Shown: positions 1-52,663 of the stretch, piece by piece
Layout of the letters: the number at the start of each line of letters is the position of its first letter
Position numbering within the stretch: position 1 is the stretch's first letter
Source of the DNA: Gammaproteobacteria bacterium
Lineage (GTDB): Bacteria > Pseudomonadota > Gammaproteobacteria > Steroidobacterales > PWYM01
Direction of reading: 5' to 3'
Length of the DNA stretch: 52,663 nt
Assembly: GCA_007693855.1 (NCBI GenBank)
Contig: RECU01000070.1
Location: 1-52,663, forward strand
The notes under the pieces: generated by a model
Told to the model about the DNA's origin: nothing
Databases searched by the model: none
What the model saw: the letters and a program-made list of their open reading frames with translations, nothing else
Position numbers and translations under genes: made by a program

Positions 1-245
1 GCGGCTACGGGGTCTGGACCGGCTACCCGGTCACCCGGGATGTCCGCAGCTACACTGAAGGCACGCTGCATATAGACCTGGTCGATCGCGCCCTGAACCA
101 GCTGGTCTGGGAGGGTGTCGCCGTGGGTCGGGTCACCCGCGCGGCCATGGATGACCCTCGGAGCGCCGTGGCCGATGGGGTGGCAGCCATCTTCCAGCGC
201 TACCCCTACCAGGCAGCTACAGGCCCGGCAGATAGTGATCGATGA
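1..245 (+). CDS. DUF4136 family protein, 3' part only
   Basis: The reading frame is open from base 3 to a TGA at 243-245 (80 residues); the 5' end lies outside the window. The fragment has the usual DUF4136 ending: a 'GTLHIDLVD' strand, then 'QLVWEGVA', then a short helix ending 'IFQRYP'. Complete family members are small envelope lipoproteins of unknown function, so a lipoprotein signal is expected upstream but cannot be seen. The stop lies 29 bases inside the 3' end of the convergent cyoE gene. The family call rests on remembered motif shape, and the function is unknown. Confidence 0.75.
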
Positions 246-1110
246 GCAGAAAGCTGAACAACGCCATCAGATAGGTGATGGAGTAATTGAAGGTTTTCAT
301 CGGCAGGTCCGGGCGCTCGGAGAGATACAGGGCCACGGCGTAATACAGGAACCCGCCGCCCAGGCCGAGTGCGCCGAACAGGTAGAACACCCCGCTCATG
401 TGGGTGAGCCATGGCAGCAGCGTGACCAGCACCAGCAGGATCGTGTAGAGCAGGATGTAGAGCCGCGTGAAGGGGATGCCGTGGGTCACAGGCAGCATCG
501 GAATGCCGACCTTGGCGTAGTCGTCGCGCCGCGCGATGGCCAGTGCCCAGAAATGCGGTGGCGTCCATACGAAGATGATCAGGAACAGCAGCAGGGCATG
601 GGGATCGACGCTGTTGGTGACCGCCACCCAGCCGAGTACCGGCGGTGCCGCGCCGGCCGCGCCGCCGATGACGATATTCTGGGGCGTGGCCCGTTTCAGA
701 AACACGGTGTAGATGATGGCGTAGCCGATCAGTGAGGCGAAGGTCAGGATCGCGGTCAGCGGATTGATCAGAACCGTGAGCACGACCATCGATGCCACCG
801 CGAGTGCGATCGCGAACACCACGGCCTGGCGCTCGCTGACATGGCCTGTCGGCAGCGGACGGTTACGCGTGCGGTCCATGATCGCATCGATGCGCGCATC
901 GAGCACATGATTGACCACGGCCGCGGAAGAGGCGGCCAGCCAGATCCCCAGGGTACCGAAGACCAGCGCGGTGACCGGCGGCAGTGCGGTGGTGGCCAGA
1001 AACATGCCGACGACCGCGGTGAACACGATCAGCGCAACCACCCGGGGCTTGCACAGCTCCAGGAAATCGGCGGCCCGCGGTGCGCGTGTCTCCTGGACCA
1101 GGGCGTTCAT
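217..1110 (-). CDS. cyoE: Protoheme IX farnesyltransferase (heme O synthase)
   Basis: Encodes 297 aa. It transfers farnesyl from FPP to heme B in the inner membrane, giving heme O, which CtaA turns into heme A for the aa3 oxidase. The UbiA-superfamily Asp-rich motif is visible at N67/D71/D75/D79 ('NHVLDARID'), followed by '[10 protein letters not shown]', and there are about eight or nine hydrophobic segments. The ATG at 1110 is chosen because it overlaps the ctaA stop as ATGA; the frame stays open upstream, but that stretch is the antisense shadow of ctaA. It is last in the SURF1-Sco-like-ctaA-cyoE unit. Its 3' end overlaps the convergent DUF4136 gene. Confidence 0.97.
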
Positions 1111-2171
1111 GCCGGCGCCGTACCCGTCGGCGCGGTCTCTGCCGGGGTTGATGTCGCTGGGGCTATGCTCACCGGCCTGCGCCGCAGCGTGAAGTTGAGG
1201 TTGATCACCGCCAGCAGCAGCAGCGCCGCCATGCCGTTGTGGGCCGTGGCAAGCCCCAGCGGCAGGCTGTAGAGCACAATCAGGATGCCAATGCTGACCT
1301 GGGCGACCAGCGCGGCGGTCATCAGCCAGGCGGCGCGATGGACCCTGGGGGAGTCGCTGCGTCGCAGCGCGGCCACCGCGAGCCACAGCAGCACGGCCGA
1401 GGCAACGACGGCGCCGATCCGGTGGGTCATGTGGATGGCGGTATTGGCTTCGCCATCGAGGATGCCGTGTTCGTAGTCGACCCCGAGACCGCGCCACATG
1501 ATGAAGGCCTCCTTGAAGTCCATGTCCGGCCACCACTGCGTCTGACAGGTGGGGAAATCAGGACAGGCCAGCGCCGCATAGTTGGTGCTGGTCCAGCCAC
1601 CGAGGGCGATCTGCACGACCAGCACGGCCAGGCCGGCCACCGCCAGCCGGCGCAGTCCCTGCCCTTCGCGGGGTGGCCGCGGCGTATGCCGAGCCATGCG
1701 CGCCAGCACGAACAGCCCGGCGAGCGTGGCCAGGCCGCCAAGCAGGTGGAGCATGACGATCAGCGGCTTGAGCAACAGGGTGACCGTCCACATCCCGAGC
1801 AGGGACTGGAAGATGATCAGCGCCAGCAGTGCCACGGGCAGCGCGACCGGCTGCTCCGGGTCTCGGCGGTTGACCACGGCGATCGCGGCCATCGCCAGCA
1901 CCATGAGCCCGAGGATGCCGGCAAGATAGCGGTGGATCATTTCCCGCCAGGCCGCACCGATGTCTACGGCACGATCGGGCCGGAACTGCTCCGCGCGGGC
2001 GAGCTGTTCTTCCGTCTGCGGGACTGTCAGCACCCCGTAACAGCCGGGCCAGTCGGGGCAGCCCAGGCCAGCGTCGGTCAGACGCACCCAGGCCCCGAGA
2101 ATGACGACGAAGAAACACACCACCGGGGCGGTGCGGGCGAGCGTGAAAAATGTATTGCGCATGGCGATCAT
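1107..2171 (-). CDS. ctaA: Heme A synthase (COX15/CtaA)
   Basis: Encodes 354 aa, a polytopic membrane protein that oxidises the heme O methyl group to formyl, giving heme A. Two periplasmic Cys pairs are present (C38/C44 in 'GCPDWPGC' and C203/C209 in 'ACPDFPTC'). Candidate heme-ligand histidines are H80 and H142. The length is normal for the proteobacterial type. The start at 2171 overlaps the preceding gene's stop as ATGA and its own stop overlaps the cyoE start, so translation is probably coupled. A second ATG three codons in (2162) is an alternative. Confidence 0.95.
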
Positions 2172-2815
2172 CCTATCCTTGACAGTCGCATCAGTCGCTT
2201 GAGGTCTTCATGAATGTCCTTCAGGGGCGTCCCTGCCGCGTAGGCCATCATGAGATTGCCGTTAGGGTCGACGATATAGACCCGCCCGGCGGCCATTAAT
2301 GCCGTCGGGTTTTCGCCACCGGGGAACGGGGCGAGCATCCGGGCGCGAGCGTCGTCCTCGTTGAGCGATGCGGCGATCAGCCCGGTGTGTTCGGTCTCGA
2401 GCCAGTGCCGGTCCGGCGTCGGTCCGGTGTAGAGCAGGACGCCGGTGACGCGGCTGCTCTCGCGCCCGAGGGCCAGGCGCAGCTGCCTGAGTTCAGTGAT
2501 CCGCGCCCGGCAGGCCTCATCGCAGGGGCCGGGGGCGAGGTAGAGCAGCGTCCAGGTGCGCTCAAGGAATGCGCCTGCCGTCTCCCCGCCGGTGGCCAGT
2601 GGCAGGTTCAGCTGCGGCAGCGGACGGGCCGGGTGGATCAGCTCGCCGCGCTGCACGCCCGAGTCCGGGCGCAGCTCCGTGAGGCCGTAATACCAGAGAA
2701 ACGACAGCCCCAGCGGCACAAAAAACAACGCCGCCAGGAACACGAACTTCCAGCGTTGGGTGCCTTGTCTATCAGCGTTCGAGCTTGCGTCCACGGAAAA
2801 ATCCCAGCCAGACAT
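2168..2815 (-). CDS. Sco-like membrane-anchored thioredoxin-fold protein
   Basis: Encodes 215 aa with one N-terminal membrane anchor (about residues 22-43) and a periplasmic thioredoxin-like domain. A CxxxC pair (C98/C102, 'CDEAC') sits where Sco proteins carry their copper cysteines, and 'VYIVDPNGNLMMAYA' matches the Sco C-terminal strand. The histidine that Sco proteins place just before that strand is missing ('TALMAAGRVYIV'). The position between SURF1 and ctaA points to a role in CuA or heme A assembly. The ATG overlaps the SURF1 3' end by 44 bases; a GTG at codon 8 (2794) would shorten the overlap. The family assignment is an inference. Confidence 0.75.
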   Translation of the reverse strand: MSGWDFSVDASSNADRQGTQRWKFVFLAALFFVPLGLSFLWYYGLTELRPDSGVQRGELIHPARPLPQLNLPLATGGETAGAFLERTWTLLYLAPGPCDEACRARITELRQLRLALGRESSRVTGVLLYTGPTPDRHWLETEHTGLIAASLNEDDARARMLAPFPGGENPTALMAAGRVYIVDPNGNLMMAYAAGTPLKDIHEDLKRLMRLSRIG

Positions 2816-3518
2816 AAATCACCAGCAGCACGGCTGCAAAGGCGAACCACTGCACCGCATAGCCCAGGTGGCGTTCAGGGGGCATGTTCACCACTTCCCA
2901 GCGCCGGCTGTAGCCCCCAGGCTGATCCGGCGCCAGCTGCACCTGCAGATCCGCCAGCGGCTCGCCGAAGGCTGCAGCCAACGTCACGTGTTCCGGGTAC
3001 AGGAATCGGCGCGGCCACGGGTCTCCGGGCGCGCCAGGGTCGTTGCCCCCGAGACGCAGCCCCGGACGCGGCAGCCGGTTCAACTGGCCTACGAGCTCAC
3101 GTCGCGTCTCATCGATCTCAAGCACCGGCAGCTCGCCACGCGGGCCCTCGGCCGCCAGCCAGCCACGGTTGACCAACACCATGCCACCGCCGTCTGGCCA
3201 GAACGGCGTCAGCACCTGGTAGCCGACCTGGCCATCCTGGGTCATATTATCCAGCAAAATCTGGCGCCCTGCCTCGTATCGACCGGTAAGCACCACCGTG
3301 CGGTAGCGCCAGAGAGGCTCAGGGAGGTCCGCTGCGGGCAGCGCGGTCAGCGTTTCCTCGCGGCCCCGCTCGGCGTCGGCGAGTATCGAGCGTTTCTCCT
3401 CGGCGCGCTGCAGTTGCCAGTAGCCGAGCGCCAGAAACGCCATGAGCCCCAGCACCGTGGCGGCGGTGGCCCAGCTCGGCGGTCGCGATGCACGCGCGTT
3501 ATACTGACGGTCAATCAC
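2772..3518 (-). CDS. SURF1 family cytochrome oxidase biogenesis protein
   Basis: Encodes 248 aa from a GTG start. It has the classic SURF1 layout: an N-terminal membrane segment followed by 'LGYWQLQRAEEK', a large periplasmic domain with 'VLVNRGWL', and a C-terminal membrane segment followed by the basic 'GFFRGRK'. SURF1 helps insert heme a into subunit I of the aa3 oxidase. It is the first gene of the ctaA-cyoE unit. The GTG lies only 9 bases from the divergent DUF2909 start codon, so the true start could be a few codons inside, but no convincing alternative is visible before the first membrane segment. Confidence 0.93.
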   Translation of the reverse strand: MIDRQYNARASRPPSWATAATVLGLMAFLALGYWQLQRAEEKRSILADAERGREETLTALPAADLPEPLWRYRTVVLTGRYEAGRQILLDNMTQDGQVGYQVLTPFWPDGGGMVLVNRGWLAAEGPRGELPVLEIDETRRELVGQLNRLPRPGLRLGGNDPGAPGDPWPRRFLYPEHVTLAAAFGEPLADLQVQLAPDQPGGYSRRWEVVNMPPERHLGYAVQWFAFAAVLLVIYVWLGFFRGRKLER

Positions 3519-3527
3519 GTTGCGGCA

Positions 3528-3731
3528 ATGCCCATGAAACTCATCATCCTGATCGTGTTCGCGGCGATCCTTGCCAGCCTCGCCCTGGCGTTGTTCCAGC
3601 TGGTCCGGGGCGGCGACTCCCGGAAGATGGCGAATGCGCTGACGGTGAGAATTTCGCTGTCGGTGCTGCTGTTTCTCGCCCTGTTCGCCGCCTGGGGCGC
3701 CGGGCTGATCCAGCCTGGCGGGTTCGGCTGA
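3528..3731 (+). CDS. Twin-transmembrane protein, DUF2909 family
   Basis: Encodes 67 aa with two hydrophobic helices ('LIILIVFAAILASLALALF' and 'ISLSVLLFLALFAAWGAGL') joined by a short basic loop 'RGGDSRKMANALTVR'. This is the DUF2909 pattern, a small inner-membrane protein regularly found with cox clusters, probably an oxidase assembly or accessory factor of unknown mechanism. A second ATG at 3534 (MKLI) is an equally good start. It is read against its neighbours and ends just before the bidirectional terminator at 3774-3808. A weak -10-like TATACT (3500-3505) lies upstream, inside the SURF1 5' end. Confidence 0.85.
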   Translation: MPMKLIILIVFAAILASLALALFQLVRGGDSRKMANALTVRISLSVLLFLALFAAWGAGLIQPGGFG

Positions 3732-3773
3732 CGCGGTTGCGCCGCTGCTGACGCCTCAACGGCTGGGTGTGTA

Positions 3774-3808
3774 GACGAAAAAGGCGCGGATTCCGCGCCT
3801 TTTTCGTC
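3774..3808. terminator. Bidirectional rho-independent terminator
   Basis: A perfect 16-bp stem with a 3-base loop (ATT). The arms start with GACGAAAAAGGCGCGG and end in CTTTTTCGTC, so there is an A-tract on one side and a T-tract on the other. It lies between two convergent genes, DUF2909 (plus) and ctaE (minus), and can end transcription from both. It also separates the ctaC-ctaE operon from the SURF1-cyoE unit. Confidence 0.92.
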
Positions 3809-3843
3809 ACGCCGGGCGTGCTCTCCCACCCGTGCGCCGGGTC

Positions 3844-4707
3844 TCAGAACCAGTAGACGAACAGGTAGAGCCCCAGCCACACCACGTCGACAAAGTGCCA
3901 GTACCATGCCGTCGCCTCGAATCCGAAGTGCTGCTTCGGCGTGAAATGCCCCTTGAGACAGCGCAGCCAGATCACCACCAGCATCAACGCGCCAAGGGCG
4001 ACATGAAAACCGTGGAAACCCGTCAGCATGAAGAAGGTCGACCCGTAGATGCCGGTATCCAGCCGCAGGTTGTAGTCGCGGTAGAGTTCCACGTATTCGT
4101 AGGCCTGCAGGCCGAGGAAGATGAAGCCGAGCAGCCAGGTGGCGCCGAGAAATGTCAGGAGCGTGTTGCGCTTGTTGTCGCGCAGCGCGTGGTGGGCGAT
4201 CGTCAGGGTGACGCCCGAGGTCAGCAGGATGGCTGTATTGATCGCGGGCAGTCCGAGCGGGCCGATCGGCGTGAAGTCGCCGCCCACGCCGGCGGGGCCG
4301 TCGGTGGGCCAGCCGGCCTCGAAGCCTTCCCATAGCAGCAGGTTGGTGAACAAGCCGACGCCCTCACCCCCGAGCCACGGCACGGACAGCGTCCGGGCAT
4401 AGAACAGCGCACCGAAGAACGCGGCAAAGAACATCACTTCCGAGAAAATGAACCAGATCATCCCCTGGCGGAAGGACCGATCGACTTGAGCCGAGTAATA
4501 CCCGGCTACGCTTTCGCGGATGACGTCGCGGAACCAGCCGAAGAACATGAACAGCACAATCGCCAGGCCAATGAACGCCGGCCAGCCAAAACCGCTGCCG
4601 TTCAGCGCATTGGCGGCGCCGAGCATGAGCACGAACAGCCCAACGGAGCCGACGATCGGCCACCAGCTGCCATGCGGGACGTAATACTTGCCGGGTGCGT
4701 GAGCCAT
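3844..4707 (-). CDS. ctaE: Cytochrome c oxidase subunit III
   Basis: Encodes 287 aa, a seven-helix COX3 protein. It stabilises the heme-copper core of the aa3 oxidase and lines the proton and oxygen entry paths. The family signature 'FIFSEVMFFAAFFGALFYA' carries the conserved membrane Glu, and 'FHGFHV' and the C-terminal 'WYWHFVDVVWL' are also present. It starts 30 bases after ctaG and is the last gene of the oxidase operon, directly before the strong terminator. Confidence 0.97.
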   Translation of the reverse strand: MAHAPGKYYVPHGSWWPIVGSVGLFVLMLGAANALNGSGFGWPAFIGLAIVLFMFFGWFRDVIRESVAGYYSAQVDRSFRQGMIWFIFSEVMFFAAFFGALFYARTLSVPWLGGEGVGLFTNLLLWEGFEAGWPTDGPAGVGGDFTPIGPLGLPAINTAILLTSGVTLTIAHHALRDNKRNTLLTFLGATWLLGFIFLGLQAYEYVELYRDYNLRLDTGIYGSTFFMLTGFHGFHVALGALMLVVIWLRCLKGHFTPKQHFGFEATAWYWHFVDVVWLGLYLFVYWF

Positions 4708-4737
4708 GATTACCTCGAAGCCTTTTCGGTCTGGTTT

Positions 4738-5310
4738 TTAATTGGTCCGGCCAGCCACCGTCTGGCCTGCGAAAAACGTATAGGACAGCGTGACCCGGTC
4801 CACGTGGCGCGGCAGATTCGGGTCGATGATGAACACCACGGGCATGTCGCGCTCCTCGTCGGGATGGAACGCCTGGGGCGTGAAGCAGAAGCATTCGGTT
4901 TTCTGGAAGTGCCGCGCGGCGGAGCCGGGCGCGACACTGGGCACGGCGTGGCCGGTGAGCTCGCCGCTGGTGCGGTTGCGCGCGACATAGTGCGTCTGGT
5001 AAAGCCTGCCCGGATGGACTTCCATGGTCGTCACGGCGGGCTCGAAATCCCAGGGCGCGAACCCTCCGAGTGTGGCCACGAACTCGACGGTGACGGTCCG
5101 GGACTCATCGGGACGTTCAACCACCACGGCGGCCTCGGTGTTGGTCCGGCCACCGAAGCCGGTGACTTCGCAGAACACGTCGTAAAGCGGCACCAGCGCG
5201 AACCCGAAGGCGAACATGCCGCCCGCCATCAGCAACAGCTTGCCGACCAGTGAACGATGACCACTGGTGGTGGCCTGCTCGTCAGTTTTAACTTCAGGTC
5301 GTTCGCTCAT
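4738..5310 (-). CDS. ctaG: Cytochrome c oxidase assembly protein CtaG/Cox11
   Basis: Encodes 190 aa. It delivers copper to the CuB site of subunit I. There is one membrane anchor (about residues 21-41) followed by '[14 protein letters not shown]' and a periplasmic immunoglobulin-like domain. The copper-binding motif CFCF is at residues 140-143, and the third Cys (C47) is present. The gene starts 3 bases after the stop of the small ORF that precedes it, as in many proteobacterial cox operons. Confidence 0.97.
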
Positions 5311-5313
5311 GAG

Positions 5314-5433
5314 CTACTCCACTGCGCGGGTGACGGCCATCACGATGAAAGTGAGGTAGAAGGCGAGGGCCAGCGCGCCGAGCACCAGCGCGCTGGCAAC
5401 GACCCGGCGCCGCCTGTCCGGATCGGCCGCCAT
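5314..5433 (-). CDS. Small membrane protein between ctaD and ctaG (oxidase small assembly protein-like)
   Basis: Encodes 39 aa: a basic N-terminus (MAADPDRRRRVVAS), one hydrophobic helix (about residues 15-33) and a short polar tail ending AVE. The ATG at 5433 follows the ctaD stop by one base and the TAG lies three bases before the ctaG ATG, so the gap between ctaD and ctaG is filled exactly. Small single-helix proteins at this place are annotated in other proteobacteria as cytochrome oxidase small assembly proteins. Function is inferred from position only. Confidence 0.7.
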   Translation of the reverse strand: MAADPDRRRRVVASALVLGALALAFYLTFIVMAVTRAVE

Positions 5434-5434
5434 C

Positions 5435-7018
5435 TCACTTGACCTGCGGGGCCTCGTCGAAGGTGTGGTGTGGTGCCGGCGAGGGTACCGTCCACTCCAG
5501 ACCCTTCGGCGAATCCCAGACTTCCGCGGTCGCCTTGGCGCCGCCGCGGATGGCCTTGAAGATGATGTAGACGAACATCAGCTGTGACAGCCCGAAAATG
5601 AAGGCGCCGATGCTGGACATCATGTTGAAATTCGCAAACTGGGTGGCGTAGTCGGGAATGCGTCGCGGCATGCCGGCAAGACCGAGGAAGTGTTGCGGGA
5701 AGAAGGTGACGTTGACGCCGATCACCGACAGCCAGAAATGGATCTTGCCAAGCGTCTCGTCGTACATGTGGCCGGTCCACTTCGGGAGCCAGTAGTACAC
5801 CCCCGCCATGATGGCGAAGACCGCACCCGGCACCAGTACGTAGTGGAAGTGCGCCACCACGAAGTAGGAGTCGTGGTACTGGTAGTCGGCAGGCACGATC
5901 GAGAGCATCAGCCCGGAGAACCCGCCGATGGTGAACAGGAACAGGAAGGCGATGGCGAACAGCATCGGGGTCTCGAATGTCATCGCACCGCGCCACATGG
6001 TGGCTGTCCAGTTGAACACCTTCACCCCGGTCGGCACCGCGATCAGCATGGTGGCGAACATGAAGAACAGCTGTCCGGCCAGCGGCATGCCGACCGTGAA
6101 CATGTGGTGAGCCCAGACGATGAACGACAGAAACGCGATCGAGGCGGTGGCATAGACCATCGCGTCATAGCCGAACAGCGGCTTGCGCGCGAAGGTCGGA
6201 ATGATCTCGGAGATGATGCCGAAGGCCGGGAGGATCATGATGTAGACCTCCGGGTGGCCGAAGAACCAGAAGATATGCTGGTACATGACCGGGTCACCAC
6301 CGCCGGCGGCGTGGAAGAAGGTGGTGCCGAAGAACTGGTCGGTCAGCAGCATGGTGACTGCGCCTGCGAGCACCGGCATCACGGCGATCAGCAGATAGGC
6401 GGTGATCAGCCAGGTCCAGGTGAACAGCGGCATCTTCAGCAGGGTCATGCCCGGGGCGCGCATGTTCATGATGGTGACGACCACGTTGATCGCGCCCATG
6501 ATCGACGAGATCCCCATCAGGTGAATCGCCAGGATCACGAAGGGCAGCGCGTCGCCGGTCTGTTGCACCAGCGGCGGGTACAGTGTCCAGCCGCTGGCGG
6601 GGCCACCCCCGGGCATGAACAGCGTCGACAGCAGCAGCGTGAAGGCGAACGGCAGAATCCAGAACGAGAAATTGTTCATGCGCGGCAGCGCCATGTCCGG
6701 CGCGCCGATCTGCAATGGAATCATCCAGTTGGCCAGGCCCACAAAGGCCGGCATGACCGCGCCGAAAATCATGATCAGCGCGTGCATGGTGGTCATCTGG
6801 TTGAAGAATTCCGGCTGCACATACTGCAGGCCCGGCTGGAACAGTTCGAGGCGGATGATCAGCGCCATCGCACCGCCAACAAAGAACATCAGCAGCGCGA
6901 ACAGCAGGTACATCGTGCCGATGTCTTTGTGATTGGTCGTGGTCAGCCAGCGTACGAGTCCTTTCGGTGCCTCGTGGTGGTCATCGTGTGCCGGTGCTTG
7001 GGTGACGGTATTGCTCAT
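5435..7018 (-). CDS. ctaD: Cytochrome c oxidase subunit I
   Basis: Encodes 527 aa, the catalytic heme-copper subunit that reduces oxygen and pumps protons. Diagnostic segments are 'TTMHALIMIFGAVMP' (heme a ligand), 'FFGHPEVYIMILPAFG' (CuB His and cross-linked Tyr), 'WAHHMFTVG' (CuB histidines) and 'VVAHFHYVL' (heme a3 and heme a ligands). The ATG at 7018 is preferred over one five codons upstream because GGAG lies at good spacing before it. The His/Asp-rich N-terminus is short. It forms an operon with ctaC upstream and the small ORF, ctaG and ctaE downstream. Confidence 0.98.
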   Translation of the reverse strand: MSNTVTQAPAHDDHHEAPKGLVRWLTTTNHKDIGTMYLLFALLMFFVGGAMALIIRLELFQPGLQYVQPEFFNQMTTMHALIMIFGAVMPAFVGLANWMIPLQIGAPDMALPRMNNFSFWILPFAFTLLLSTLFMPGGGPASGWTLYPPLVQQTGDALPFVILAIHLMGISSIMGAINVVVTIMNMRAPGMTLLKMPLFTWTWLITAYLLIAVMPVLAGAVTMLLTDQFFGTTFFHAAGGGDPVMYQHIFWFFGHPEVYIMILPAFGIISEIIPTFARKPLFGYDAMVYATASIAFLSFIVWAHHMFTVGMPLAGQLFFMFATMLIAVPTGVKVFNWTATMWRGAMTFETPMLFAIAFLFLFTIGGFSGLMLSIVPADYQYHDSYFVVAHFHYVLVPGAVFAIMAGVYYWLPKWTGHMYDETLGKIHFWLSVIGVNVTFFPQHFLGLAGMPRRIPDYATQFANFNMMSSIGAFIFGLSQLMFVYIIFKAIRGGAKATAEVWDSPKGLEWTVPSPAPHHTFDEAPQVK

Positions 7019-7094
7019 TGCTGCTATCTCCATGTCGCGGGCCGGATCGGCCGCGAACTCACGTCCCTGTCAGGCTGCTGCAGATTCGGACTCG

Positions 7095-7937
7095 CTAGCG
7101 GTTCGTCGAGGCCACCGGGCGGTCGCCGAGCTCGCCGCGCTGCGCGGCCAGCCAGGCCTGGTAGTCTTCCTGGCTTTTCACTTCCACGACAATCGGCATG
7201 AACCCGTGATCACGGCCGCAGAGCTCGGCGCACTGGCCACGGAACACGCCGGTTTCATTCGCCTGGAACCAGACCTCATTGATGAAGCCCGGGATGGCGT
7301 CCTTCTTGACCGCGAAATCGGGGACCCACCAGGCGTGGATGACGTCGCCGGCGGTCAGCAGCAGGCGCACCTTGGCATCGACGGGGACGACCATGCGGTT
7401 GTCCACTTCCAGCAGGTAGTTTTCCACGCTGAAGGGGTCGATGCCCGAGCCCAGCTGGCGCGCCCGGTCGCTGTCCCGGTGCAGGCGGCTGAAAAAGCGC
7501 ACGTCCTCGTCGAGATACTCGTATTCCCACAGCCACTGGTAGCCGGTGACCTTGATGGTCAGGTCCGAGCCGCTGGTATCTTCCATGCGCACCAGGGTTT
7601 CGGTGGCGGGGATCGCCATGCCGATCAGGATGAACACCGGGACGATCGTCCACACCACCTCGACCTTGGTGCTGTGCGAGAACTTGGCCGGCTCGACCCC
7701 GAGTGATTTCCGGTGGCGGAAGATCGAGTAGATCATGGCGGAAAAGACGATCACGCCAATCACGATGCAGATCCACAGGATCGTCATGTGCAGGCGATAG
7801 ACATCGGCACTGATGTCGGTGACGCCGATGGGCATGTTCAGCTGCCAGTCGTTCGCCAGCGTGGCCGCGGGCGCGAGAGTGGCTGCCAGGGCGGTCATTG
7901 CGGCCGCCAGGCCGCGGCGGAAAGTTGCTGTGAGCAT
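7095..7937 (-). CDS. ctaC: Cytochrome c oxidase subunit II
   Basis: Encodes 280 aa from the ATG at 7937. A signal-like N-terminus ends near 'ATLA|NDWQL', two membrane helices follow (about residues 48-72 and 94-113), and a periplasmic cupredoxin domain completes the protein. All CuA ligands are present: H201 ('HAWWVPDF'), C236, C240, H244 and M247 ('CAELCGRDHGFM'), with E238. There is no C-terminal cytochrome c domain, so this is the aa3 rather than the caa3 type. An ATG at 8030 in the same frame would add a Pro/Arg-rich stretch with no signal-peptide character. Confidence 0.96.
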   Translation of the reverse strand: MLTATFRRGLAAAMTALAATLAPAATLANDWQLNMPIGVTDISADVYRLHMTILWICIVIGVIVFSAMIYSIFRHRKSLGVEPAKFSHSTKVEVVWTIVPVFILIGMAIPATETLVRMEDTSGSDLTIKVTGYQWLWEYEYLDEDVRFFSRLHRDSDRARQLGSGIDPFSVENYLLEVDNRMVVPVDAKVRLLLTAGDVIHAWWVPDFAVKKDAIPGFINEVWFQANETGVFRGQCAELCGRDHGFMPIVVEVKSQEDYQAWLAAQRGELGDRPVASTNR

Positions 7938-8036
7938 CCTCGTGAATCTCTCTGCTGAGGTGTCGCGGGGCTGTTCCATTCGCCCCGGGCTGGGCCGTGG
8001 GCGCCTTGGAGGCGCCGACGCGGCCGGCATTGTATA

Positions 8037-8516
8037 TCAAAGCCCTGCGGGCTTCCCGTGCACCACGCCACTTCCCTGGGCCAGAAGTTCGGCCAGGCGT
8101 ACCTGCAGGCTGGCCCGCTCGTCATCGGTGAGAAAATCGCCGATCTCACAGCTGCGGCCGTGACCGCGCAGCACCAGGCGACTGGGGTGATGGCGATGTT
8201 CCGAGGGCTCCAGCCGGGCCTGCGTCCAGCTGCGCGGGAATTCCATGCGCTGGTGGCCATTCAGACGATACTTCTCAACGACAATGCGCTGTGGCTCCAG
8301 CAGCAGTGTGTCCCGCTGACGGGATTTGCGCATGCTGTGCCAGAGCGCCCAGCCCAGCAGGCCCAGCTCCAGTCCGGCAAACGGCAGAATCGGCCAGTAG
8401 CCCTGGGCGACGAATACCAGGGCAATGAACAGCGAGGCGCCGGCAATAGAGCCGAAAAAAATCGCCGCAGTCTGCCAGGACAGCGAGCCATTGGGGACGA
8501 GTTCTATACGGTGCAC
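8037..8516 (-). CDS. DUF2244 domain membrane protein
   Basis: Encodes 159 aa with a helical hairpin (about residues 18-58) followed by a soluble domain with 'DTLLLEPQRIVVEK' and a 'RLVLRGHGRSCEIGDFL' stretch. This matches DUF2244, an uncharacterised family often found next to cytochrome oxidase genes. The GTG at 8516 is chosen because GGA lies 7-8 bases upstream; a TTG two codons earlier has poor spacing. It is probably the first gene of the ctaC-ctaE operon, with ctaC 99 bases downstream. A small hairpin (AAGCCC/GGGCTT) covers its stop. Confidence 0.85.
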   Translation of the reverse strand: MHRIELVPNGSLSWQTAAIFFGSIAGASLFIALVFVAQGYWPILPFAGLELGLLGWALWHSMRKSRQRDTLLLEPQRIVVEKYRLNGHQRMEFPRSWTQARLEPSEHRHHPSRLVLRGHGRSCEIGDFLTDDERASLQVRLAELLAQGSGVVHGKPAGL

Positions 8517-8569
8517 AGACAATTCCGTTTGTCTCCGCGGCGGCCCGGAATGCCATGGCCATTGGCATA

Positions 8570-8598
8570 AATCTAACCGATTCCGGGGGTGCGCGCAA
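8570..8598 (-). promoter_or_regulatory. Candidate sigma-70 promoter for the oxidase operon
   Basis: Read on the minus strand: TTGCGC (-35), a 17-base spacer and TAGATT (-10), about 55 bases before the DUF2244 start. An interrupted TGCCA...TGGCA palindrome overlaps the predicted transcription start (8551-8567) and might be an operator. This is inferred from consensus matching only. Confidence 0.4.
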
Positions 8599-8688
8599 AC
8601 TGACCACCAGCCGGATAACCTACGTTGAAACAGATATTTGCATCACTCTGGCGAGACGCTATATCAGCACTGGCGGCCAGCAGACGTC

Positions 8689-9600
8689 TCAGCGTCCAGA
8701 CGGCCGTCGGCGCAGGCTGCTGATCGGCACCCTGACCTCCTGCGGGCCGGTTTCGCGCGGCGTCGGCGTGTGCCCCCAGGCGTGTCCGTAGACCACCTCG
8801 AGGGTGGTGGGCAGCCGCCCGTCGCGCCGGGTGCGCTCGAGCGCAGCAAGCAGGCGGGTGTGCCGCTCGCGGCCCAGCAGCCCGCGTGGCCGCCCGGCCA
8901 GCACGTTGCCGGGAGTGGTGGCGCGCAGGTCACGAAACAGCGCCGCCGGGGTCTCGTGGCTGATCGTCAAGGTCTCGGTGTCCATGACCGGCGCGGCCAG
9001 GCCGGCCCGCTGCAGGGCATCGCCGAGGTCGTGCATGTCCAGGAACAGGTTGACATGGGCCGCTTCATCGACGGCGCGCCAGGCGCCCCGCAGCTCGCGC
9101 AGCGTGTCCGGGCCGAAGGTGTTGAACAGCAGCAGCCCGCCCGGGCGCAGCACCCGCCGACACTCGGCAAACACCGCAGCGGGATCGGCGTGCCAGTGCA
9201 ACAGGAGGCTGGAGAACACCAGGTCGATGGACCCGTCGGCCACCGGCACTGCTGCAGCGTCGCACAGCAGCGGCCGCACCCGCCGGCGCAGTCGCCAACC
9301 CCGCTGCTCCAGCAGCCCCCTGAGCATGCCCGCAGAGCGGTCGGCGGCGATCACGGTGGCGCGGCGATACCGTCGGGCCAGCGCAAAACTGCTCTCTCCG
9401 GCCGCGCTGCCCAGGTCGAGAATCCGTTGCGGTTCGATGCGAATGAGTTCGAGTCGCTCCAGCAGTCTCTCGCGCAGCAACGGCTCGACGAAGGCGTGCT
9501 GACGGTAACTGGCGGCCCGCCGGTCGAAGCCGCGCGCCACCCGCACGGCCTCCGGGGCGAGCGCGGCCGCGGTGTGGGTGGTGGGACTTCCGGCCGCCAT
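8689..9600 (-). CDS. bioC: Malonyl-ACP O-methyltransferase BioC
   Basis: Encodes 303 aa, a class I SAM methyltransferase. It methylates the malonyl-ACP carboxyl group so that the fatty acid machinery can build the pimeloyl chain of biotin. Visible motifs are 'ILDLGSAAGESSFALA' (SAM site, with GSAAG in place of the usual GCGTG), 'IDLVFSSLLLHWHAD' and 'LRPGGLLLFNTFGPDTLREL', the last very typical of BioC. It starts 7 bases after bioB, so the two form an operon. bioF, bioH and bioD are not in the window. Confidence 0.92.
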   Translation of the reverse strand: MAAGSPTTHTAAALAPEAVRVARGFDRRAASYRQHAFVEPLLRERLLERLELIRIEPQRILDLGSAAGESSFALARRYRRATVIAADRSAGMLRGLLEQRGWRLRRRVRPLLCDAAAVPVADGSIDLVFSSLLLHWHADPAAVFAECRRVLRPGGLLLFNTFGPDTLRELRGAWRAVDEAAHVNLFLDMHDLGDALQRAGLAAPVMDTETLTISHETPAALFRDLRATTPGNVLAGRPRGLLGRERHTRLLAALERTRRDGRLPTTLEVVYGHAWGHTPTPRETGPQEVRVPISSLRRRPSGR

Positions 9601-9607
9601 GTCCGTC

Positions 9608-10609
9608 TCAGTGTCCGACCGCGGCCTCCGCGGTGATCCCCAGGCGCCCGAGCAGCGCGCGGTCCTGATCGGCCTCGGGGTTGGGCGTGGTCAGCAGCTG
9701 TTCGCCGTAGAAGATCGAATTCGCGCCGGCATAGAAGGCCAGTGCCTGCGCCTCGTCGCTGAGCGCGCTGCGTCCGGCCGACAGCCGGATCCGGCTGGCC
9801 GGCATGAGGACCCGCGCCACGGCAACTGTGCGGACGAACTCGATCGGGTCCAGCGGCTCGGCGTCCGCGAGGGGCGTCCCCGGCACCCGCACCAGGTGAT
9901 TGATCGGCACGCTCTCCGGCGGGCTGGGCAGGGTGGCAAGCTGGCGCAGCAGCTCGATCCTGTCTTCCCGGGTCTCGCCCATGCCGACAATTCCGCCGCA
10001 GCAGACCTTCAGGCCCGCAGCCCGGACCTCTGCCAGCGTTTCCAGGCGCTCGGCAAACGGCCGGGTGGTGATGATCTCGGCGTAATACCGTTCCGAGGTG
10101 TCGAGGTTGTGATTGTAATAGTCCAGACCCGCGTCCTTGAGCTGCCTGGCCTGGTCAGCGTCGAGGGTGCCGAGCGTGCAGCAGGTCTCGAGGCCGAGCG
10201 CGGCCACGGCGCTGATCATCTGCGAGATGCGCGCGATTTCGTGCGGCCGGGGTTTGCGATACGCCGCGCCCATGCAGAAGCGCGTCGCACCGCGTGCCTT
10301 GGCCGTCTCCGCGGCGGCCACCACCGCCTCCAGCGGCATGAGTTTCTCGGGCGCAAGTCCGGTGTCGAAGTGCACGCTCTGCGGGCAGTAGGCACAGTCC
10401 TCCGGGCAGGCCCCGGTCTTGATCGACAGCAGGGTGCTGATCTGCATTTCCGGCACGGGGAAGTGCACGAGATGGGCCGCCCGGGCCCGATCCAGCAGCA
10501 ACGGGAAGGGGAGTTCGAACAGCGCCGCCACGTCCTCGGCCGTCCACTCATGCCGCGGCGGCCCGCCGGCCGCCGAATCCAGGGATTCTGCCGCGTTAGT
10601 GTGCTTCAT
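9608..10609 (-). CDS. bioB: Biotin synthase
   Basis: Encodes 333 aa. This radical SAM enzyme inserts sulfur into dethiobiotin. The [4Fe-4S] motif CPEDCAYC (C68/C72/C75) is followed by 'PQS', and the [2Fe-2S] cluster region shows 'RFCMGAAYR', 'CCTLGTL' and '[12 protein letters not shown]'. The ATG at 10609 (MKHTNA) starts a normal-length enzyme; the open frame 27 codons upstream is unlikely. It is divergent from comF across about 96 bases and is followed directly by bioC. Confidence 0.97.
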
Positions 10610-10705
10610 GGATCGCGATACCCGCTCAAAAATGGACCGCGAGTATTCGAGGCCGGCCGGGGGGCTGTCAACTTGCGATCCGTCCATCACCCGCTGTCAT
10701 GGCAC

Positions 10706-11341
10706 GTGCCCGGCCGGCTCTGGCCACGGGAATGTCTGCTTTGCCAGCAGGCTGCCGGGGAGAGATTTTTCTGCAGGCCCTGCCTTGCGTGGCTGCCGCG
10801 GACGACTCCGGACGCGCCGGGCTGTGCTCACCAGGCCCGGTACGCCGCGCCACCGCCGTGGCGCCACGCCTGGATTCCCTGGCGTTACGCCTGGCCGATC
10901 GATCGGCTGGTGATCGGTGTCAAGTTCGCCCGGCGCCTGGCCTGGGCCCGCGCGCTGGGCGAGCTGCTGGCCGGAGAGCTGCCAGCGGCCGAGATCGATA
11001 TCGTCGTCCCGGTCCCACTGCACCCAACGCGGCTTGCGGTGCGTGGTTTCAACCAGGCTCAGGAGATTGCTGTCCCGGTGGCGCACCGCCTGGCGCGGCC
11101 GCTGCGCCCCGAGGCGGTTCGCCGCTGTCGCGCCACCCGGCCTCAGTCGACGCTGTCGGCCGCGGACCGGCAGAGCAATATGGCAGGGGCGTTCCGCGTG
11201 CATCGCGGGGCGGTCGAAGGTCGTCGGGTGCTGCTGGTCGATGACGTGGTCACGACGGGAGCCACCGCCACGGCGCTCGCTCTTGCGGTGGCGGCTGCGG
11301 GTGCGACCGAGGTCACGCTGGCTGCGGTGGCGCGGGCCTGA
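10706..11341 (+). CDS. comF: ComF family protein (phosphoribosyltransferase-like)
   Basis: Encodes 211 aa from a GTG at 10706. An N-terminal zinc-finger-like pair CLLC...CRPC (C10/C13/C23/C26) precedes a PRTase domain with 'IDIVVPVPLHPTRLAVRGFNQ' and the PRPP loop 'VLLVDDVVTTGATATA'. ComF proteins take part in DNA uptake and recombination of internalised DNA in competent bacteria, fitting the type IV pilus genes later in the window. A TTG at 10673 preceded by a G-run is an alternative start. A 9-bp GC hairpin (11330-11351) covers the stop. Confidence 0.9.
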   Translation: MPGRLWPRECLLCQQAAGERFFCRPCLAWLPRTTPDAPGCAHQARYAAPPPWRHAWIPWRYAWPIDRLVIGVKFARRLAWARALGELLAGELPAAEIDIVVPVPLHPTRLAVRGFNQAQEIAVPVAHRLARPLRPEAVRRCRATRPQSTLSAADRQSNMAGAFRVHRGAVEGRRVLLVDDVVTTGATATALALAVAAAGATEVTLAAVARA

Positions 11342-11351
11342 GGGCCCGCGC
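11330..11351. terminator. GC-rich hairpin between convergent comF and ubiA
   Basis: A perfect 9-bp stem (GCGCGGGCC / GGCCCGCGC) with loop TGAG spans the comF stop codon, 7 bases from the ubiA stop. There is no T-tract, so it is at best a weak intrinsic terminator or an mRNA 3'-end stabiliser. Confidence 0.4.
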
Positions 11352-11357
11352 GTGGGT

Positions 11358-12248
11358 TCAGGGCAGCGGCGCGAAGGTGTAGTGCAGCAGGATGCCGGCG
11401 AACACCGCCGCGCCGTAGACATGGTTGTTGAGAAACGCGCGGAAGCAGTCGGCCGGCTCACGGCCCCGAATCAGCCAGAGCTGCCAGCCGGCAGAGGCCG
11501 CCGCCGCTGCCAGCCCGCCGAGATACCAGCCCCCGAGGCCAGCGCGCTGGCCGACCAGATAGAGGGTGAGCAGGAGCGAGGCATGCAGGGCGGCGAGGAT
11601 CGTCCGGTCGGCGTCTCCGAAGAGAATGGCGGCGGATTTCACGCCAAGCTTGAGGTCATCCTCGCGGTCCACCATGGCATACATGGTGTCGTAGACCACC
11701 GCCCACAGCAGCACACCGCAGAACAGCAGCCACGCCAGCGGCGGGATGGTGCCAGTCTGGGCAGCGAAGGCCATCGGGACGCTCCAGCCGAAGGCCATGC
11801 CGAGCACGGCCTGTGGCGTGGCGATATAGCGCTTCATGAACGGATAGACGATCGCCAGCACTGCCCCCACCAGTGCCAGCCCCTGGGTCAGGCGGTTCAT
11901 GGTCAGCACCAGGCCCAGCGCGATCAGCGAGAGGCCGACAAACAGCACCAGCGCCTCCGCGGCGGAGATTTCGCCGGCCGCCAGCGGGCGGGTGCGGGTG
12001 CGCCTGACGTGGGGATCGACTTGCCGATCCGCGAAATCGTTGATGGCGCAGCCCGCGGAGCGCATGAGGATGACGCCCAGGACGAAGACCGTGAACACCT
12101 GGGGGTCGGGTCGGCCCTCGCCCGCCAGCCAGAGCGCCCACAGGGTGGGCCACATCAGCAGCCAGATCCCGATCGGGGCATGCAGCCGCAGCAGCCGCGC
12201 ATAGGCCAGCAGCTGTCTGCCGAGGGCGGCGCGCTGCGCGGGCGTCAT
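11358..12248 (-). CDS. ubiA: 4-hydroxybenzoate octaprenyltransferase
   Basis: Encodes 296 aa, a membrane prenyltransferase that attaches the polyprenyl tail to 4-hydroxybenzoate in ubiquinone synthesis. Both Asp-rich motifs are visible: 'NDFADRQVD' (N70/D71/D74/D78) and 'YDTMYAMVDREDD'. The N-terminal 'LLRLHAPIGIWLLMWPTLWALW' is typical. The start overlaps the ubiC stop as ATGA, so the ubiC-ubiA pair is translationally coupled. Confidence 0.97.
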   Translation of the reverse strand: MTPAQRAALGRQLLAYARLLRLHAPIGIWLLMWPTLWALWLAGEGRPDPQVFTVFVLGVILMRSAGCAINDFADRQVDPHVRRTRTRPLAAGEISAAEALVLFVGLSLIALGLVLTMNRLTQGLALVGAVLAIVYPFMKRYIATPQAVLGMAFGWSVPMAFAAQTGTIPPLAWLLFCGVLLWAVVYDTMYAMVDREDDLKLGVKSAAILFGDADRTILAALHASLLLTLYLVGQRAGLGGWYLGGLAAAAASAGWQLWLIRGREPADCFRAFLNNHVYGAAVFAGILLHYTFAPLP

Positions 12249-12820
12249 TCTCCGCAGGGCGCCGGGCAGCGCGAGAGTTCAGGCAGGAAAGCCTCCAGCA
12301 CCGACAGGGCCAGACCGTCGATGCGGAACACCGAGTCGCGCGCCCAGATCGTCCCCTGAGGCAGCCGCGCCAGACCGCTGAGCAGCGGCTCGTCTGGCCG
12401 CATCGGCCGAAAGCGGAACGGATCGCGCGACGGGGTGCCGACTTCGCGCAACCGCTCGCCCAGTGACGCCTGCCCCAACTCGCCCAGCCACGGGTGCGCC
12501 GCCAGCGTGCTGCCGGGCACGAGCGTGCGGGCGCAAACATAATCGCAGGCGCCATCCCCCATCACGATTTCCCGGCACAGGGCTTCGCGATCCTGTGTGC
12601 CGAGGCGTGTTCGCTCGGCCTCGTCGAGAAATACGGGCCGTTGTCCCAGCAGCTCCAGCCGGAACCCAGGACCGCTGGCCCGGCGCAGGGCCGCCGTGAG
12701 CAGCCCCGGCCACTGCAGCCAGGCACGTTGGCGCGGGTCGATGCCGTGAGCATCGAGTGCCGCGGCCGTCAGCCAGGGCGCTGCCGGCATGCGGGTCGTT
12801 CCTGCAGGAATCGCTGTCAT
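12245..12820 (-). CDS. ubiC: Chorismate lyase
   Basis: Encodes 191 aa. It removes pyruvate from chorismate to give 4-hydroxybenzoate, the substrate of UbiA directly downstream. Family features are 'FRLELLGQRPVFLDEAER', 'YVCARTLVPGSTL', 'PRDPFRF'-like 'SRDPFRFRPM' and a C-terminal 'FLPELSRC'. The ATG at 12820 (MTAIPAG) avoids the overlap with recG that the longest frame (12940) would need; an ATG at 12790 is also possible. Confidence 0.9.
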   Translation of the reverse strand: MTAIPAGTTRMPAAPWLTAAALDAHGIDPRQRAWLQWPGLLTAALRRASGPGFRLELLGQRPVFLDEAERTRLGTQDREALCREIVMGDGACDYVCARTLVPGSTLAAHPWLGELGQASLGERLREVGTPSRDPFRFRPMRPDEPLLSGLARLPQGTIWARDSVFRIDGLALSVLEAFLPELSRCPAPCGE

Positions 12821-12908
12821 CTGGCTTCGGGCCGGGTGGCGGGCTGAGTTTGGGATTGTAGCCAGTCGGTGGCTGCGCCCGCCAATCCCTCCCGCGGCAT
12901 CGCTCCCC

Positions 12909-14981
12909 TCACACCGCGCCATAGCGCGCTGCCGCGCCAATCCAGCGGCGCATCAGGCGATCCTGACGGTCGCCGTCCCCGGCCAGTCGCGCGGCCGCGG
13001 CCTGGACCTGCGGCAGCAGGTCGGCATCGCGGCTCAGATCCGCGATGCGCATCTGCGCCAGACCGGTCTGGCGGGTGCCGAGCAGTTCTCCCGGACCACG
13101 CAGTTCCAGGTCATGGCGCGCAATCTCGAAGCCGTCCGCCGTATCGCGCATCACCGCCAGCCGCCGTCGCGCGAGCTGCGACAGGGGGGCGCGGTAGAGC
13201 AGCACGCAGGCGCTCTCATCGCTGCCACGCCCGACCCGCCCGCGCAGCTGGTGCAGTTGCGACAGACCCATCCGCTCAGCGTTCTCGATGATCATCAGGC
13301 TCGCACGGGGCACGTCCACCCCGACTTCGATGACCGTCGTGGCCACGAGGACGTCAATGCCGCCGGCCTTGAACCGCTGCATGACCGCTTCCTTCTCGGC
13401 GGGGCGCAGGCGCCCATGCACCAGGCCTACGCTGAGTTCCGCCAGCGCCTCGGCAAGGCTTGCGTGCACTTCGGCTGCCGCCTGGGCTTCCAGGGTCTCG
13501 GACTCCTCGATCAGCGGACAGACCCAGTAGGCCTGCCGCCCGCTGGCGCAGGCCTCACGCACGCGCGCGACAATCTCCTCGCGGCGGCTGTCGGGCAGGA
13601 CCACGGTGGTCACCGGCTGGCGTCCCGGCGGCAGTTCATCGATGACCGAGGTGTCGAGGTCGGCGTAGGCCGTCATCGCCAGAGTCCGCGGAATCGGTGT
13701 GGCGGTCATGATCAGCTGGTGCGGCGCCGTCCCGCCGGCCGCGCTGCCCTTTTCGCGCAGCGCCAGGCGCTGATGCACGCCGAAGCGGTGTTGCTCGTCG
13801 ACAATGACCAGTGCCAGGGCGCCGAACCGGATCCCCTCCTGGAACAGTGCGTGCGTGCCCACCGCCACCAGCGGCGTGTCGGCGGCGAGCTGACGCTCGG
13901 CCTCGGCTCGCCGGCGGCCCTTCACCGAGCCGCTGAGCCACACCACGGGGACGTCCAGGGGCGACAGCCAGGCATCGAAATTGCGAAAGTGTTGTTCTGC
14001 CAGCAATTCGGTGGGCGCCATGACTGCCGCCTGCTGGCCGGCGGCAACCGCGGCCAGTGCGGCTGCCGCCGCCACGACCGTCTTGCCCGAGCCGACGTCG
14101 CCCTGGACCAGGCGCAGCATGGGCACCGGTTCGACCACGTCGCGGGCGATCTCGTCGAGCACACGCGCCTGCGCAGCGGTCAGGGCAAACGGCAGTCCTG
14201 CCAGAAACTGCGTGACAAGGGCGGCGTCTGGTGTGAGCACACGGGCCGGGAGGGAGCGCGCCGCCTCGCGGCGCAGGCGGATACTCAGCTGATGCGCCAG
14301 CAGTTCTTCCAGGGCCAGCCGCCGCTGGGCGGGATGTCGACCGGCGGCCAGCGTCTCGAGGGCAACATCCGGGGGCGGGCGGTGCAAAAGCTCCAGACCT
14401 GCCACCAGGTCGGGTAGGGGCTCATCGATCAGTGGCGCCAGCAGATCTTCGGGCGGGGCGCTCCGGAGTCGGGTCAGGGCCTCCGCGACCAGTGATCTCA
14501 GCCTGCCCTGCGTCAGGCCTTCGCTGAGCGGGTAGACCGGCGTCAGTCGGTCATCGTCCAGCGGTTCCCCGGGCCGCACGGCCCGGTACTCCGGATGCAC
14601 CATCTCCAGCCCGCCGGGGCCGCGCCGCACCTCGCCGAAGGCCCGCAGACGGGTGCCCCGGGCCAGGCGCTCGGCCTGCTGTCGGGAAAAGTGAAAGAAG
14701 CGGAACAGCAGGCTGCCGGTGCCATCGCCCAGTCGCAGCAGCAGTTGCCGCCGCCGCCGGAGCACCGTCTCGGTGAGCTGGATTTCGCCTTCGACCACCG
14801 CCCGGTCGCCGGGCCTCAGGGTGCCGATCGGCGTGATGTGGGTGCGATCCTCGTAGCGCAGTGGCAGCAGGAACAGCAGGTCGGCGACGAGCAGCACACC
14901 CAGCCGGGCCAGCCGCTCCGCGAGCTGCGGGCCAATGCCCCGCAGCACGCTGACCGGCTGACTCAACCCGCCATCGGTCAT
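12909..14981 (-). CDS. recG: ATP-dependent DNA helicase RecG
   Basis: Encodes 690 aa. It reverses stalled forks and processes Holliday junctions. An N-terminal wedge domain ('[15 protein letters not shown]', 'LRYEDRT') precedes superfamily 2 helicase motifs: Walker A 'GDVGSGKT' near residue 295, '[11 protein letters not shown]', '[11 protein letters not shown]', '[12 protein letters not shown]' and 'QLRGRVGRG'. Normal length and complete. Its start overlaps the ridA stop as ATGA. Confidence 0.98.
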
Positions 14982-15373
14982 CCGCCGCCGCTGCTGCCGG
15001 GCACCATCACCGCTTCCATTTCGACGGCCGCACCCTTGGGCAGGCTCGCGACGCCCACCGCGGCGCGGGCTGGATAGGGTTCGTCGAACACTTCCGCCAT
15101 GATCTGGTTGACCAGCGGAAACCAGCCGAGGTCGGTCAGGAAGATATTGAGCTTGACGATGTCCTGGAGGCTGCCGCCGGCGGCGCGCGCGACGGCGTCG
15201 AGATTGCTCAGTACCTGGCGGATCATGGCGTCTGGTGAGCTGTCGACCAGGGTCATGGTGGCTGGGTCCAGCGGAATCTGGCCCGACAGCCAGACGGTGT
15301 CACCGACACGCACGGCCTGGCTGTAGGTGCCGACCGCCGCCGGGGCGTCGGGGGTGTGGATCGTCTGTCGCAT
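14978..15373 (-). CDS. ridA: RidA family enamine/imine deaminase
   Basis: Encodes 131 aa. It hydrolyses reactive enamine and imine intermediates released by PLP enzymes. Typical segments are '[27 protein letters not shown]', '[10 protein letters not shown]' and the C-terminal '[22 protein letters not shown]' with the substrate-binding Arg and catalytic-site Glu. It sits between spoT and recG, a common place for it in gammaproteobacteria. Its frame overlaps recG by four bases. Confidence 0.95.
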
Positions 15374-15409
15374 GGGGGCTCCGGGGGTGGGTTGAAGACG
15401 GCTGTGCAG

Positions 15410-17632
15410 TTATTCCAGCTCGTCGCTGGCGGTCAGGCCACGACTTTTCCGGGTCCGGCCGGCACTGCGGCTGACTTTCAGCACGTCGGGCATGCTGCGG
15501 ATGCTGCGGATGACGCGCGCCAGGTGCACACGGTCAGCCACCTGCAGCATGAACACCAGAGCCGACACGTCCCCTTCACGCTCCATCACAGAGACATGCT
15601 CGATATTGGTGCGCGTCGAGGCGATATTGCTGGCCACCGCAGCGAGCACGCCTACCCGGTTGATGACATCAACGATGACCTCCACATTGAAGTCGCCACT
15701 CACATTCTTCTTCCAGGTGACCGGAATCCACTTGTTCGGTTGTTTCCGGAACTCCGCCAGGTTGCCACAGCTGTTCCGATGGATGACGACCCCCCGCCCG
15801 GCTGACAGGTGACCCATGACCTCGTCACCTGGAATCGGGTAGCAGCAGCGCGCGTAGCTCACCACCATGCCTTCGGTGCCGGCAATGGCCAGAGGGCGCG
15901 GTCCGCGACCCTCCGGCCAGCCGGTCTCGCCATCGGCCGCTGCCTCGCCGCTGCGGCCGGCCACCATGCGGGCGACCAGCGGCGCCAGGCGCTCGCCGAG
16001 CCCGAGTTGCTCGTAGAGCTCGGCGGTATTGTTCAGGCCCAGCTCGTCGAGCGTGGCTTGCAGGCGTTCGCGTGGCAGTTTGCGCACGGTGGTGCCGAAC
16101 TCGCCGAGGGCCTGGTCGAGCAGCCGTTTGCCCAGTTCCCCCGCTTCGCCGCGCTGCAGGTTCTTCAGGTGCTGCCGGATGGCGGCGCGGGCCTTGGCGG
16201 TGGCCACGAAGTTCACCCAGTTGGGGTTCGGCTGAGCGCCGCGGGCCGTGATGATCTCCACCGTCTGGCCGTTGCGCAGTGCGGTCCTGAGCGGGACCAG
16301 CCGCCGGTCGACCTTCACGGCGACGCAGCGGTTACCCACGTCCGTGTGCACGGCATAGGCGAAATCCACCGCCGTGGCCCCGCGCGGCAGGCGCAGAATG
16401 TCACCCTTGGGGGTAAACACGTAGACCTTGTCGGGAAACAGGTCGACGCGCACGCTCTCGAGGAACTCCTCGGAGTTCACCGTCTCCTGCATTTCCATCA
16501 GGCTCGAGAGCCATTCGCGCGCCCGCGCCTGGGGCGCATAGATCTGCTGGTCGACCGCCTTGTACTGCCAGTGCGAGGCGATGCCATCCTCGGCGACACG
16601 GTCCATGTCATGGGTGCGGATCTGCGCCTCCAGGGGCACGCCATTGGGGCCGAACAGGGTCGTGTGCAGGGACTGGTAGCCGTTGACCCGGGGAATGGCG
16701 ATGTAGTCCTTGAAGCGGCCGGGCATGGGCTTGTAGAGGCGGTGGACGATTCCGAGCACGCGATAACAGGTATCGATATCGTCGACGATCAGGCGGAAGC
16801 CGTAGACGTCGACGATATCGGCCAGCGCCTTGCCCTTGTCGCGCATCTTGCGGTAGATGCTGAACAGGTGCTTTTCGCGGCTGAAGATCCGCGCCTCGAT
16901 GCCGGCCTCGGAGAGCGCATCGTCGAGTCGCACGGCGATTTTCTTGAGGAATGACTTCTGGTTACCCGTGGCGCGCCGCAGGGCACGCTGGATCACCGCA
17001 TAGCGATAGGGGTAGAGTGAGCGGAAGCCGAGGTCTTCGAGTTCCAGGCGCATCTTGTTGATGCCCAGACGGTTGGCGATGGGGGCGTAGATGTCCAGCG
17101 TCTCGCGCGCGATGCGCCGCTGTTTTTCCGCCGGCATCGCCCCCAGGGTGCGCATGTTGTGCAGCCGGTCGGCGAGCTTGACCAGGATCACCCGGATGTC
17201 CTCGACCATGGCCAGCAGCATTTTGCGGAAGCTCTCGGCCTGTGCCTCGGCACGGCTCTTGAACTGGATCTGGTCGAGTTTGCTGACGCCGTCGACCAGC
17301 GCGGCGACTTCCTCGCCGAACAGACTTGCGATCTGCTCACGCGCCGTCGGCGTGTCTTCGATCACGTCGTGCAGCAGTGCCGCCATCAGCGTGCCGGCGT
17401 CGAGATGCATGCCGGCGAGAATGCGTGCCACGGCGACGGGGTGGGACACATAGGGCTCCCCGCTCTTGCGGGTCTGGCCCTCGTGAGCTGCGGCGCTGAA
17501 CTCGTAAGCTGCCAGGATGCGTTCGACGTCGCCCTGTGGCAGGTAAGTGTAGAGTTCCGACACGAGGTCGTTGATGCCGGTGGTCCGCCGGCCGACAGGC
17601 AACTTGCCGAGCAATGACACCGGACTCTGCAC
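15410..17632 (-). CDS. spoT: Bifunctional (p)ppGpp synthetase/hydrolase SpoT
   Basis: Encodes 740 aa from a GTG with GAGG 9 bases upstream. Domains in order: HD hydrolase ('YVSHPVAVARIL', 'HDVIEDT', 'KLADRLHNMRTL'), synthetase ('RVNGYQSLHTTLFGPNG', 'EDGIASHWQYK'), TGS ('VFTPKGDILRLPRGATAVDFAYAVH') and a C-terminal ACT domain. The intact HD residues argue for SpoT rather than a synthase-only RelA. It lies downstream of gmk-rpoZ, as in many gammaproteobacteria. It controls the stringent response. Confidence 0.97.
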   Translation of the reverse strand: MQSPVSLLGKLPVGRRTTGINDLVSELYTYLPQGDVERILAAYEFSAAAHEGQTRKSGEPYVSHPVAVARILAGMHLDAGTLMAALLHDVIEDTPTAREQIASLFGEEVAALVDGVSKLDQIQFKSRAEAQAESFRKMLLAMVEDIRVILVKLADRLHNMRTLGAMPAEKQRRIARETLDIYAPIANRLGINKMRLELEDLGFRSLYPYRYAVIQRALRRATGNQKSFLKKIAVRLDDALSEAGIEARIFSREKHLFSIYRKMRDKGKALADIVDVYGFRLIVDDIDTCYRVLGIVHRLYKPMPGRFKDYIAIPRVNGYQSLHTTLFGPNGVPLEAQIRTHDMDRVAEDGIASHWQYKAVDQQIYAPQARAREWLSSLMEMQETVNSEEFLESVRVDLFPDKVYVFTPKGDILRLPRGATAVDFAYAVHTDVGNRCVAVKVDRRLVPLRTALRNGQTVEIITARGAQPNPNWVNFVATAKARAAIRQHLKNLQRGEAGELGKRLLDQALGEFGTTVRKLPRERLQATLDELGLNNTAELYEQLGLGERLAPLVARMVAGRSGEAAADGETGWPEGRGPRPLAIAGTEGMVVSYARCCYPIPGDEVMGHLSAGRGVVIHRNSCGNLAEFRKQPNKWIPVTWKKNVSGDFNVEVIVDVINRVGVLAAVASNIASTRTNIEHVSVMEREGDVSALVFMLQVADRVHLARVIRSIRSMPDVLKVSRSAGRTRKSRGLTASDELE

Positions 17633-17667
17633 CTGCGGGATCCTCGCGTGTCAGCGTGTGTGCGGCG

Positions 17668-17695
17668 GGATCAGTCCCCCAGGATCAGTCCCCCA
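17668..17695. repeat. Perfect 14-bp tandem duplication at the rpoZ stop codon
   Basis: The unit GGATCAGTCCCCCA occurs twice in direct succession. On the minus strand the first copy carries the rpoZ TGA; the second repeats it just downstream. This looks like a recent slippage duplication. Confidence 0.95.
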
Positions 17696-18002
17696 GGGGG
17701 GCGGGCCGATCGTCCTCCCGCTCTCCGAAACCACCGTCACCCAGCATACCGCCGGCAAACTCCTGGTTGGCCTGCTGCTCGAGCAGTTCGTCGACGCTGC
17801 GGTCGGCCTCGGTCAGGATCTCAGGTGTCACCAGGCCCTCGGCGATCTCGCGCAGCGCGACCACGGTGGGCTTGTCGTTCTCCCAAGGCACCAGGGCCTC
17901 GGCACCGTTGGCCAGCCGACGCGCACGCTTGGCGGCCACGAGGACGAGTTCGAACATGTTGGGAATCTTGTCTACGCAGTCTTCGACCGTGATGCGGGCC
18001 AT
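17685..18002 (-). CDS. rpoZ: RNA polymerase omega subunit
   Basis: Encodes 105 aa from the ATG at 18002 (MARITVEDC). Omega supports assembly of the beta' subunit and mediates part of the ppGpp response, which fits its place beside spoT. The conserved core '[23 protein letters not shown]' and '[12 protein letters not shown]' is complete. The acidic, Gly-rich tail ends inside a 14-bp tandem duplication. An ATG eight codons upstream is in frame but does not fit the family N-terminus. Confidence 0.96.
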
Positions 18003-18066
18003 GCTGTATCCCCGTGCGCTTCGCACGCACCTGATTTGAACAACCGATCGAACAGTTTATCTCACG

Positions 18067-18095
18067 GAGCCCGGGCGTGACCAGCACCCGGGCTC
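18067..18095. repeat. Inverted repeat between gmk and rpoZ
   Basis: Nine-bp perfect arms (GAGCCCGGG / CCCGGGCTC) with an 11-base loop, directly after the gmk stop on the minus strand. No T-tract follows. It could attenuate or process the gmk-rpoZ transcript rather than end it. Confidence 0.5.
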
Positions 18096-18099
18096 GATT

Positions 18100-18753
18100 T
18101 CAGGCTTCGCCGGCGGCGATCCGTGACGCCGCCCTCGCCTGGGCGGGGTGATGCGTGGCCAGGCCTTCGCCCCTGCCCTCCAGCACAGCCTCGAGTTCTG
18201 CGAGTGCCGAGTCCAGCGCAGCGTTGATGATCACGTAATCGAACTCGTGCCAGTGGGTGACGTCACCCTGGGCTTCTGCCAGCCGGCGGGCAATCACCGT
18301 CTCGTCATCCGTGCCCCGGCCGCGCAGGCGTCGTTCCAGCTCCTCCAGCGACGGCGGCAGGATGAACACGCTGCGGCATGTCGGCATGCGTGCCCGGACC
18401 TGGCGTGCCCCCTGCCAGTCGATTTCCAGCAGCACATCGTGGCCGGCAGCCAGCAGCGCCTCGACCTGGGTGCGGGCGGTGCCGTAATGCCGACCGAAGA
18501 CTTCAGCGTATTCGAGGAACTCGTCGTGAGCCACCATCTCGGTGAAGCGCGCCGGGGTGACGAAATGGTAGTCCTGGCCGTCGCGTTCCCCGGGGCGGGC
18601 GGGTCGGGTGGTGTAGGACACCGAGAATCGCAAGCCCGGACGTCTGGCCATCAGTGCGCGGACCAGCGTGGTCTTGCCCGCGCCGGACGGCGCGGAAAAC
18701 ACCCAGAGTCGTGGCTCCGGCGCGCTGACGCCAGGGCCGGCCTCATTCGACAT
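18100..18753 (-). CDS. gmk: Guanylate kinase
   Basis: Encodes 217 aa. It phosphorylates GMP to GDP. The P-loop 'SAPSGAGKTTL', 'VSYTTRPARPGERDGQDYHFV' (GMP binding), 'EYAEVFGRHYGT' and 'LLEIDWQGARQV' are all present. It overlaps the yicC 3' end by 11 bases and precedes rpoZ and spoT, giving the guanine-nucleotide/stringent group seen in many gammaproteobacteria. Confidence 0.97.
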   Translation of the reverse strand: MSNEAGPGVSAPEPRLWVFSAPSGAGKTTLVRALMARRPGLRFSVSYTTRPARPGERDGQDYHFVTPARFTEMVAHDEFLEYAEVFGRHYGTARTQVEALLAAGHDVLLEIDWQGARQVRARMPTCRSVFILPPSLEELERRLRGRGTDDETVIARRLAEAQGDVTHWHEFDYVIINAALDSALAELEAVLEGRGEGLATHHPAQARAASRIAAGEA

Positions 18754-19609
18754 TCTGGACCTGCTCGCGCATCTGCTCGATCAGGACCTTGAGGTCTACG
18801 GCCGCGCGGGTGACCTCGGTATCCGTGGATTTCGAACCCAGCGTATTGGCCTCGCGGTTGAGTTCCTGGATGAGGAAATCCAGGCGCCTGCCGACCGGTT
18901 CCTCACGCGTGAGGATGTCCCGGATCTCGGCGACATGCGCCTGGAGGCGGTCCAGTTCCTCGGCCACGTCGATTCGGCTGGCAAGCAACGCAAGCTCCTG
19001 CTCAAGGCGCCCCTCATCGGCCTCGACGCCCAGCCGGGCGATCCGTTCGCGCAGTCGCGCCAGCTGTCCGCTGCGGAGTTCCGGCATCCGGACGGCAATG
19101 CCCGCTGCCAGGGTCTCGATGGCATCGCAGCGCGAAACCAGGCCCTCTGCCAGACGCTGCCCCTCGCGCTCGCGGGCTTTGATGAGGTCCGTGAGCAGCG
19201 TCTCCAGGCCCGCCTGGGCGGCCGCCGCGAGACCTGCTGGCGGTTCGCTGCGTTCTTCGACCACCCCGGGCCAGCGCAGCAGTTCGCGCACCGAGACCCC
19301 TTGCTGCTGGCCGGTGAGTTTGCCGATCTGGTTGGCCAGCGCGTGCAGGCGCAGGACCAGCGGCGCGTTCAGTTCCAGTGCCGGGACGGCGTCCGCGGTG
19401 GGCACCATGCGCAGGTTCAGATCGACCTTGCCGCGGCCGAGCCGTTGCTGCGCGCTGACCTTCAGTGCCGCTTCTTCTGCCCGCAGCGCCTCGGGCAGGC
19501 GGAACGAGAGCTCGAGGAATCGATGGTTGACGCTGCGCGCCTCCCACGTCAGGAGTTCGCCTGCGAACGCCTGTTCGTGGCGGGCATAGCCGGTCATGCT
19601 GCGAATCAT
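18743..19609 (-). CDS. yicC: YicC family endoribonuclease
   Basis: Encodes 288 aa. It begins with the family hallmark 'MIRSMTGYAR' and ends with 'DFLIQELNREANTLGSKSTDTEVTRAAVDLKVLIEQMREQVQNVE'-type sequence, where the C-terminal Glu/His region forms the catalytic site of this hexameric RNase family. YicC homologues act in RNA turnover. The frame is open far upstream, but that part is antisense to the PP2C gene, so the ATG at 19609 is the start. Confidence 0.95.
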   Translation of the reverse strand: MIRSMTGYARHEQAFAGELLTWEARSVNHRFLELSFRLPEALRAEEAALKVSAQQRLGRGKVDLNLRMVPTADAVPALELNAPLVLRLHALANQIGKLTGQQQGVSVRELLRWPGVVEERSEPPAGLAAAAQAGLETLLTDLIKAREREGQRLAEGLVSRCDAIETLAAGIAVRMPELRSGQLARLRERIARLGVEADEGRLEQELALLASRIDVAEELDRLQAHVAEIRDILTREEPVGRRLDFLIQELNREANTLGSKSTDTEVTRAAVDLKVLIEQMREQVQNVE

Positions 19610-19726
19610 GTTCTGGGCCCGCTGGTCTGCGTCGGGGGACCCGCGGAGTCTATCAGGCTGCACCGCAAACGGGTTCCGCGCGGGGCGGTGGGTGGGCAAA
19701 TTGCGGTGGTGATCACTGTACATTTG

Positions 19727-19753
19727 CAGATCGGCAGGTACTCTGCCGATCTG
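19727..19753. promoter_or_regulatory. 27-bp palindrome in the yicC/PP2C divergent promoter region
   Basis: Perfect 11-bp arms (CAGATCGGCAG / CTGCCGATCTG) around a 5-base centre, lying 51 bases before the phosphatase ATG and 117 bases before the yicC ATG. No T-tract follows on either side, so an operator is more likely than a terminator. The binding protein is unknown. Confidence 0.55.
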
Positions 19754-19804
19754 GCTCAGGCGGACGCGCTGGCGCACACGACAGGTACGGGCAACAGGAC
19801 GGGC

Positions 19805-20596
19805 ATGCACACCAGTATGGAAGAGGCGCCGGTCGAACAGCAGAACGCTGCGCAGGGCGAGGAGCCGGTGACGGCCTGTCTCAGCCTGATAGGCGATCGT
19901 GAGGAAAACCAGGACCGCGTGCTCGTCTGGGCCCATGGTGGGGCGTGGCTGCTCATGGCCGTCGACGGCATGGGTGGCCACAGCGATGGCGCCAGGGCGG
20001 CAGAGACCGCCATCGCGGTCGTCAAGCGCGCGTTCCGGGCTGCGCCTAAGCCCCTGCTGGATCCGCAGGGATTTCTGCACCTTGCGCTTGGCCGGGCCCA
20101 TGCCGAGATCGTCGCGCTGGGACAGGGTCTTGCGCTGGATGTCCGACCGCGGGCGACCTGTGCCATGGCCATCGCCCAGGATGACGGTGCGTGGTGGGCC
20201 CACGTCGGTGACAGCCGGGTCTATCAACTGCGCAGCGGGCGGATCGTCGAGCGGACGCGTGACCACAGCCATGTCGAGCTGCTGCTGCAGCAGGGATTGA
20301 TCGGTGAGTCCGAGGTACACCGCCATCCGCTGCGCAACTACGTCGAGTCCTGCCTTGGCGGTGATGCTGCGGTTCCCGACATGACCATTTCGAGGTTTAG
20401 GCGTCTGCGCCGCGGTGATGTGCTGCTGGCCTGCAGCGACGGATTCTGGTCCGGCTTGACGGATGGTCAGGTGGCCGAACTTGGCCAGCCGGTGGAGGCG
20501 ACCCTCGCCGCACGTCTCGAGCGGCTCGGGCGCCAGGCGGTGCAGGCTCAGGCGCCCTACGCCGACAATACCTCCGCAGTTGCGCTGTGCTGGTAG
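19805..20596 (+). CDS. PP2C-type serine/threonine protein phosphatase
   Basis: Encodes 263 aa and is cytoplasmic. All metal-binding motifs of the PPM/PP2C family are present: '[12 protein letters not shown]' (D37), 'AVDGMGGH' (D54, G55), 'VGDSRVYQL' (near 135), 'CSDGFW' (D212) and 'ADNTSAV' (D254). It dephosphorylates Ser/Thr on protein partners that cannot be identified here; no Hanks-type kinase is adjacent. The start at 19805 (MHTSMEE) or the ATG at 19817 is likely. It is divergent from yicC and 97 bases upstream of rph. Confidence 0.92.
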
Positions 20597-20693
20597 CGTC
20601 CGGGGCCATGTGTCCCGGCGATGTTTCCTGCGACAATCAGGTTCAGCGGTCGTGGAATCGCCCGCGATCGCTCGGGCCATCAGGAGACAGAAC

Positions 20694-21410
20694 ATGAGAC
20701 CAAGCGGTCGTGCGCCAGACGAGTTGCGTCGAGTACGCCTCACGCCGGGCTTTACCCGGCACGCGGAAGGCTCGGTGCTCAGCGAATTCGGCGAGACCCG
20801 GGTACTGTGCACCGCCAGTGTCGAGGAACGCACGCCGCCCTGGCTGCGCAACACCGGTCAGGGCTGGGTGACGGCCGAATACGGCATGCTGCCGCGCGCC
20901 ACCCATAGCCGCAGTGCGCGCGAGGCTGTCCGTGGCGGCCAGGGCGGACGAACCCAGGAAATCCAGCGCCTGATCGGTCGCTCACTGCGCGCCGCGGTCG
21001 ATCTGCGTGCGCTTGGCGAGCGTACCGTGACCCTCGACTGCGATGTGCTTCAGGCCGATGGCGGCACGCGCACCGCGGCCATTACCGGCGCTTATGTGGC
21101 GCTGCGCCTGGCCGTGGCCGGATTGCTCGGGTCACGGCGCATTTCGCGCGATCCCGTGCATGGCCAGGTCGCGGCGGTGTCCGTCGGCATCTTCTCAGGC
21201 GTGCCGGTGCTCGACCTCGATTACGCCGAGGACGCCGCCGCCGAAACCGACATGAACGTCGTGATGAACGAGGCCGGCGGTTTCATCGAAGTCCAGGGTA
21301 CTGCCGAGGGGCATGCGTTCCGGCGCAGCGAGCTGGACACGCTGCTGGATCTGGCCAGCGCCGGAATCCAGGACCTCATGCAGGCCCAGCGGGCGGCGCT
21401 GTCGGGATGA
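20694..21410 (+). CDS. rph: Ribonuclease PH
   Basis: Encodes 238 aa. It is a phosphorolytic 3'-5' exoribonuclease that trims tRNA 3' ends. Start-to-end family features: '[12 protein letters not shown]', '[21 protein letters not shown]', '[17 protein letters not shown]', '[16 protein letters not shown]', '[21 protein letters not shown]' and '[15 protein letters not shown]'. AGGAG lies 8 bases before the ATG. The stop overlaps rdgB as ATGA. Confidence 0.98.
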
Positions 21411-22018
21411 GTGCGCGCCGCTGGGTGCTGGCCAGCGGGAACGACGGCAAGCGCCGGGAACTCGAGGCTTTGTTGGCACCGCTCGGCATCGTGCTGTCCG
21501 CCCAATCGGCATGGGGTCTGGCCGGTGTGCCCGAAACCGGCGAGAGTTTCGTCGAGAATGCCCTGCTGAAAGCGCGCGCTGCGGCGCGCGCCACAGGCCT
21601 GCCTGCCATCGGTGACGACTCTGGTCTGATCGTCGATGCCCTCGACGGGGCACCTGGGCTGCGCTCGGCGCGGTACGCTGCCGAAAGCGCGGATGACCGG
21701 GCCGACGATCAGGCGAACATCGACCGGCTGCTCGCGGCGCTGGCAGACACGCCGGTGGCGCAGCGCTGCGCCAGATTTGTCTGCGTGCTGGTGGTGTTGG
21801 GCCACGCGGCTGATCCTGATCCCCTGGTGGCGCGGGGGGTCTGGGAAGGGCGGATCGCCACCGCACCGCGCGGCGGCTCGGGCTTCGGCTACGACCCGGT
21901 GTTCGAGATTCCCGGCCTGGGCAAGACGGCCGCTGAACTCCCGGCGGCAGAGAAAAACCGGCTGAGTCATCGGGCGCGTGCGCTGGGTGCACTGCGCGCG
22001 CAGCTGGCATCGCGATGA
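21407..22018 (+). CDS. rdgB: XTP/dITP diphosphatase (RdgB/HAM1)
   Basis: Encodes 203 aa. It hydrolyses XTP, ITP and dITP to keep non-canonical purines out of DNA and RNA. Family signatures are '[16 protein letters not shown]', '[17 protein letters not shown]', '[24 protein letters not shown]' and '[12 protein letters not shown]'. It is coupled to rph and hemW through ATGA overlaps on both sides, forming an rph-rdgB-hemW operon common in gammaproteobacteria. Confidence 0.98.
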
Positions 22019-23193
22019 GCGCGGCGCCGACGGTTCCCGCTGGCGGGTCTGAAGGACTGGCGGTCTACGTTCACCTGCCATGGTGTGTGTCGAAGTGCCC
22101 GTATTGCGATTTCAATTCGCATACTCTGCGTGGGTCCCTGCCGGAAGCCCAGTATGTCGCCGCGCTGCTGGCCGACCTCGATGCCGACCTGCCTTCGCTG
22201 TCCGGCCGACGCGTCGCCAGTCTCTTCGTCGGCGGCGGCACGCCGAGCCTGTTCAGCGGCCGTTCGATCGAGTCCCTGCTGATCGGTGTGGCCAGCCGTC
22301 TGGAGATTGCCGCCGACGTCGAGATCACGTTGGAGGTCAACCCCGGAACTGTGGAACGCGGGCGGCTGGCCGACTACCGCGCGGCCGGGGTCAATCGCCT
22401 GTCGATCGGCGCGCAGAGTTTCGACGCCGGCAAGCTGCGGGTGCTGGGGCGGATTCATGGCCCGGAGGAGATTTCAGCTGCGGTGGCAGAGGCCCGTGCG
22501 GGCGGGTTCTCCAACATCAACCTCGATCTGATGTATGGGCTGCCAGAGCAGTCGCCGAGCCAGGCGCTCGCTGACGTGCGCGCGGCGCTGGCGCTCGAGC
22601 CCACGCATCTGTCGCATTACCAGCTGACCCTCGAGCCCAATACCCGCTTCCATCATCAACCGCCCCCCCTGCCCGACGAAGATACCTTGTGGGAGATCGA
22701 GTCAGCCTGCAGGCCGGTGCTGGTCGGGGCAGGGTTTGAGCGCTACGAGGTTTCCGCATGGGCTCAGCCCGGCGCGGAGTGTCGTCACAACCTGGCCTAC
22801 TGGCGGTTCGCCGACTACCTGGGGCTTGGCGCCGGTGCTCACGGCAAACTCTCGAGTGCCGAGGGTGTCCGTCGGCGCTGGCGGATCGCACATCCCCAGG
22901 GGTATCTGCTTGCCGCAGCGCCACGCCTGGCGGGCGAGCGCTGGCTGGTTGCTGAGGACCTGGTGTGCGAATACCTGATGAACGTGCTGCGCTTGCGCGA
23001 GGGCTTCACCCTGGCGGCGTTCACTGCGCGTACCGGGCTTGCGGCGCAGCAGCTTGCGCCGAGTCTCGAGCGCCTGCGTGACCGCGGGCTCATGACCCTC
23101 GAAGCGGGGCGGTGGCGGGCCAGCGACCAGGGCTATGCCCATCTTGACGGCCTGCTTGCCGAGTTCCTGCCGGCAGCGCCTTCGCCGTCGTGA
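22015..23193 (+). CDS. hemW: Radical SAM heme chaperone HemW
   Basis: Encodes 392 aa. HemW binds heme and a [4Fe-4S] cluster and helps insert heme into respiratory proteins. The cluster motif CVSKCPYC (C24/C28/C31) is followed by F, the HemW-type residue pattern that distinguishes it from coproporphyrinogen dehydrogenase HemN. Further matches are 'SLFVGGGTPSLFS', 'EVNPGTVE', 'GVNRLSIGAQSF' and 'GLGAGAHGKL'. It ends the rph-rdgB operon. Confidence 0.96.
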   Translation: MSAAPTVPAGGSEGLAVYVHLPWCVSKCPYCDFNSHTLRGSLPEAQYVAALLADLDADLPSLSGRRVASLFVGGGTPSLFSGRSIESLLIGVASRLEIAADVEITLEVNPGTVERGRLADYRAAGVNRLSIGAQSFDAGKLRVLGRIHGPEEISAAVAEARAGGFSNINLDLMYGLPEQSPSQALADVRAALALEPTHLSHYQLTLEPNTRFHHQPPPLPDEDTLWEIESACRPVLVGAGFERYEVSAWAQPGAECRHNLAYWRFADYLGLGAGAHGKLSSAEGVRRRWRIAHPQGYLLAAAPRLAGERWLVAEDLVCEYLMNVLRLREGFTLAAFTARTGLAAQQLAPSLERLRDRGLMTLEAGRWRASDQGYAHLDGLLAEFLPAAPSPS

Positions 23194-23404
23194 TCGCGCC
23201 GGCCAGCCTGCTGTTATGCACAAACTGGCGCTCATGCGGAAAATCAGTGCTCAAACGGGCTAGTTTTCATGTGGCAAGTTCGCTTGCTAGCATAACCTGC
23301 TGATTTACTTGATATAACTGCTTTAGGTTAAATTTTCGCCAATTTGATGGATTCGCTGTGGTCACCGGCGTTTGTCCCCCGTTGCCACGTTTCATGCACA
23401 GAGT

Positions 23405-23425
23405 TATCCACAGCTTCTGTGGATA
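23405..23425. repeat. Perfect inverted repeat made of two opposed DnaA boxes
   Basis: TATCCACAG and CTGTGGATA face each other across CTT, giving a perfect 9-bp inverted repeat. Each arm overlaps a DnaA-box match, so DnaA could bind as an opposed pair. Confidence 0.85.
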
Positions 23426-23486
23426 TGTCGACGCGCCGGCAGTCCAGCAAGAACGGTGCGCCAGCAAGTACGTCGCGCGTCTTTGC

Positions 23487-23515
23487 TTGTCAGCGGTCAG
23501 CAGGCTGCCTATACT
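23487..23515 (+). promoter_or_regulatory. Sigma-70 promoter for rpmE
   Basis: TTGTCA (-35) and TATACT (-10), each five of six to consensus, with an ideal 17-base spacer. The predicted transcription start is near 23522, about 50 bases before the rpmE ATG. Confidence 0.7.
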
Positions 23516-23570
23516 GTTCTGCTTGCTTTGGTTCACCGAAGAACTCTTTATTTTGACAGGCGAATTGGTC

Positions 23571-23777
23571 ATGAAAGCCGAGATTCATCCCCAGTACAGC
23601 GAAATCACGGTGTCGTGCAGCTGCGGCAACGTGTTTCAGACCCGCTCGACGCTCGGGCGTGACCTTCAGGTCGAGGTCTGCTCGCAGTGCCATCCTTTCT
23701 ACACCGGCAAGCAGAAGATCGTCGACACCGGTGGCCGGGTCGACAAGTTCCGCCGCAAGTACGGCCTCGCCGGTTGA
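23571..23777 (+). CDS. rpmE: 50S ribosomal protein L31, zinc-ribbon type
   Basis: Encodes 68 aa. The complete Zn ribbon is present (C16, C18, C37, C40: 'SCSCG' and 'CSQC'), so this is the zinc-containing L31 rather than the zinc-independent paralogue. 'MKAEIHP.Y' and the C-terminal '[12 protein letters not shown]' are typical. It is apparently monocistronic, with its own promoter upstream and a hairpin terminator downstream. Confidence 0.98.
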
Positions 23778-23831
23778 TTGTCGGCGCGTGCTGCCCGCCG
23801 CGCCGTACCCTCAGTTGATGCCCGTTGATGT

Positions 23832-23864
23832 CCGGCCCGTGGTGATCCCCGGGCCGGCGTTTTT
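23832..23864 (+). terminator. Rho-independent terminator after rpmE
   Basis: Arms CCGGCCC (23832-23838) and GGGCCGG (23851-23857) with a 12-base loop, followed by CGTTTTT. The T-tract runs directly into the -35 region of the gltA promoter. Confidence 0.7.
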
Positions 23865-23890
23865 GTGTGGGCGCGCCGCACGCCTATAAT
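23863..23890 (+). promoter_or_regulatory. Candidate sigma-70 promoter for gltA
   Basis: A perfect TATAAT (23885-23890) with TTGTGT (23863-23868) 16 bases upstream. Predicted transcription begins near 23897, giving a leader of about 70 bases before the gltA start. Confidence 0.6.
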
Positions 23891-23967
23891 TGGCGGCCCC
23901 CGGAAACAGGGCGCTCGGCGCGGGATGCGCCGAGCGTAAGGGCAGCGGCTCGGGGAGGGCGGCTGCA

Positions 23968-25287
23968 ATGACGTCTAACCAGGATGAGTGCATGACCAAC
24001 AAGACCTACCAGCTGATCCACCCGGACTCCGGCAAGACTGCAGACCTGCCCGTGCGTACGCCGACTCTCGGCCCGACCGTGGTCGATATCGGCGGCCTCT
24101 ACAGGGATCACGGGCTGTTCACGTTTGATCCGGGGTTCGCGGCCACGGCGAGCTGTGAAAGCGCGATCACCTACATCGACGGTGATGAAGGGGTTCTGCT
24201 CTACCGTGGCTATCCCGTAGAGCAGCTGGCGGAGCACTCCCGCTTCATCGAGGTCGCCTACCTGCTCCTGTACGGCAATCTGCCGACTGCCGAGGAACTG
24301 GCGACCTTCGAGCGCTCGATCCGCATGCACACCATGCTGCACGAGAGCCTGCTGCGGTTTTTCAACGGCTTCCATTACAACGCCCATCCAATGGCGATGG
24401 TCACCGGCGTAGTGGCCTCGATGTCGGCGTTCTACCACGACACCACGAACATCAAGAATCCGGCGCATATCGACATCTTCGCCCATCGCATCATCGCGAA
24501 GCTGCCGACCATCGCTGCTGCGGCCTACAAGCATTCGCTCGGCCAGCCGTTCATGTATCCGCAGAACCACCTCGATTACTGCAGCAACATGCTGCACATG
24601 TACTTCGCGGTCCCTGCGGAGGCCTACGAGATCAACCCGGTGGCCGCGCGCGCGCTGGACCTGCTGTTCATCCTGCATGCCGATCATGAGCAGAACTGTT
24701 CGACCTCGACGGTGCGCCTGGCCGGCAGTTCCGGTACCAATCCCTATTCCGCGATCGCCGCCGGGATCTCGGCGCTGTGGGGGCCCGCGCACGGCGGTGC
24801 CAACGAGGCTGTGCTGACGATGCTCAACGAGATCGGCAGCGTCGCCAACATCGAGAAGTTCGTGGCCAAGGCCAAGGACAAGAACGATCCGTTCCGGCTG
24901 ATGGGCTTCGGCCATCGGGTCTACAAAAACTTCGATCCCCGGGCCAAGCTGATCCGCAAGATGTGCCACGAGGTGCTGAAAGAACTGGGCGACCCCAATG
25001 ACCCGCTGTTCGAGCTGGCGCTGCGCCTGGAGGAGGTTGCGCTCCGGGACGAGTACTTCATCGAGAAGAAACTCTACCCCAACGTGGACTTCTATTCGGG
25101 CATCATCTACCGGGCGCTCGGCATCCCGGTATCGATGTTCACCGTCATGTTCGCGATCGCACGCACCGTCGGCTGGGTGGCGCACTGGATGGAAATGAAC
25201 GCTGACCCGACCGGGCGTATCGGCCGTCCGCGGCAGCTCTACACGGGCCCGCCACAGCGCGACTACGTGCCGGTGGACGCCCGATAA
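23968..25287 (+). CDS. gltA: Citrate synthase (type II)
   Basis: Encodes 439 aa. It condenses acetyl-CoA and oxaloacetate at the entry of the TCA cycle. Catalytic regions are visible: '[20 protein letters not shown]' (His), '[12 protein letters not shown]' (His) and '[22 protein letters not shown]' preceded by 'NVDFYSG' (Asp). '[17 protein letters not shown]' is also typical. The ATG at 23968 has GGGGAGG upstream; an ATG at 23992 (MTNKTYQL) would give 431 aa and is nearly as likely. It stands alone, not in a TCA operon. Confidence 0.97.
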
Positions 25288-25308
25288 CGCCCAGGGCCCG
25301 TCGGGGTT

Positions 25309-25899
25309 TTAGTCCGTCAGCAGGCTGAGGATCTCGGCTTCGGCGGCGCGGCGCATCGGTTTGCCGTCGACCGGTGAGAGCGGTGCCTGTCGGACACCGT
25401 GACAGGGAAACACGGTCACCTCGATGGGGGTGTCTCCGGCAATGAAACGCAGTGCGGGGAATTCCTCATAGCCCGCGCCGGCGCGCGTGCGCAGGCGTCG
25501 TTCAAAGCTGTCGAACGGGATCCGGAGCTCGAACAGGGCCATCAGGACTTCCTCCGGCGTGTCGGCGAATACGTGCAGATTGACCGCGGAATGCTCGGTT
25601 GCCGTGCCGGCGAGGACCGGTCCGACCAGCCTTGGAGAGAACGCAGCCAGTGCGCGCATCGCCTCAAGCGCGGTGCGGCGCATCGAGTCCAGCCGCGCGG
25701 TGTGCTCGGTGCCGCCGAACAGCGTCTGCAGGGCCACCAGCGCCTGTTCGACCTCGGTGTTTTTCGGCAGCGCAAGCGTAAGCGGCAGGCCGAGTCGCTC
25801 GCGTGCCTTGCGTTTTGCGAGGCCGTAATCCTGGACCGCATCGTCCAAGATAATCCGGGCGGCTTCCTCGGCGATGCGCCGGGTGGGATCGTTGCTCAT
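25309..25899 (-). CDS. Conserved hypothetical protein downstream of ponA
   Basis: Encodes 196 aa, soluble, with no signal peptide or membrane segment. The N-terminal half is helical and charged ('TRRIAEEAARIILDDAVQDYGLAKRKARERLGL'). The C-terminal half is mixed alpha/beta ('AVNLHVFADTPEEVLMALFELRIPFDSFERRLRT', 'PIEVTVFPCHGVRQAP') and looks like a nucleotidyltransferase-like fold, but I cannot point to a complete catalytic motif. It begins 12 bases after the ponA stop and is probably co-transcribed with it. No function can be assigned. Confidence 0.8.
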   Translation of the reverse strand: MSNDPTRRIAEEAARIILDDAVQDYGLAKRKARERLGLPLTLALPKNTEVEQALVALQTLFGGTEHTARLDSMRRTALEAMRALAAFSPRLVGPVLAGTATEHSAVNLHVFADTPEEVLMALFELRIPFDSFERRLRTRAGAGYEEFPALRFIAGDTPIEVTVFPCHGVRQAPLSPVDGKPMRRAAEAEILSLLTD

Positions 25900-25911
25900 G
25901 ACCTGCCCACC

Positions 25912-28464
25912 TCAGAACAGAATGGAATCGTCGAACTCCTCGCGCCGCTCGCCGGGGGCATCACCATTGCGCGCCTCCTCGTTCGCCGGCACCCGACCGA
26001 GTTCGAACACCTCCAGCATGCTGCCCGGCGTACCGGCGGCGGTGATCAGCCCGGTTGTCGGGGAAATGCGCGCCTCGATCAGGCCGGGCGGGCGCTCCGG
26101 TCGAGCCGGCGGTGTACCGGCCAGTCCGGGCGCCATGAAATAATTCCACATCGGCAAGGCGGTACGCCCACCCTCCTCTCTCACACCGAGCGAGCGTTCC
26201 TGGTCGAAGCCGACCCAGGCGGTCGCGACCAGCCGTCCGTTGTAGCCTGCGAACCAGGCATCACGCCGGTCATTGGAGGTGCCGGTCTTGCCGACGATAT
26301 CGTCCCGGCCGACGTCACGGCGGGCCCGCTGACCCGTACCGCGCCGGATCACGTCGGCCATCATGTCGCCGACGATCCAGGCATTTTGCGGCGAGATCAC
26401 GCGCTCCGCCTGGTGGTGTACCGGGCGGCCCGCGCTGTCCACACCATCAAGTGCGGTGAGCTGGATCAGCCCCGAATGGCCCTCGGGCAGCGGCAGAGGG
26501 CTCAGCCCGAGGTCCACCGGGTTACGCGGATCGGGCAGCGTGACGACATCCTCGAAACGTACTCCGGGCGGGCGCCGCGGCTCACCCTCGATGCAGCTGA
26601 AACAGTCGGCGACGGCGGGGTCGGCCAGGTAGATCAGGTTGCCAGCGCCGTCTTCGATACGTTCGATCAGGTAGGGCTCGATCCGAAATCCGCCGTTGGC
26701 GAAGACTGCATAGCCTGCCGTCATCTCCAGTGGCGTGATCGCGCCTGCGCCCAGTGCCAGGGTTGGGTTACGTGGTAATGCGGCATCGGACAGGCCAAAA
26801 CCCTGCAAATGACTGACCGTGTTCCCGACACCGGTGCCCAGCAGCACCCGCACGGAGACGAGGTTCAGGGAGCGCACCAACGCCTCGCGGATGCGCGTGG
26901 GTCCGTTCCACTGCCGCGAGTAGTTCTCCGGACGCCAGGCCTGTTCGAGTTCGCTGCTCTCGAACACCAGCGGCGCGTCATTGACGATACTCGCCGCGGT
27001 GTAGCCATGTTCCAGCGCTGCCGAGAACACGAACGGCTTGAAGGCCGACCCCGGCTGCCGACGTGCCTGGGTGACCCGGTTGAACTTGCTCACGAAATAA
27101 TCAAAGCCGCCGACCAGCGACGTGATGGCCCCATCCACCGGGTCCATGGCCACGAGCGCGCCCTGGACCTCCGGCAACTGCGCCAGCGCCCAGCTGCCGT
27201 CAGCCAGTTCCACCAGATAGACGATATCGCCTTCGGCAACGATGTCTGTGGCGACTCGTGGCGCAGCCCCCAGTTGGTCAGGACCGAGGTGTGGCCGGGC
27301 CCAGGACAGACCACCCCAGCCCACCGTCACCGCTTCGCCGCGGCGGCGCAGAAACACCGAGATCTGCTGCTCTTCGACATCGGTGACCAGGCCGACGCGC
27401 AGCATGGCGGGCTCGGGGAAGTCGGCCAGCGCGGCATGCATGAACTCATGGGGCGGGGTGGCGTCCTCATCGGCGCGCTCGAAGCGCGCCAGCGGCCCGC
27501 GCCAGCCGTGGCGTCGATCGTATTCCAGCAGCGCCTGGCGCAGCGCACGGTTGGCGGCGTTCTGCAGCCCGCTGTCGACCGTGGTGACTACCCGGAAGCC
27601 GTTCTCGTAGACCTCCTGGCCAAAGCGCTCGAGCATCTCGATCCGAACCATCTCCGCCACGTAGGGTGCTTCGAGCTCAAGTCGGGGGCCGTGGAGGCGG
27701 GAGAGCATCGGGTAGTGTCTCGCCTCATCGTGCTGCGCCTGGTCGATGAACCCGACTTCGAGCATGCGCCGCAATACGTAACTCCGCCGTATCTCCGCCG
27801 CCTGGGGATTACGGACCGGGTTGTATGCCGAGGGCGCCTGGGGCAGCCCGGCGATGGTCGCGATCTCCGCAAGGTTGAGCTCCGCGAGAGATTTGCCGAA
27901 AAACACCTGTGCGGCGGCCGAGACGCCATAGGCCCGCTGACCGAGAAAGATCTTGTTGAGATAAATCTCGAGGATTTCGTCCTTGGTCAGCAGCTCCTCT
28001 ATCCGCCGCGCGAGAAACAGCTCCCGGGTCTTGCGTACGATCGTCTGCTCCGGGGTCAGGAACGTGATCTTGGCCAGCTGCTGGGTAATGGTGCTGCCGC
28101 CGCCGCGGCTGACTGTCCCGGTGGTTGCCCAACCGATCGCCGCACGGGTCATGCCCTGGAGATCGAAGCCCGGATGGGAAAAGAAGCGCTCATCCTCCGC
28201 TGCCAGGAAGGCCTGGATCAGCGCAGGAGGCAGCTCGTCCAAGGTGACAGGGTCGCGACGCCGCTCGCCCATCTGTGCGATCAGGCGCCCGTCGCGGCTG
28301 TAGATCGACAGTGGCACCTGCAGCCGCAGCTCGCGCAGCTCACGGACGTCCGGGAGGCCAGGCAGCAGGTAATGATAGGCGCCGACCACAATGGCAGAGG
28401 CACTGACCAGCAGGGCCAACACGGTGCACGTTAGTGCCAGCGGAATCGCAAGATAAGACTTCAT
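25912..28464 (-). CDS. ponA: Penicillin-binding protein 1A (bifunctional class A PBP)
   Basis: Encodes 850 aa. An N-terminal membrane anchor (residues 5-34) is followed by a GT51 glycosyltransferase domain ('AAEDERFFSHPGFD', 'RGGGSTITQQLAK', 'LNKIFLGQRAYGV'). An OB-like insert and then a transpeptidase domain follow, with SxxK 'GSAFKPF', SxN 'RSLNLV' and KTGT 'VGKTGTSND'. It polymerises and cross-links peptidoglycan in the periplasm. It is divergent from the pilMNOPQ operon, the standard gammaproteobacterial arrangement. No good Shine-Dalgarno sequence is seen before its ATG. Confidence 0.97.
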   Translation of the reverse strand: MKSYLAIPLALTCTVLALLVSASAIVVGAYHYLLPGLPDVRELRELRLQVPLSIYSRDGRLIAQMGERRRDPVTLDELPPALIQAFLAAEDERFFSHPGFDLQGMTRAAIGWATTGTVSRGGGSTITQQLAKITFLTPEQTIVRKTRELFLARRIEELLTKDEILEIYLNKIFLGQRAYGVSAAAQVFFGKSLAELNLAEIATIAGLPQAPSAYNPVRNPQAAEIRRSYVLRRMLEVGFIDQAQHDEARHYPMLSRLHGPRLELEAPYVAEMVRIEMLERFGQEVYENGFRVVTTVDSGLQNAANRALRQALLEYDRRHGWRGPLARFERADEDATPPHEFMHAALADFPEPAMLRVGLVTDVEEQQISVFLRRRGEAVTVGWGGLSWARPHLGPDQLGAAPRVATDIVAEGDIVYLVELADGSWALAQLPEVQGALVAMDPVDGAITSLVGGFDYFVSKFNRVTQARRQPGSAFKPFVFSAALEHGYTAASIVNDAPLVFESSELEQAWRPENYSRQWNGPTRIREALVRSLNLVSVRVLLGTGVGNTVSHLQGFGLSDAALPRNPTLALGAGAITPLEMTAGYAVFANGGFRIEPYLIERIEDGAGNLIYLADPAVADCFSCIEGEPRRPPGVRFEDVVTLPDPRNPVDLGLSPLPLPEGHSGLIQLTALDGVDSAGRPVHHQAERVISPQNAWIVGDMMADVIRRGTGQRARRDVGRDDIVGKTGTSNDRRDAWFAGYNGRLVATAWVGFDQERSLGVREEGGRTALPMWNYFMAPGLAGTPPARPERPPGLIEARISPTTGLITAAGTPGSMLEVFELGRVPANEEARNGDAPGERREEFDDSILF

Positions 28465-28852
28465 GAGAGAAAAGGCCGTTAAGTCCTTGCTTCAGTTAAC
28501 GTCGGTCGGCATAGTAGCGCGAGTGTCTGGTGACTGCACAGCATCCGATCGGTCAATGGGCAGCGCGTGTCAGCGCTTGCCTGCCCGGAATCACGGCGCC
28601 CAGTCCAACAGACCTCTCAGAATCGGAAATGTTTTGTCGGCACGGGGGTTGCCGCAACTTTTTTGCTACGCAGTTGGCAGTTTCCAACGAAGGCACTCGT
28701 CATTATAGGCCACGGTGTTGGGGTGTCGGCACGTACTGGCGACGCGTACACACGCCGGGAACTGCAGACGCAGGTCAGGATTTATAGTTAAATCGCGAGT
28801 GGGGTCCCGCACCCGTCGGTCAGCACAAGACTCTCTGGGAAAAGGAAAAACC
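28465..28852. other. 388-base divergent intergenic region, ponA/pilM
   Basis: No credible coding sequence on either strand. A weak hairpin (CGGCA 28638-28642 / TGCCG 28650-28654) followed by TTTTTT at 28659-28664 could end a short plus-strand transcript. A -10-like TATAGT (28783-28788) precedes pilM without a convincing -35. It presumably holds the promoters of ponA and pilM. Confidence 0.6.
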
Positions 28853-29914
28853 GTGTTCCTGAGGCGCCAGAAAAAGCCCTTGATTGGACTTGACATAACC
28901 ACCTCGTCGATCAAGCTCATCGAGCTTGTCGAGGCGGGCAAGGGTTTTCGCGTCGAAGCATACGCGGCCTACCCCACCCCGGTGAATGCCATCAATGAGA
29001 AGGTGATTGTCGACAGCGACGCCGTCGGCCAGGCCATCGCTCAGGCCGTCAAGCGCTCCGGCAGTCGCAATCGGGAGGTGGCGATCGCCATTTCCGGCGA
29101 TGCCGCGATCACCAAGATCATCCAGATGCCGGCGAACCTCTCCGAAGCGGAGATGGAAGGCCAGGTCGAACTGCAGGCGGACCAGTACATCCCCTTCCCG
29201 ATGGAAGAGGTCAGCTTCGACTACGAGGTGGTCGGCGTGTCGGCCAAGGACCCAGGCTCGCTGGATGTGCTGCTGGTCGCCACCCGCACGGAGAATGTTG
29301 ATCAGCGCGTCGCTGCGGTCGAGGCTGCAGGGCTTACGGCTCGCCTGGTGGACGTTGAGGCCTTCGCTCTGGAGAACGCCTGTCGGCTGCTCAGCCACCA
29401 GATGCCGGACAGTGGCACCGACCGCCAGGTCGCGGTGGTGGACTTCGGCGCGAGCACCACCACTTTCAGCGTCCTGCAGGACCTGCGCGTCATCTATACC
29501 CGCGATTTCGCCTTTGGCGGCCAGCAGCTCACCGAAGAGATCATGCGGACTTACGGACTCTCGCTTGAGGACGCCGGCCGTGCCAAGAAGGAAGGTGGCC
29601 TCCCGAGTAACTATGGCCCTGAAGTTCTCGATGCCTTCATTGACGATATGACCCAGCAGGTCAGTCGCAGCTTGCAGTTTTTCCTGGCGTCCGGCAGCGG
29701 GCGCGAACAACCCGACCAGATTCTCGTGTGCGGCGGGTGTGCCAACATCCCCGGCGTCGCCGACGTGATCGCCAGCCGCGTGGGTATCCCCACCGAGATC
29801 GGTGATCCGCTTGGCCAGATGAAAATCGGTTCCCGGCCGAAGACGCAGAACGTGAAGAAGGATTCCACAGCCCTGCTGATCGCCTGCGGGCTGGCGCTGA
29901 GGAGCTTCGACTGA
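28853..29914 (+). CDS. pilM: Type IV pilus assembly protein PilM
   Basis: Encodes 353 aa from a GTG preceded by AAGGA. It is a cytoplasmic actin-like ATPase that binds the PilN N-terminus and links the inner-membrane alignment complex to the motor. Actin-fold phosphate loops are visible in 'PLIGLDITTSSIKLIEL' and 'VAVVDFGASTTTFSVLQD', with 'ILVCGGCANIPGV' near the end. It is the first gene of the canonical pilMNOPQ operon. Confidence 0.96.
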   Translation: MFLRRQKKPLIGLDITTSSIKLIELVEAGKGFRVEAYAAYPTPVNAINEKVIVDSDAVGQAIAQAVKRSGSRNREVAIAISGDAAITKIIQMPANLSEAEMEGQVELQADQYIPFPMEEVSFDYEVVGVSAKDPGSLDVLLVATRTENVDQRVAAVEAAGLTARLVDVEAFALENACRLLSHQMPDSGTDRQVAVVDFGASTTTFSVLQDLRVIYTRDFAFGGQQLTEEIMRTYGLSLEDAGRAKKEGGLPSNYGPEVLDAFIDDMTQQVSRSLQFFLASGSGREQPDQILVCGGCANIPGVADVIASRVGIPTEIGDPLGQMKIGSRPKTQNVKKDSTALLIACGLALRSFD

Positions 29915-29915
29915 C

Positions 29916-30476
29916 ATGCCCCGCATCAATCTACTTCCCTGGCGCGAAGAGCTGCGCAAACGCAGACAACGCGACTTCGGTATTGCCGCCGGTGTCGCCG
30001 TTGTCCTTGGTGTGGCGGTTGTGTTCGGTTGCATCCGGGTCTGGGATGCCCGCATCAATCACCAGAATCAGCTCAACCAGCGGCTGACCGCGGAAATCAC
30101 GGTGCTGCGCCGCCAGATCGATGAAATCGCCGGGCTCGAGGCACAGAAACAGCGCCTCATCGCGCGCATGGAAATCATCGAACAACTCCAGCGCAGCCGT
30201 CCGGAGGTCGTCCACCTGTTTGACGAGCTCGCCGATCGCCTGCCGGATGGCGTTTATTTCACCCAAGTCAGGCAGACCGGCAACCGCATAGAGCTGCGCG
30301 GCATCGCCCAGTCCAGCACCCGCGTCTCGGCGCTCATGCGCCAACTCGACGCCTCCCCATGGCTCACCAATCCTGGCCTGTCGGTGGTCGAGACCCGCCA
30401 GGACGGGGCAACCAGAACCGCGCAGTTCACGGTGTTCGTCAACCAGGTTTCGGCCGACGAGCGCGAGGAGGGCTGA
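29916..30476 (+). CDS. pilN: Type IV pilus assembly protein PilN
   Basis: Encodes 186 aa. The N-terminal 'MPRINLLPWREE' is the PilM-binding motif (INLLPWR). A single membrane helix (about residues 22-40), a coiled coil ('QLNQRLTAEITVLRRQIDEIAGLEAQKQRL') and a periplasmic ferredoxin-like domain follow. It pairs with PilO to form the alignment complex between the inner membrane and PilP-PilQ. Confidence 0.96.
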   Translation: MPRINLLPWREELRKRRQRDFGIAAGVAVVLGVAVVFGCIRVWDARINHQNQLNQRLTAEITVLRRQIDEIAGLEAQKQRLIARMEIIEQLQRSRPEVVHLFDELADRLPDGVYFTQVRQTGNRIELRGIAQSSTRVSALMRQLDASPWLTNPGLSVVETRQDGATRTAQFTVFVNQVSADEREEG

Positions 30477-30478
30477 CC

Positions 30479-31084
30479 ATGAACGATCTGCTGCAGCAAC
30501 TCCGGGCGCTCGACGTCAACGATATCGGCCGCTGGCCGTTCGTGTTCCGGGCCGCGGTCATCGTGATTCTGCTGGTGGCGGTGATCGCCGGCGGCTTTTA
30601 CATGTTCATTGTCAACGACCGTGCGGGAATTCTCGAGCGGGCTGAGGGCGAGGAGCGCCAGCTGCGCGCCCGCTTCGAACAGGCTCAGCGCCAGGCAGCG
30701 AATCTCGATGCCTACCGGGCCCAGTTCGACGAAATGGAGCGCAGCTTCGGCACCATGCTGCGTCAGCTGCCCAGCCAGACCGAGGTGCCGAACCTGCTGG
30801 TCGACATTTCCCAGACCGGCCTGGCGGCCGGACTCGAGGAGCGCCTGTTCCAGCCCAGTCCGGAAGTGCAGCGTGACTTCTACGCGGAATTGCCGATCCG
30901 GATCCGGCTGGTGGGCAGCTATCACGAGATGGGCGAATTCGTCAGCGGGATCGCGGCGCTGCCCCGCATCGTCACCCTGCATGACATCCAGATCACGCAG
31001 GAGGGCGATCGCAGCCCGACGGGCCGGCTGGTGCTCGATGTGACCGCGAAGACCTATCGCTATCTCGACGAGGAGGGCGCATGA
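30479..31084 (+). CDS. pilO: Type IV pilus assembly protein PilO
   Basis: Encodes 201 aa. A short cytoplasmic end, one membrane helix (about residues 21-43), a coiled coil rich in Arg/Glu/Gln and a C-terminal ferredoxin-like domain ('AELPIRIRLVGSYHEMGEFVSGIAALPRIVTLHDI'). It dimerises with PilN. It starts 2 bases after pilN and overlaps pilP as ATGA. Confidence 0.96.
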   Translation: MNDLLQQLRALDVNDIGRWPFVFRAAVIVILLVAVIAGGFYMFIVNDRAGILERAEGEERQLRARFEQAQRQAANLDAYRAQFDEMERSFGTMLRQLPSQTEVPNLLVDISQTGLAAGLEERLFQPSPEVQRDFYAELPIRIRLVGSYHEMGEFVSGIAALPRIVTLHDIQITQEGDRSPTGRLVLDVTAKTYRYLDEEGA

Positions 31085-31617
31085 GCCTGTCGCGCCGAAA
31101 TCCCCAGGTCGGGTTGCTGGCGCTCGCCGCCACGACGCTGCTCCTTGGCAGCGGCTGCAGCAACCGCATGGATGACCTCGAAGCCTATATCGATCAGGTC
31201 AAAGCCCGGCCGGGTGGTCGGATCGAACCGCTGCCCGAAGTCCGGCCAGCCCCCAGCCACGTCTACACAGCCGGCCGCGACGGGCTGCGTTCGCCCTTCA
31301 TTCCGGATACGCGGGTGGCGGCACGACCGGGCGGGGTGGACGCGCCTGACCGGGACCGGCCCCGCCAGTATCTCGAGCAGTTTCCCCTCGACACCATGCG
31401 CATGGTGGGAACGCTTGATCTGCAAAACCAGATGTTCGCCCTCGTCCAGACGAGTGACGGCCTGGTGCATCGCGTCGCCCCTGGAAACTACCTCGGACAG
31501 AGCGATGGTCGCATCACGTCCATCTCCGAGTCCGAGATCCGCCTGACCGAAATCGTCGCCGACGGGCTTGGCGGCTACATGGAGCGGCCGGCCGCGCTGG
31601 CACTGAGTGAGAACTGA
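31081..31617 (+). CDS. pilP: Type IV pilus lipoprotein PilP
   Basis: Encodes 178 aa. Its signal peptide ends in a lipobox at 'LLGSGC', followed by 'SNRMDDLEAYIDQVKARPGGRIEPLP', the segment that binds PilN/PilO. The C-terminal beta domain ('LDTMRMVGTLDLQNQMFALVQTSDGLVHRVAPGNYLG') contacts the PilQ secretin. It is placed between pilO and pilQ, as expected. Confidence 0.96.
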   Translation: MSLSRRNPQVGLLALAATTLLLGSGCSNRMDDLEAYIDQVKARPGGRIEPLPEVRPAPSHVYTAGRDGLRSPFIPDTRVAARPGGVDAPDRDRPRQYLEQFPLDTMRMVGTLDLQNQMFALVQTSDGLVHRVAPGNYLGQSDGRITSISESEIRLTEIVADGLGGYMERPAALALSEN

Positions 31618-31661
31618 AACCGCCGGGGCGCCGCCCCGGACGTCGATTGGGAGTAAACGGG

Positions 31662-33839
31662 ATGATCTGTGAACGCAAGCCGCAGGTGTTGGCACGTACG
31701 CCGGGCCTCGGCGCCCTCGCGCAGCTTGCCGCGGTCGCGCTGCTGGCACTCGGCATCACGGCAACGGCCACCGCTGCCGAACGCGCGCTGCAGGACATCG
31801 ACGTGCAGACGCTGCCGGGAAACCGCCTGGAACTGCGGTTGACGCTCGATGGCGCGGCCCCCGAGCCCCTGGCTTTTACGATCGACTCCCCGGCGCGTAT
31901 CGCCCTCGATCTGCCTGATACTTCGCTGGCCTTGCCGAATCGGCGCCGCGACATCAACGTCGGGCCGCTGAACACCATCCTCGCAGCCGAGGCCGACGGG
32001 CGCACGCGCGTGGTGTTGAACCTCGACGCCATGGTCCCCTATCAGACACGGGTCAGTGGCAATACCATCCTCGTGACCCTGGGCAGTGATGCCGGTCAGG
32101 TGCCGGCGGCGGCGTTCCCGGCAGCCGCCGAGACACCGCGTCAATCCGAACCCGTGCGCGCCGCTCGAAGCGTCCAGGACATCGATTTCCGCCGCAGTAC
32201 GGAGGGCGCCGGACGTATCGAAGTCCGCCTGTCCGACCCGAATACCACCGTGGATGTGCGCGAAGAAGGCGGCCGAATCGTCGTCTCGTTCCGGGACACC
32301 GTGCTCCCCGCCGAACTCATGCGCCGGCTAGACGTGGTCGATTTTGCCACCCCGGTCACGACCGTCGACGCGCTGCGCGCTGACCGCGATACCCGCATGG
32401 TGATCGCGGCGAGCGGAGACTGGGAGCATCTGGCCTTCCAGTCCGACACCCTGTTCACCGTCGAAGTCTCCGAGGTTGTGCGGCGTGAAGAGCCGCGCAG
32501 TCCCTTCGATGAGGACAAGACCTATTCCGGGGAGCGGCTGACGCTGAACTTCCAGGATATCGAGGTTCGCGCCGTCCTTCAGCTGCTCGCTGACATTTCC
32601 GGTCTGAACATGGTGGTCGCGGACAGCGTCACCGGCAGCGTCACGCTGCGCCTGCAGAACGTGCCCTGGGACCAGGCGCTGGATATCGTGATGGCGACCC
32701 GTGGCCTGGATAGCCGGCGCAATGGCGACGTGCTGCTGATCGCGCCGGCCGCCGAGATTGCGGCCCGCGAGCGCGCAGAGCTTGCCTCGCGCGCGGAAAT
32801 CCAGCAGCTCGAGCCGCTGCGCTCGGAGTTTCTGCAGGTGAATTACGCCAAGGCTTCCGATCTCGGCCGGCTGATTGCCGGTGAGGGCCGCACGCGCAGT
32901 TTCCTCTCCGAGCGTGGCAGCGTCGCGATCGACGAGCGCACCAACACCCTGCTGCTCAATGACACGGTATCCCGGTTGGCGGACATCCGCCGCCTGGTGA
33001 CCACCCTGGATATCCCGGTGCGCCAGGTCCTGATCGAGTCGCGCATCGTGATCGTCAGCGACGATTTCAACCGCGAGCTCGGCACCCGGCTGGGTGTGAC
33101 ACAGGTAGGCGAGCGCGGTGGCAGCGGCCTGGTGTCGGTCACAGGCACCAGTGCAGGTTCTGCAGCCATTGTCGATTCGGCTTTGGGCAATCGGGTCAGC
33201 ACTGGCCAACCGTTCCCCGTGCAGGTCGGATCGATAGACCAGCGCTACAACGTCAATCTGCCTGTGGGTAATCCAGCAGGCTCTATTGCGCTGGCCTTCC
33301 TCGGGGCGGATACCCTGATTGACCTGGAACTCACGGCCCTGCAGGCCGAAGGGCGCGCAGAAGTGGTTTCCACGCCCAGGGTCATCGTGTCGAATCAGCG
33401 AGAGGCGCGTATCGAGCAGGGTGTCGAAATCCCGTTCCAGGAATCCTCGGCCAGCGGCGCTACGGCCACCCAGTTCAAGAAGGCCGTGCTGAGTCTGACG
33501 GTGACTCCGCAAATCACCCCGGACAATCGGATCATTATGGATCTCAACGTCAGCAAGGATAATGTCGGCGAAGTGGTGCCCAGCGCGACGGGTGGTTTCG
33601 TGCCGAGTATCGATACCCGGCAGATCTCCACCCAGGTGCTGGTCAACGACGGCGAGACGGTGGTGCTCGGGGGCATCTTTGAAACCGAGCGGCGCGAGTT
33701 CTCCAGCAAGGTACCGCTGCTCGGCGATATCCCGGTCCTCGGCTACTTTTTCCGCTCGACCCAGAATGTTTCGAACAAGGCCGAGCTGCTGATCTTCGTC
33801 ACACCGAGGATCCTGCGTGAGGGCGCGACAATCAATTGA
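31662..33839 (+). CDS. pilQ: Type IV pilus secretin PilQ
   Basis: Encodes 725 aa, the outer-membrane channel for the pilus fibre and for DNA uptake. Order: signal peptide ending near 'ATA|AER', two AMIN peptidoglycan-binding domains, an N0/STN domain ('LNFQDIEVRAVLQLLADISGLNMVV'), secretin N1 ('VNYAKASDLGRLI') and the secretin barrel ('STPRVIVSNQREARIEQG', 'LTVTPQITPDNRIIMDLNV', 'VLGGIF'). The ATG at 31662 has GGGAG 8 bases upstream; a TTG at 31647 is less likely. Confidence 0.97.
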   Translation: MICERKPQVLARTPGLGALAQLAAVALLALGITATATAAERALQDIDVQTLPGNRLELRLTLDGAAPEPLAFTIDSPARIALDLPDTSLALPNRRRDINVGPLNTILAAEADGRTRVVLNLDAMVPYQTRVSGNTILVTLGSDAGQVPAAAFPAAAETPRQSEPVRAARSVQDIDFRRSTEGAGRIEVRLSDPNTTVDVREEGGRIVVSFRDTVLPAELMRRLDVVDFATPVTTVDALRADRDTRMVIAASGDWEHLAFQSDTLFTVEVSEVVRREEPRSPFDEDKTYSGERLTLNFQDIEVRAVLQLLADISGLNMVVADSVTGSVTLRLQNVPWDQALDIVMATRGLDSRRNGDVLLIAPAAEIAARERAELASRAEIQQLEPLRSEFLQVNYAKASDLGRLIAGEGRTRSFLSERGSVAIDERTNTLLLNDTVSRLADIRRLVTTLDIPVRQVLIESRIVIVSDDFNRELGTRLGVTQVGERGGSGLVSVTGTSAGSAAIVDSALGNRVSTGQPFPVQVGSIDQRYNVNLPVGNPAGSIALAFLGADTLIDLELTALQAEGRAEVVSTPRVIVSNQREARIEQGVEIPFQESSASGATATQFKKAVLSLTVTPQITPDNRIIMDLNVSKDNVGEVVPSATGGFVPSIDTRQISTQVLVNDGETVVLGGIFETERREFSSKVPLLGDIPVLGYFFRSTQNVSNKAELLIFVTPRILREGATIN

Positions 33840-34363
33840 CCCGTCAAAATCTTTTCCTCGTCGGGCCCATGGGCTCGGGCAAGTCGGCGGTCGGCCGTCA
33901 GCTTGCCCGTAGCCTGGGGCTTGAATTCCATGACAGCGATGACGCCATCGAGCAGCGCACTGGGGTGGATATCCCCTTCATCTTCGAGAAGGAAGGTGAA
34001 GCGGGTTTCCGGCGGCGCGAGGAGGAGATGATCGGCGAGTTGGCGGCGCTGGACGATATCGTCCTGGCTACCGGCGGGGGTGCCATCCTGTCGGCCGAGA
34101 ATCGCCGGGTGCTTGCGGCGCGTGGAACGGTGATCTACCTGGCCGCCACGATCGATCAGCAGGTCGCACGCACCCGGCACGGACGTGAGCGGCCATTGTT
34201 GACGGGCAGGGACTCGCGTGAAGTCCTGGCCAGCCTGATGGGCGAGCGCGAGCCGTTGTATCGCGAGATTGCCGATCTCGTGATCGAGACCGATGGCCGC
34301 AAGGTCCCGGCGGTATGCCGCGAAATCATCGAGCGGCTCGATCGCCTGGCCGGATCGTCATAA
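33836..34363 (+). CDS. aroK: Shikimate kinase
   Basis: Encodes 175 aa. It phosphorylates shikimate at O3. Walker A 'GPMGSGKSAVG' (about residues 10-20), shikimate-binding 'FHDSDDAIE', 'GEAGFRRREEE' and 'ATGGGAIL' are present. The start is a TTG overlapping the pilQ stop (TTGA), so it depends on translational coupling to the pilus operon; no other start fits the family N-terminus. Confidence 0.95.
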   Translation: MTRQNLFLVGPMGSGKSAVGRQLARSLGLEFHDSDDAIEQRTGVDIPFIFEKEGEAGFRRREEEMIGELAALDDIVLATGGGAILSAENRRVLAARGTVIYLAATIDQQVARTRHGRERPLLTGRDSREVLASLMGEREPLYREIADLVIETDGRKVPAVCREIIERLDRLAGSS

Positions 34364-34433
34364 CCGCGTCAAACGGCCCCGGCAGACTGCCAGGCTTGCA
34401 CTCAGCCGGACCAAGCCGCCAGAATCCATCCCC

Positions 34434-35534
34434 ATGAAAACCCCTGACGGCCTGCGCAGCCTGCGCGTCGGCCTTGGCGATCGCGCCTATCCCATCCATG
34501 TCGGCCCCGGCGTTCTGAGTCGGGCAGACCTGCTGGCCGACTGTCTGCCAGGCGGCGATGTCCTGTTGGTGAGCAATGAGACGGTCGCACCGCTTTATCT
34601 CGAGACGGCGCGGGCGACCCTGGCCGGACGTCGCGTCGAGACCCTGGTGCTGCCAGATGGCGAAGCATACAAGACCCTGGAGAGTTTCGGTCGGGTGCTC
34701 GATGCCCTCGCGAGCGGCCGCTTCCACCGGGACTGCTGCGTGGCGGCGCTCGGCGGCGGCGTGATCGGTGATCTCGCTGGGTTCGCGGCGGCGTCATACC
34801 AGCGGGGTGTGGCCCTGCTGCAGTTGCCGACCACGCTGCTCGCCCAGGTCGACTCCTCGGTGGGCGGCAAGACCGCAGTCAACCATCCTGTCGGCAAGAA
34901 CCTCATCGGCGCGTTCCATCAGCCTGTCGCCGTGCTCGCCGACACCGATACACTGGCGACCCTGCCGGCCCGGGAATATGCAGCCGGGCTGGCGGAAGTC
35001 ATCAAATATGGGCTGATCCTCGATGCCGACTTCCTCGCCTGGCTGGAGCGTCATATGCCGGCCTTGCTCGCCCGCGCACCAGGCCCCGTGGCCGAGGCGA
35101 TCGCCCGCAGCTGCGACCTCAAGGCCCGGGTGGTGGCTGAGGACGAGCGCGAACACGGCCGTCGCGCGCTGCTGAATCTCGGCCACACCTTCGGGCATGC
35201 CATCGAGGCGCTGGCAGGCTACGGCGAGTGGTTGCATGGCGAGGCCGTCGCCGTCGGCATGGTGATGGCGGCGGAAACCTCTCACCGGCTCGGCTGGATT
35301 GCTGCCGCCGACCTCGCGCGTGTGCGCAGCCTGGTGTCTGCCGCGGGCCTGCCCGTCGCGGCGCCGGATTTTGCGCCAGAGGCGATGCTCACCGCGATGG
35401 GGATGGACAAGAAAGTCATCGGCGGGCGGCTGCGCCTGGTGCTGCTCAGGACGCTCGGCGATGCCGTCGTCTCCGCCGATGTCCCGCGGGAGCTGCTGCT
35501 CGGAGTCCTCAGTGATGTCCGTCGTGCCAGCTGA
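34434..35534 (+). CDS. aroB: 3-dehydroquinate synthase
   Basis: Encodes 366 aa. This NAD- and metal-dependent enzyme closes DAHP to dehydroquinate, the second step of the shikimate pathway. Key segments are 'LVSNETVAPLY', 'DGEAYKTLES', 'ALGGGVIGDLAGFAAASYQRG', 'QLPTTLLAQVDSSVGGKTAVNH', 'EVIKYGLI' and the metal-binding 'NLGHTFGHAIE' and 'LHGEAVAVGM'. It lies 70 bases after aroK and overlaps dgt by 20 bases. Confidence 0.98.
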   Translation: MKTPDGLRSLRVGLGDRAYPIHVGPGVLSRADLLADCLPGGDVLLVSNETVAPLYLETARATLAGRRVETLVLPDGEAYKTLESFGRVLDALASGRFHRDCCVAALGGGVIGDLAGFAAASYQRGVALLQLPTTLLAQVDSSVGGKTAVNHPVGKNLIGAFHQPVAVLADTDTLATLPAREYAAGLAEVIKYGLILDADFLAWLERHMPALLARAPGPVAEAIARSCDLKARVVAEDEREHGRRALLNLGHTFGHAIEALAGYGEWLHGEAVAVGMVMAAETSHRLGWIAAADLARVRSLVSAAGLPVAAPDFAPEAMLTAMGMDKKVIGGRLRLVLLRTLGDAVVSADVPRELLLGVLSDVRRAS

Positions 35535-36720
35535 TCGCCTGCCCGATACCTGGATGCGGCGGCACCCGGAGCGTCGCCTCGCGCCCTGGGCGGCGTGGGA
35601 CGAGCACAGTCGCGGGCGGCGTTTCGAGGAGCCACCGCCTGCGCTGCGTGGCGAGTTTCAGCGGGATCGCGACCGCATCATCCACTGCACCGCGTTCCGG
35701 CGGCTGGTCTACAAGACCCAGGTGTTCGTGAATCACGAGGGGGATCTCTACCGCACCCGTCTCACCCACTCCCTGGAAGTCGCCCAGATCGCTCGCACCA
35801 TCGCCCGCGCGCTGGGTCTGAACGAGTACCTGGTCGAGGCGGTCTCGCTGGCGCACGATCTTGGCCACACGCCTTTCGGGCACGCCGGCCAGGACGCCCT
35901 GAACGCCTGTATGCGCGACTACGGCGGCTTCGAACACAATCTGCAATCGCTGCGTGTGGTCGATGAACTCGAGGAAAAATACGCCGATTTCCCTGGCCTG
36001 AACCTCACCTTCGAAACCCGCGAAGGCATTCTCAAACACTGTGCGCTCAAGCATGCCCGTACCCTCGGGGAGCTCGGCCAGCGCTTCATCGACCGCACCC
36101 AGCCCTCGCTGGAAGCGCAACTCGCGAACCTCGCCGACGCGGTGGCCTACAACAACCACGACATCGACGATGGTCTGCGCGCCGGTCTGCTGGATATGGA
36201 GGCCCTCCAGGAGGTGGCGCTGTTCCGGATCCAGTACGAGGCGGTGCGTGCCAGCTATCCCGAGCTGCGCGGCCGGCGCCTGATCCACGAGGTCGTGCGT
36301 CGGATGATCGATGCGACGGTCGCCGACCTTGTGGCCACCACGGCGGCACGACTGTTCGCCTGCGAGCCGGCCGACATCGCCGCGGTGCGGGCCCACCCCG
36401 AGCCGCTGGTGGCCTTTTCGCCAGCCATGGCCGACTACACCCGTGACATGAAGCGCTATCTGCACGACCACCTGTACCGCCACCACCGCGTGCTGCGCAT
36501 GACCACCAAGGCACGCAAGGTGGTCCAGGTACTGTTCGAGGCCTTCATGGGCGAACCCCGACTCATGCCGGACGAGCACGCCGGCAATGCGCGGGCCTGG
36601 CAGGCTGAAAGCGGCGACAGGGGCCGCGCCCGTGCGGTCGCTGACTATATCGCCGGGATGACTGATCGCTACGCCATCAGCGAATACGAGCGGCTGACCG
36701 ACCCCCGCCGCAACAGCTGA
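35515..36720 (+). CDS. dGTPase-like deoxyguanosinetriphosphate triphosphohydrolase
   Basis: Encodes 401 aa. An HD-domain dNTP triphosphohydrolase with metal ligands H85 ('LTHSLEVAQ') and H114/D115 ('LAHDLGHTPFGHAG'), plus 'FRRLVYKTQVF', 'YGGFEHNLQSLRVVDELE' and 'YNNHDIDDGLRAG'. The Dgt type 2 family is shorter than E. coli Dgt. It releases triphosphate from dNTPs and may tune nucleotide pools. The start overlaps the aroB end by 20 bases, so it is probably in the same operon. Confidence 0.92.
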   Translation: MSVVPADRLPDTWMRRHPERRLAPWAAWDEHSRGRRFEEPPPALRGEFQRDRDRIIHCTAFRRLVYKTQVFVNHEGDLYRTRLTHSLEVAQIARTIARALGLNEYLVEAVSLAHDLGHTPFGHAGQDALNACMRDYGGFEHNLQSLRVVDELEEKYADFPGLNLTFETREGILKHCALKHARTLGELGQRFIDRTQPSLEAQLANLADAVAYNNHDIDDGLRAGLLDMEALQEVALFRIQYEAVRASYPELRGRRLIHEVVRRMIDATVADLVATTAARLFACEPADIAAVRAHPEPLVAFSPAMADYTRDMKRYLHDHLYRHHRVLRMTTKARKVVQVLFEAFMGEPRLMPDEHAGNARAWQAESGDRGRARAVADYIAGMTDRYAISEYERLTDPRRNS

Positions 36721-36792
36721 GCACCCCGCGGCCACAGGAGCCTCGCCTGAACAGGTAGAATTCCATGTTCGCGATGTGCTGCCCAGGATCCG

Positions 36793-37509
36793 ATGCCGAT
36801 GACGCCCAAATCCATCCCCGCCGCCGAGCGGCTGATTTTTGCCATGGACGTGCCGGACGCCCGGCAGGCCCTGCGCCTGGCCGACGAGCTGGGCGATGCC
36901 GTGCGGTTCTACAAGCTTGGACTCGAGCTGATGATGTCGGGGGGGTATTTCGAGCTGGTCGAGGCGCTGGCCTCCCGTGGCAAGCGGATCTTCGCCGATC
37001 TCAAGTTTTTCGACGTGCCGGCCACGGTGGCGGCGGCGGTGCGAAACCTGCACAACCGTGGCATCACCTTTGCGACCGTGCATGGCAACCAGTCGATCAT
37101 GGAGGCTGCCGCCGACGCCAAGGGGGATGTCGGCATTCTTGCGGTGACCGTGCTCACCAGCCTCGATCGTGGCGATCTCGACGACCTTGGTTTCACCTGT
37201 GATGTCGAGGCGCTGGTGCTCTCGCGGGCGCGCAGGGCATTGGAGGCGGGCTGTGACGGCGTGATTTCCTCCGGTCTGGAGGCGCCGAAGCTGCGCGAGC
37301 ACATCGATGGCCGGTTGCTGGTGGTCACGCCTGGCATCCGGCCGGTCGACAACCGGCCGGAGGACGACCAGAAACGGGTGGTCACGGTCGCTCAGGCGTT
37401 CGCCAACGGCGCGGACTACATCGTGGTTGGCCGGCCCATCCGTGATGCCGCCTCGCCGCGTGCTGCGGCCGAAGCCCTGCAGGTGACGATCGCGGAGCTG
37501 TGCCCATGA
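36793..37509 (+). CDS. pyrF: Orotidine 5'-phosphate decarboxylase
   Basis: Encodes 238 aa, a TIM-barrel enzyme making UMP. The catalytic '[13 protein letters not shown]' motif (DxKxxD) is intact, with '[10 protein letters not shown]' before it and 'VTPGIRP' and '[11 protein letters not shown]' near the end. AGGATC lies just before the ATG at 36793; the second ATG, two codons later, is an alternative. It overlaps hemE as ATGA. Confidence 0.97.
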
Positions 37510-38570
37510 GTCCGCTGAAGAATGATCTGCTGTTGCGAGCCCTGCTGCGTGAGCCCGTCGAGCGCACACCGGTGTGGATGATGCGCCAGGCTGGCCGTTA
37601 CCTGCCGGAATACCGGGCGCTGCGTGCCGAGGCGGGCGATTTCCTGACCCTGTGCAGCACGCCTGATCTGGCCTGCGAGATCACGGTACAGCCCATCCGG
37701 CGTTTCCCGCTGGATGCCGCCATTCTGTTCTCCGATATCCTCACCGTGCCGCACGCCATGGGGCTCGGCCTGTATTTCGCCGAGGGCGAGGGCCCGCGCT
37801 TCAGACATCCGGTACGCAGCGCAGCCGATGTGGTGAAGCTCGGTGTGCCGGACGTCGAAGACGACCTTGGCTATGTCACCGAGGCGGTGCGCCGGGTGCG
37901 CCGCGAGCTCGACGGGCGGGTGCCGCTGATCGGTTTCGCCGGCAGCCCCTGGACCGTGGCGACGTATTGCGTCGAGGGTGGCGGCTCCAAGAACCATGCG
38001 CGCATCAAGGGCATGCTCTACGGCGACCCGGGCACACTGCATCGCCTGCTGGAGCTGCTCGCGCGCGCGACCGTGGATTACCTCAACGCCCAGGTCGCGG
38101 CCGGGGCCCAGGCGGTCATGGTGTTCGATACCTGGGGAGGGCTACTCTCGCCGGCCGCCTATCGCGAGTTCTCGCTGCAGTACATGTCGCGCATCGTCGA
38201 GGGTCTCGATCGCGAGGCCGAGGGCCGGCGTGTGCCGGTCATCCTGTTCACCAAGGGTGCCGGCGCCCGCCTGACCGAGATGGCCGACGCCGGCTGCGAT
38301 GCCTTGGGGGTGGACTGGACGACGGATCTCGCCGAGGCACGCAGGCTGACCGCGGACCGCGTCGCCCTGCAGGGTAACCTCGATCCGAGCGTCCTGTATG
38401 CGCCTCCGGCGCGCATCGCCGAGGAGGTCGGGCGCGTGCTGTCGAGCTACGGTCGTGGCCCAGGCCATGTGTTCAACCTCGGCCACGGCATTCATCCGGA
38501 TATCGATCCCGAGCACGTCGCCGCCATGCTGGCGGCCGTCCATGCCCGGAGTCCCGCGTTTCACGCCTGA
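37506..38570 (+). CDS. hemE: Uroporphyrinogen decarboxylase
   Basis: Encodes 354 aa. It decarboxylates the four acetate side chains of uroporphyrinogen III in heme synthesis. Signatures are '[16 protein letters not shown]', '[17 protein letters not shown]', '[20 protein letters not shown]', '[16 protein letters not shown]' and '[10 protein letters not shown]'. The start overlaps the pyrF stop. It supplies heme to the oxidase genes at the other end of the window. Confidence 0.98.
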
Positions 38571-38597
38571 GGGCCGATCAGGTTCGGCGCTGCCGGC

Positions 38598-39278
38598 TCA
38601 GCGTTCCAGGCGGTCGAACACGATGCCGTCTTCCGGGCCCCACGCTGGCGTGCCGGCACTCGTGAAGCCGCGCTCCCACCAGAGGATCTGGTTGGGTGTC
38701 AGGGTGAGACGCCGCCACAGGGTGTCGCCACCGTCTTGTTCCCAACGGCAGGCCGCCTGCGATCCGTGCCCGCCGGAGAACTCGCCGTTGGCGCGCAGCG
38801 TCAGGGCCAGGTCGCAGTCACGCAGGTGGTGGAAGGCCTCTGGCCCAAGCGCCTCGACTTCACTGTCAGCCATCACCCGGCCGGTCAGCGCATGCTCGGC
38901 TGGCAGCGCTGCCCGCCTGGGGAGCCAGGTCTGGATCACTGCCCGACCCTCGGTGCCCGGCACCAGACGCCAGAGCTCCTGGCGCGCGTCCGCGCCGCCC
39001 TGACGTCGCTCGATCAGCAGGTACAGCCCGTCCTGGAGCTGCCAGCGGTCGACGAACACGGGTTCGGCGCGGAGCCGAATTTCCGCGTCGCCGTCAGGCG
39101 CATCGCCGATGAAAGTGCCCTTGAGATAGGCGGCCAGCCGTGGGGTCGGCGCGTTTGGATCTGGCGGGGCGGCGGCGCAGCCGCCCAGCAGGCCGCCCGT
39201 CGCGAGCACCCAGGCCAGCGGGGACAGCCAGATGCTCACGCCCGCCGGAGGCCGGCGGCCCGGTGTCGCCATCGTCAT
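38598..39278 (-). CDS. CpcT/CpeT-like lipoprotein
   Basis: Encodes 226 aa. The N-terminal signal ends at a lipobox 'LLGGC', so it is probably an outer- or inner-membrane lipoprotein. The rest resembles the CpcT/CpeT (DUF1001) barrel: 'LAAYLKGTF', 'RWQLQDGLYLLIERR', 'LRDCDLALTLRANGEFSGG' with 'ACRWEQ', and 'LTPNQILWWERGFTSAGTPAWGPEDG'. In cyanobacteria CpeT proteins attach bilins; proteobacterial homologues are uncharacterised. The start ATG overlaps the fadD stop by one base (a GTG one codon earlier is also possible). Convergent with hemE. Confidence 0.7.
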   Translation of the reverse strand: MTMATPGRRPPAGVSIWLSPLAWVLATGGLLGGCAAAPPDPNAPTPRLAAYLKGTFIGDAPDGDAEIRLRAEPVFVDRWQLQDGLYLLIERRQGGADARQELWRLVPGTEGRAVIQTWLPRRAALPAEHALTGRVMADSEVEALGPEAFHHLRDCDLALTLRANGEFSGGHGSQAACRWEQDGGDTLWRRLTLTPNQILWWERGFTSAGTPAWGPEDGIVFDRLER

Positions 39279-40966
39279 CACGCGCCGCTGGCCGCGCGGC
39301 GCTTCTCCTCGTCGCGCAGTTGCCGGCGGAGGATCTTGCCGACGTTGGTTTTCGGCAGCTCGTCGCGGAACTCGACCTCGCGGGGCACCTTGTAGTTGGT
39401 GAGGTCTCCCCGGCAGTGCTCGATCACCTGTTCGGCGGTCAGTGAATCATCCTTGCGCACCACGAATACCTTGACCACCTCGCCGGAGTGCTCGTCGGGC
39501 TTGGCCACTGCCGCGCATTCGAGGACGCCGGGGTGGGACTGCACCACATCCTCGATCTCGTTCGGGTAGACGTTGAAGCCTGACACCAGGATCATGTCTT
39601 TCTTGCGATCCTCGATCGTCGTGCGGCCCTGCTCGTCCATGCGCCCGATATCCCCGGTGCGGAACCAGCCGCCTTCCAGCATGACCGCCGCGGTCTCCTC
39701 GGGCCGGTTCCAGTATTCGCGCATGACCTGCGGGCCGCGGATACAGATCTCGCCGGCTTCGCCGAGCGGCAGTTCGTGGCCGTCGTCATCGCGGATGCTG
39801 AACTCCGTTGAGGGCAGCGGCAGCCCGATGGTCCCGTCGAAGCGCTTGGCGTCCAGCGCCACCATGCTGGCCGAGGGCGAGGTCTCGGTGAGGCCGTAAC
39901 CCTGCAGCAGGACACAGCCGGTCTGCTCCTGCCAGCGCTCGGCCACTGCGCGCTGCACGGCCATGCCACCGCCGACGCTCACACGCAGGGTACTGAAATC
40001 GAGCTTCTCGAAGCCCGGGGTATTCATCAGGCCGTTGAACAGGGTGTTGACGCCGGTGATCATCGAAAACCGATGCTTGCCGAGATCGCGGACGAAACCC
40101 GGCATGTCCCTCGGGTTGGTGATCAGTACGTTATGCCCACCGATGCGCATGAACAGCAGCATGTTCACCGTCAGTGAAAAGATGTGATACAGCGGTAACG
40201 CGGTGATCACCGCATCACGCCCGGGGGTGATCGCCCCGCGCATCCACGCCGAACTCTGCAGCACATTGGCCACCATGTTGCGATGCGTGAGCACCGCGCC
40301 CTTGGCCATGCCCGTCGTGCCGCCGGTGTACTGCAGGAAGGCGATGTCTGAAGAGGTGACGTCTGGCGCCTCGAAGGTCTGCCACTTGCCTTCGGCCAGC
40401 GCCCGTCGCCAGGGGATGTGATCGGCCAGCGCCCATGCCGGGACCAGCTTCTTCACCCGCTTGATGACGAAGTTGACGAGCATGCGCTTGGGTGCCGGAA
40501 ACATGTCGCCGATCTGGGTGGTGATCACGGTTTCGATGTCGGTCTTCTCGATCACCTGCTGCAGCACGTGGCAGAAGTTCTCGAGGATGATGATCGCCCG
40601 CGCGCCGGAATCGCGCAGCTGGTGTTCAAGCTCCCGCGGGGTGTACAGCGGGTTGACGTTCACCACCGTCATGCCCGCGCGCAGAATGGCCTGAACCGCC
40701 ACCGGGTACTGGAGCACGTTGGGCATCATGACCGCGACCCGGTCGCCCTTGCCCATGTCGGGGCGCGACTGCAGGAAGCTCGCCAGGTAGCGGCTCTGCT
40801 GATCGAGTTCACCAAAGGTCAGCGTGTGTCCCATATTGGTGAAGGCCGGCAGGTCGCGATACTCGGAGCACGCCTCTTCCAGCAGGGCCTTGAGGGAAGG
40901 GATGCTGTCGGGGTCGATGTGCTCGGGTACGCCTTCCGGGTAGGAGTTCAGCCAGATCTTGTCCAT
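39278..40966 (-). CDS. fadD: Long-chain-fatty-acid--CoA ligase
   Basis: Encodes 562 aa. It activates fatty acids to acyl-CoA through an acyl-adenylate. AMP-binding motifs are 'LQYTGGTTGMAKGAVLTHRNM', 'GYGLTETSP', 'GWFRTGDIG' and 'DRKKDMILVSGFNVYPNEIE', with the C-terminal Lys in 'TNYKVPREVEFRDELPKTNVGKILR'. The opening 'MDKIWLNSYPEGVP' is that of the FadD subgroup. It is followed without a gap by the CpeT-like lipoprotein and lies near the thioesterase tesA. Confidence 0.95.
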   Translation of the reverse strand: MDKIWLNSYPEGVPEHIDPDSIPSLKALLEEACSEYRDLPAFTNMGHTLTFGELDQQSRYLASFLQSRPDMGKGDRVAVMMPNVLQYPVAVQAILRAGMTVVNVNPLYTPRELEHQLRDSGARAIIILENFCHVLQQVIEKTDIETVITTQIGDMFPAPKRMLVNFVIKRVKKLVPAWALADHIPWRRALAEGKWQTFEAPDVTSSDIAFLQYTGGTTGMAKGAVLTHRNMVANVLQSSAWMRGAITPGRDAVITALPLYHIFSLTVNMLLFMRIGGHNVLITNPRDMPGFVRDLGKHRFSMITGVNTLFNGLMNTPGFEKLDFSTLRVSVGGGMAVQRAVAERWQEQTGCVLLQGYGLTETSPSASMVALDAKRFDGTIGLPLPSTEFSIRDDDGHELPLGEAGEICIRGPQVMREYWNRPEETAAVMLEGGWFRTGDIGRMDEQGRTTIEDRKKDMILVSGFNVYPNEIEDVVQSHPGVLECAAVAKPDEHSGEVVKVFVVRKDDSLTAEQVIEHCRGDLTNYKVPREVEFRDELPKTNVGKILRRQLRDEEKRRAASGA

Positions 40967-41031
40967 GGTCTTCCTGAGCGGTCAGTATCCGTCGGGGTGG
41001 TGGGGCGTCGTGATCGGGAGCGCAACCGTGC

Positions 41032-41730
41032 TCAGGGAGTCTGCCCGCCCGGTCCTGACGCCGCAAGTTCATCCGCGCGCGCCCCGCTGAGTGCCAGCGC
41101 CTGTTCCAGCGCCGGCCACATGTTCTCGAGCAGCCGGGGCTGCGCGGCGGCAGTCGGGTGGATGCCATCGGCCTGCATCAGGGCCGGGTCGAGCGCGACG
41201 CCCTCAAGCAGGAATTCCACCATGGGCACGTCGTAGCGCTCGGCAAGCGTCGGGTAGACCGCTTCAAAGGCCTCATAATACGTGTCGTTGTAGTTGCGTG
41301 GGATGCGGATGCCGGTCAGGATGACGGCGCTGCCGGCAGACTGGCCGAGTTCGATCATGCGGGCAAGATTGCCTTCGAGCGTGGGGATATCGATGCCGCG
41401 CAGGCCATCGTTGCCGCCAAGCTGGATGATCAGGATGGCGGGTGCATGGCGCTCGAGCAGCCGCGGCAGTCGGGCCAGGCCGCCGCTGGTGGTCTCGCCG
41501 CTGATGCTGGCGTTGATCACCCGGTGGGGATGCCCGATGTCGTCGAGTCGCGCCTCCAGCAGGGCCACCCAGCCCTCGTCCGCGAACATCCCGTAAGCGG
41601 CACTCAGGGAGTCGCCGACCACGGCCAGCGTCGGGGGCGGTGAATCCGCGGCGCGGACGGCCACGAAGGCACTTGAGGCAGCCAGCAGAGTCCATATCAC
41701 CAGGAAAAACAGGAATTTTGACTTGAACAC
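41032..41730 (-). CDS. tesA: GDSL-family thioesterase/lysophospholipase TesA
   Basis: Encodes 232 aa, periplasmic. A signal peptide ends at 'AVRA|ADS'. The SGNH residues are all visible: 'VVGDSLSAAYGM' (S41), G in 'NASISGETTSGG', 'LGGNDGLRG' (N107) and 'DGIHPT' (D188, H191). It hydrolyses acyl thioesters and lysophospholipids. The GTG at 41730 is taken as start; a TTG at 41736 has better spacing to GGAGGA. Its 5' end overlaps that of the divergent YbbA-type ATPase, a layout like that of E. coli tesA-ybbA. Confidence 0.93.
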   Translation of the reverse strand: MFKSKFLFFLVIWTLLAASSAFVAVRAADSPPPTLAVVGDSLSAAYGMFADEGWVALLEARLDDIGHPHRVINASISGETTSGGLARLPRLLERHAPAILIIQLGGNDGLRGIDIPTLEGNLARMIELGQSAGSAVILTGIRIPRNYNDTYYEAFEAVYPTLAERYDVPMVEFLLEGVALDPALMQADGIHPTAAAQPRLLENMWPALEQALALSGARADELAASGPGGQTP

Positions 41731-42412
41731 AGGCAAGACGGTCCTCCGCGCCGAGCATCTCGGCAAGCAAGTTAGCAGTCCGGAGGGGGTATTGACCATT
41801 CTCGACGACGTTAGTTTGGCCATTCCCGCCGGGCAGACCGTAGCGATCCTCGGTGCCTCGGGCGCAGGCAAGTCGACGCTGCTGGCGTTGCTCGCCGGGC
41901 TGGATGAGCCCTCTGCGGGTCAGGTCTGGCTGAACGATATCGAGTTGACTGCGCTCGATGAGGACGGCCGCGCGGCCCTCAGAGCCGAACACGTCGGCTT
42001 CATGTTTCAGTCGTTTCACCTGCTGCCGGCGCTGACCGCGCTGGAGAACGTCATGTTGCCGCTGGAACTGGCCGGGCGCGGCGATGCTCGCGCGGCTGCG
42101 CGAGCGGCGCTGACCGATGTCGGCCTCGCGGCGCGCGTGTCGCATTACCCGCGCCAGCTTTCCGGGGGCGAGAAGCAGCGTGTGGCGATTGCGCGCGCCT
42201 TCGTGACCGGGCCCGCGCTGCTGTTTGCCGACGAGCCGACCGGCAATCTCGATGCCCGCACGGGTGATCGAGTGATGACACTGCTGTTTGAGATGAACCG
42301 GCAGCACAGCACCACGCTGGTGCTGGTGACCCATGACGAGGCGCTGGCGCAGCGCTGCGACAGGCGCATCGAGCTCGACGCCGGCGGGCTGTCCGCCGAC
42401 AGGCTGAACTGA
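41723..42412 (+). CDS. ybbA: YbbA-type ABC transporter ATPase
   Basis: Encodes 229 aa. It has Walker A 'GASGAGKSTLL', 'FQSFHLLPALTALENVMLPLEL', the signature 'LSGGEKQRVAIARA', Walker B 'LLFADEPTGNLD' and the switch His 'LVTHD'. It belongs to the MacB/LolD-like group that works with FtsX-type permeases. The start is a TTG with AGGA 8 bases upstream; it lies inside the 5' end of tesA on the other strand. The stop overlaps the permease start (TGATG). Confidence 0.93.
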   Translation: MNTGKTVLRAEHLGKQVSSPEGVLTILDDVSLAIPAGQTVAILGASGAGKSTLLALLAGLDEPSAGQVWLNDIELTALDEDGRAALRAEHVGFMFQSFHLLPALTALENVMLPLELAGRGDARAAARAALTDVGLAARVSHYPRQLSGGEKQRVAIARAFVTGPALLFADEPTGNLDARTGDRVMTLLFEMNRQHSTTLVLVTHDEALAQRCDRRIELDAGGLSADRLN

Positions 42413-44895
42413 TGCCCGCTCTGCGCTACGCCCTGCGTACGCTCAGCCGGGACTGGAAGTCTGGCGAGATCGGCGTGCTGCTGATGGCGCTGCTGGTCGC
42501 GGTGGGCTCATTGACGGCCATCGCGTTTTTCACCGACCGGGTCGGTCAGGCCGTCGCCCGGCAGGCCACCGAGGTGCTGGCGGCCGACCTGCGCCTGCGC
42601 AGCGCCGAGCCGACCAATCCGCGCTATCTGGCAGAGGCGGAGACCCGGGGCCTGGCCACCGCCCGCGTGCTCGCGTTTCCCAGTGTCGTCAGCCACGGTG
42701 ACGACAGCCAGCTGGGCGCGCTGCGCGCCGTGACCGAGGGCTATCCCCTGCGCGGGGCGCTGCGGATCGCCGATGACCTCTTCACCCCCTCGTATACCGC
42801 CGAGGGGGTGCCGGCGCGCGGCGAGGTCTGGGCTGAATCCGGACTGTTGGCACGCCTGGGCCTCGAGGTCGGGGCGCCTCTGCAGGTCGGTGCGCTGGAG
42901 CTGACGATCACCCGGGTGCTGGAATACCGGCCCGATCAGGCCGTGGGGTTCGTGGCGCTGGCGCCGACCATCCTCATGAATCTGGAGGACATCCCCGATT
43001 CAGGGCTGGTCGTTCCCGGCAGCCGGGTCACCTGGTCGGCCCTGTTCGCCGGCCCCGACGCCGAGATCGCGAGGTTCTCGGCATGGTTGTCGGAGCAGCT
43101 TGAAGACGGGGAGCGGCTGCAGGATATCGGCGATGCGGGCGAGCAGGTGACCGGCGCCATCGACCGTGCCCAGCGCTTTCTGACCCTGGCTTCGCTGGTG
43201 TCGGTGCTGCTTGCTGCCGTTGCGGTGGCGATGGCGGCACGGCGTCATGCCGCCCGCCAGGTCGATTCGGTCGCGCTGATGAAGTGTCTCGGGGCGTCCC
43301 AACGCTTCGTGCTGAATGTCGGGCTCTGGCAGCTCACACTGCTGGCCGTCTTCGCCGGGGTCGTGGGCAGTGCCATCGGCTGGGTTGCGCAGTTCGGTAT
43401 TGCCTGGCTGCTGGCGGAACTGGTCGGCGGCAGTCTGCCGGCAGCGGGGCCGTTGCCGGCCCTGATGGGCCTGGTGACCTCGCTCGCCGTGCTCACCGGG
43501 TTCGCGCTGCCACCGATCCTGCAGCTGCGCAGCGTCGCGCCGGTGCGGGTGCTGCGGCGGGACCTGCCGCCGCCGCGGGTGACGGCCTCGGTGGCGGCAG
43601 GGGCCGCGATCGCGGTGGTGGTGCTGATGCTTGCCTGGGTGCTGCGGGATCTGCGCCTGCTTGCTGTGGTGGTCGGCGGCATCGCCGGATTGCTGGCCGT
43701 GCTGATGCTCGCGGGCTGGGTCCTGGTGCGATTGACCGGGCGGATCCGCGGCGGGGCCGGGGTGGCCTGGCGCTACGGCTTGGCGAACATCAATCGTCGC
43801 GGTGGCGAGAGCATCACCCAGGTGGTGGCCTTCGGCCTGGGACTGATGGTGCTGCTGCTGCTCACGGTGGTGCGTAACGATCTGCTGGACGGCTGGCGTG
43901 CCAGTCTGCCGGAAGATGCGCCCAACAATTTCATCATCAACATCCAGCCCGAGGAACTGCCCGAGGTCCAGGCCCTGTTCGCCGAAGAAGGCGTGACGCC
44001 GCCGGTGTTCTCGCCGCTGGTGCGGGCACGGATCACCCACCTCAATGGGGTGCCAGTGCGCGAGGCGGAGATCAGCGACCCCGACGCCCGCGGGCTGCTG
44101 ACCCGGGAGGCGAACCTGAGCTATTCGCCGGTGCTGCCGGCCAGCAACACCCTGGTGGACGGTCGGTTCTGGGCGCCCGACAGCCGCGGTGACGAGATCT
44201 CGATCGAGGAGGACATCGCGGCCTCGCTGGGCCTGTCGCTCGGCGACACACTGGGCTTCACCGTGGCCGGTGAGCCGCTGGTCGGACGGATCACCAGCAC
44301 GCGCGCAGTGGCGTGGGATTCCTTCGATCCGAACTTCTTCGTACTGTTCCAACCGGGGGAGATCGAGGAATTCCCGACCACGTTCATCACCAGCATATTT
44401 GTACCGCGAGATGAACGCGGCGTGCTGCTCGAGCTGGTGCGCCGTCATCCCAGCGTGTCGGTGATCGATCTGGAGTCGTTGATCACACAGGTCCGCCAGG
44501 TCATGGATCGCGCGTCGCTCGCCGTCCAGTATGTCTTCGGCTTCACCCTGCTGGCTGGCGTGGTGGTGCTGCTGGCGGCCGTGCAGGCGACCCGCGACGA
44601 GCGCCGTTACGAGAGTGCCCTGCTGCGGACCTTTGGTGCCAGGCGCAGCCTGGTGCTGCGTGGCGTGATCGCCGAATTCGTGGTGCTCGGTCTGCTGGCT
44701 GGCGTGCTGGCCGCCGCGGGTGCAGTAGTGGTCGGGCAGGTACTGGCCCAGCAGGTCTTCCGGCTGGCCTATGCGCCGGATCCGCTGGTGCTGGTCGGCG
44801 GTCCGCTACTCGGTGCCCTGCTGGTCGGCCTGGCCGGGACGCTTGCGACCCGCTCGGTGGTGCAGACCCCCCCGGTGAGGACGTTACGCGCCTGA
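42412..44895 (+). CDS. ybbP: YbbP-type FtsX-family ABC transporter permease
   Basis: Encodes 827 aa. Two FtsX membrane modules surround large periplasmic parts: one hydrophobic helix at the N-terminus ('GVLLMALLVAVGSLTAIAFF'), clusters near residues 260-460 and a C-terminal group with 'QATRDERRYESALLRTFGARRSLVL'. Such ATPase/permease pairs next to tesA are conserved in gammaproteobacteria; their substrate is not settled, and the lipid-handling neighbour suggests envelope lipid or lipoprotein traffic. Confidence 0.92.
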   Translation: MPALRYALRTLSRDWKSGEIGVLLMALLVAVGSLTAIAFFTDRVGQAVARQATEVLAADLRLRSAEPTNPRYLAEAETRGLATARVLAFPSVVSHGDDSQLGALRAVTEGYPLRGALRIADDLFTPSYTAEGVPARGEVWAESGLLARLGLEVGAPLQVGALELTITRVLEYRPDQAVGFVALAPTILMNLEDIPDSGLVVPGSRVTWSALFAGPDAEIARFSAWLSEQLEDGERLQDIGDAGEQVTGAIDRAQRFLTLASLVSVLLAAVAVAMAARRHAARQVDSVALMKCLGASQRFVLNVGLWQLTLLAVFAGVVGSAIGWVAQFGIAWLLAELVGGSLPAAGPLPALMGLVTSLAVLTGFALPPILQLRSVAPVRVLRRDLPPPRVTASVAAGAAIAVVVLMLAWVLRDLRLLAVVVGGIAGLLAVLMLAGWVLVRLTGRIRGGAGVAWRYGLANINRRGGESITQVVAFGLGLMVLLLLTVVRNDLLDGWRASLPEDAPNNFIINIQPEELPEVQALFAEEGVTPPVFSPLVRARITHLNGVPVREAEISDPDARGLLTREANLSYSPVLPASNTLVDGRFWAPDSRGDEISIEEDIAASLGLSLGDTLGFTVAGEPLVGRITSTRAVAWDSFDPNFFVLFQPGEIEEFPTTFITSIFVPRDERGVLLELVRRHPSVSVIDLESLITQVRQVMDRASLAVQYVFGFTLLAGVVVLLAAVQATRDERRYESALLRTFGARRSLVLRGVIAEFVVLGLLAGVLAAAGAVVVGQVLAQQVFRLAYAPDPLVLVGGPLLGALLVGLAGTLATRSVVQTPPVRTLRA

Positions 44896-44974
44896 GCGCC
44901 GCTTGTTCCGCTGGCGTTCAGCTTTCCCCTGTTACCCTGTGGGCATGGTGCGGGGGTCCGTCTGCGGGTCCCCG

Positions 44975-44989
44975 GGCCGTGACACGGCC
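44975..44989. repeat. 15-bp palindrome upstream of the DUF3300 gene
   Basis: GGCCGTG and CACGGCC around a single A, 21 bases before the DUF3300 start codon. It could be an operator or an RNA hairpin near the ribosome binding site. Confidence 0.4.
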
Positions 44990-45009
44990 GGATGTTCGGG
45001 GAGAAAGCC

Positions 45010-46500
45010 ATGCGTAAGCCACTGATCATGCTGGTTGTCCTGCTGGGCACGGCACTCGCCGTGGCCCCCGTCGCGAGTACCCAGGAGCTGCAGGTGCGCC
45101 CGGTGCTGCAGGAGCACGCCTACAGCGCCGCAGAACTCGAGCAGCTGCTGGCGCCGATCGCCCTGTATCCGGATGTCCTGCTGTCGACCGTCCTGATCGC
45201 GGCCACATATCCCCTGGAAATCGTCCAGGCGGCCCGCTGGTCGCGCGAGAACCCCGGTCTGCGCGGTGAGGCCGCTGTCGCCGCAGTGAACGACCGCGAC
45301 TGGGATCCGGCCGTGCAGGCGCTGGTGGCCTTTCCCGACGTGCTCGATCAGCTCGATGCGGCACTTGACTGGACCCAGGCCCTGGGCGATGCCTTCCTGA
45401 TCCAGGAGGGCGATGTGATGGACGCGGTCCAGCTGCTGCGCCTGCGCGCGGCAGACACCGGTCACCTGCGCAGCGACGAGCATGTCCGCGTGGTGCGCAC
45501 CGAGCGCACCGTGATCGTGGAGCCGGTGCGTGAGCGCGTGGTTTACGTGCCCTGGGTCGATCCCCTGGTGGTCTATGGGCCGTGGTGGCATCCCTACCAT
45601 CCGCCGGTGCGATGGCATACGCCGGTGCATTACCGGCCGGCGCGTACCGGCCTGTATTGGAGCAGCGGCTTCGTCGTCTCATCGGGTTTCTTTTTCACCC
45701 AGGTGGCCTGGCCGCAGCGCCACGTCGTGGTCGTGCACACCCCGGTCTACGTCTACCCATCGCACCGACGGCCGCGGCCCGTGCACTACGTGCCAGGCAA
45801 GCGCTGGCGCCACGAGCCACGGCACCGGCGCGGTGTGGCCTATGTGCACCCGGAAGTGCATCAGCGCTACGTCGCCTCGCCGCGGGTCAGGGCGAACACG
45901 CGGGTGACTGCGCCCTCACCACAGGCCAGAACCCGTGCTACGCCCCCGGCCACGGCGTGGGCACCGTCTGCCCGGCGGCAGGCCACCGAACGCGCGCCCG
46001 GCGGCGCGCGGATCACCGGTGCACCGGCCCGGCCCGGTGCCGAGGCGGCTGTCCGCGATCACGCACGCAGCCGCCAGCGTCGGGAGACCGTCGCCGAGGC
46101 GCCAGTCTCCAGGCTGGCAGCGCCGCCTGCCCGGGGGCAGGTCACGCCAGATCGGAGTACGCAGCCGCTGCGGTCCACGCCCCAGCAGACCCGGCGCGCG
46201 CCCGAGGCCCGCACACCCGTCCAGGCCCCTGCGCCCCAGCCACGAACGCGGGCGCAGACCCATACCCGGGGCACGGCCCCGGCAGCCGGTGCCCGAGCGT
46301 CCGCGCCGCCGGCCTCATCGCCGGGCCCGGCGCCGCGTGAATCGACGGCCCGTGAGACGACCCAGCGTGGGACAAGTCAGCGTCAGGCGACACCGCGTCA
46401 GGCAACACCGCGCCTCGGCGCGCCCGCCCGCGACGCGGGCAGTCCGCGTGGTCGCAGCGACGAGCGCGGCCGCGGGAGTGGGCGTCGCGCGGTCGACTGA
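45010..46500 (+). CDS. DUF3300 domain-containing exported protein
   Basis: Encodes 496 aa. A signal peptide (ending near 'VAS|TQE') is followed by a DUF3300 domain with 'LAPIALYPDVLLSTVLIAATYPLEIVQAARW' and 'VQALVAFPDVLDQL'. After about residue 160 comes an aromatic His/Pro/Tyr-rich part ('PYHPPVRWHTPVHY'), then a basic, Pro/Ala/Arg/Thr-rich, low-complexity tail of about 200 residues with short repeats (RQATP). The ATG at 45010 has GGGGAG 6 bases upstream. Function unknown; the tail looks disordered. Confidence 0.88.
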   Translation: MRKPLIMLVVLLGTALAVAPVASTQELQVRPVLQEHAYSAAELEQLLAPIALYPDVLLSTVLIAATYPLEIVQAARWSRENPGLRGEAAVAAVNDRDWDPAVQALVAFPDVLDQLDAALDWTQALGDAFLIQEGDVMDAVQLLRLRAADTGHLRSDEHVRVVRTERTVIVEPVRERVVYVPWVDPLVVYGPWWHPYHPPVRWHTPVHYRPARTGLYWSSGFVVSSGFFFTQVAWPQRHVVVVHTPVYVYPSHRRPRPVHYVPGKRWRHEPRHRRGVAYVHPEVHQRYVASPRVRANTRVTAPSPQARTRATPPATAWAPSARRQATERAPGGARITGAPARPGAEAAVRDHARSRQRRETVAEAPVSRLAAPPARGQVTPDRSTQPLRSTPQQTRRAPEARTPVQAPAPQPRTRAQTHTRGTAPAAGARASAPPASSPGPAPRESTARETTQRGTSQRQATPRQATPRLGAPARDAGSPRGRSDERGRGSGRRAVD

Positions 46501-46598
46501 ACCATCGCAAGGTCACCGGCCAGCCCCGCGACGGCTGAGCCCCGTTGCCGCCCCCCTGGCGTGTACCCCAGCGCGCGCTGCTGCATACTCTCGGCATC

Positions 46599-47753
46599 AT
46601 GGATACTCACGTGAATGGTCGCAGCGGTGCCGCCCCTGAGCCACCCGGCTGTACCCTCGAGCAGGGGTCGAGCGGTGAGGTGCTGCGACTGCACGGCGAC
46701 TGGACCCTGGCAGCGGTCTCACCTCAGATCGGCTCGCTGACCGCCACGCTCGAGGCCTGCGCCCGACGCGTCGATCTGACCTGGGACCTGCGCGGGGTGG
46801 CCGCGCTGGACAGCGCCGGTGCGCTGCTGCTGTGGCGCGCCTGGGGACGGCGCCGGCCCGAAAACCTCGAACTCGGCGACCGCCAGCAGGCCCTGTTCGC
46901 CGCCTGGGAGCATCAGGAAGACACCGTGCCGGTCGTGTCGCGACCGCCGCTCGGCCAGCGTCTGCTTGCGGGGCTGGCGCGCCCCGGTCGCGCGATGGTC
47001 GAGCCGACCCGTGCGCTGCTGATGCTGCTGGGGCAGCTGCTCATCGATACCGTGGTGCTGCTGCGCCATCCTGGGCGGATCCCCTGGCGCGAGATCTCGG
47101 CGACCATCTATGTCACGGGGTTCAAGGCCCTGGCCATCACGGGTCTGGTCGGCGCCCTGATTGGCGTGGTGATCGCCTACCAGTCGGCGCTGCAACTCAG
47201 AAATTACGGCGCGGAAATCTTCATCGTCGAGATGCTCGGGTTCAGCGTGACGCGCGAGCTGGGCCCGATGCTCGCAGCGATCATCGTGGCTGGCCGCTCG
47301 GGCTCGGCAATCACCGCCCAGATCGGGGTGATGCGCCTGACCCAGGAGCTCGACGCCATGACCACGCTGGGTCTGTCGGTGTCGCAGCGCCTGGTGATGC
47401 CGCGGGTGCTGGCCCTGACACTGGTCATGCCGTTGCTCGCGCTCTGGACCATCATTGCGGCCATGATCGGCGGCATCATCGCCTCCGAGCTGACGGTGGG
47501 CCTCGGGTTCGAGTATTTCCTGATCGCGCTGCCGGATCGCATGCCGGTGGCGAACCTCTGGATCGGTCTCGGCAAATCGCTGGTGTTCGGCGCCGTCATC
47601 GGCCTGACGGCCACCCATCTCGGCCTGCGAGTGCAGCCGAACACCCGCGACCTTGGCGCCCGCACCACCCGCTCGGTGGTCACGTCGATCACGCTGGTGA
47701 TTGTCCTGAATGCGATATTCTCGATCATCCTGCGTGAGGTTGGCTTCCGATGA
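46599..47753 (+). CDS. mlaE: STAS domain-MlaE fusion, lipid ABC transporter permease
   Basis: Encodes 384 aa. Residues about 20-110 form a STAS-like domain ('LRLHGDWTLAAV', 'DLRGVAALDSAGALLLWRAW'), as in MlaB. The rest is an MlaE permease ('TGFKALAITGLVGALIGVVIAYQSALQLRNYGAEIFIVEML', 'SVTRELGPMLAAIIVAGRSGSAITAQIG'). The fusion replaces a separate mlaB gene. It moves phospholipids across the inner membrane with the ATPase and MCE protein encoded next. It overlaps mlaF as ATGA. Confidence 0.93.
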   Translation: MDTHVNGRSGAAPEPPGCTLEQGSSGEVLRLHGDWTLAAVSPQIGSLTATLEACARRVDLTWDLRGVAALDSAGALLLWRAWGRRRPENLELGDRQQALFAAWEHQEDTVPVVSRPPLGQRLLAGLARPGRAMVEPTRALLMLLGQLLIDTVVLLRHPGRIPWREISATIYVTGFKALAITGLVGALIGVVIAYQSALQLRNYGAEIFIVEMLGFSVTRELGPMLAAIIVAGRSGSAITAQIGVMRLTQELDAMTTLGLSVSQRLVMPRVLALTLVMPLLALWTIIAAMIGGIIASELTVGLGFEYFLIALPDRMPVANLWIGLGKSLVFGAVIGLTATHLGLRVQPNTRDLGARTTRSVVTSITLVIVLNAIFSIILREVGFR

Positions 47754-48526
47754 GCGCCGAGCGCTGCGCGATCCGGATGCATGACATCCATACGCGCTTC
47801 GGCGACACCGTCGTGCATCGCGGCATCAGCCTGTGCGTGCGCGAGGGCGAACGGCTGGGTCTGGTCGGTGGCTCGGGCAGCGGCAAGACCACCTTGCTGC
47901 GCGAGATGATCGGCCTGCTGCGTCCCAGTCAGGGACGGGTCGAGGTGTTCGGGTACGACCTCAACAGTGGGGATCCCGGGGAGTTGCAGGCCCTGCGCAA
48001 CCGTTATGGCGTGCTGTTCCAGGCCGGAGCCCTGTTTACGGATCTCGACGTGTTCGACAATATCGCCCTGCCGCTCAGGGAGATGAAGCGCCTCGACGAG
48101 TCGCTGATCCGCGAGCTGGTGATGCTCAAGCTCGCGCTGGTCAACCTCGACCCGGCCGTCGCCCGAGCGATGCCCTGGGAGCTCTCCGGTGGCATGGTCA
48201 AGCGGGTCGCGCTCGCCCGCGCGTTGTCACTTGAGCCGGAACTGCTGTTCCTCGATGAGCCGACCTCGGGACTCGATCCGATCGCCAGCGACAACTTCGT
48301 CCAGCTGATCAACCGACTGCACCGCGAACTCGGCTTCACGCTGGTGATGATCACCCACGATCTGCATACACTGCCCGACCTGTGCGATCGTATTGCAGTC
48401 CTGGCCGATGGCGGACTGGTGTCCATCGGGACACTCGCCGAGGTGGCGGACGTCGATCACCCGTTCGTGCGCGAGTTCTTTCACGGCAAGCGGGCACGCC
48501 GCGTCCTCACCGCGGCAGGAGGCTGA
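47750..48526 (+). CDS. mlaF: Mla-type ABC transporter ATPase
   Basis: Encodes 258 aa. Walker A 'GGSGSGKTTLL', Q-loop 'FQAGALFTDLDVFDNIALPLRE', signature 'LSGGMVKRVALARAL', Walker B 'LLFLDEPTSGLDPI' and switch 'MITHDLHTL' are intact. The 'GAL.....V..N...PL' stretch and 'SGGM.KR' are typical of the MlaF/Ttg2A group. It starts inside the mlaE stop and ends directly before the MCE gene ATG. Confidence 0.95.
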   Translation: MSAERCAIRMHDIHTRFGDTVVHRGISLCVREGERLGLVGGSGSGKTTLLREMIGLLRPSQGRVEVFGYDLNSGDPGELQALRNRYGVLFQAGALFTDLDVFDNIALPLREMKRLDESLIRELVMLKLALVNLDPAVARAMPWELSGGMVKRVALARALSLEPELLFLDEPTSGLDPIASDNFVQLINRLHRELGFTLVMITHDLHTLPDLCDRIAVLADGGLVSIGTLAEVADVDHPFVREFFHGKRARRVLTAAGG

Positions 48527-49447
48527 ATGTACAACCATGCGTACGCGCTGATCACCGGCGTGTTTCTGGTGATGCTGACCGCCGGGGCGTTGCTGGTGGC
48601 CTGGTGGCTGGCCGGGGCCGACGCCCAGAGCCGGCCTTACGTAGTGGTCACCGACGGCAGTGTCACCGGTCTCGGTGAGGGCTCCCAGGTGTTCTTCCGC
48701 GGCATGCGGGCCGGGCGGGTCGAGCAGATCACGATCAATCCCGAGCAGCCGGAAGAGATCTTCATTCGGATCAGCGTCAACCAGGATATCCCGGTGAGTC
48801 GCGGAACCTATGCGACGCTGCAGCTCTCAGGGCTGACCGGTCTGACCCAGATCGAGCTCGACGACAGCCGGGAGGACCTGCGGGCGCTGCCCACGAGCGC
48901 TGAGGCACCGGCGCGGATTCCGATGCAGCCGGGACTGTTTGACCGCTTCGTGGCCTCCGGCCCCGAGCTGCTCGCCAACATCAACGAGCTGACGCTGCGC
49001 CTGAACGCCCTGTTCGACGAGGACAGCCGTGAGCGGGTAGCGGGTATTCTCGAGCGCGCCGACCGCCTGCTCGGCAGCATGGACCGGCTCACCGGGCAGG
49101 TCGAGGCGGAGATCGCGCGCAGCAGTGACGCCGTGGCCGAGGCACTCGACGCCGTGGGCGGGTTGCTCGGTGAGGCCGGGGGGGCACTCGGCAGGGTCGA
49201 CGGCATGCTGGAGCAGGTGGAGGCGATGATGGGGGAGCTGCGCGAGGTTGCCGTCGCCGGTCGTCGACTGACCGACGATCTTGGTACCCAGGCGCTACCT
49301 GGTCTGGAAAGCCTGCTCGGCGAGCTTGAGGCCTCCGGGCGCGAGCTGGGCCGGTTGGCACGCGATCTTCGCCGACGACCCGAGAGCGCACTCTACGGTC
49401 GCCCGCGGCCGCCGCCAGGCCCGGGAGAGGAGGAGTTTTCGCCATGA
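48527..49447 (+). CDS. mlaD: MCE-family substrate-binding protein (MlaD/PqiB-like)
   Basis: Encodes 306 aa. One N-terminal membrane helix (residues 7-29), an MCE domain ('YVVVTDGSVTGLGEGSQVFFRGMRAGRVEQITINP', 'YATLQLSGLTGLTQIELDD') and a long helical/coiled-coil tail ending 'ALYGRPRPPPGPGEEEF'. MCE rings carry lipid across the periplasm. It is longer than E. coli MlaD, closer to the MCE proteins that pair with a PqiC-type lipoprotein. AGGAGG precedes the ATG, which abuts the mlaF stop. Confidence 0.92.
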   Translation: MYNHAYALITGVFLVMLTAGALLVAWWLAGADAQSRPYVVVTDGSVTGLGEGSQVFFRGMRAGRVEQITINPEQPEEIFIRISVNQDIPVSRGTYATLQLSGLTGLTQIELDDSREDLRALPTSAEAPARIPMQPGLFDRFVASGPELLANINELTLRLNALFDEDSRERVAGILERADRLLGSMDRLTGQVEAEIARSSDAVAEALDAVGGLLGEAGGALGRVDGMLEQVEAMMGELREVAVAGRRLTDDLGTQALPGLESLLGELEASGRELGRLARDLRRRPESALYGRPRPPPGPGEEEFSP

Positions 49448-50043
49448 TCCACGTTTCCAGCACCCGCGCAGCGCTGCTGATCCCCTCACTGTTGCTCGTC
49501 GGTTGCGCGGGTTTGTTTCCGGAGCCGCCGCCGCCGCCGCGCGGCTTCGACTTCGGGCCGCTGCCGGTTGCCGTGTCGGCAGGGTCGTTGGCCAAGCCTG
49601 TCAACCTGGTCAGCGTGCGCGCGCCAAGCTGGCTGGACGGCCCGGAGATCCGCTATCGCCAGCTCGACCGTCACCCCGGGGCACTGTCGGCGTATGCGGG
49701 CAGCGAGTGGGTCGCGCCGCCAGCGGAGCTGCTGGAACAGCGCCTGCGTCACCGACTCGCCAGTGTGGAGTCTCCTGCGAACGCAGCGGCCGCCCCGGCT
49801 CGCCTGGAGATCGAGCTCCAGGCCTTCGAGCAGTTGTTCGAAGGCCCGCAGCAGGCCAGCGTGATCGCCAGCGCGCGGGCCGTGCTCTCGCGTCGGGGTG
49901 CTCCTGCCACAAGCCGGGTATTCAGCATCGAGGCACCGAGTACACCCGACGTCGCCGGCGCCACCCGCAGCCTGCCCGACGCCGCGGATGCGCTGGTCGA
50001 GGCGGTGCTCGCCTGGTTGAGCGCCGAGGTCGCCGTCGACTGA
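49444..50043 (+). CDS. ABC-type transport auxiliary lipoprotein (PqiC/DUF330-like)
   Basis: Encodes 199 aa. The signal peptide ends in a lipobox 'LLLVGC', then a Pro-rich linker 'PEPPPPPRGFDFG' and a domain with 'VRAPSWLDGPEIRYRQLDRHPGALSAYAGSEWVAPPAELLEQRL', the usual signature of this family. Such lipoproteins sit in the outer membrane and meet the MCE partner encoded upstream. It overlaps mlaD as ATGA and closes the operon. Confidence 0.9.
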   Translation: MIHVSSTRAALLIPSLLLVGCAGLFPEPPPPPRGFDFGPLPVAVSAGSLAKPVNLVSVRAPSWLDGPEIRYRQLDRHPGALSAYAGSEWVAPPAELLEQRLRHRLASVESPANAAAAPARLEIELQAFEQLFEGPQQASVIASARAVLSRRGAPATSRVFSIEAPSTPDVAGATRSLPDAADALVEAVLAWLSAEVAVD

Positions 50044-50159
50044 TCTCGCGGCGCAATGTGGTGCGTTCACATGCCGGACAAGCCGCGCAGGCCCGGCCGG
50101 CTGCGCCGGGTGCTGCGGCTACCATGCAGGCTTGGCACAACAGGCAGGGGGGTGGCGAC

Positions 50160-51302
50160 ATGAACAGGCGCGAGTTTCTCGGCACGACGGCCGTGGCGGC
50201 CGGCGGCGCAGCCAGCGGCTTCGCGGGCGGCATGGCGCACGCCGGCGAAGCGAGGGCGGGCGAAAGCGAGACCTTGGATGCCCCCAGGCGCTCGCGCGTC
50301 TGGCAGATCGGTGGCGCCGGGGGGTTCGAGACCCTGCGCCTGGCGACGCGGGCGACGCCGATGCCTGGTCGGGGCGAAGTCCTGGTCGAGGTTCACATGA
50401 GCGGACTGGCCGCACGCGACCAGGCCATCGTGCGCGGCTGGTTCCTCGAGGACAAACCCCCCACGCGTATTCCGCTCAGTGAGGGTGTGGGCACGGTGGT
50501 GGCAGTCGGCGAGGATGTCACCCACGTGGCTGTCGGCGAGCGCGTGACCTGTGCGCATTTCGCGCGCTGGATCAGCGGCCCCTGGGATCCGGTGAACTAC
50601 GCGGTCGACGTGGGCAACACGGTCGATGGCTGGCTGGGCGAGCGCGTCATCCTGCCGGCCTCGGGGGTGCTGCGTGTGCCCGACGGGGTGGACGACCGAA
50701 CCGCGGCCACGGTCAGCGGCTCTGGCGTCACGGCCTGGCAGGCGCTGCACGAGATCGCGCGCGTGCGCGCCGGCGACACGGTGCTGACGCTCGGCACCGG
50801 TGGGGTGTCCACCTGGGGGCTGCTGCTCGCCAAGGCCGCGGGTGCCCGGGTGGTCATCACGTCCTCCAGCGATGAAAAACTCGCGCAGATGCGAGCGCTT
50901 GGCGCCGATGTCACGGTCAATTACCGTCGTCACCGCGATTGGGGAGAGCGTATCCACGCCGAAACCGGTGGCGCCAACATCGTGCTCGAGACGGTCGGGC
51001 GGATCACGCTGGATCGCTCCATGCAGGCCTGTGCGAACAATGCGATGGTGGTGATGATCGGCACCACGCCCCTGCCGGAGCGCCTGCCCGAGATGCCGGG
51101 CCTGTACGTGCGCAATCTTGGGTTGCGGGCGATCAGCAACGGCAGCCGCGACATGCTCGCCGCGCTGCTGCGTGCCGTGGCCGCCAATGGTATCGAGGCG
51201 GTGGTGGGCGGGGTGTTCGGCTTCGAGGAGGTGGTGGCTGCCTTCGAATACGCCGCTGCCGCAGAGCACGCCGGCAAGGTGCTGATCGACCACCGCCGCT
51301 GA
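50160..51302 (+). CDS. MDR-family NAD(P)-dependent oxidoreductase with Tat signal
   Basis: Encodes 380 aa. The N-terminus 'MNRREFLGTTAVAAGG' is a twin-arginine signal, with a likely cleavage after 'MAHA'. The rest is a medium-chain dehydrogenase/reductase: GroES-like part ('GRGEVLVEVHMSGLAARDQAIVRG') and Rossmann part ('VLTLGTGGVSTWGLLLAKAAGARVVITSSSDEKL'). The usual Cys and His ligands of the catalytic zinc are absent ('AARDQ', 'SEGVGTV'), so it looks like a zinc-free quinone-oxidoreductase-like member. The substrate is unknown. It lies 116 bases after the lipoprotein gene. Confidence 0.85.
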   Translation: MNRREFLGTTAVAAGGAASGFAGGMAHAGEARAGESETLDAPRRSRVWQIGGAGGFETLRLATRATPMPGRGEVLVEVHMSGLAARDQAIVRGWFLEDKPPTRIPLSEGVGTVVAVGEDVTHVAVGERVTCAHFARWISGPWDPVNYAVDVGNTVDGWLGERVILPASGVLRVPDGVDDRTAATVSGSGVTAWQALHEIARVRAGDTVLTLGTGGVSTWGLLLAKAAGARVVITSSSDEKLAQMRALGADVTVNYRRHRDWGERIHAETGGANIVLETVGRITLDRSMQACANNAMVVMIGTTPLPERLPEMPGLYVRNLGLRAISNGSRDMLAALLRAVAANGIEAVVGGVFGFEEVVAAFEYAAAAEHAGKVLIDHRR

Positions 51303-51341
51303 CCGGGTCGCAGGCGGGCTGCCAGGCCAGCGCCCGGCAGC

Positions 51342-51363
51342 CCCCGAGGTCGCCCCGAGGTCG
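51342..51363. repeat. Two tandem 11-bp repeats upstream of the symporter gene
   Basis: CCCCGAGGTCG occurs twice in direct succession in the spacer before the symporter gene, followed by a partial copy CCTCGAC. Confidence 0.9.
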
Positions 51364-51419
51364 CCTCGACTGCCCGGAACCGCTACAGTGTCGCCTTCCC
51401 GGACGGTATGGAAGGACCC

Positions 51420-52663
51420 ATGGCAGAGCCCGTCTTCGATCATCGCAAACTCTCCAACCGCATCCTGCTCGCATTGCTTGCGGGCCTGATCTTCGGCGTT
51501 GCCCTGAACCTCACCATCGCCGATCGTGAATGGGTGCAGGCTTTCCTGATCGACGGGCTGCTGACGGTGGTCGGCGAGATCTTCGTCCGCCTGCTGAGCA
51601 TGCTGGTCGTGCCGCTGGTGTTCGTGTCCCTGATCACCGGCGTCAGCGCCCTGAGTGACCCGAAAAGCCTCGGGCGCATTGGCGGCAAGGCGGTGTTTCT
51701 CTACATGCTGACCACGGGGGTGGCGATCTGCCTGGCGCTGGCTGGCGGCCTGATCGTTCAGCCCGGCGTCGGGGCCAGTCCGGTCGAGCAGGTGGCGCGT
51801 GAGATTGCCGCGCAACCCTCCTTCGGCCAGGTGCTGATCGACATGGTGCCACGCAATCCGGTCGCCGCGATGGCAAGCGGCGACATGCTGCCGATCATCA
51901 TCTTTGCGGTGCTGGTGGGGCTGGCGATCGCGATGTCCGGGGAGCCGGGGCGCCGCGTAGGCGGCTTCTTCACCGATTTCAACAGCGTGATCATGCGGCT
52001 GGTGGAGTTCGTGATGCTGCTGGCGCCGTACGGCGTTTTCGCGCTGATCGCGGTGCTCGGTGCGACGACCGGGATCACCACCTTTCTCGGCGTGCTCAAA
52101 TACGTCGTGCTGGTGCTGGTCATGCTGGTGATTCATGCCACGGTGACCTATTCACTCCTGCTGAAATTCACCACCGGCCTGAGTCCGCGGGTGTTCTTCA
52201 GCAAGATCCGTGCGGTGCAGGCCTTCGCCTTTTCCACCGCCTCCAGCGGCGCCACCATCCCGGTGACCCTGAAGACCGTCGAGCAGCGCCTGGGTGTGGA
52301 CAATCGTGTCGCCTCCTTCACCGTGCCGCTGGGCGCGACCATCAACATGGACGGCACGGCCATCATGCAGGGCGTGGCGACGCTGTTCATTGCCCAGTAC
52401 TTCGGCATTGACCTCAGCTTCGCCCAGATGCTGATGGTGGTGCTGATGGTGATCATGGCCTCGGTGGGGGCCGCAGGCGTGCCCGGCGTGGGCCTGGTGC
52501 TGCTCGCCGGGGTGCTCGCCTCGGTGGGTCTGCCTGCCGAGGGTATTGCACTGATCCTGGGGGTGGACCGTATCCTCGACATGACGCGGACGGCGGTGAA
52601 CGTCACCGGTGATTGCGCCGTCTCCACCATCGTGGCGCACTCGGAGGGCAGCCTCGACCAGGC
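51420..52663 (+). CDS. Dicarboxylate/amino acid:cation symporter (DAACS), 3' end cut by window
   Basis: Open from the ATG at 51420 (GGAAGGA just upstream; an in-frame ATG at 51408 is possible) to the window edge, about 414 residues with no stop. It is a GltP/GltS-fold transporter: 'RLLSMLVVPLVFVSLITGV', the Ser-rich hairpin 'FSTASSGATIPVT', 'ATINMDGTAIMQG', 'GVPGVGLVLLAGV' and 'GVDRILDMTRTAVNVTGDC'. It imports glutamate, aspartate or C4-dicarboxylates with Na+ or H+; the exact substrate cannot be told. Confidence 0.94.
   Translation, partial: MAEPVFDHRKLSNRILLALLAGLIFGVALNLTIADREWVQAFLIDGLLTVVGEIFVRLLSMLVVPLVFVSLITGVSALSDPKSLGRIGGKAVFLYMLTTGVAICLALAGGLIVQPGVGASPVEQVAREIAAQPSFGQVLIDMVPRNPVAAMASGDMLPIIIFAVLVGLAIAMSGEPGRRVGGFFTDFNSVIMRLVEFVMLLAPYGVFALIAVLGATTGITTFLGVLKYVVLVLVMLVIHATVTYSLLLKFTTGLSPRVFFSKIRAVQAFAFSTASSGATIPVTLKTVEQRLGVDNRVASFTVPLGATINMDGTAIMQGVATLFIAQYFGIDLSFAQMLMVVLMVIMASVGAAGVPGVGLVLLAGVLASVGLPAEGIALILGVDRILDMTRTAVNVTGDCAVSTIVAHSEGSLDQ

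What the first reader, a model, noticed from the sequence alone, without database searches (positions are those of the whole stretch)
23194..23570. oriC-like DnaA-box cluster in an AT-rich spacer between hemW and rpmE
The spacer holds two perfect TTATNCACA boxes (23214, 23404) and two one-mismatch boxes (23392, and inverted at 23418), two of them forming a perfect inverted repeat. About 90 bases next to them are only about 37% GC in a GC-rich region. Boxes beside an AT-rich stretch are the basic layout of a replication origin. The neighbourhood (spoT, gmk, rph, ponA/pilMNOPQ, cox, rpmE homologues) is origin-proximal in Pseudomonas. However, dnaA, dnaN, rpmH, gidA and parAB are missing, so the site may instead be a DnaA-titrating (datA-like) or reactivation site, or a DnaA-controlled promoter.
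Basis: partly seen in the sequence, partly recalled or inferred. Interest (0 to 1): 0.6.

Follow-up and report, generated by a model that had tools for sequence, protein, structure and literature searches.

The report
DnaA-reactivating (DARS-like) site upstream of rpmE
This spacer is not a replication origin: it carries a conserved docking site for the replication initiator DnaA, built to the same base-pair spacing as the E. coli "DnaA-reactivating sequences", and it shows that such control sites are widespread in Gammaproteobacteria, often next to rpmE and priA and, where it could be mapped, on both sides of the origin.

Summary
The boxes are real and far beyond chance: the 3.28-Mb genome holds 11 perfect TTATNCACA, two of them here. 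The site is not oriC: that is the dnaA-dnaN spacer on another contig. Boxes at 23418(-), 23404(+) and 23392(+) reproduce exactly (start offsets 14 and 12) boxes I, II and III of E. coli DARS1 and DARS2. E. coli datA, oriC, mioC, polA, purH and nrdA sites lack the head-to-head box I. Upstream lie an IHF-consensus site (23293), a Fis-consensus site (23326) and a distal box (23214). The same layout recurs at fixed offsets in rpmE copies, priA copies and class-wide copies (z 7-14). The genome has a second copy upstream of priA. The core occurs in 97 of 99 genomes of the order (up to 2 mismatches) and, exactly, in 177 of 370 class genomes; the reversed control pattern gave none. In 34 of 80 class genomes it sits upstream of priA, always in one orientation. 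In three relatives of one genus the two copies flank dnaA at 68-102 kb on each side. Best reading: a DARS2-type element that binds DnaA, IHF and Fis and recycles ADP-DnaA to ATP-DnaA. Geometry and conservation are shown; the biochemical activity is inferred.

The parts
23214..23222 (+). distal DnaA box TTATGCACA, 183 bp upstream of the core-pattern start
   Evidence: perfect match; perfect box at -181 to -187 in most relatives, -196/-197 in three; column identity 0.95 against 0.52 for the middle
23261..23350 (.). AT-rich middle (37% GC) that holds the IHF- and Fis-like sites
23293..23305 (-). IHF-consensus site AATCAGCAGGTTA (1 mismatch to WATCAANNNNTTR)
   Evidence: best-scoring middle offset (-103/-104) in rpmE, priA and class-wide sets, z 13.1, 7.4 and 14.3
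23326..23340 (.). Fis-consensus site GGTTAAATTTTCGCC (1 mismatch to GNNYANNNNNTRNNC)
   Evidence: best-scoring middle offset (-71) in all three sets, z 12.8, 11.3 and 12.0; the priA copy of this genome has a perfect match at the same offset
23392..23400 (+). DnaA box III (TCATGCACA), 3 bp from box II (double DnaA box)
23404..23412 (+). DnaA box II (TTATCCACA)
   Evidence: column identity 0.99
23418..23426 (-). DnaA box I (ATATCCACA), head-to-head with box II across a 5-bp gap
   Evidence: column identity 0.97; absent from E. coli datA, oriC, mioC, polA, purH and nrdA sites
23487..23515 (+). sigma-70-like promoter for rpmE, TTGTCA-17-TATACT, 60 bp downstream of box I
   Evidence: consensus match only
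23571..23777 (+). rpmE, ribosomal protein L31
22015..23193 (+). hemW, radical SAM heme chaperone

Best explanation
The spacer carries a DARS2-type DnaA-reactivating element. Shown by sequence: three DnaA boxes in the DARS core arrangement (I and II head-to-head with a 5-bp gap, III 3 bp behind II), a Fis-like site about 70 bp and an IHF-like site about 100 bp beyond box III, and a distal DnaA box at about 183 bp, all conserved in spacing; a second copy precedes priA. Inferred: ADP-DnaA molecules pair head-to-head on boxes I and II, helped by DnaA on box III and by DNA bending through IHF and Fis, and release ADP; the freed DnaA binds ATP and can fire oriC again. Because the copies lie close to the origin in complete relatives, their dosage would double early after initiation.
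For: Start offsets of 14 and 12 bp identical to E. coli DARS1 and DARS2. The box-I slot mismatches 4-7 of 8 positions at six other DnaA-bound E. coli sites, while the whole 29-bp core pattern has 0 mismatches here, 1 in DARS1 and 2 in DARS2. Published work says the head-to-head I/II arrangement is characteristic of DARSs and essential (PMC10380432), that IHF and Fis sites are required at DARS2 and their positions matter (PMC4245941), and that double boxes 2 or 3 bp apart are the preferred in vivo DnaA target in E. coli (PMC11317965). Conservation: 97 of 99 order genomes and 177 of 370 class genomes, no hit for the reversed pattern in any genome. IHF and Fis offsets recur in three sets. In named relatives 26 box pairs have a 5-bp gap, 2 have 17, no other value from 0 to 40. 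Distance to the gene varies (21-365 bp in the order) while the internal spacing is nearly fixed. IHF-alpha is encoded.
Against: No biochemical or in vivo data. IHF and Fis assignments are consensus matches with one mismatch each in this copy. Whether this genome encodes Fis or DiaA was not tested. A PF00308 search found DnaA and one other protein, which is IstB and not Hda, so the usual source of ADP-DnaA was not found. The order of Fis and IHF relative to the core differs from E. coli DARS2, and the distal box points the other way. The near-constant orientation toward rpmE or priA could also fit a promoter role.
Confidence: 0.75

Rival explanations
1. A DnaA-controlled promoter: DnaA bound upstream of rpmE (and of priA) times transcription of these genes with the replication cycle.
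For: The cores sit upstream of rpmE or priA in one orientation in nearly all cases. In this genome the priA copy ends about 24 bp before a likely priA start codon. E. coli DnaA does bind upstream of regulated genes.
Against: Core-to-gene distance varies from 21 to 365 bp in the order while internal spacing hardly moves; the same core stands beside unrelated genes elsewhere; regulatory DnaA sites of E. coli lack the head-to-head box; here the rpmE promoter-like site lies 60 bp beyond box I. The two roles are not exclusive.
Confidence: 0.13
2. A datA-like site that titrates DnaA or stimulates hydrolysis of its ATP.
For: DnaA box cluster with an IHF-like site, origin-proximal in relatives as datA is in E. 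coli (PMC10380432).
Against: E. coli datA mismatches the box-I slot at 4 positions and the core pattern at 5; a Fis-like site and a 5-bp head-to-head pair are DARS features.
Confidence: 0.07
3. An oriC or backup origin.
For: Boxes beside an AT-rich stretch.
Against: dnaA-dnaN spacer with its own boxes on another contig; no skew turn at the spacer; skew minimum close to dnaA in G031; core geometry is DARS-like, not oriC-like.
Confidence: 0.02
4. A palindromic operator of another DNA-binding protein that merely resembles DnaA boxes.
For: The most visible feature is an inverted repeat.
Against: A third box at 3 bp, a distal box at 183 bp, and IHF- and Fis-like sites are conserved together.
Confidence: 0.03

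Closest known systems
E. coli DARS2 (rppH-mutH spacer)
   Same: Boxes I, II, III at start offsets 14 and 12; IHF-consensus and Fis-consensus sites upstream of box III; a DnaA box at about -190 against -183 here
   Different: Different locus. Here the Fis-like site (-71) lies nearer the core than the IHF-like site (-103); in DARS2 the IHF sites (-76/-92) lie nearer and Fis further out. The distal box has the opposite orientation. DARS2 is far from oriC; these copies are origin-proximal in complete relatives.
E. coli DARS1 (bioD-uvrB spacer)
   Same: Core geometry, and TTATCCACA as box II
   Different: DARS1 has no IHF-consensus match within one mismatch in the scanned stretch; this element has conserved IHF and Fis positions and a distal box
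E. coli datA
   Same: DnaA box cluster with an IHF site near oriC
   Different: No head-to-head box I at 5 bp (4 mismatches in the slot)
E. coli double DnaA boxes (polA, purH, nrdA)
   Same: Two boxes in tandem 3 bp apart, like the III-II pair
   Different: No box I

Membership tests
DARS (DnaA-reactivating sequence) | Three DnaA boxes, I and II head-to-head, III beside II, at the spacing of DARS1 and DARS2 | tested here: met
   Offsets 14 and 12 identical; 0 mismatches to the core pattern, DARS1 1, DARS2 2, other DnaA sites 5-6
DARS (DnaA-reactivating sequence) | IHF- and Fis-binding sites at constrained positions (DARS2 type) | tested here: met
   Consensus sites at fixed offsets in three sets; consensus matches only, binding not shown; order differs from DARS2
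DARS (DnaA-reactivating sequence) | Stimulates ADP release from ADP-DnaA and raises ATP-DnaA | not testable with these tools
   Needs purified DnaA or strains
DARS (DnaA-reactivating sequence) | Occurs where an ADP-DnaA source (Hda) and IHF/Fis are encoded | tested here: inconclusive
   IHF-alpha found; Hda not found with PF00308, the second hit being IstB; Fis not tested
oriC | Cluster of DnaA boxes with an unwinding element at the skew minimum, usually beside dnaA or dnaN | tested here: not met
   dnaA-dnaN-recF with boxes on contig C62; no skew turn in the window; G031 minimum near dnaA
datA | datA arrangement of DnaA boxes around one IHF site, without a head-to-head DARS core | tested here: not met
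   E. coli datA lacks the box-I slot that this element has; ATP hydrolysis not testable
DnaA-regulated promoter | DnaA binding alters transcription of the adjacent gene | not testable with these tools
   Orientation is consistent, distance to the gene is not constrained

The most novel reading that the evidence does not exclude
Paired, origin-flanking DARS elements, one upstream of rpmE and one upstream of priA, with a core-Fis-IHF-distal box order of their own, are an old and general way of recycling DnaA in Gammaproteobacteria; E. coli DARS1 and DARS2 would be relocated, rearranged descendants or parallels, and some phages carry the core to tap or disturb the same cycle.
Probability: 0.4. 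Interest if true: 0.75.

Novelty: new variant of a known kind. Interest (0 to 1): 0.62.

Why it matters
The papers read here describe DARS2 sites mainly in species close to E. coli, at the E. coli location. Finding the same core, with conserved IHF- and Fis-like positions, in about half of sampled class genomes gives a sequence rule (29-bp core, -71, -103, -183) that makes DARS sites predictable from sequence alone and testable in many bacteria. Their near-symmetric position close to the origin in three relatives of one genus contrasts with the DARS sites of E. coli, which lie far from oriC, and bears on the open question of how chromosomal position sets initiation timing.

Tried and rejected
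oriC: rejected (dnaA-dnaN on C62, skew). That the second PF00308 hit was Hda: rejected, it is IstB. That the rpmE and priA copies are a recent duplication: not supported, outside the shared sites the two spacers align poorly. A host-flank origin for the viral hits: no rpmE, priA, uvrB or mutH neighbour found. E. coli priA-rpmE spacer: no DARS core there. No Rfam family in the window. Paper searches for DARS with priA or rpmE gave no report of such a site; the original 2009 DARS paper is not held, so prior mention of DARS-like sequences in distant species cannot be excluded.

Full report
Observation. The spacer between hemW and rpmE (23194-23570) holds the four boxes reported. The genome of 3.28 Mb in 114 contigs has only 11 perfect TTATNCACA: three around dnaA on C62, two here, two on C79 and four singles. 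At that rate two in 377 bp have a chance of about 8e-7. The window is the whole contig C86.

Not an origin. DnaA, DnaN and RecF lie together on C62, with boxes at C62:15588, 15675 and 15710 in the dnaA-dnaN spacer next to an AT-rich stretch. Cumulative skew climbs through the window without a turn at the spacer, and in the complete relative G031 the minimum of the 400 kb examined is at 2,697,404, about 10 kb from dnaA, not at rpmE.

What it is. E. coli DARS1 and DARS2 were read directly. Their boxes I, II, III start 14 and 12 bp apart; those of the window do too: I at 23418-, II at 23404+, III at 23392+. Reverse-complemented, the window reads ATATCCACAGAAGCTGTGGATAACTCTGTGCATGA against DARS1 TTATCCACTATTCCTGTGGATAACCATGTGTATTA. 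The 29-bp core pattern has 0 mismatches here, 1 in DARS1, 2 in DARS2, and 5-6 at the double boxes of datA, oriC, polA, purH and nrdA; the box-I slot mismatches at 4-7 of 8 positions at those sites and at mioC. So the head-to-head box, described as characteristic of DARSs and essential (PMC10380432), separates this element from the other DnaA sites compared.

More than the core is conserved. In 27 aligned elements of the order the boxes have mean column identity 0.87-0.99, the middle 0.52 and the far flank 0.36. Scanning for IHF and Fis consensus gave one best middle position each, -103/-104 and -71 from the core-pattern start, in rpmE copies, priA copies and class-wide copies; no other of 133 offsets scored as high and z is 7.4-14.3. 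Shuffling ignores relatedness within the order, but the class-wide set, drawn from many families, gives the same offsets. A perfect distal box lies at -181 to -187 in most. E. coli DARS2 has the same kinds of part in another order: IHF at -76/-92, Fis further out, DnaA box at -190 reversed.

Distribution. Up to two mismatches: 97 of 99 genomes of the order; exact: 177 of 370 genomes of the class; reversed control pattern: none in any of them. In the order the core precedes rpmE in 31 of 42 and priA in 34 of 59 genomes checked, 15 having both, all in one orientation. Class-wide, 34 of 80 genomes have it 56-224 bp before the PriA domain, all in one orientation, and 8 before rpmE. The 80 were chosen because they have an exact core. 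Others lie beside rsmA, proS, lon, atp genes and more, so the element is not tied to one gene. This genome has both copies: C86 (rpmE) and C79:37728-37756 (priA).

Position. In long contigs of three genomes of one genus, dnaA lies between the two copies: G429 about 69 and 68 kb, G434 about 82 and 85 kb, G031 about 90 and 102 kb. In G046, another family, the rpmE copy is 212 kb from dnaA. Elsewhere in the class the distances are larger and variable. Symmetry may partly reflect the usual inversions about the origin.

Mechanism. By analogy with E. coli (PMC10380432, PMC4245941, PMC8682772), ADP-DnaA would pair head-to-head on boxes I and II and lose ADP, with IHF and Fis bending the DNA; the distal box may, like DnaA box V, feed back on Fis binding. 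In E. coli, moving DARS1 close to oriC raises origin number while DARS2 near oriC does not (PMC5010248); an IHF/Fis-gated element is therefore the kind that tolerates an origin-proximal place. All of this paragraph, as applied to the window, is inference.

Limits. No activity was measured. Fis and DiaA were not looked for and Hda was not found with the one model used. The 2009 DARS paper could not be read; a review says DARS-like sequences occur in many proteobacteria, so the novelty claimed is the architecture, the loci and the scale, not the existence of DARS outside E. coli.

Noticed in passing
L233-L295 (IMG/VR contigs): 63 viral contigs carry the exact DARS core and none the reversed pattern; nearly all lack the IHF/Fis/distal-box layout. 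Neighbours include terminase subunits (L243, L238), a DNA helicase (L251) and a DNA polymerase exonuclease subunit (L263). Some cores lie inside ORFs.
   Followed up: partly
G000 C79:37728-37930 (L038 7728-7930): Second copy of the element upstream of priA, with a perfect Fis consensus and two GATC sites in its AT-rich middle.
   Followed up: yes
G000 C11:3549-3854 (L002): The only PF00308 hit besides DnaA is IstB; no Hda was found in this 100%-complete assembly.
   Followed up: partly
G129 C16:2909-2945, G239 C62:64822-64858, G461 C105:11657-11693: Two overlapping exact cores in opposite orientation, giving a symmetric array of four boxes.
   Followed up: no
G220, G094: Genomes with many cores (8 at up to 2 mismatches in G220; 5 exact in G094), including a pair about 400 bp apart in G220.
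   Followed up: no
L046:1953 (E. coli DARS2 region): A second, weaker core-like arrangement (4 mismatches) about 300 bp from the DARS2 core.
   Followed up: no
G056 C1:1311006 (L167) and sister genomes of family f12: These genomes lack the rpmE and priA copies and have one core with TTTTCCACA; in G056 it stands next to an ATP synthase epsilon gene.
   Followed up: partly
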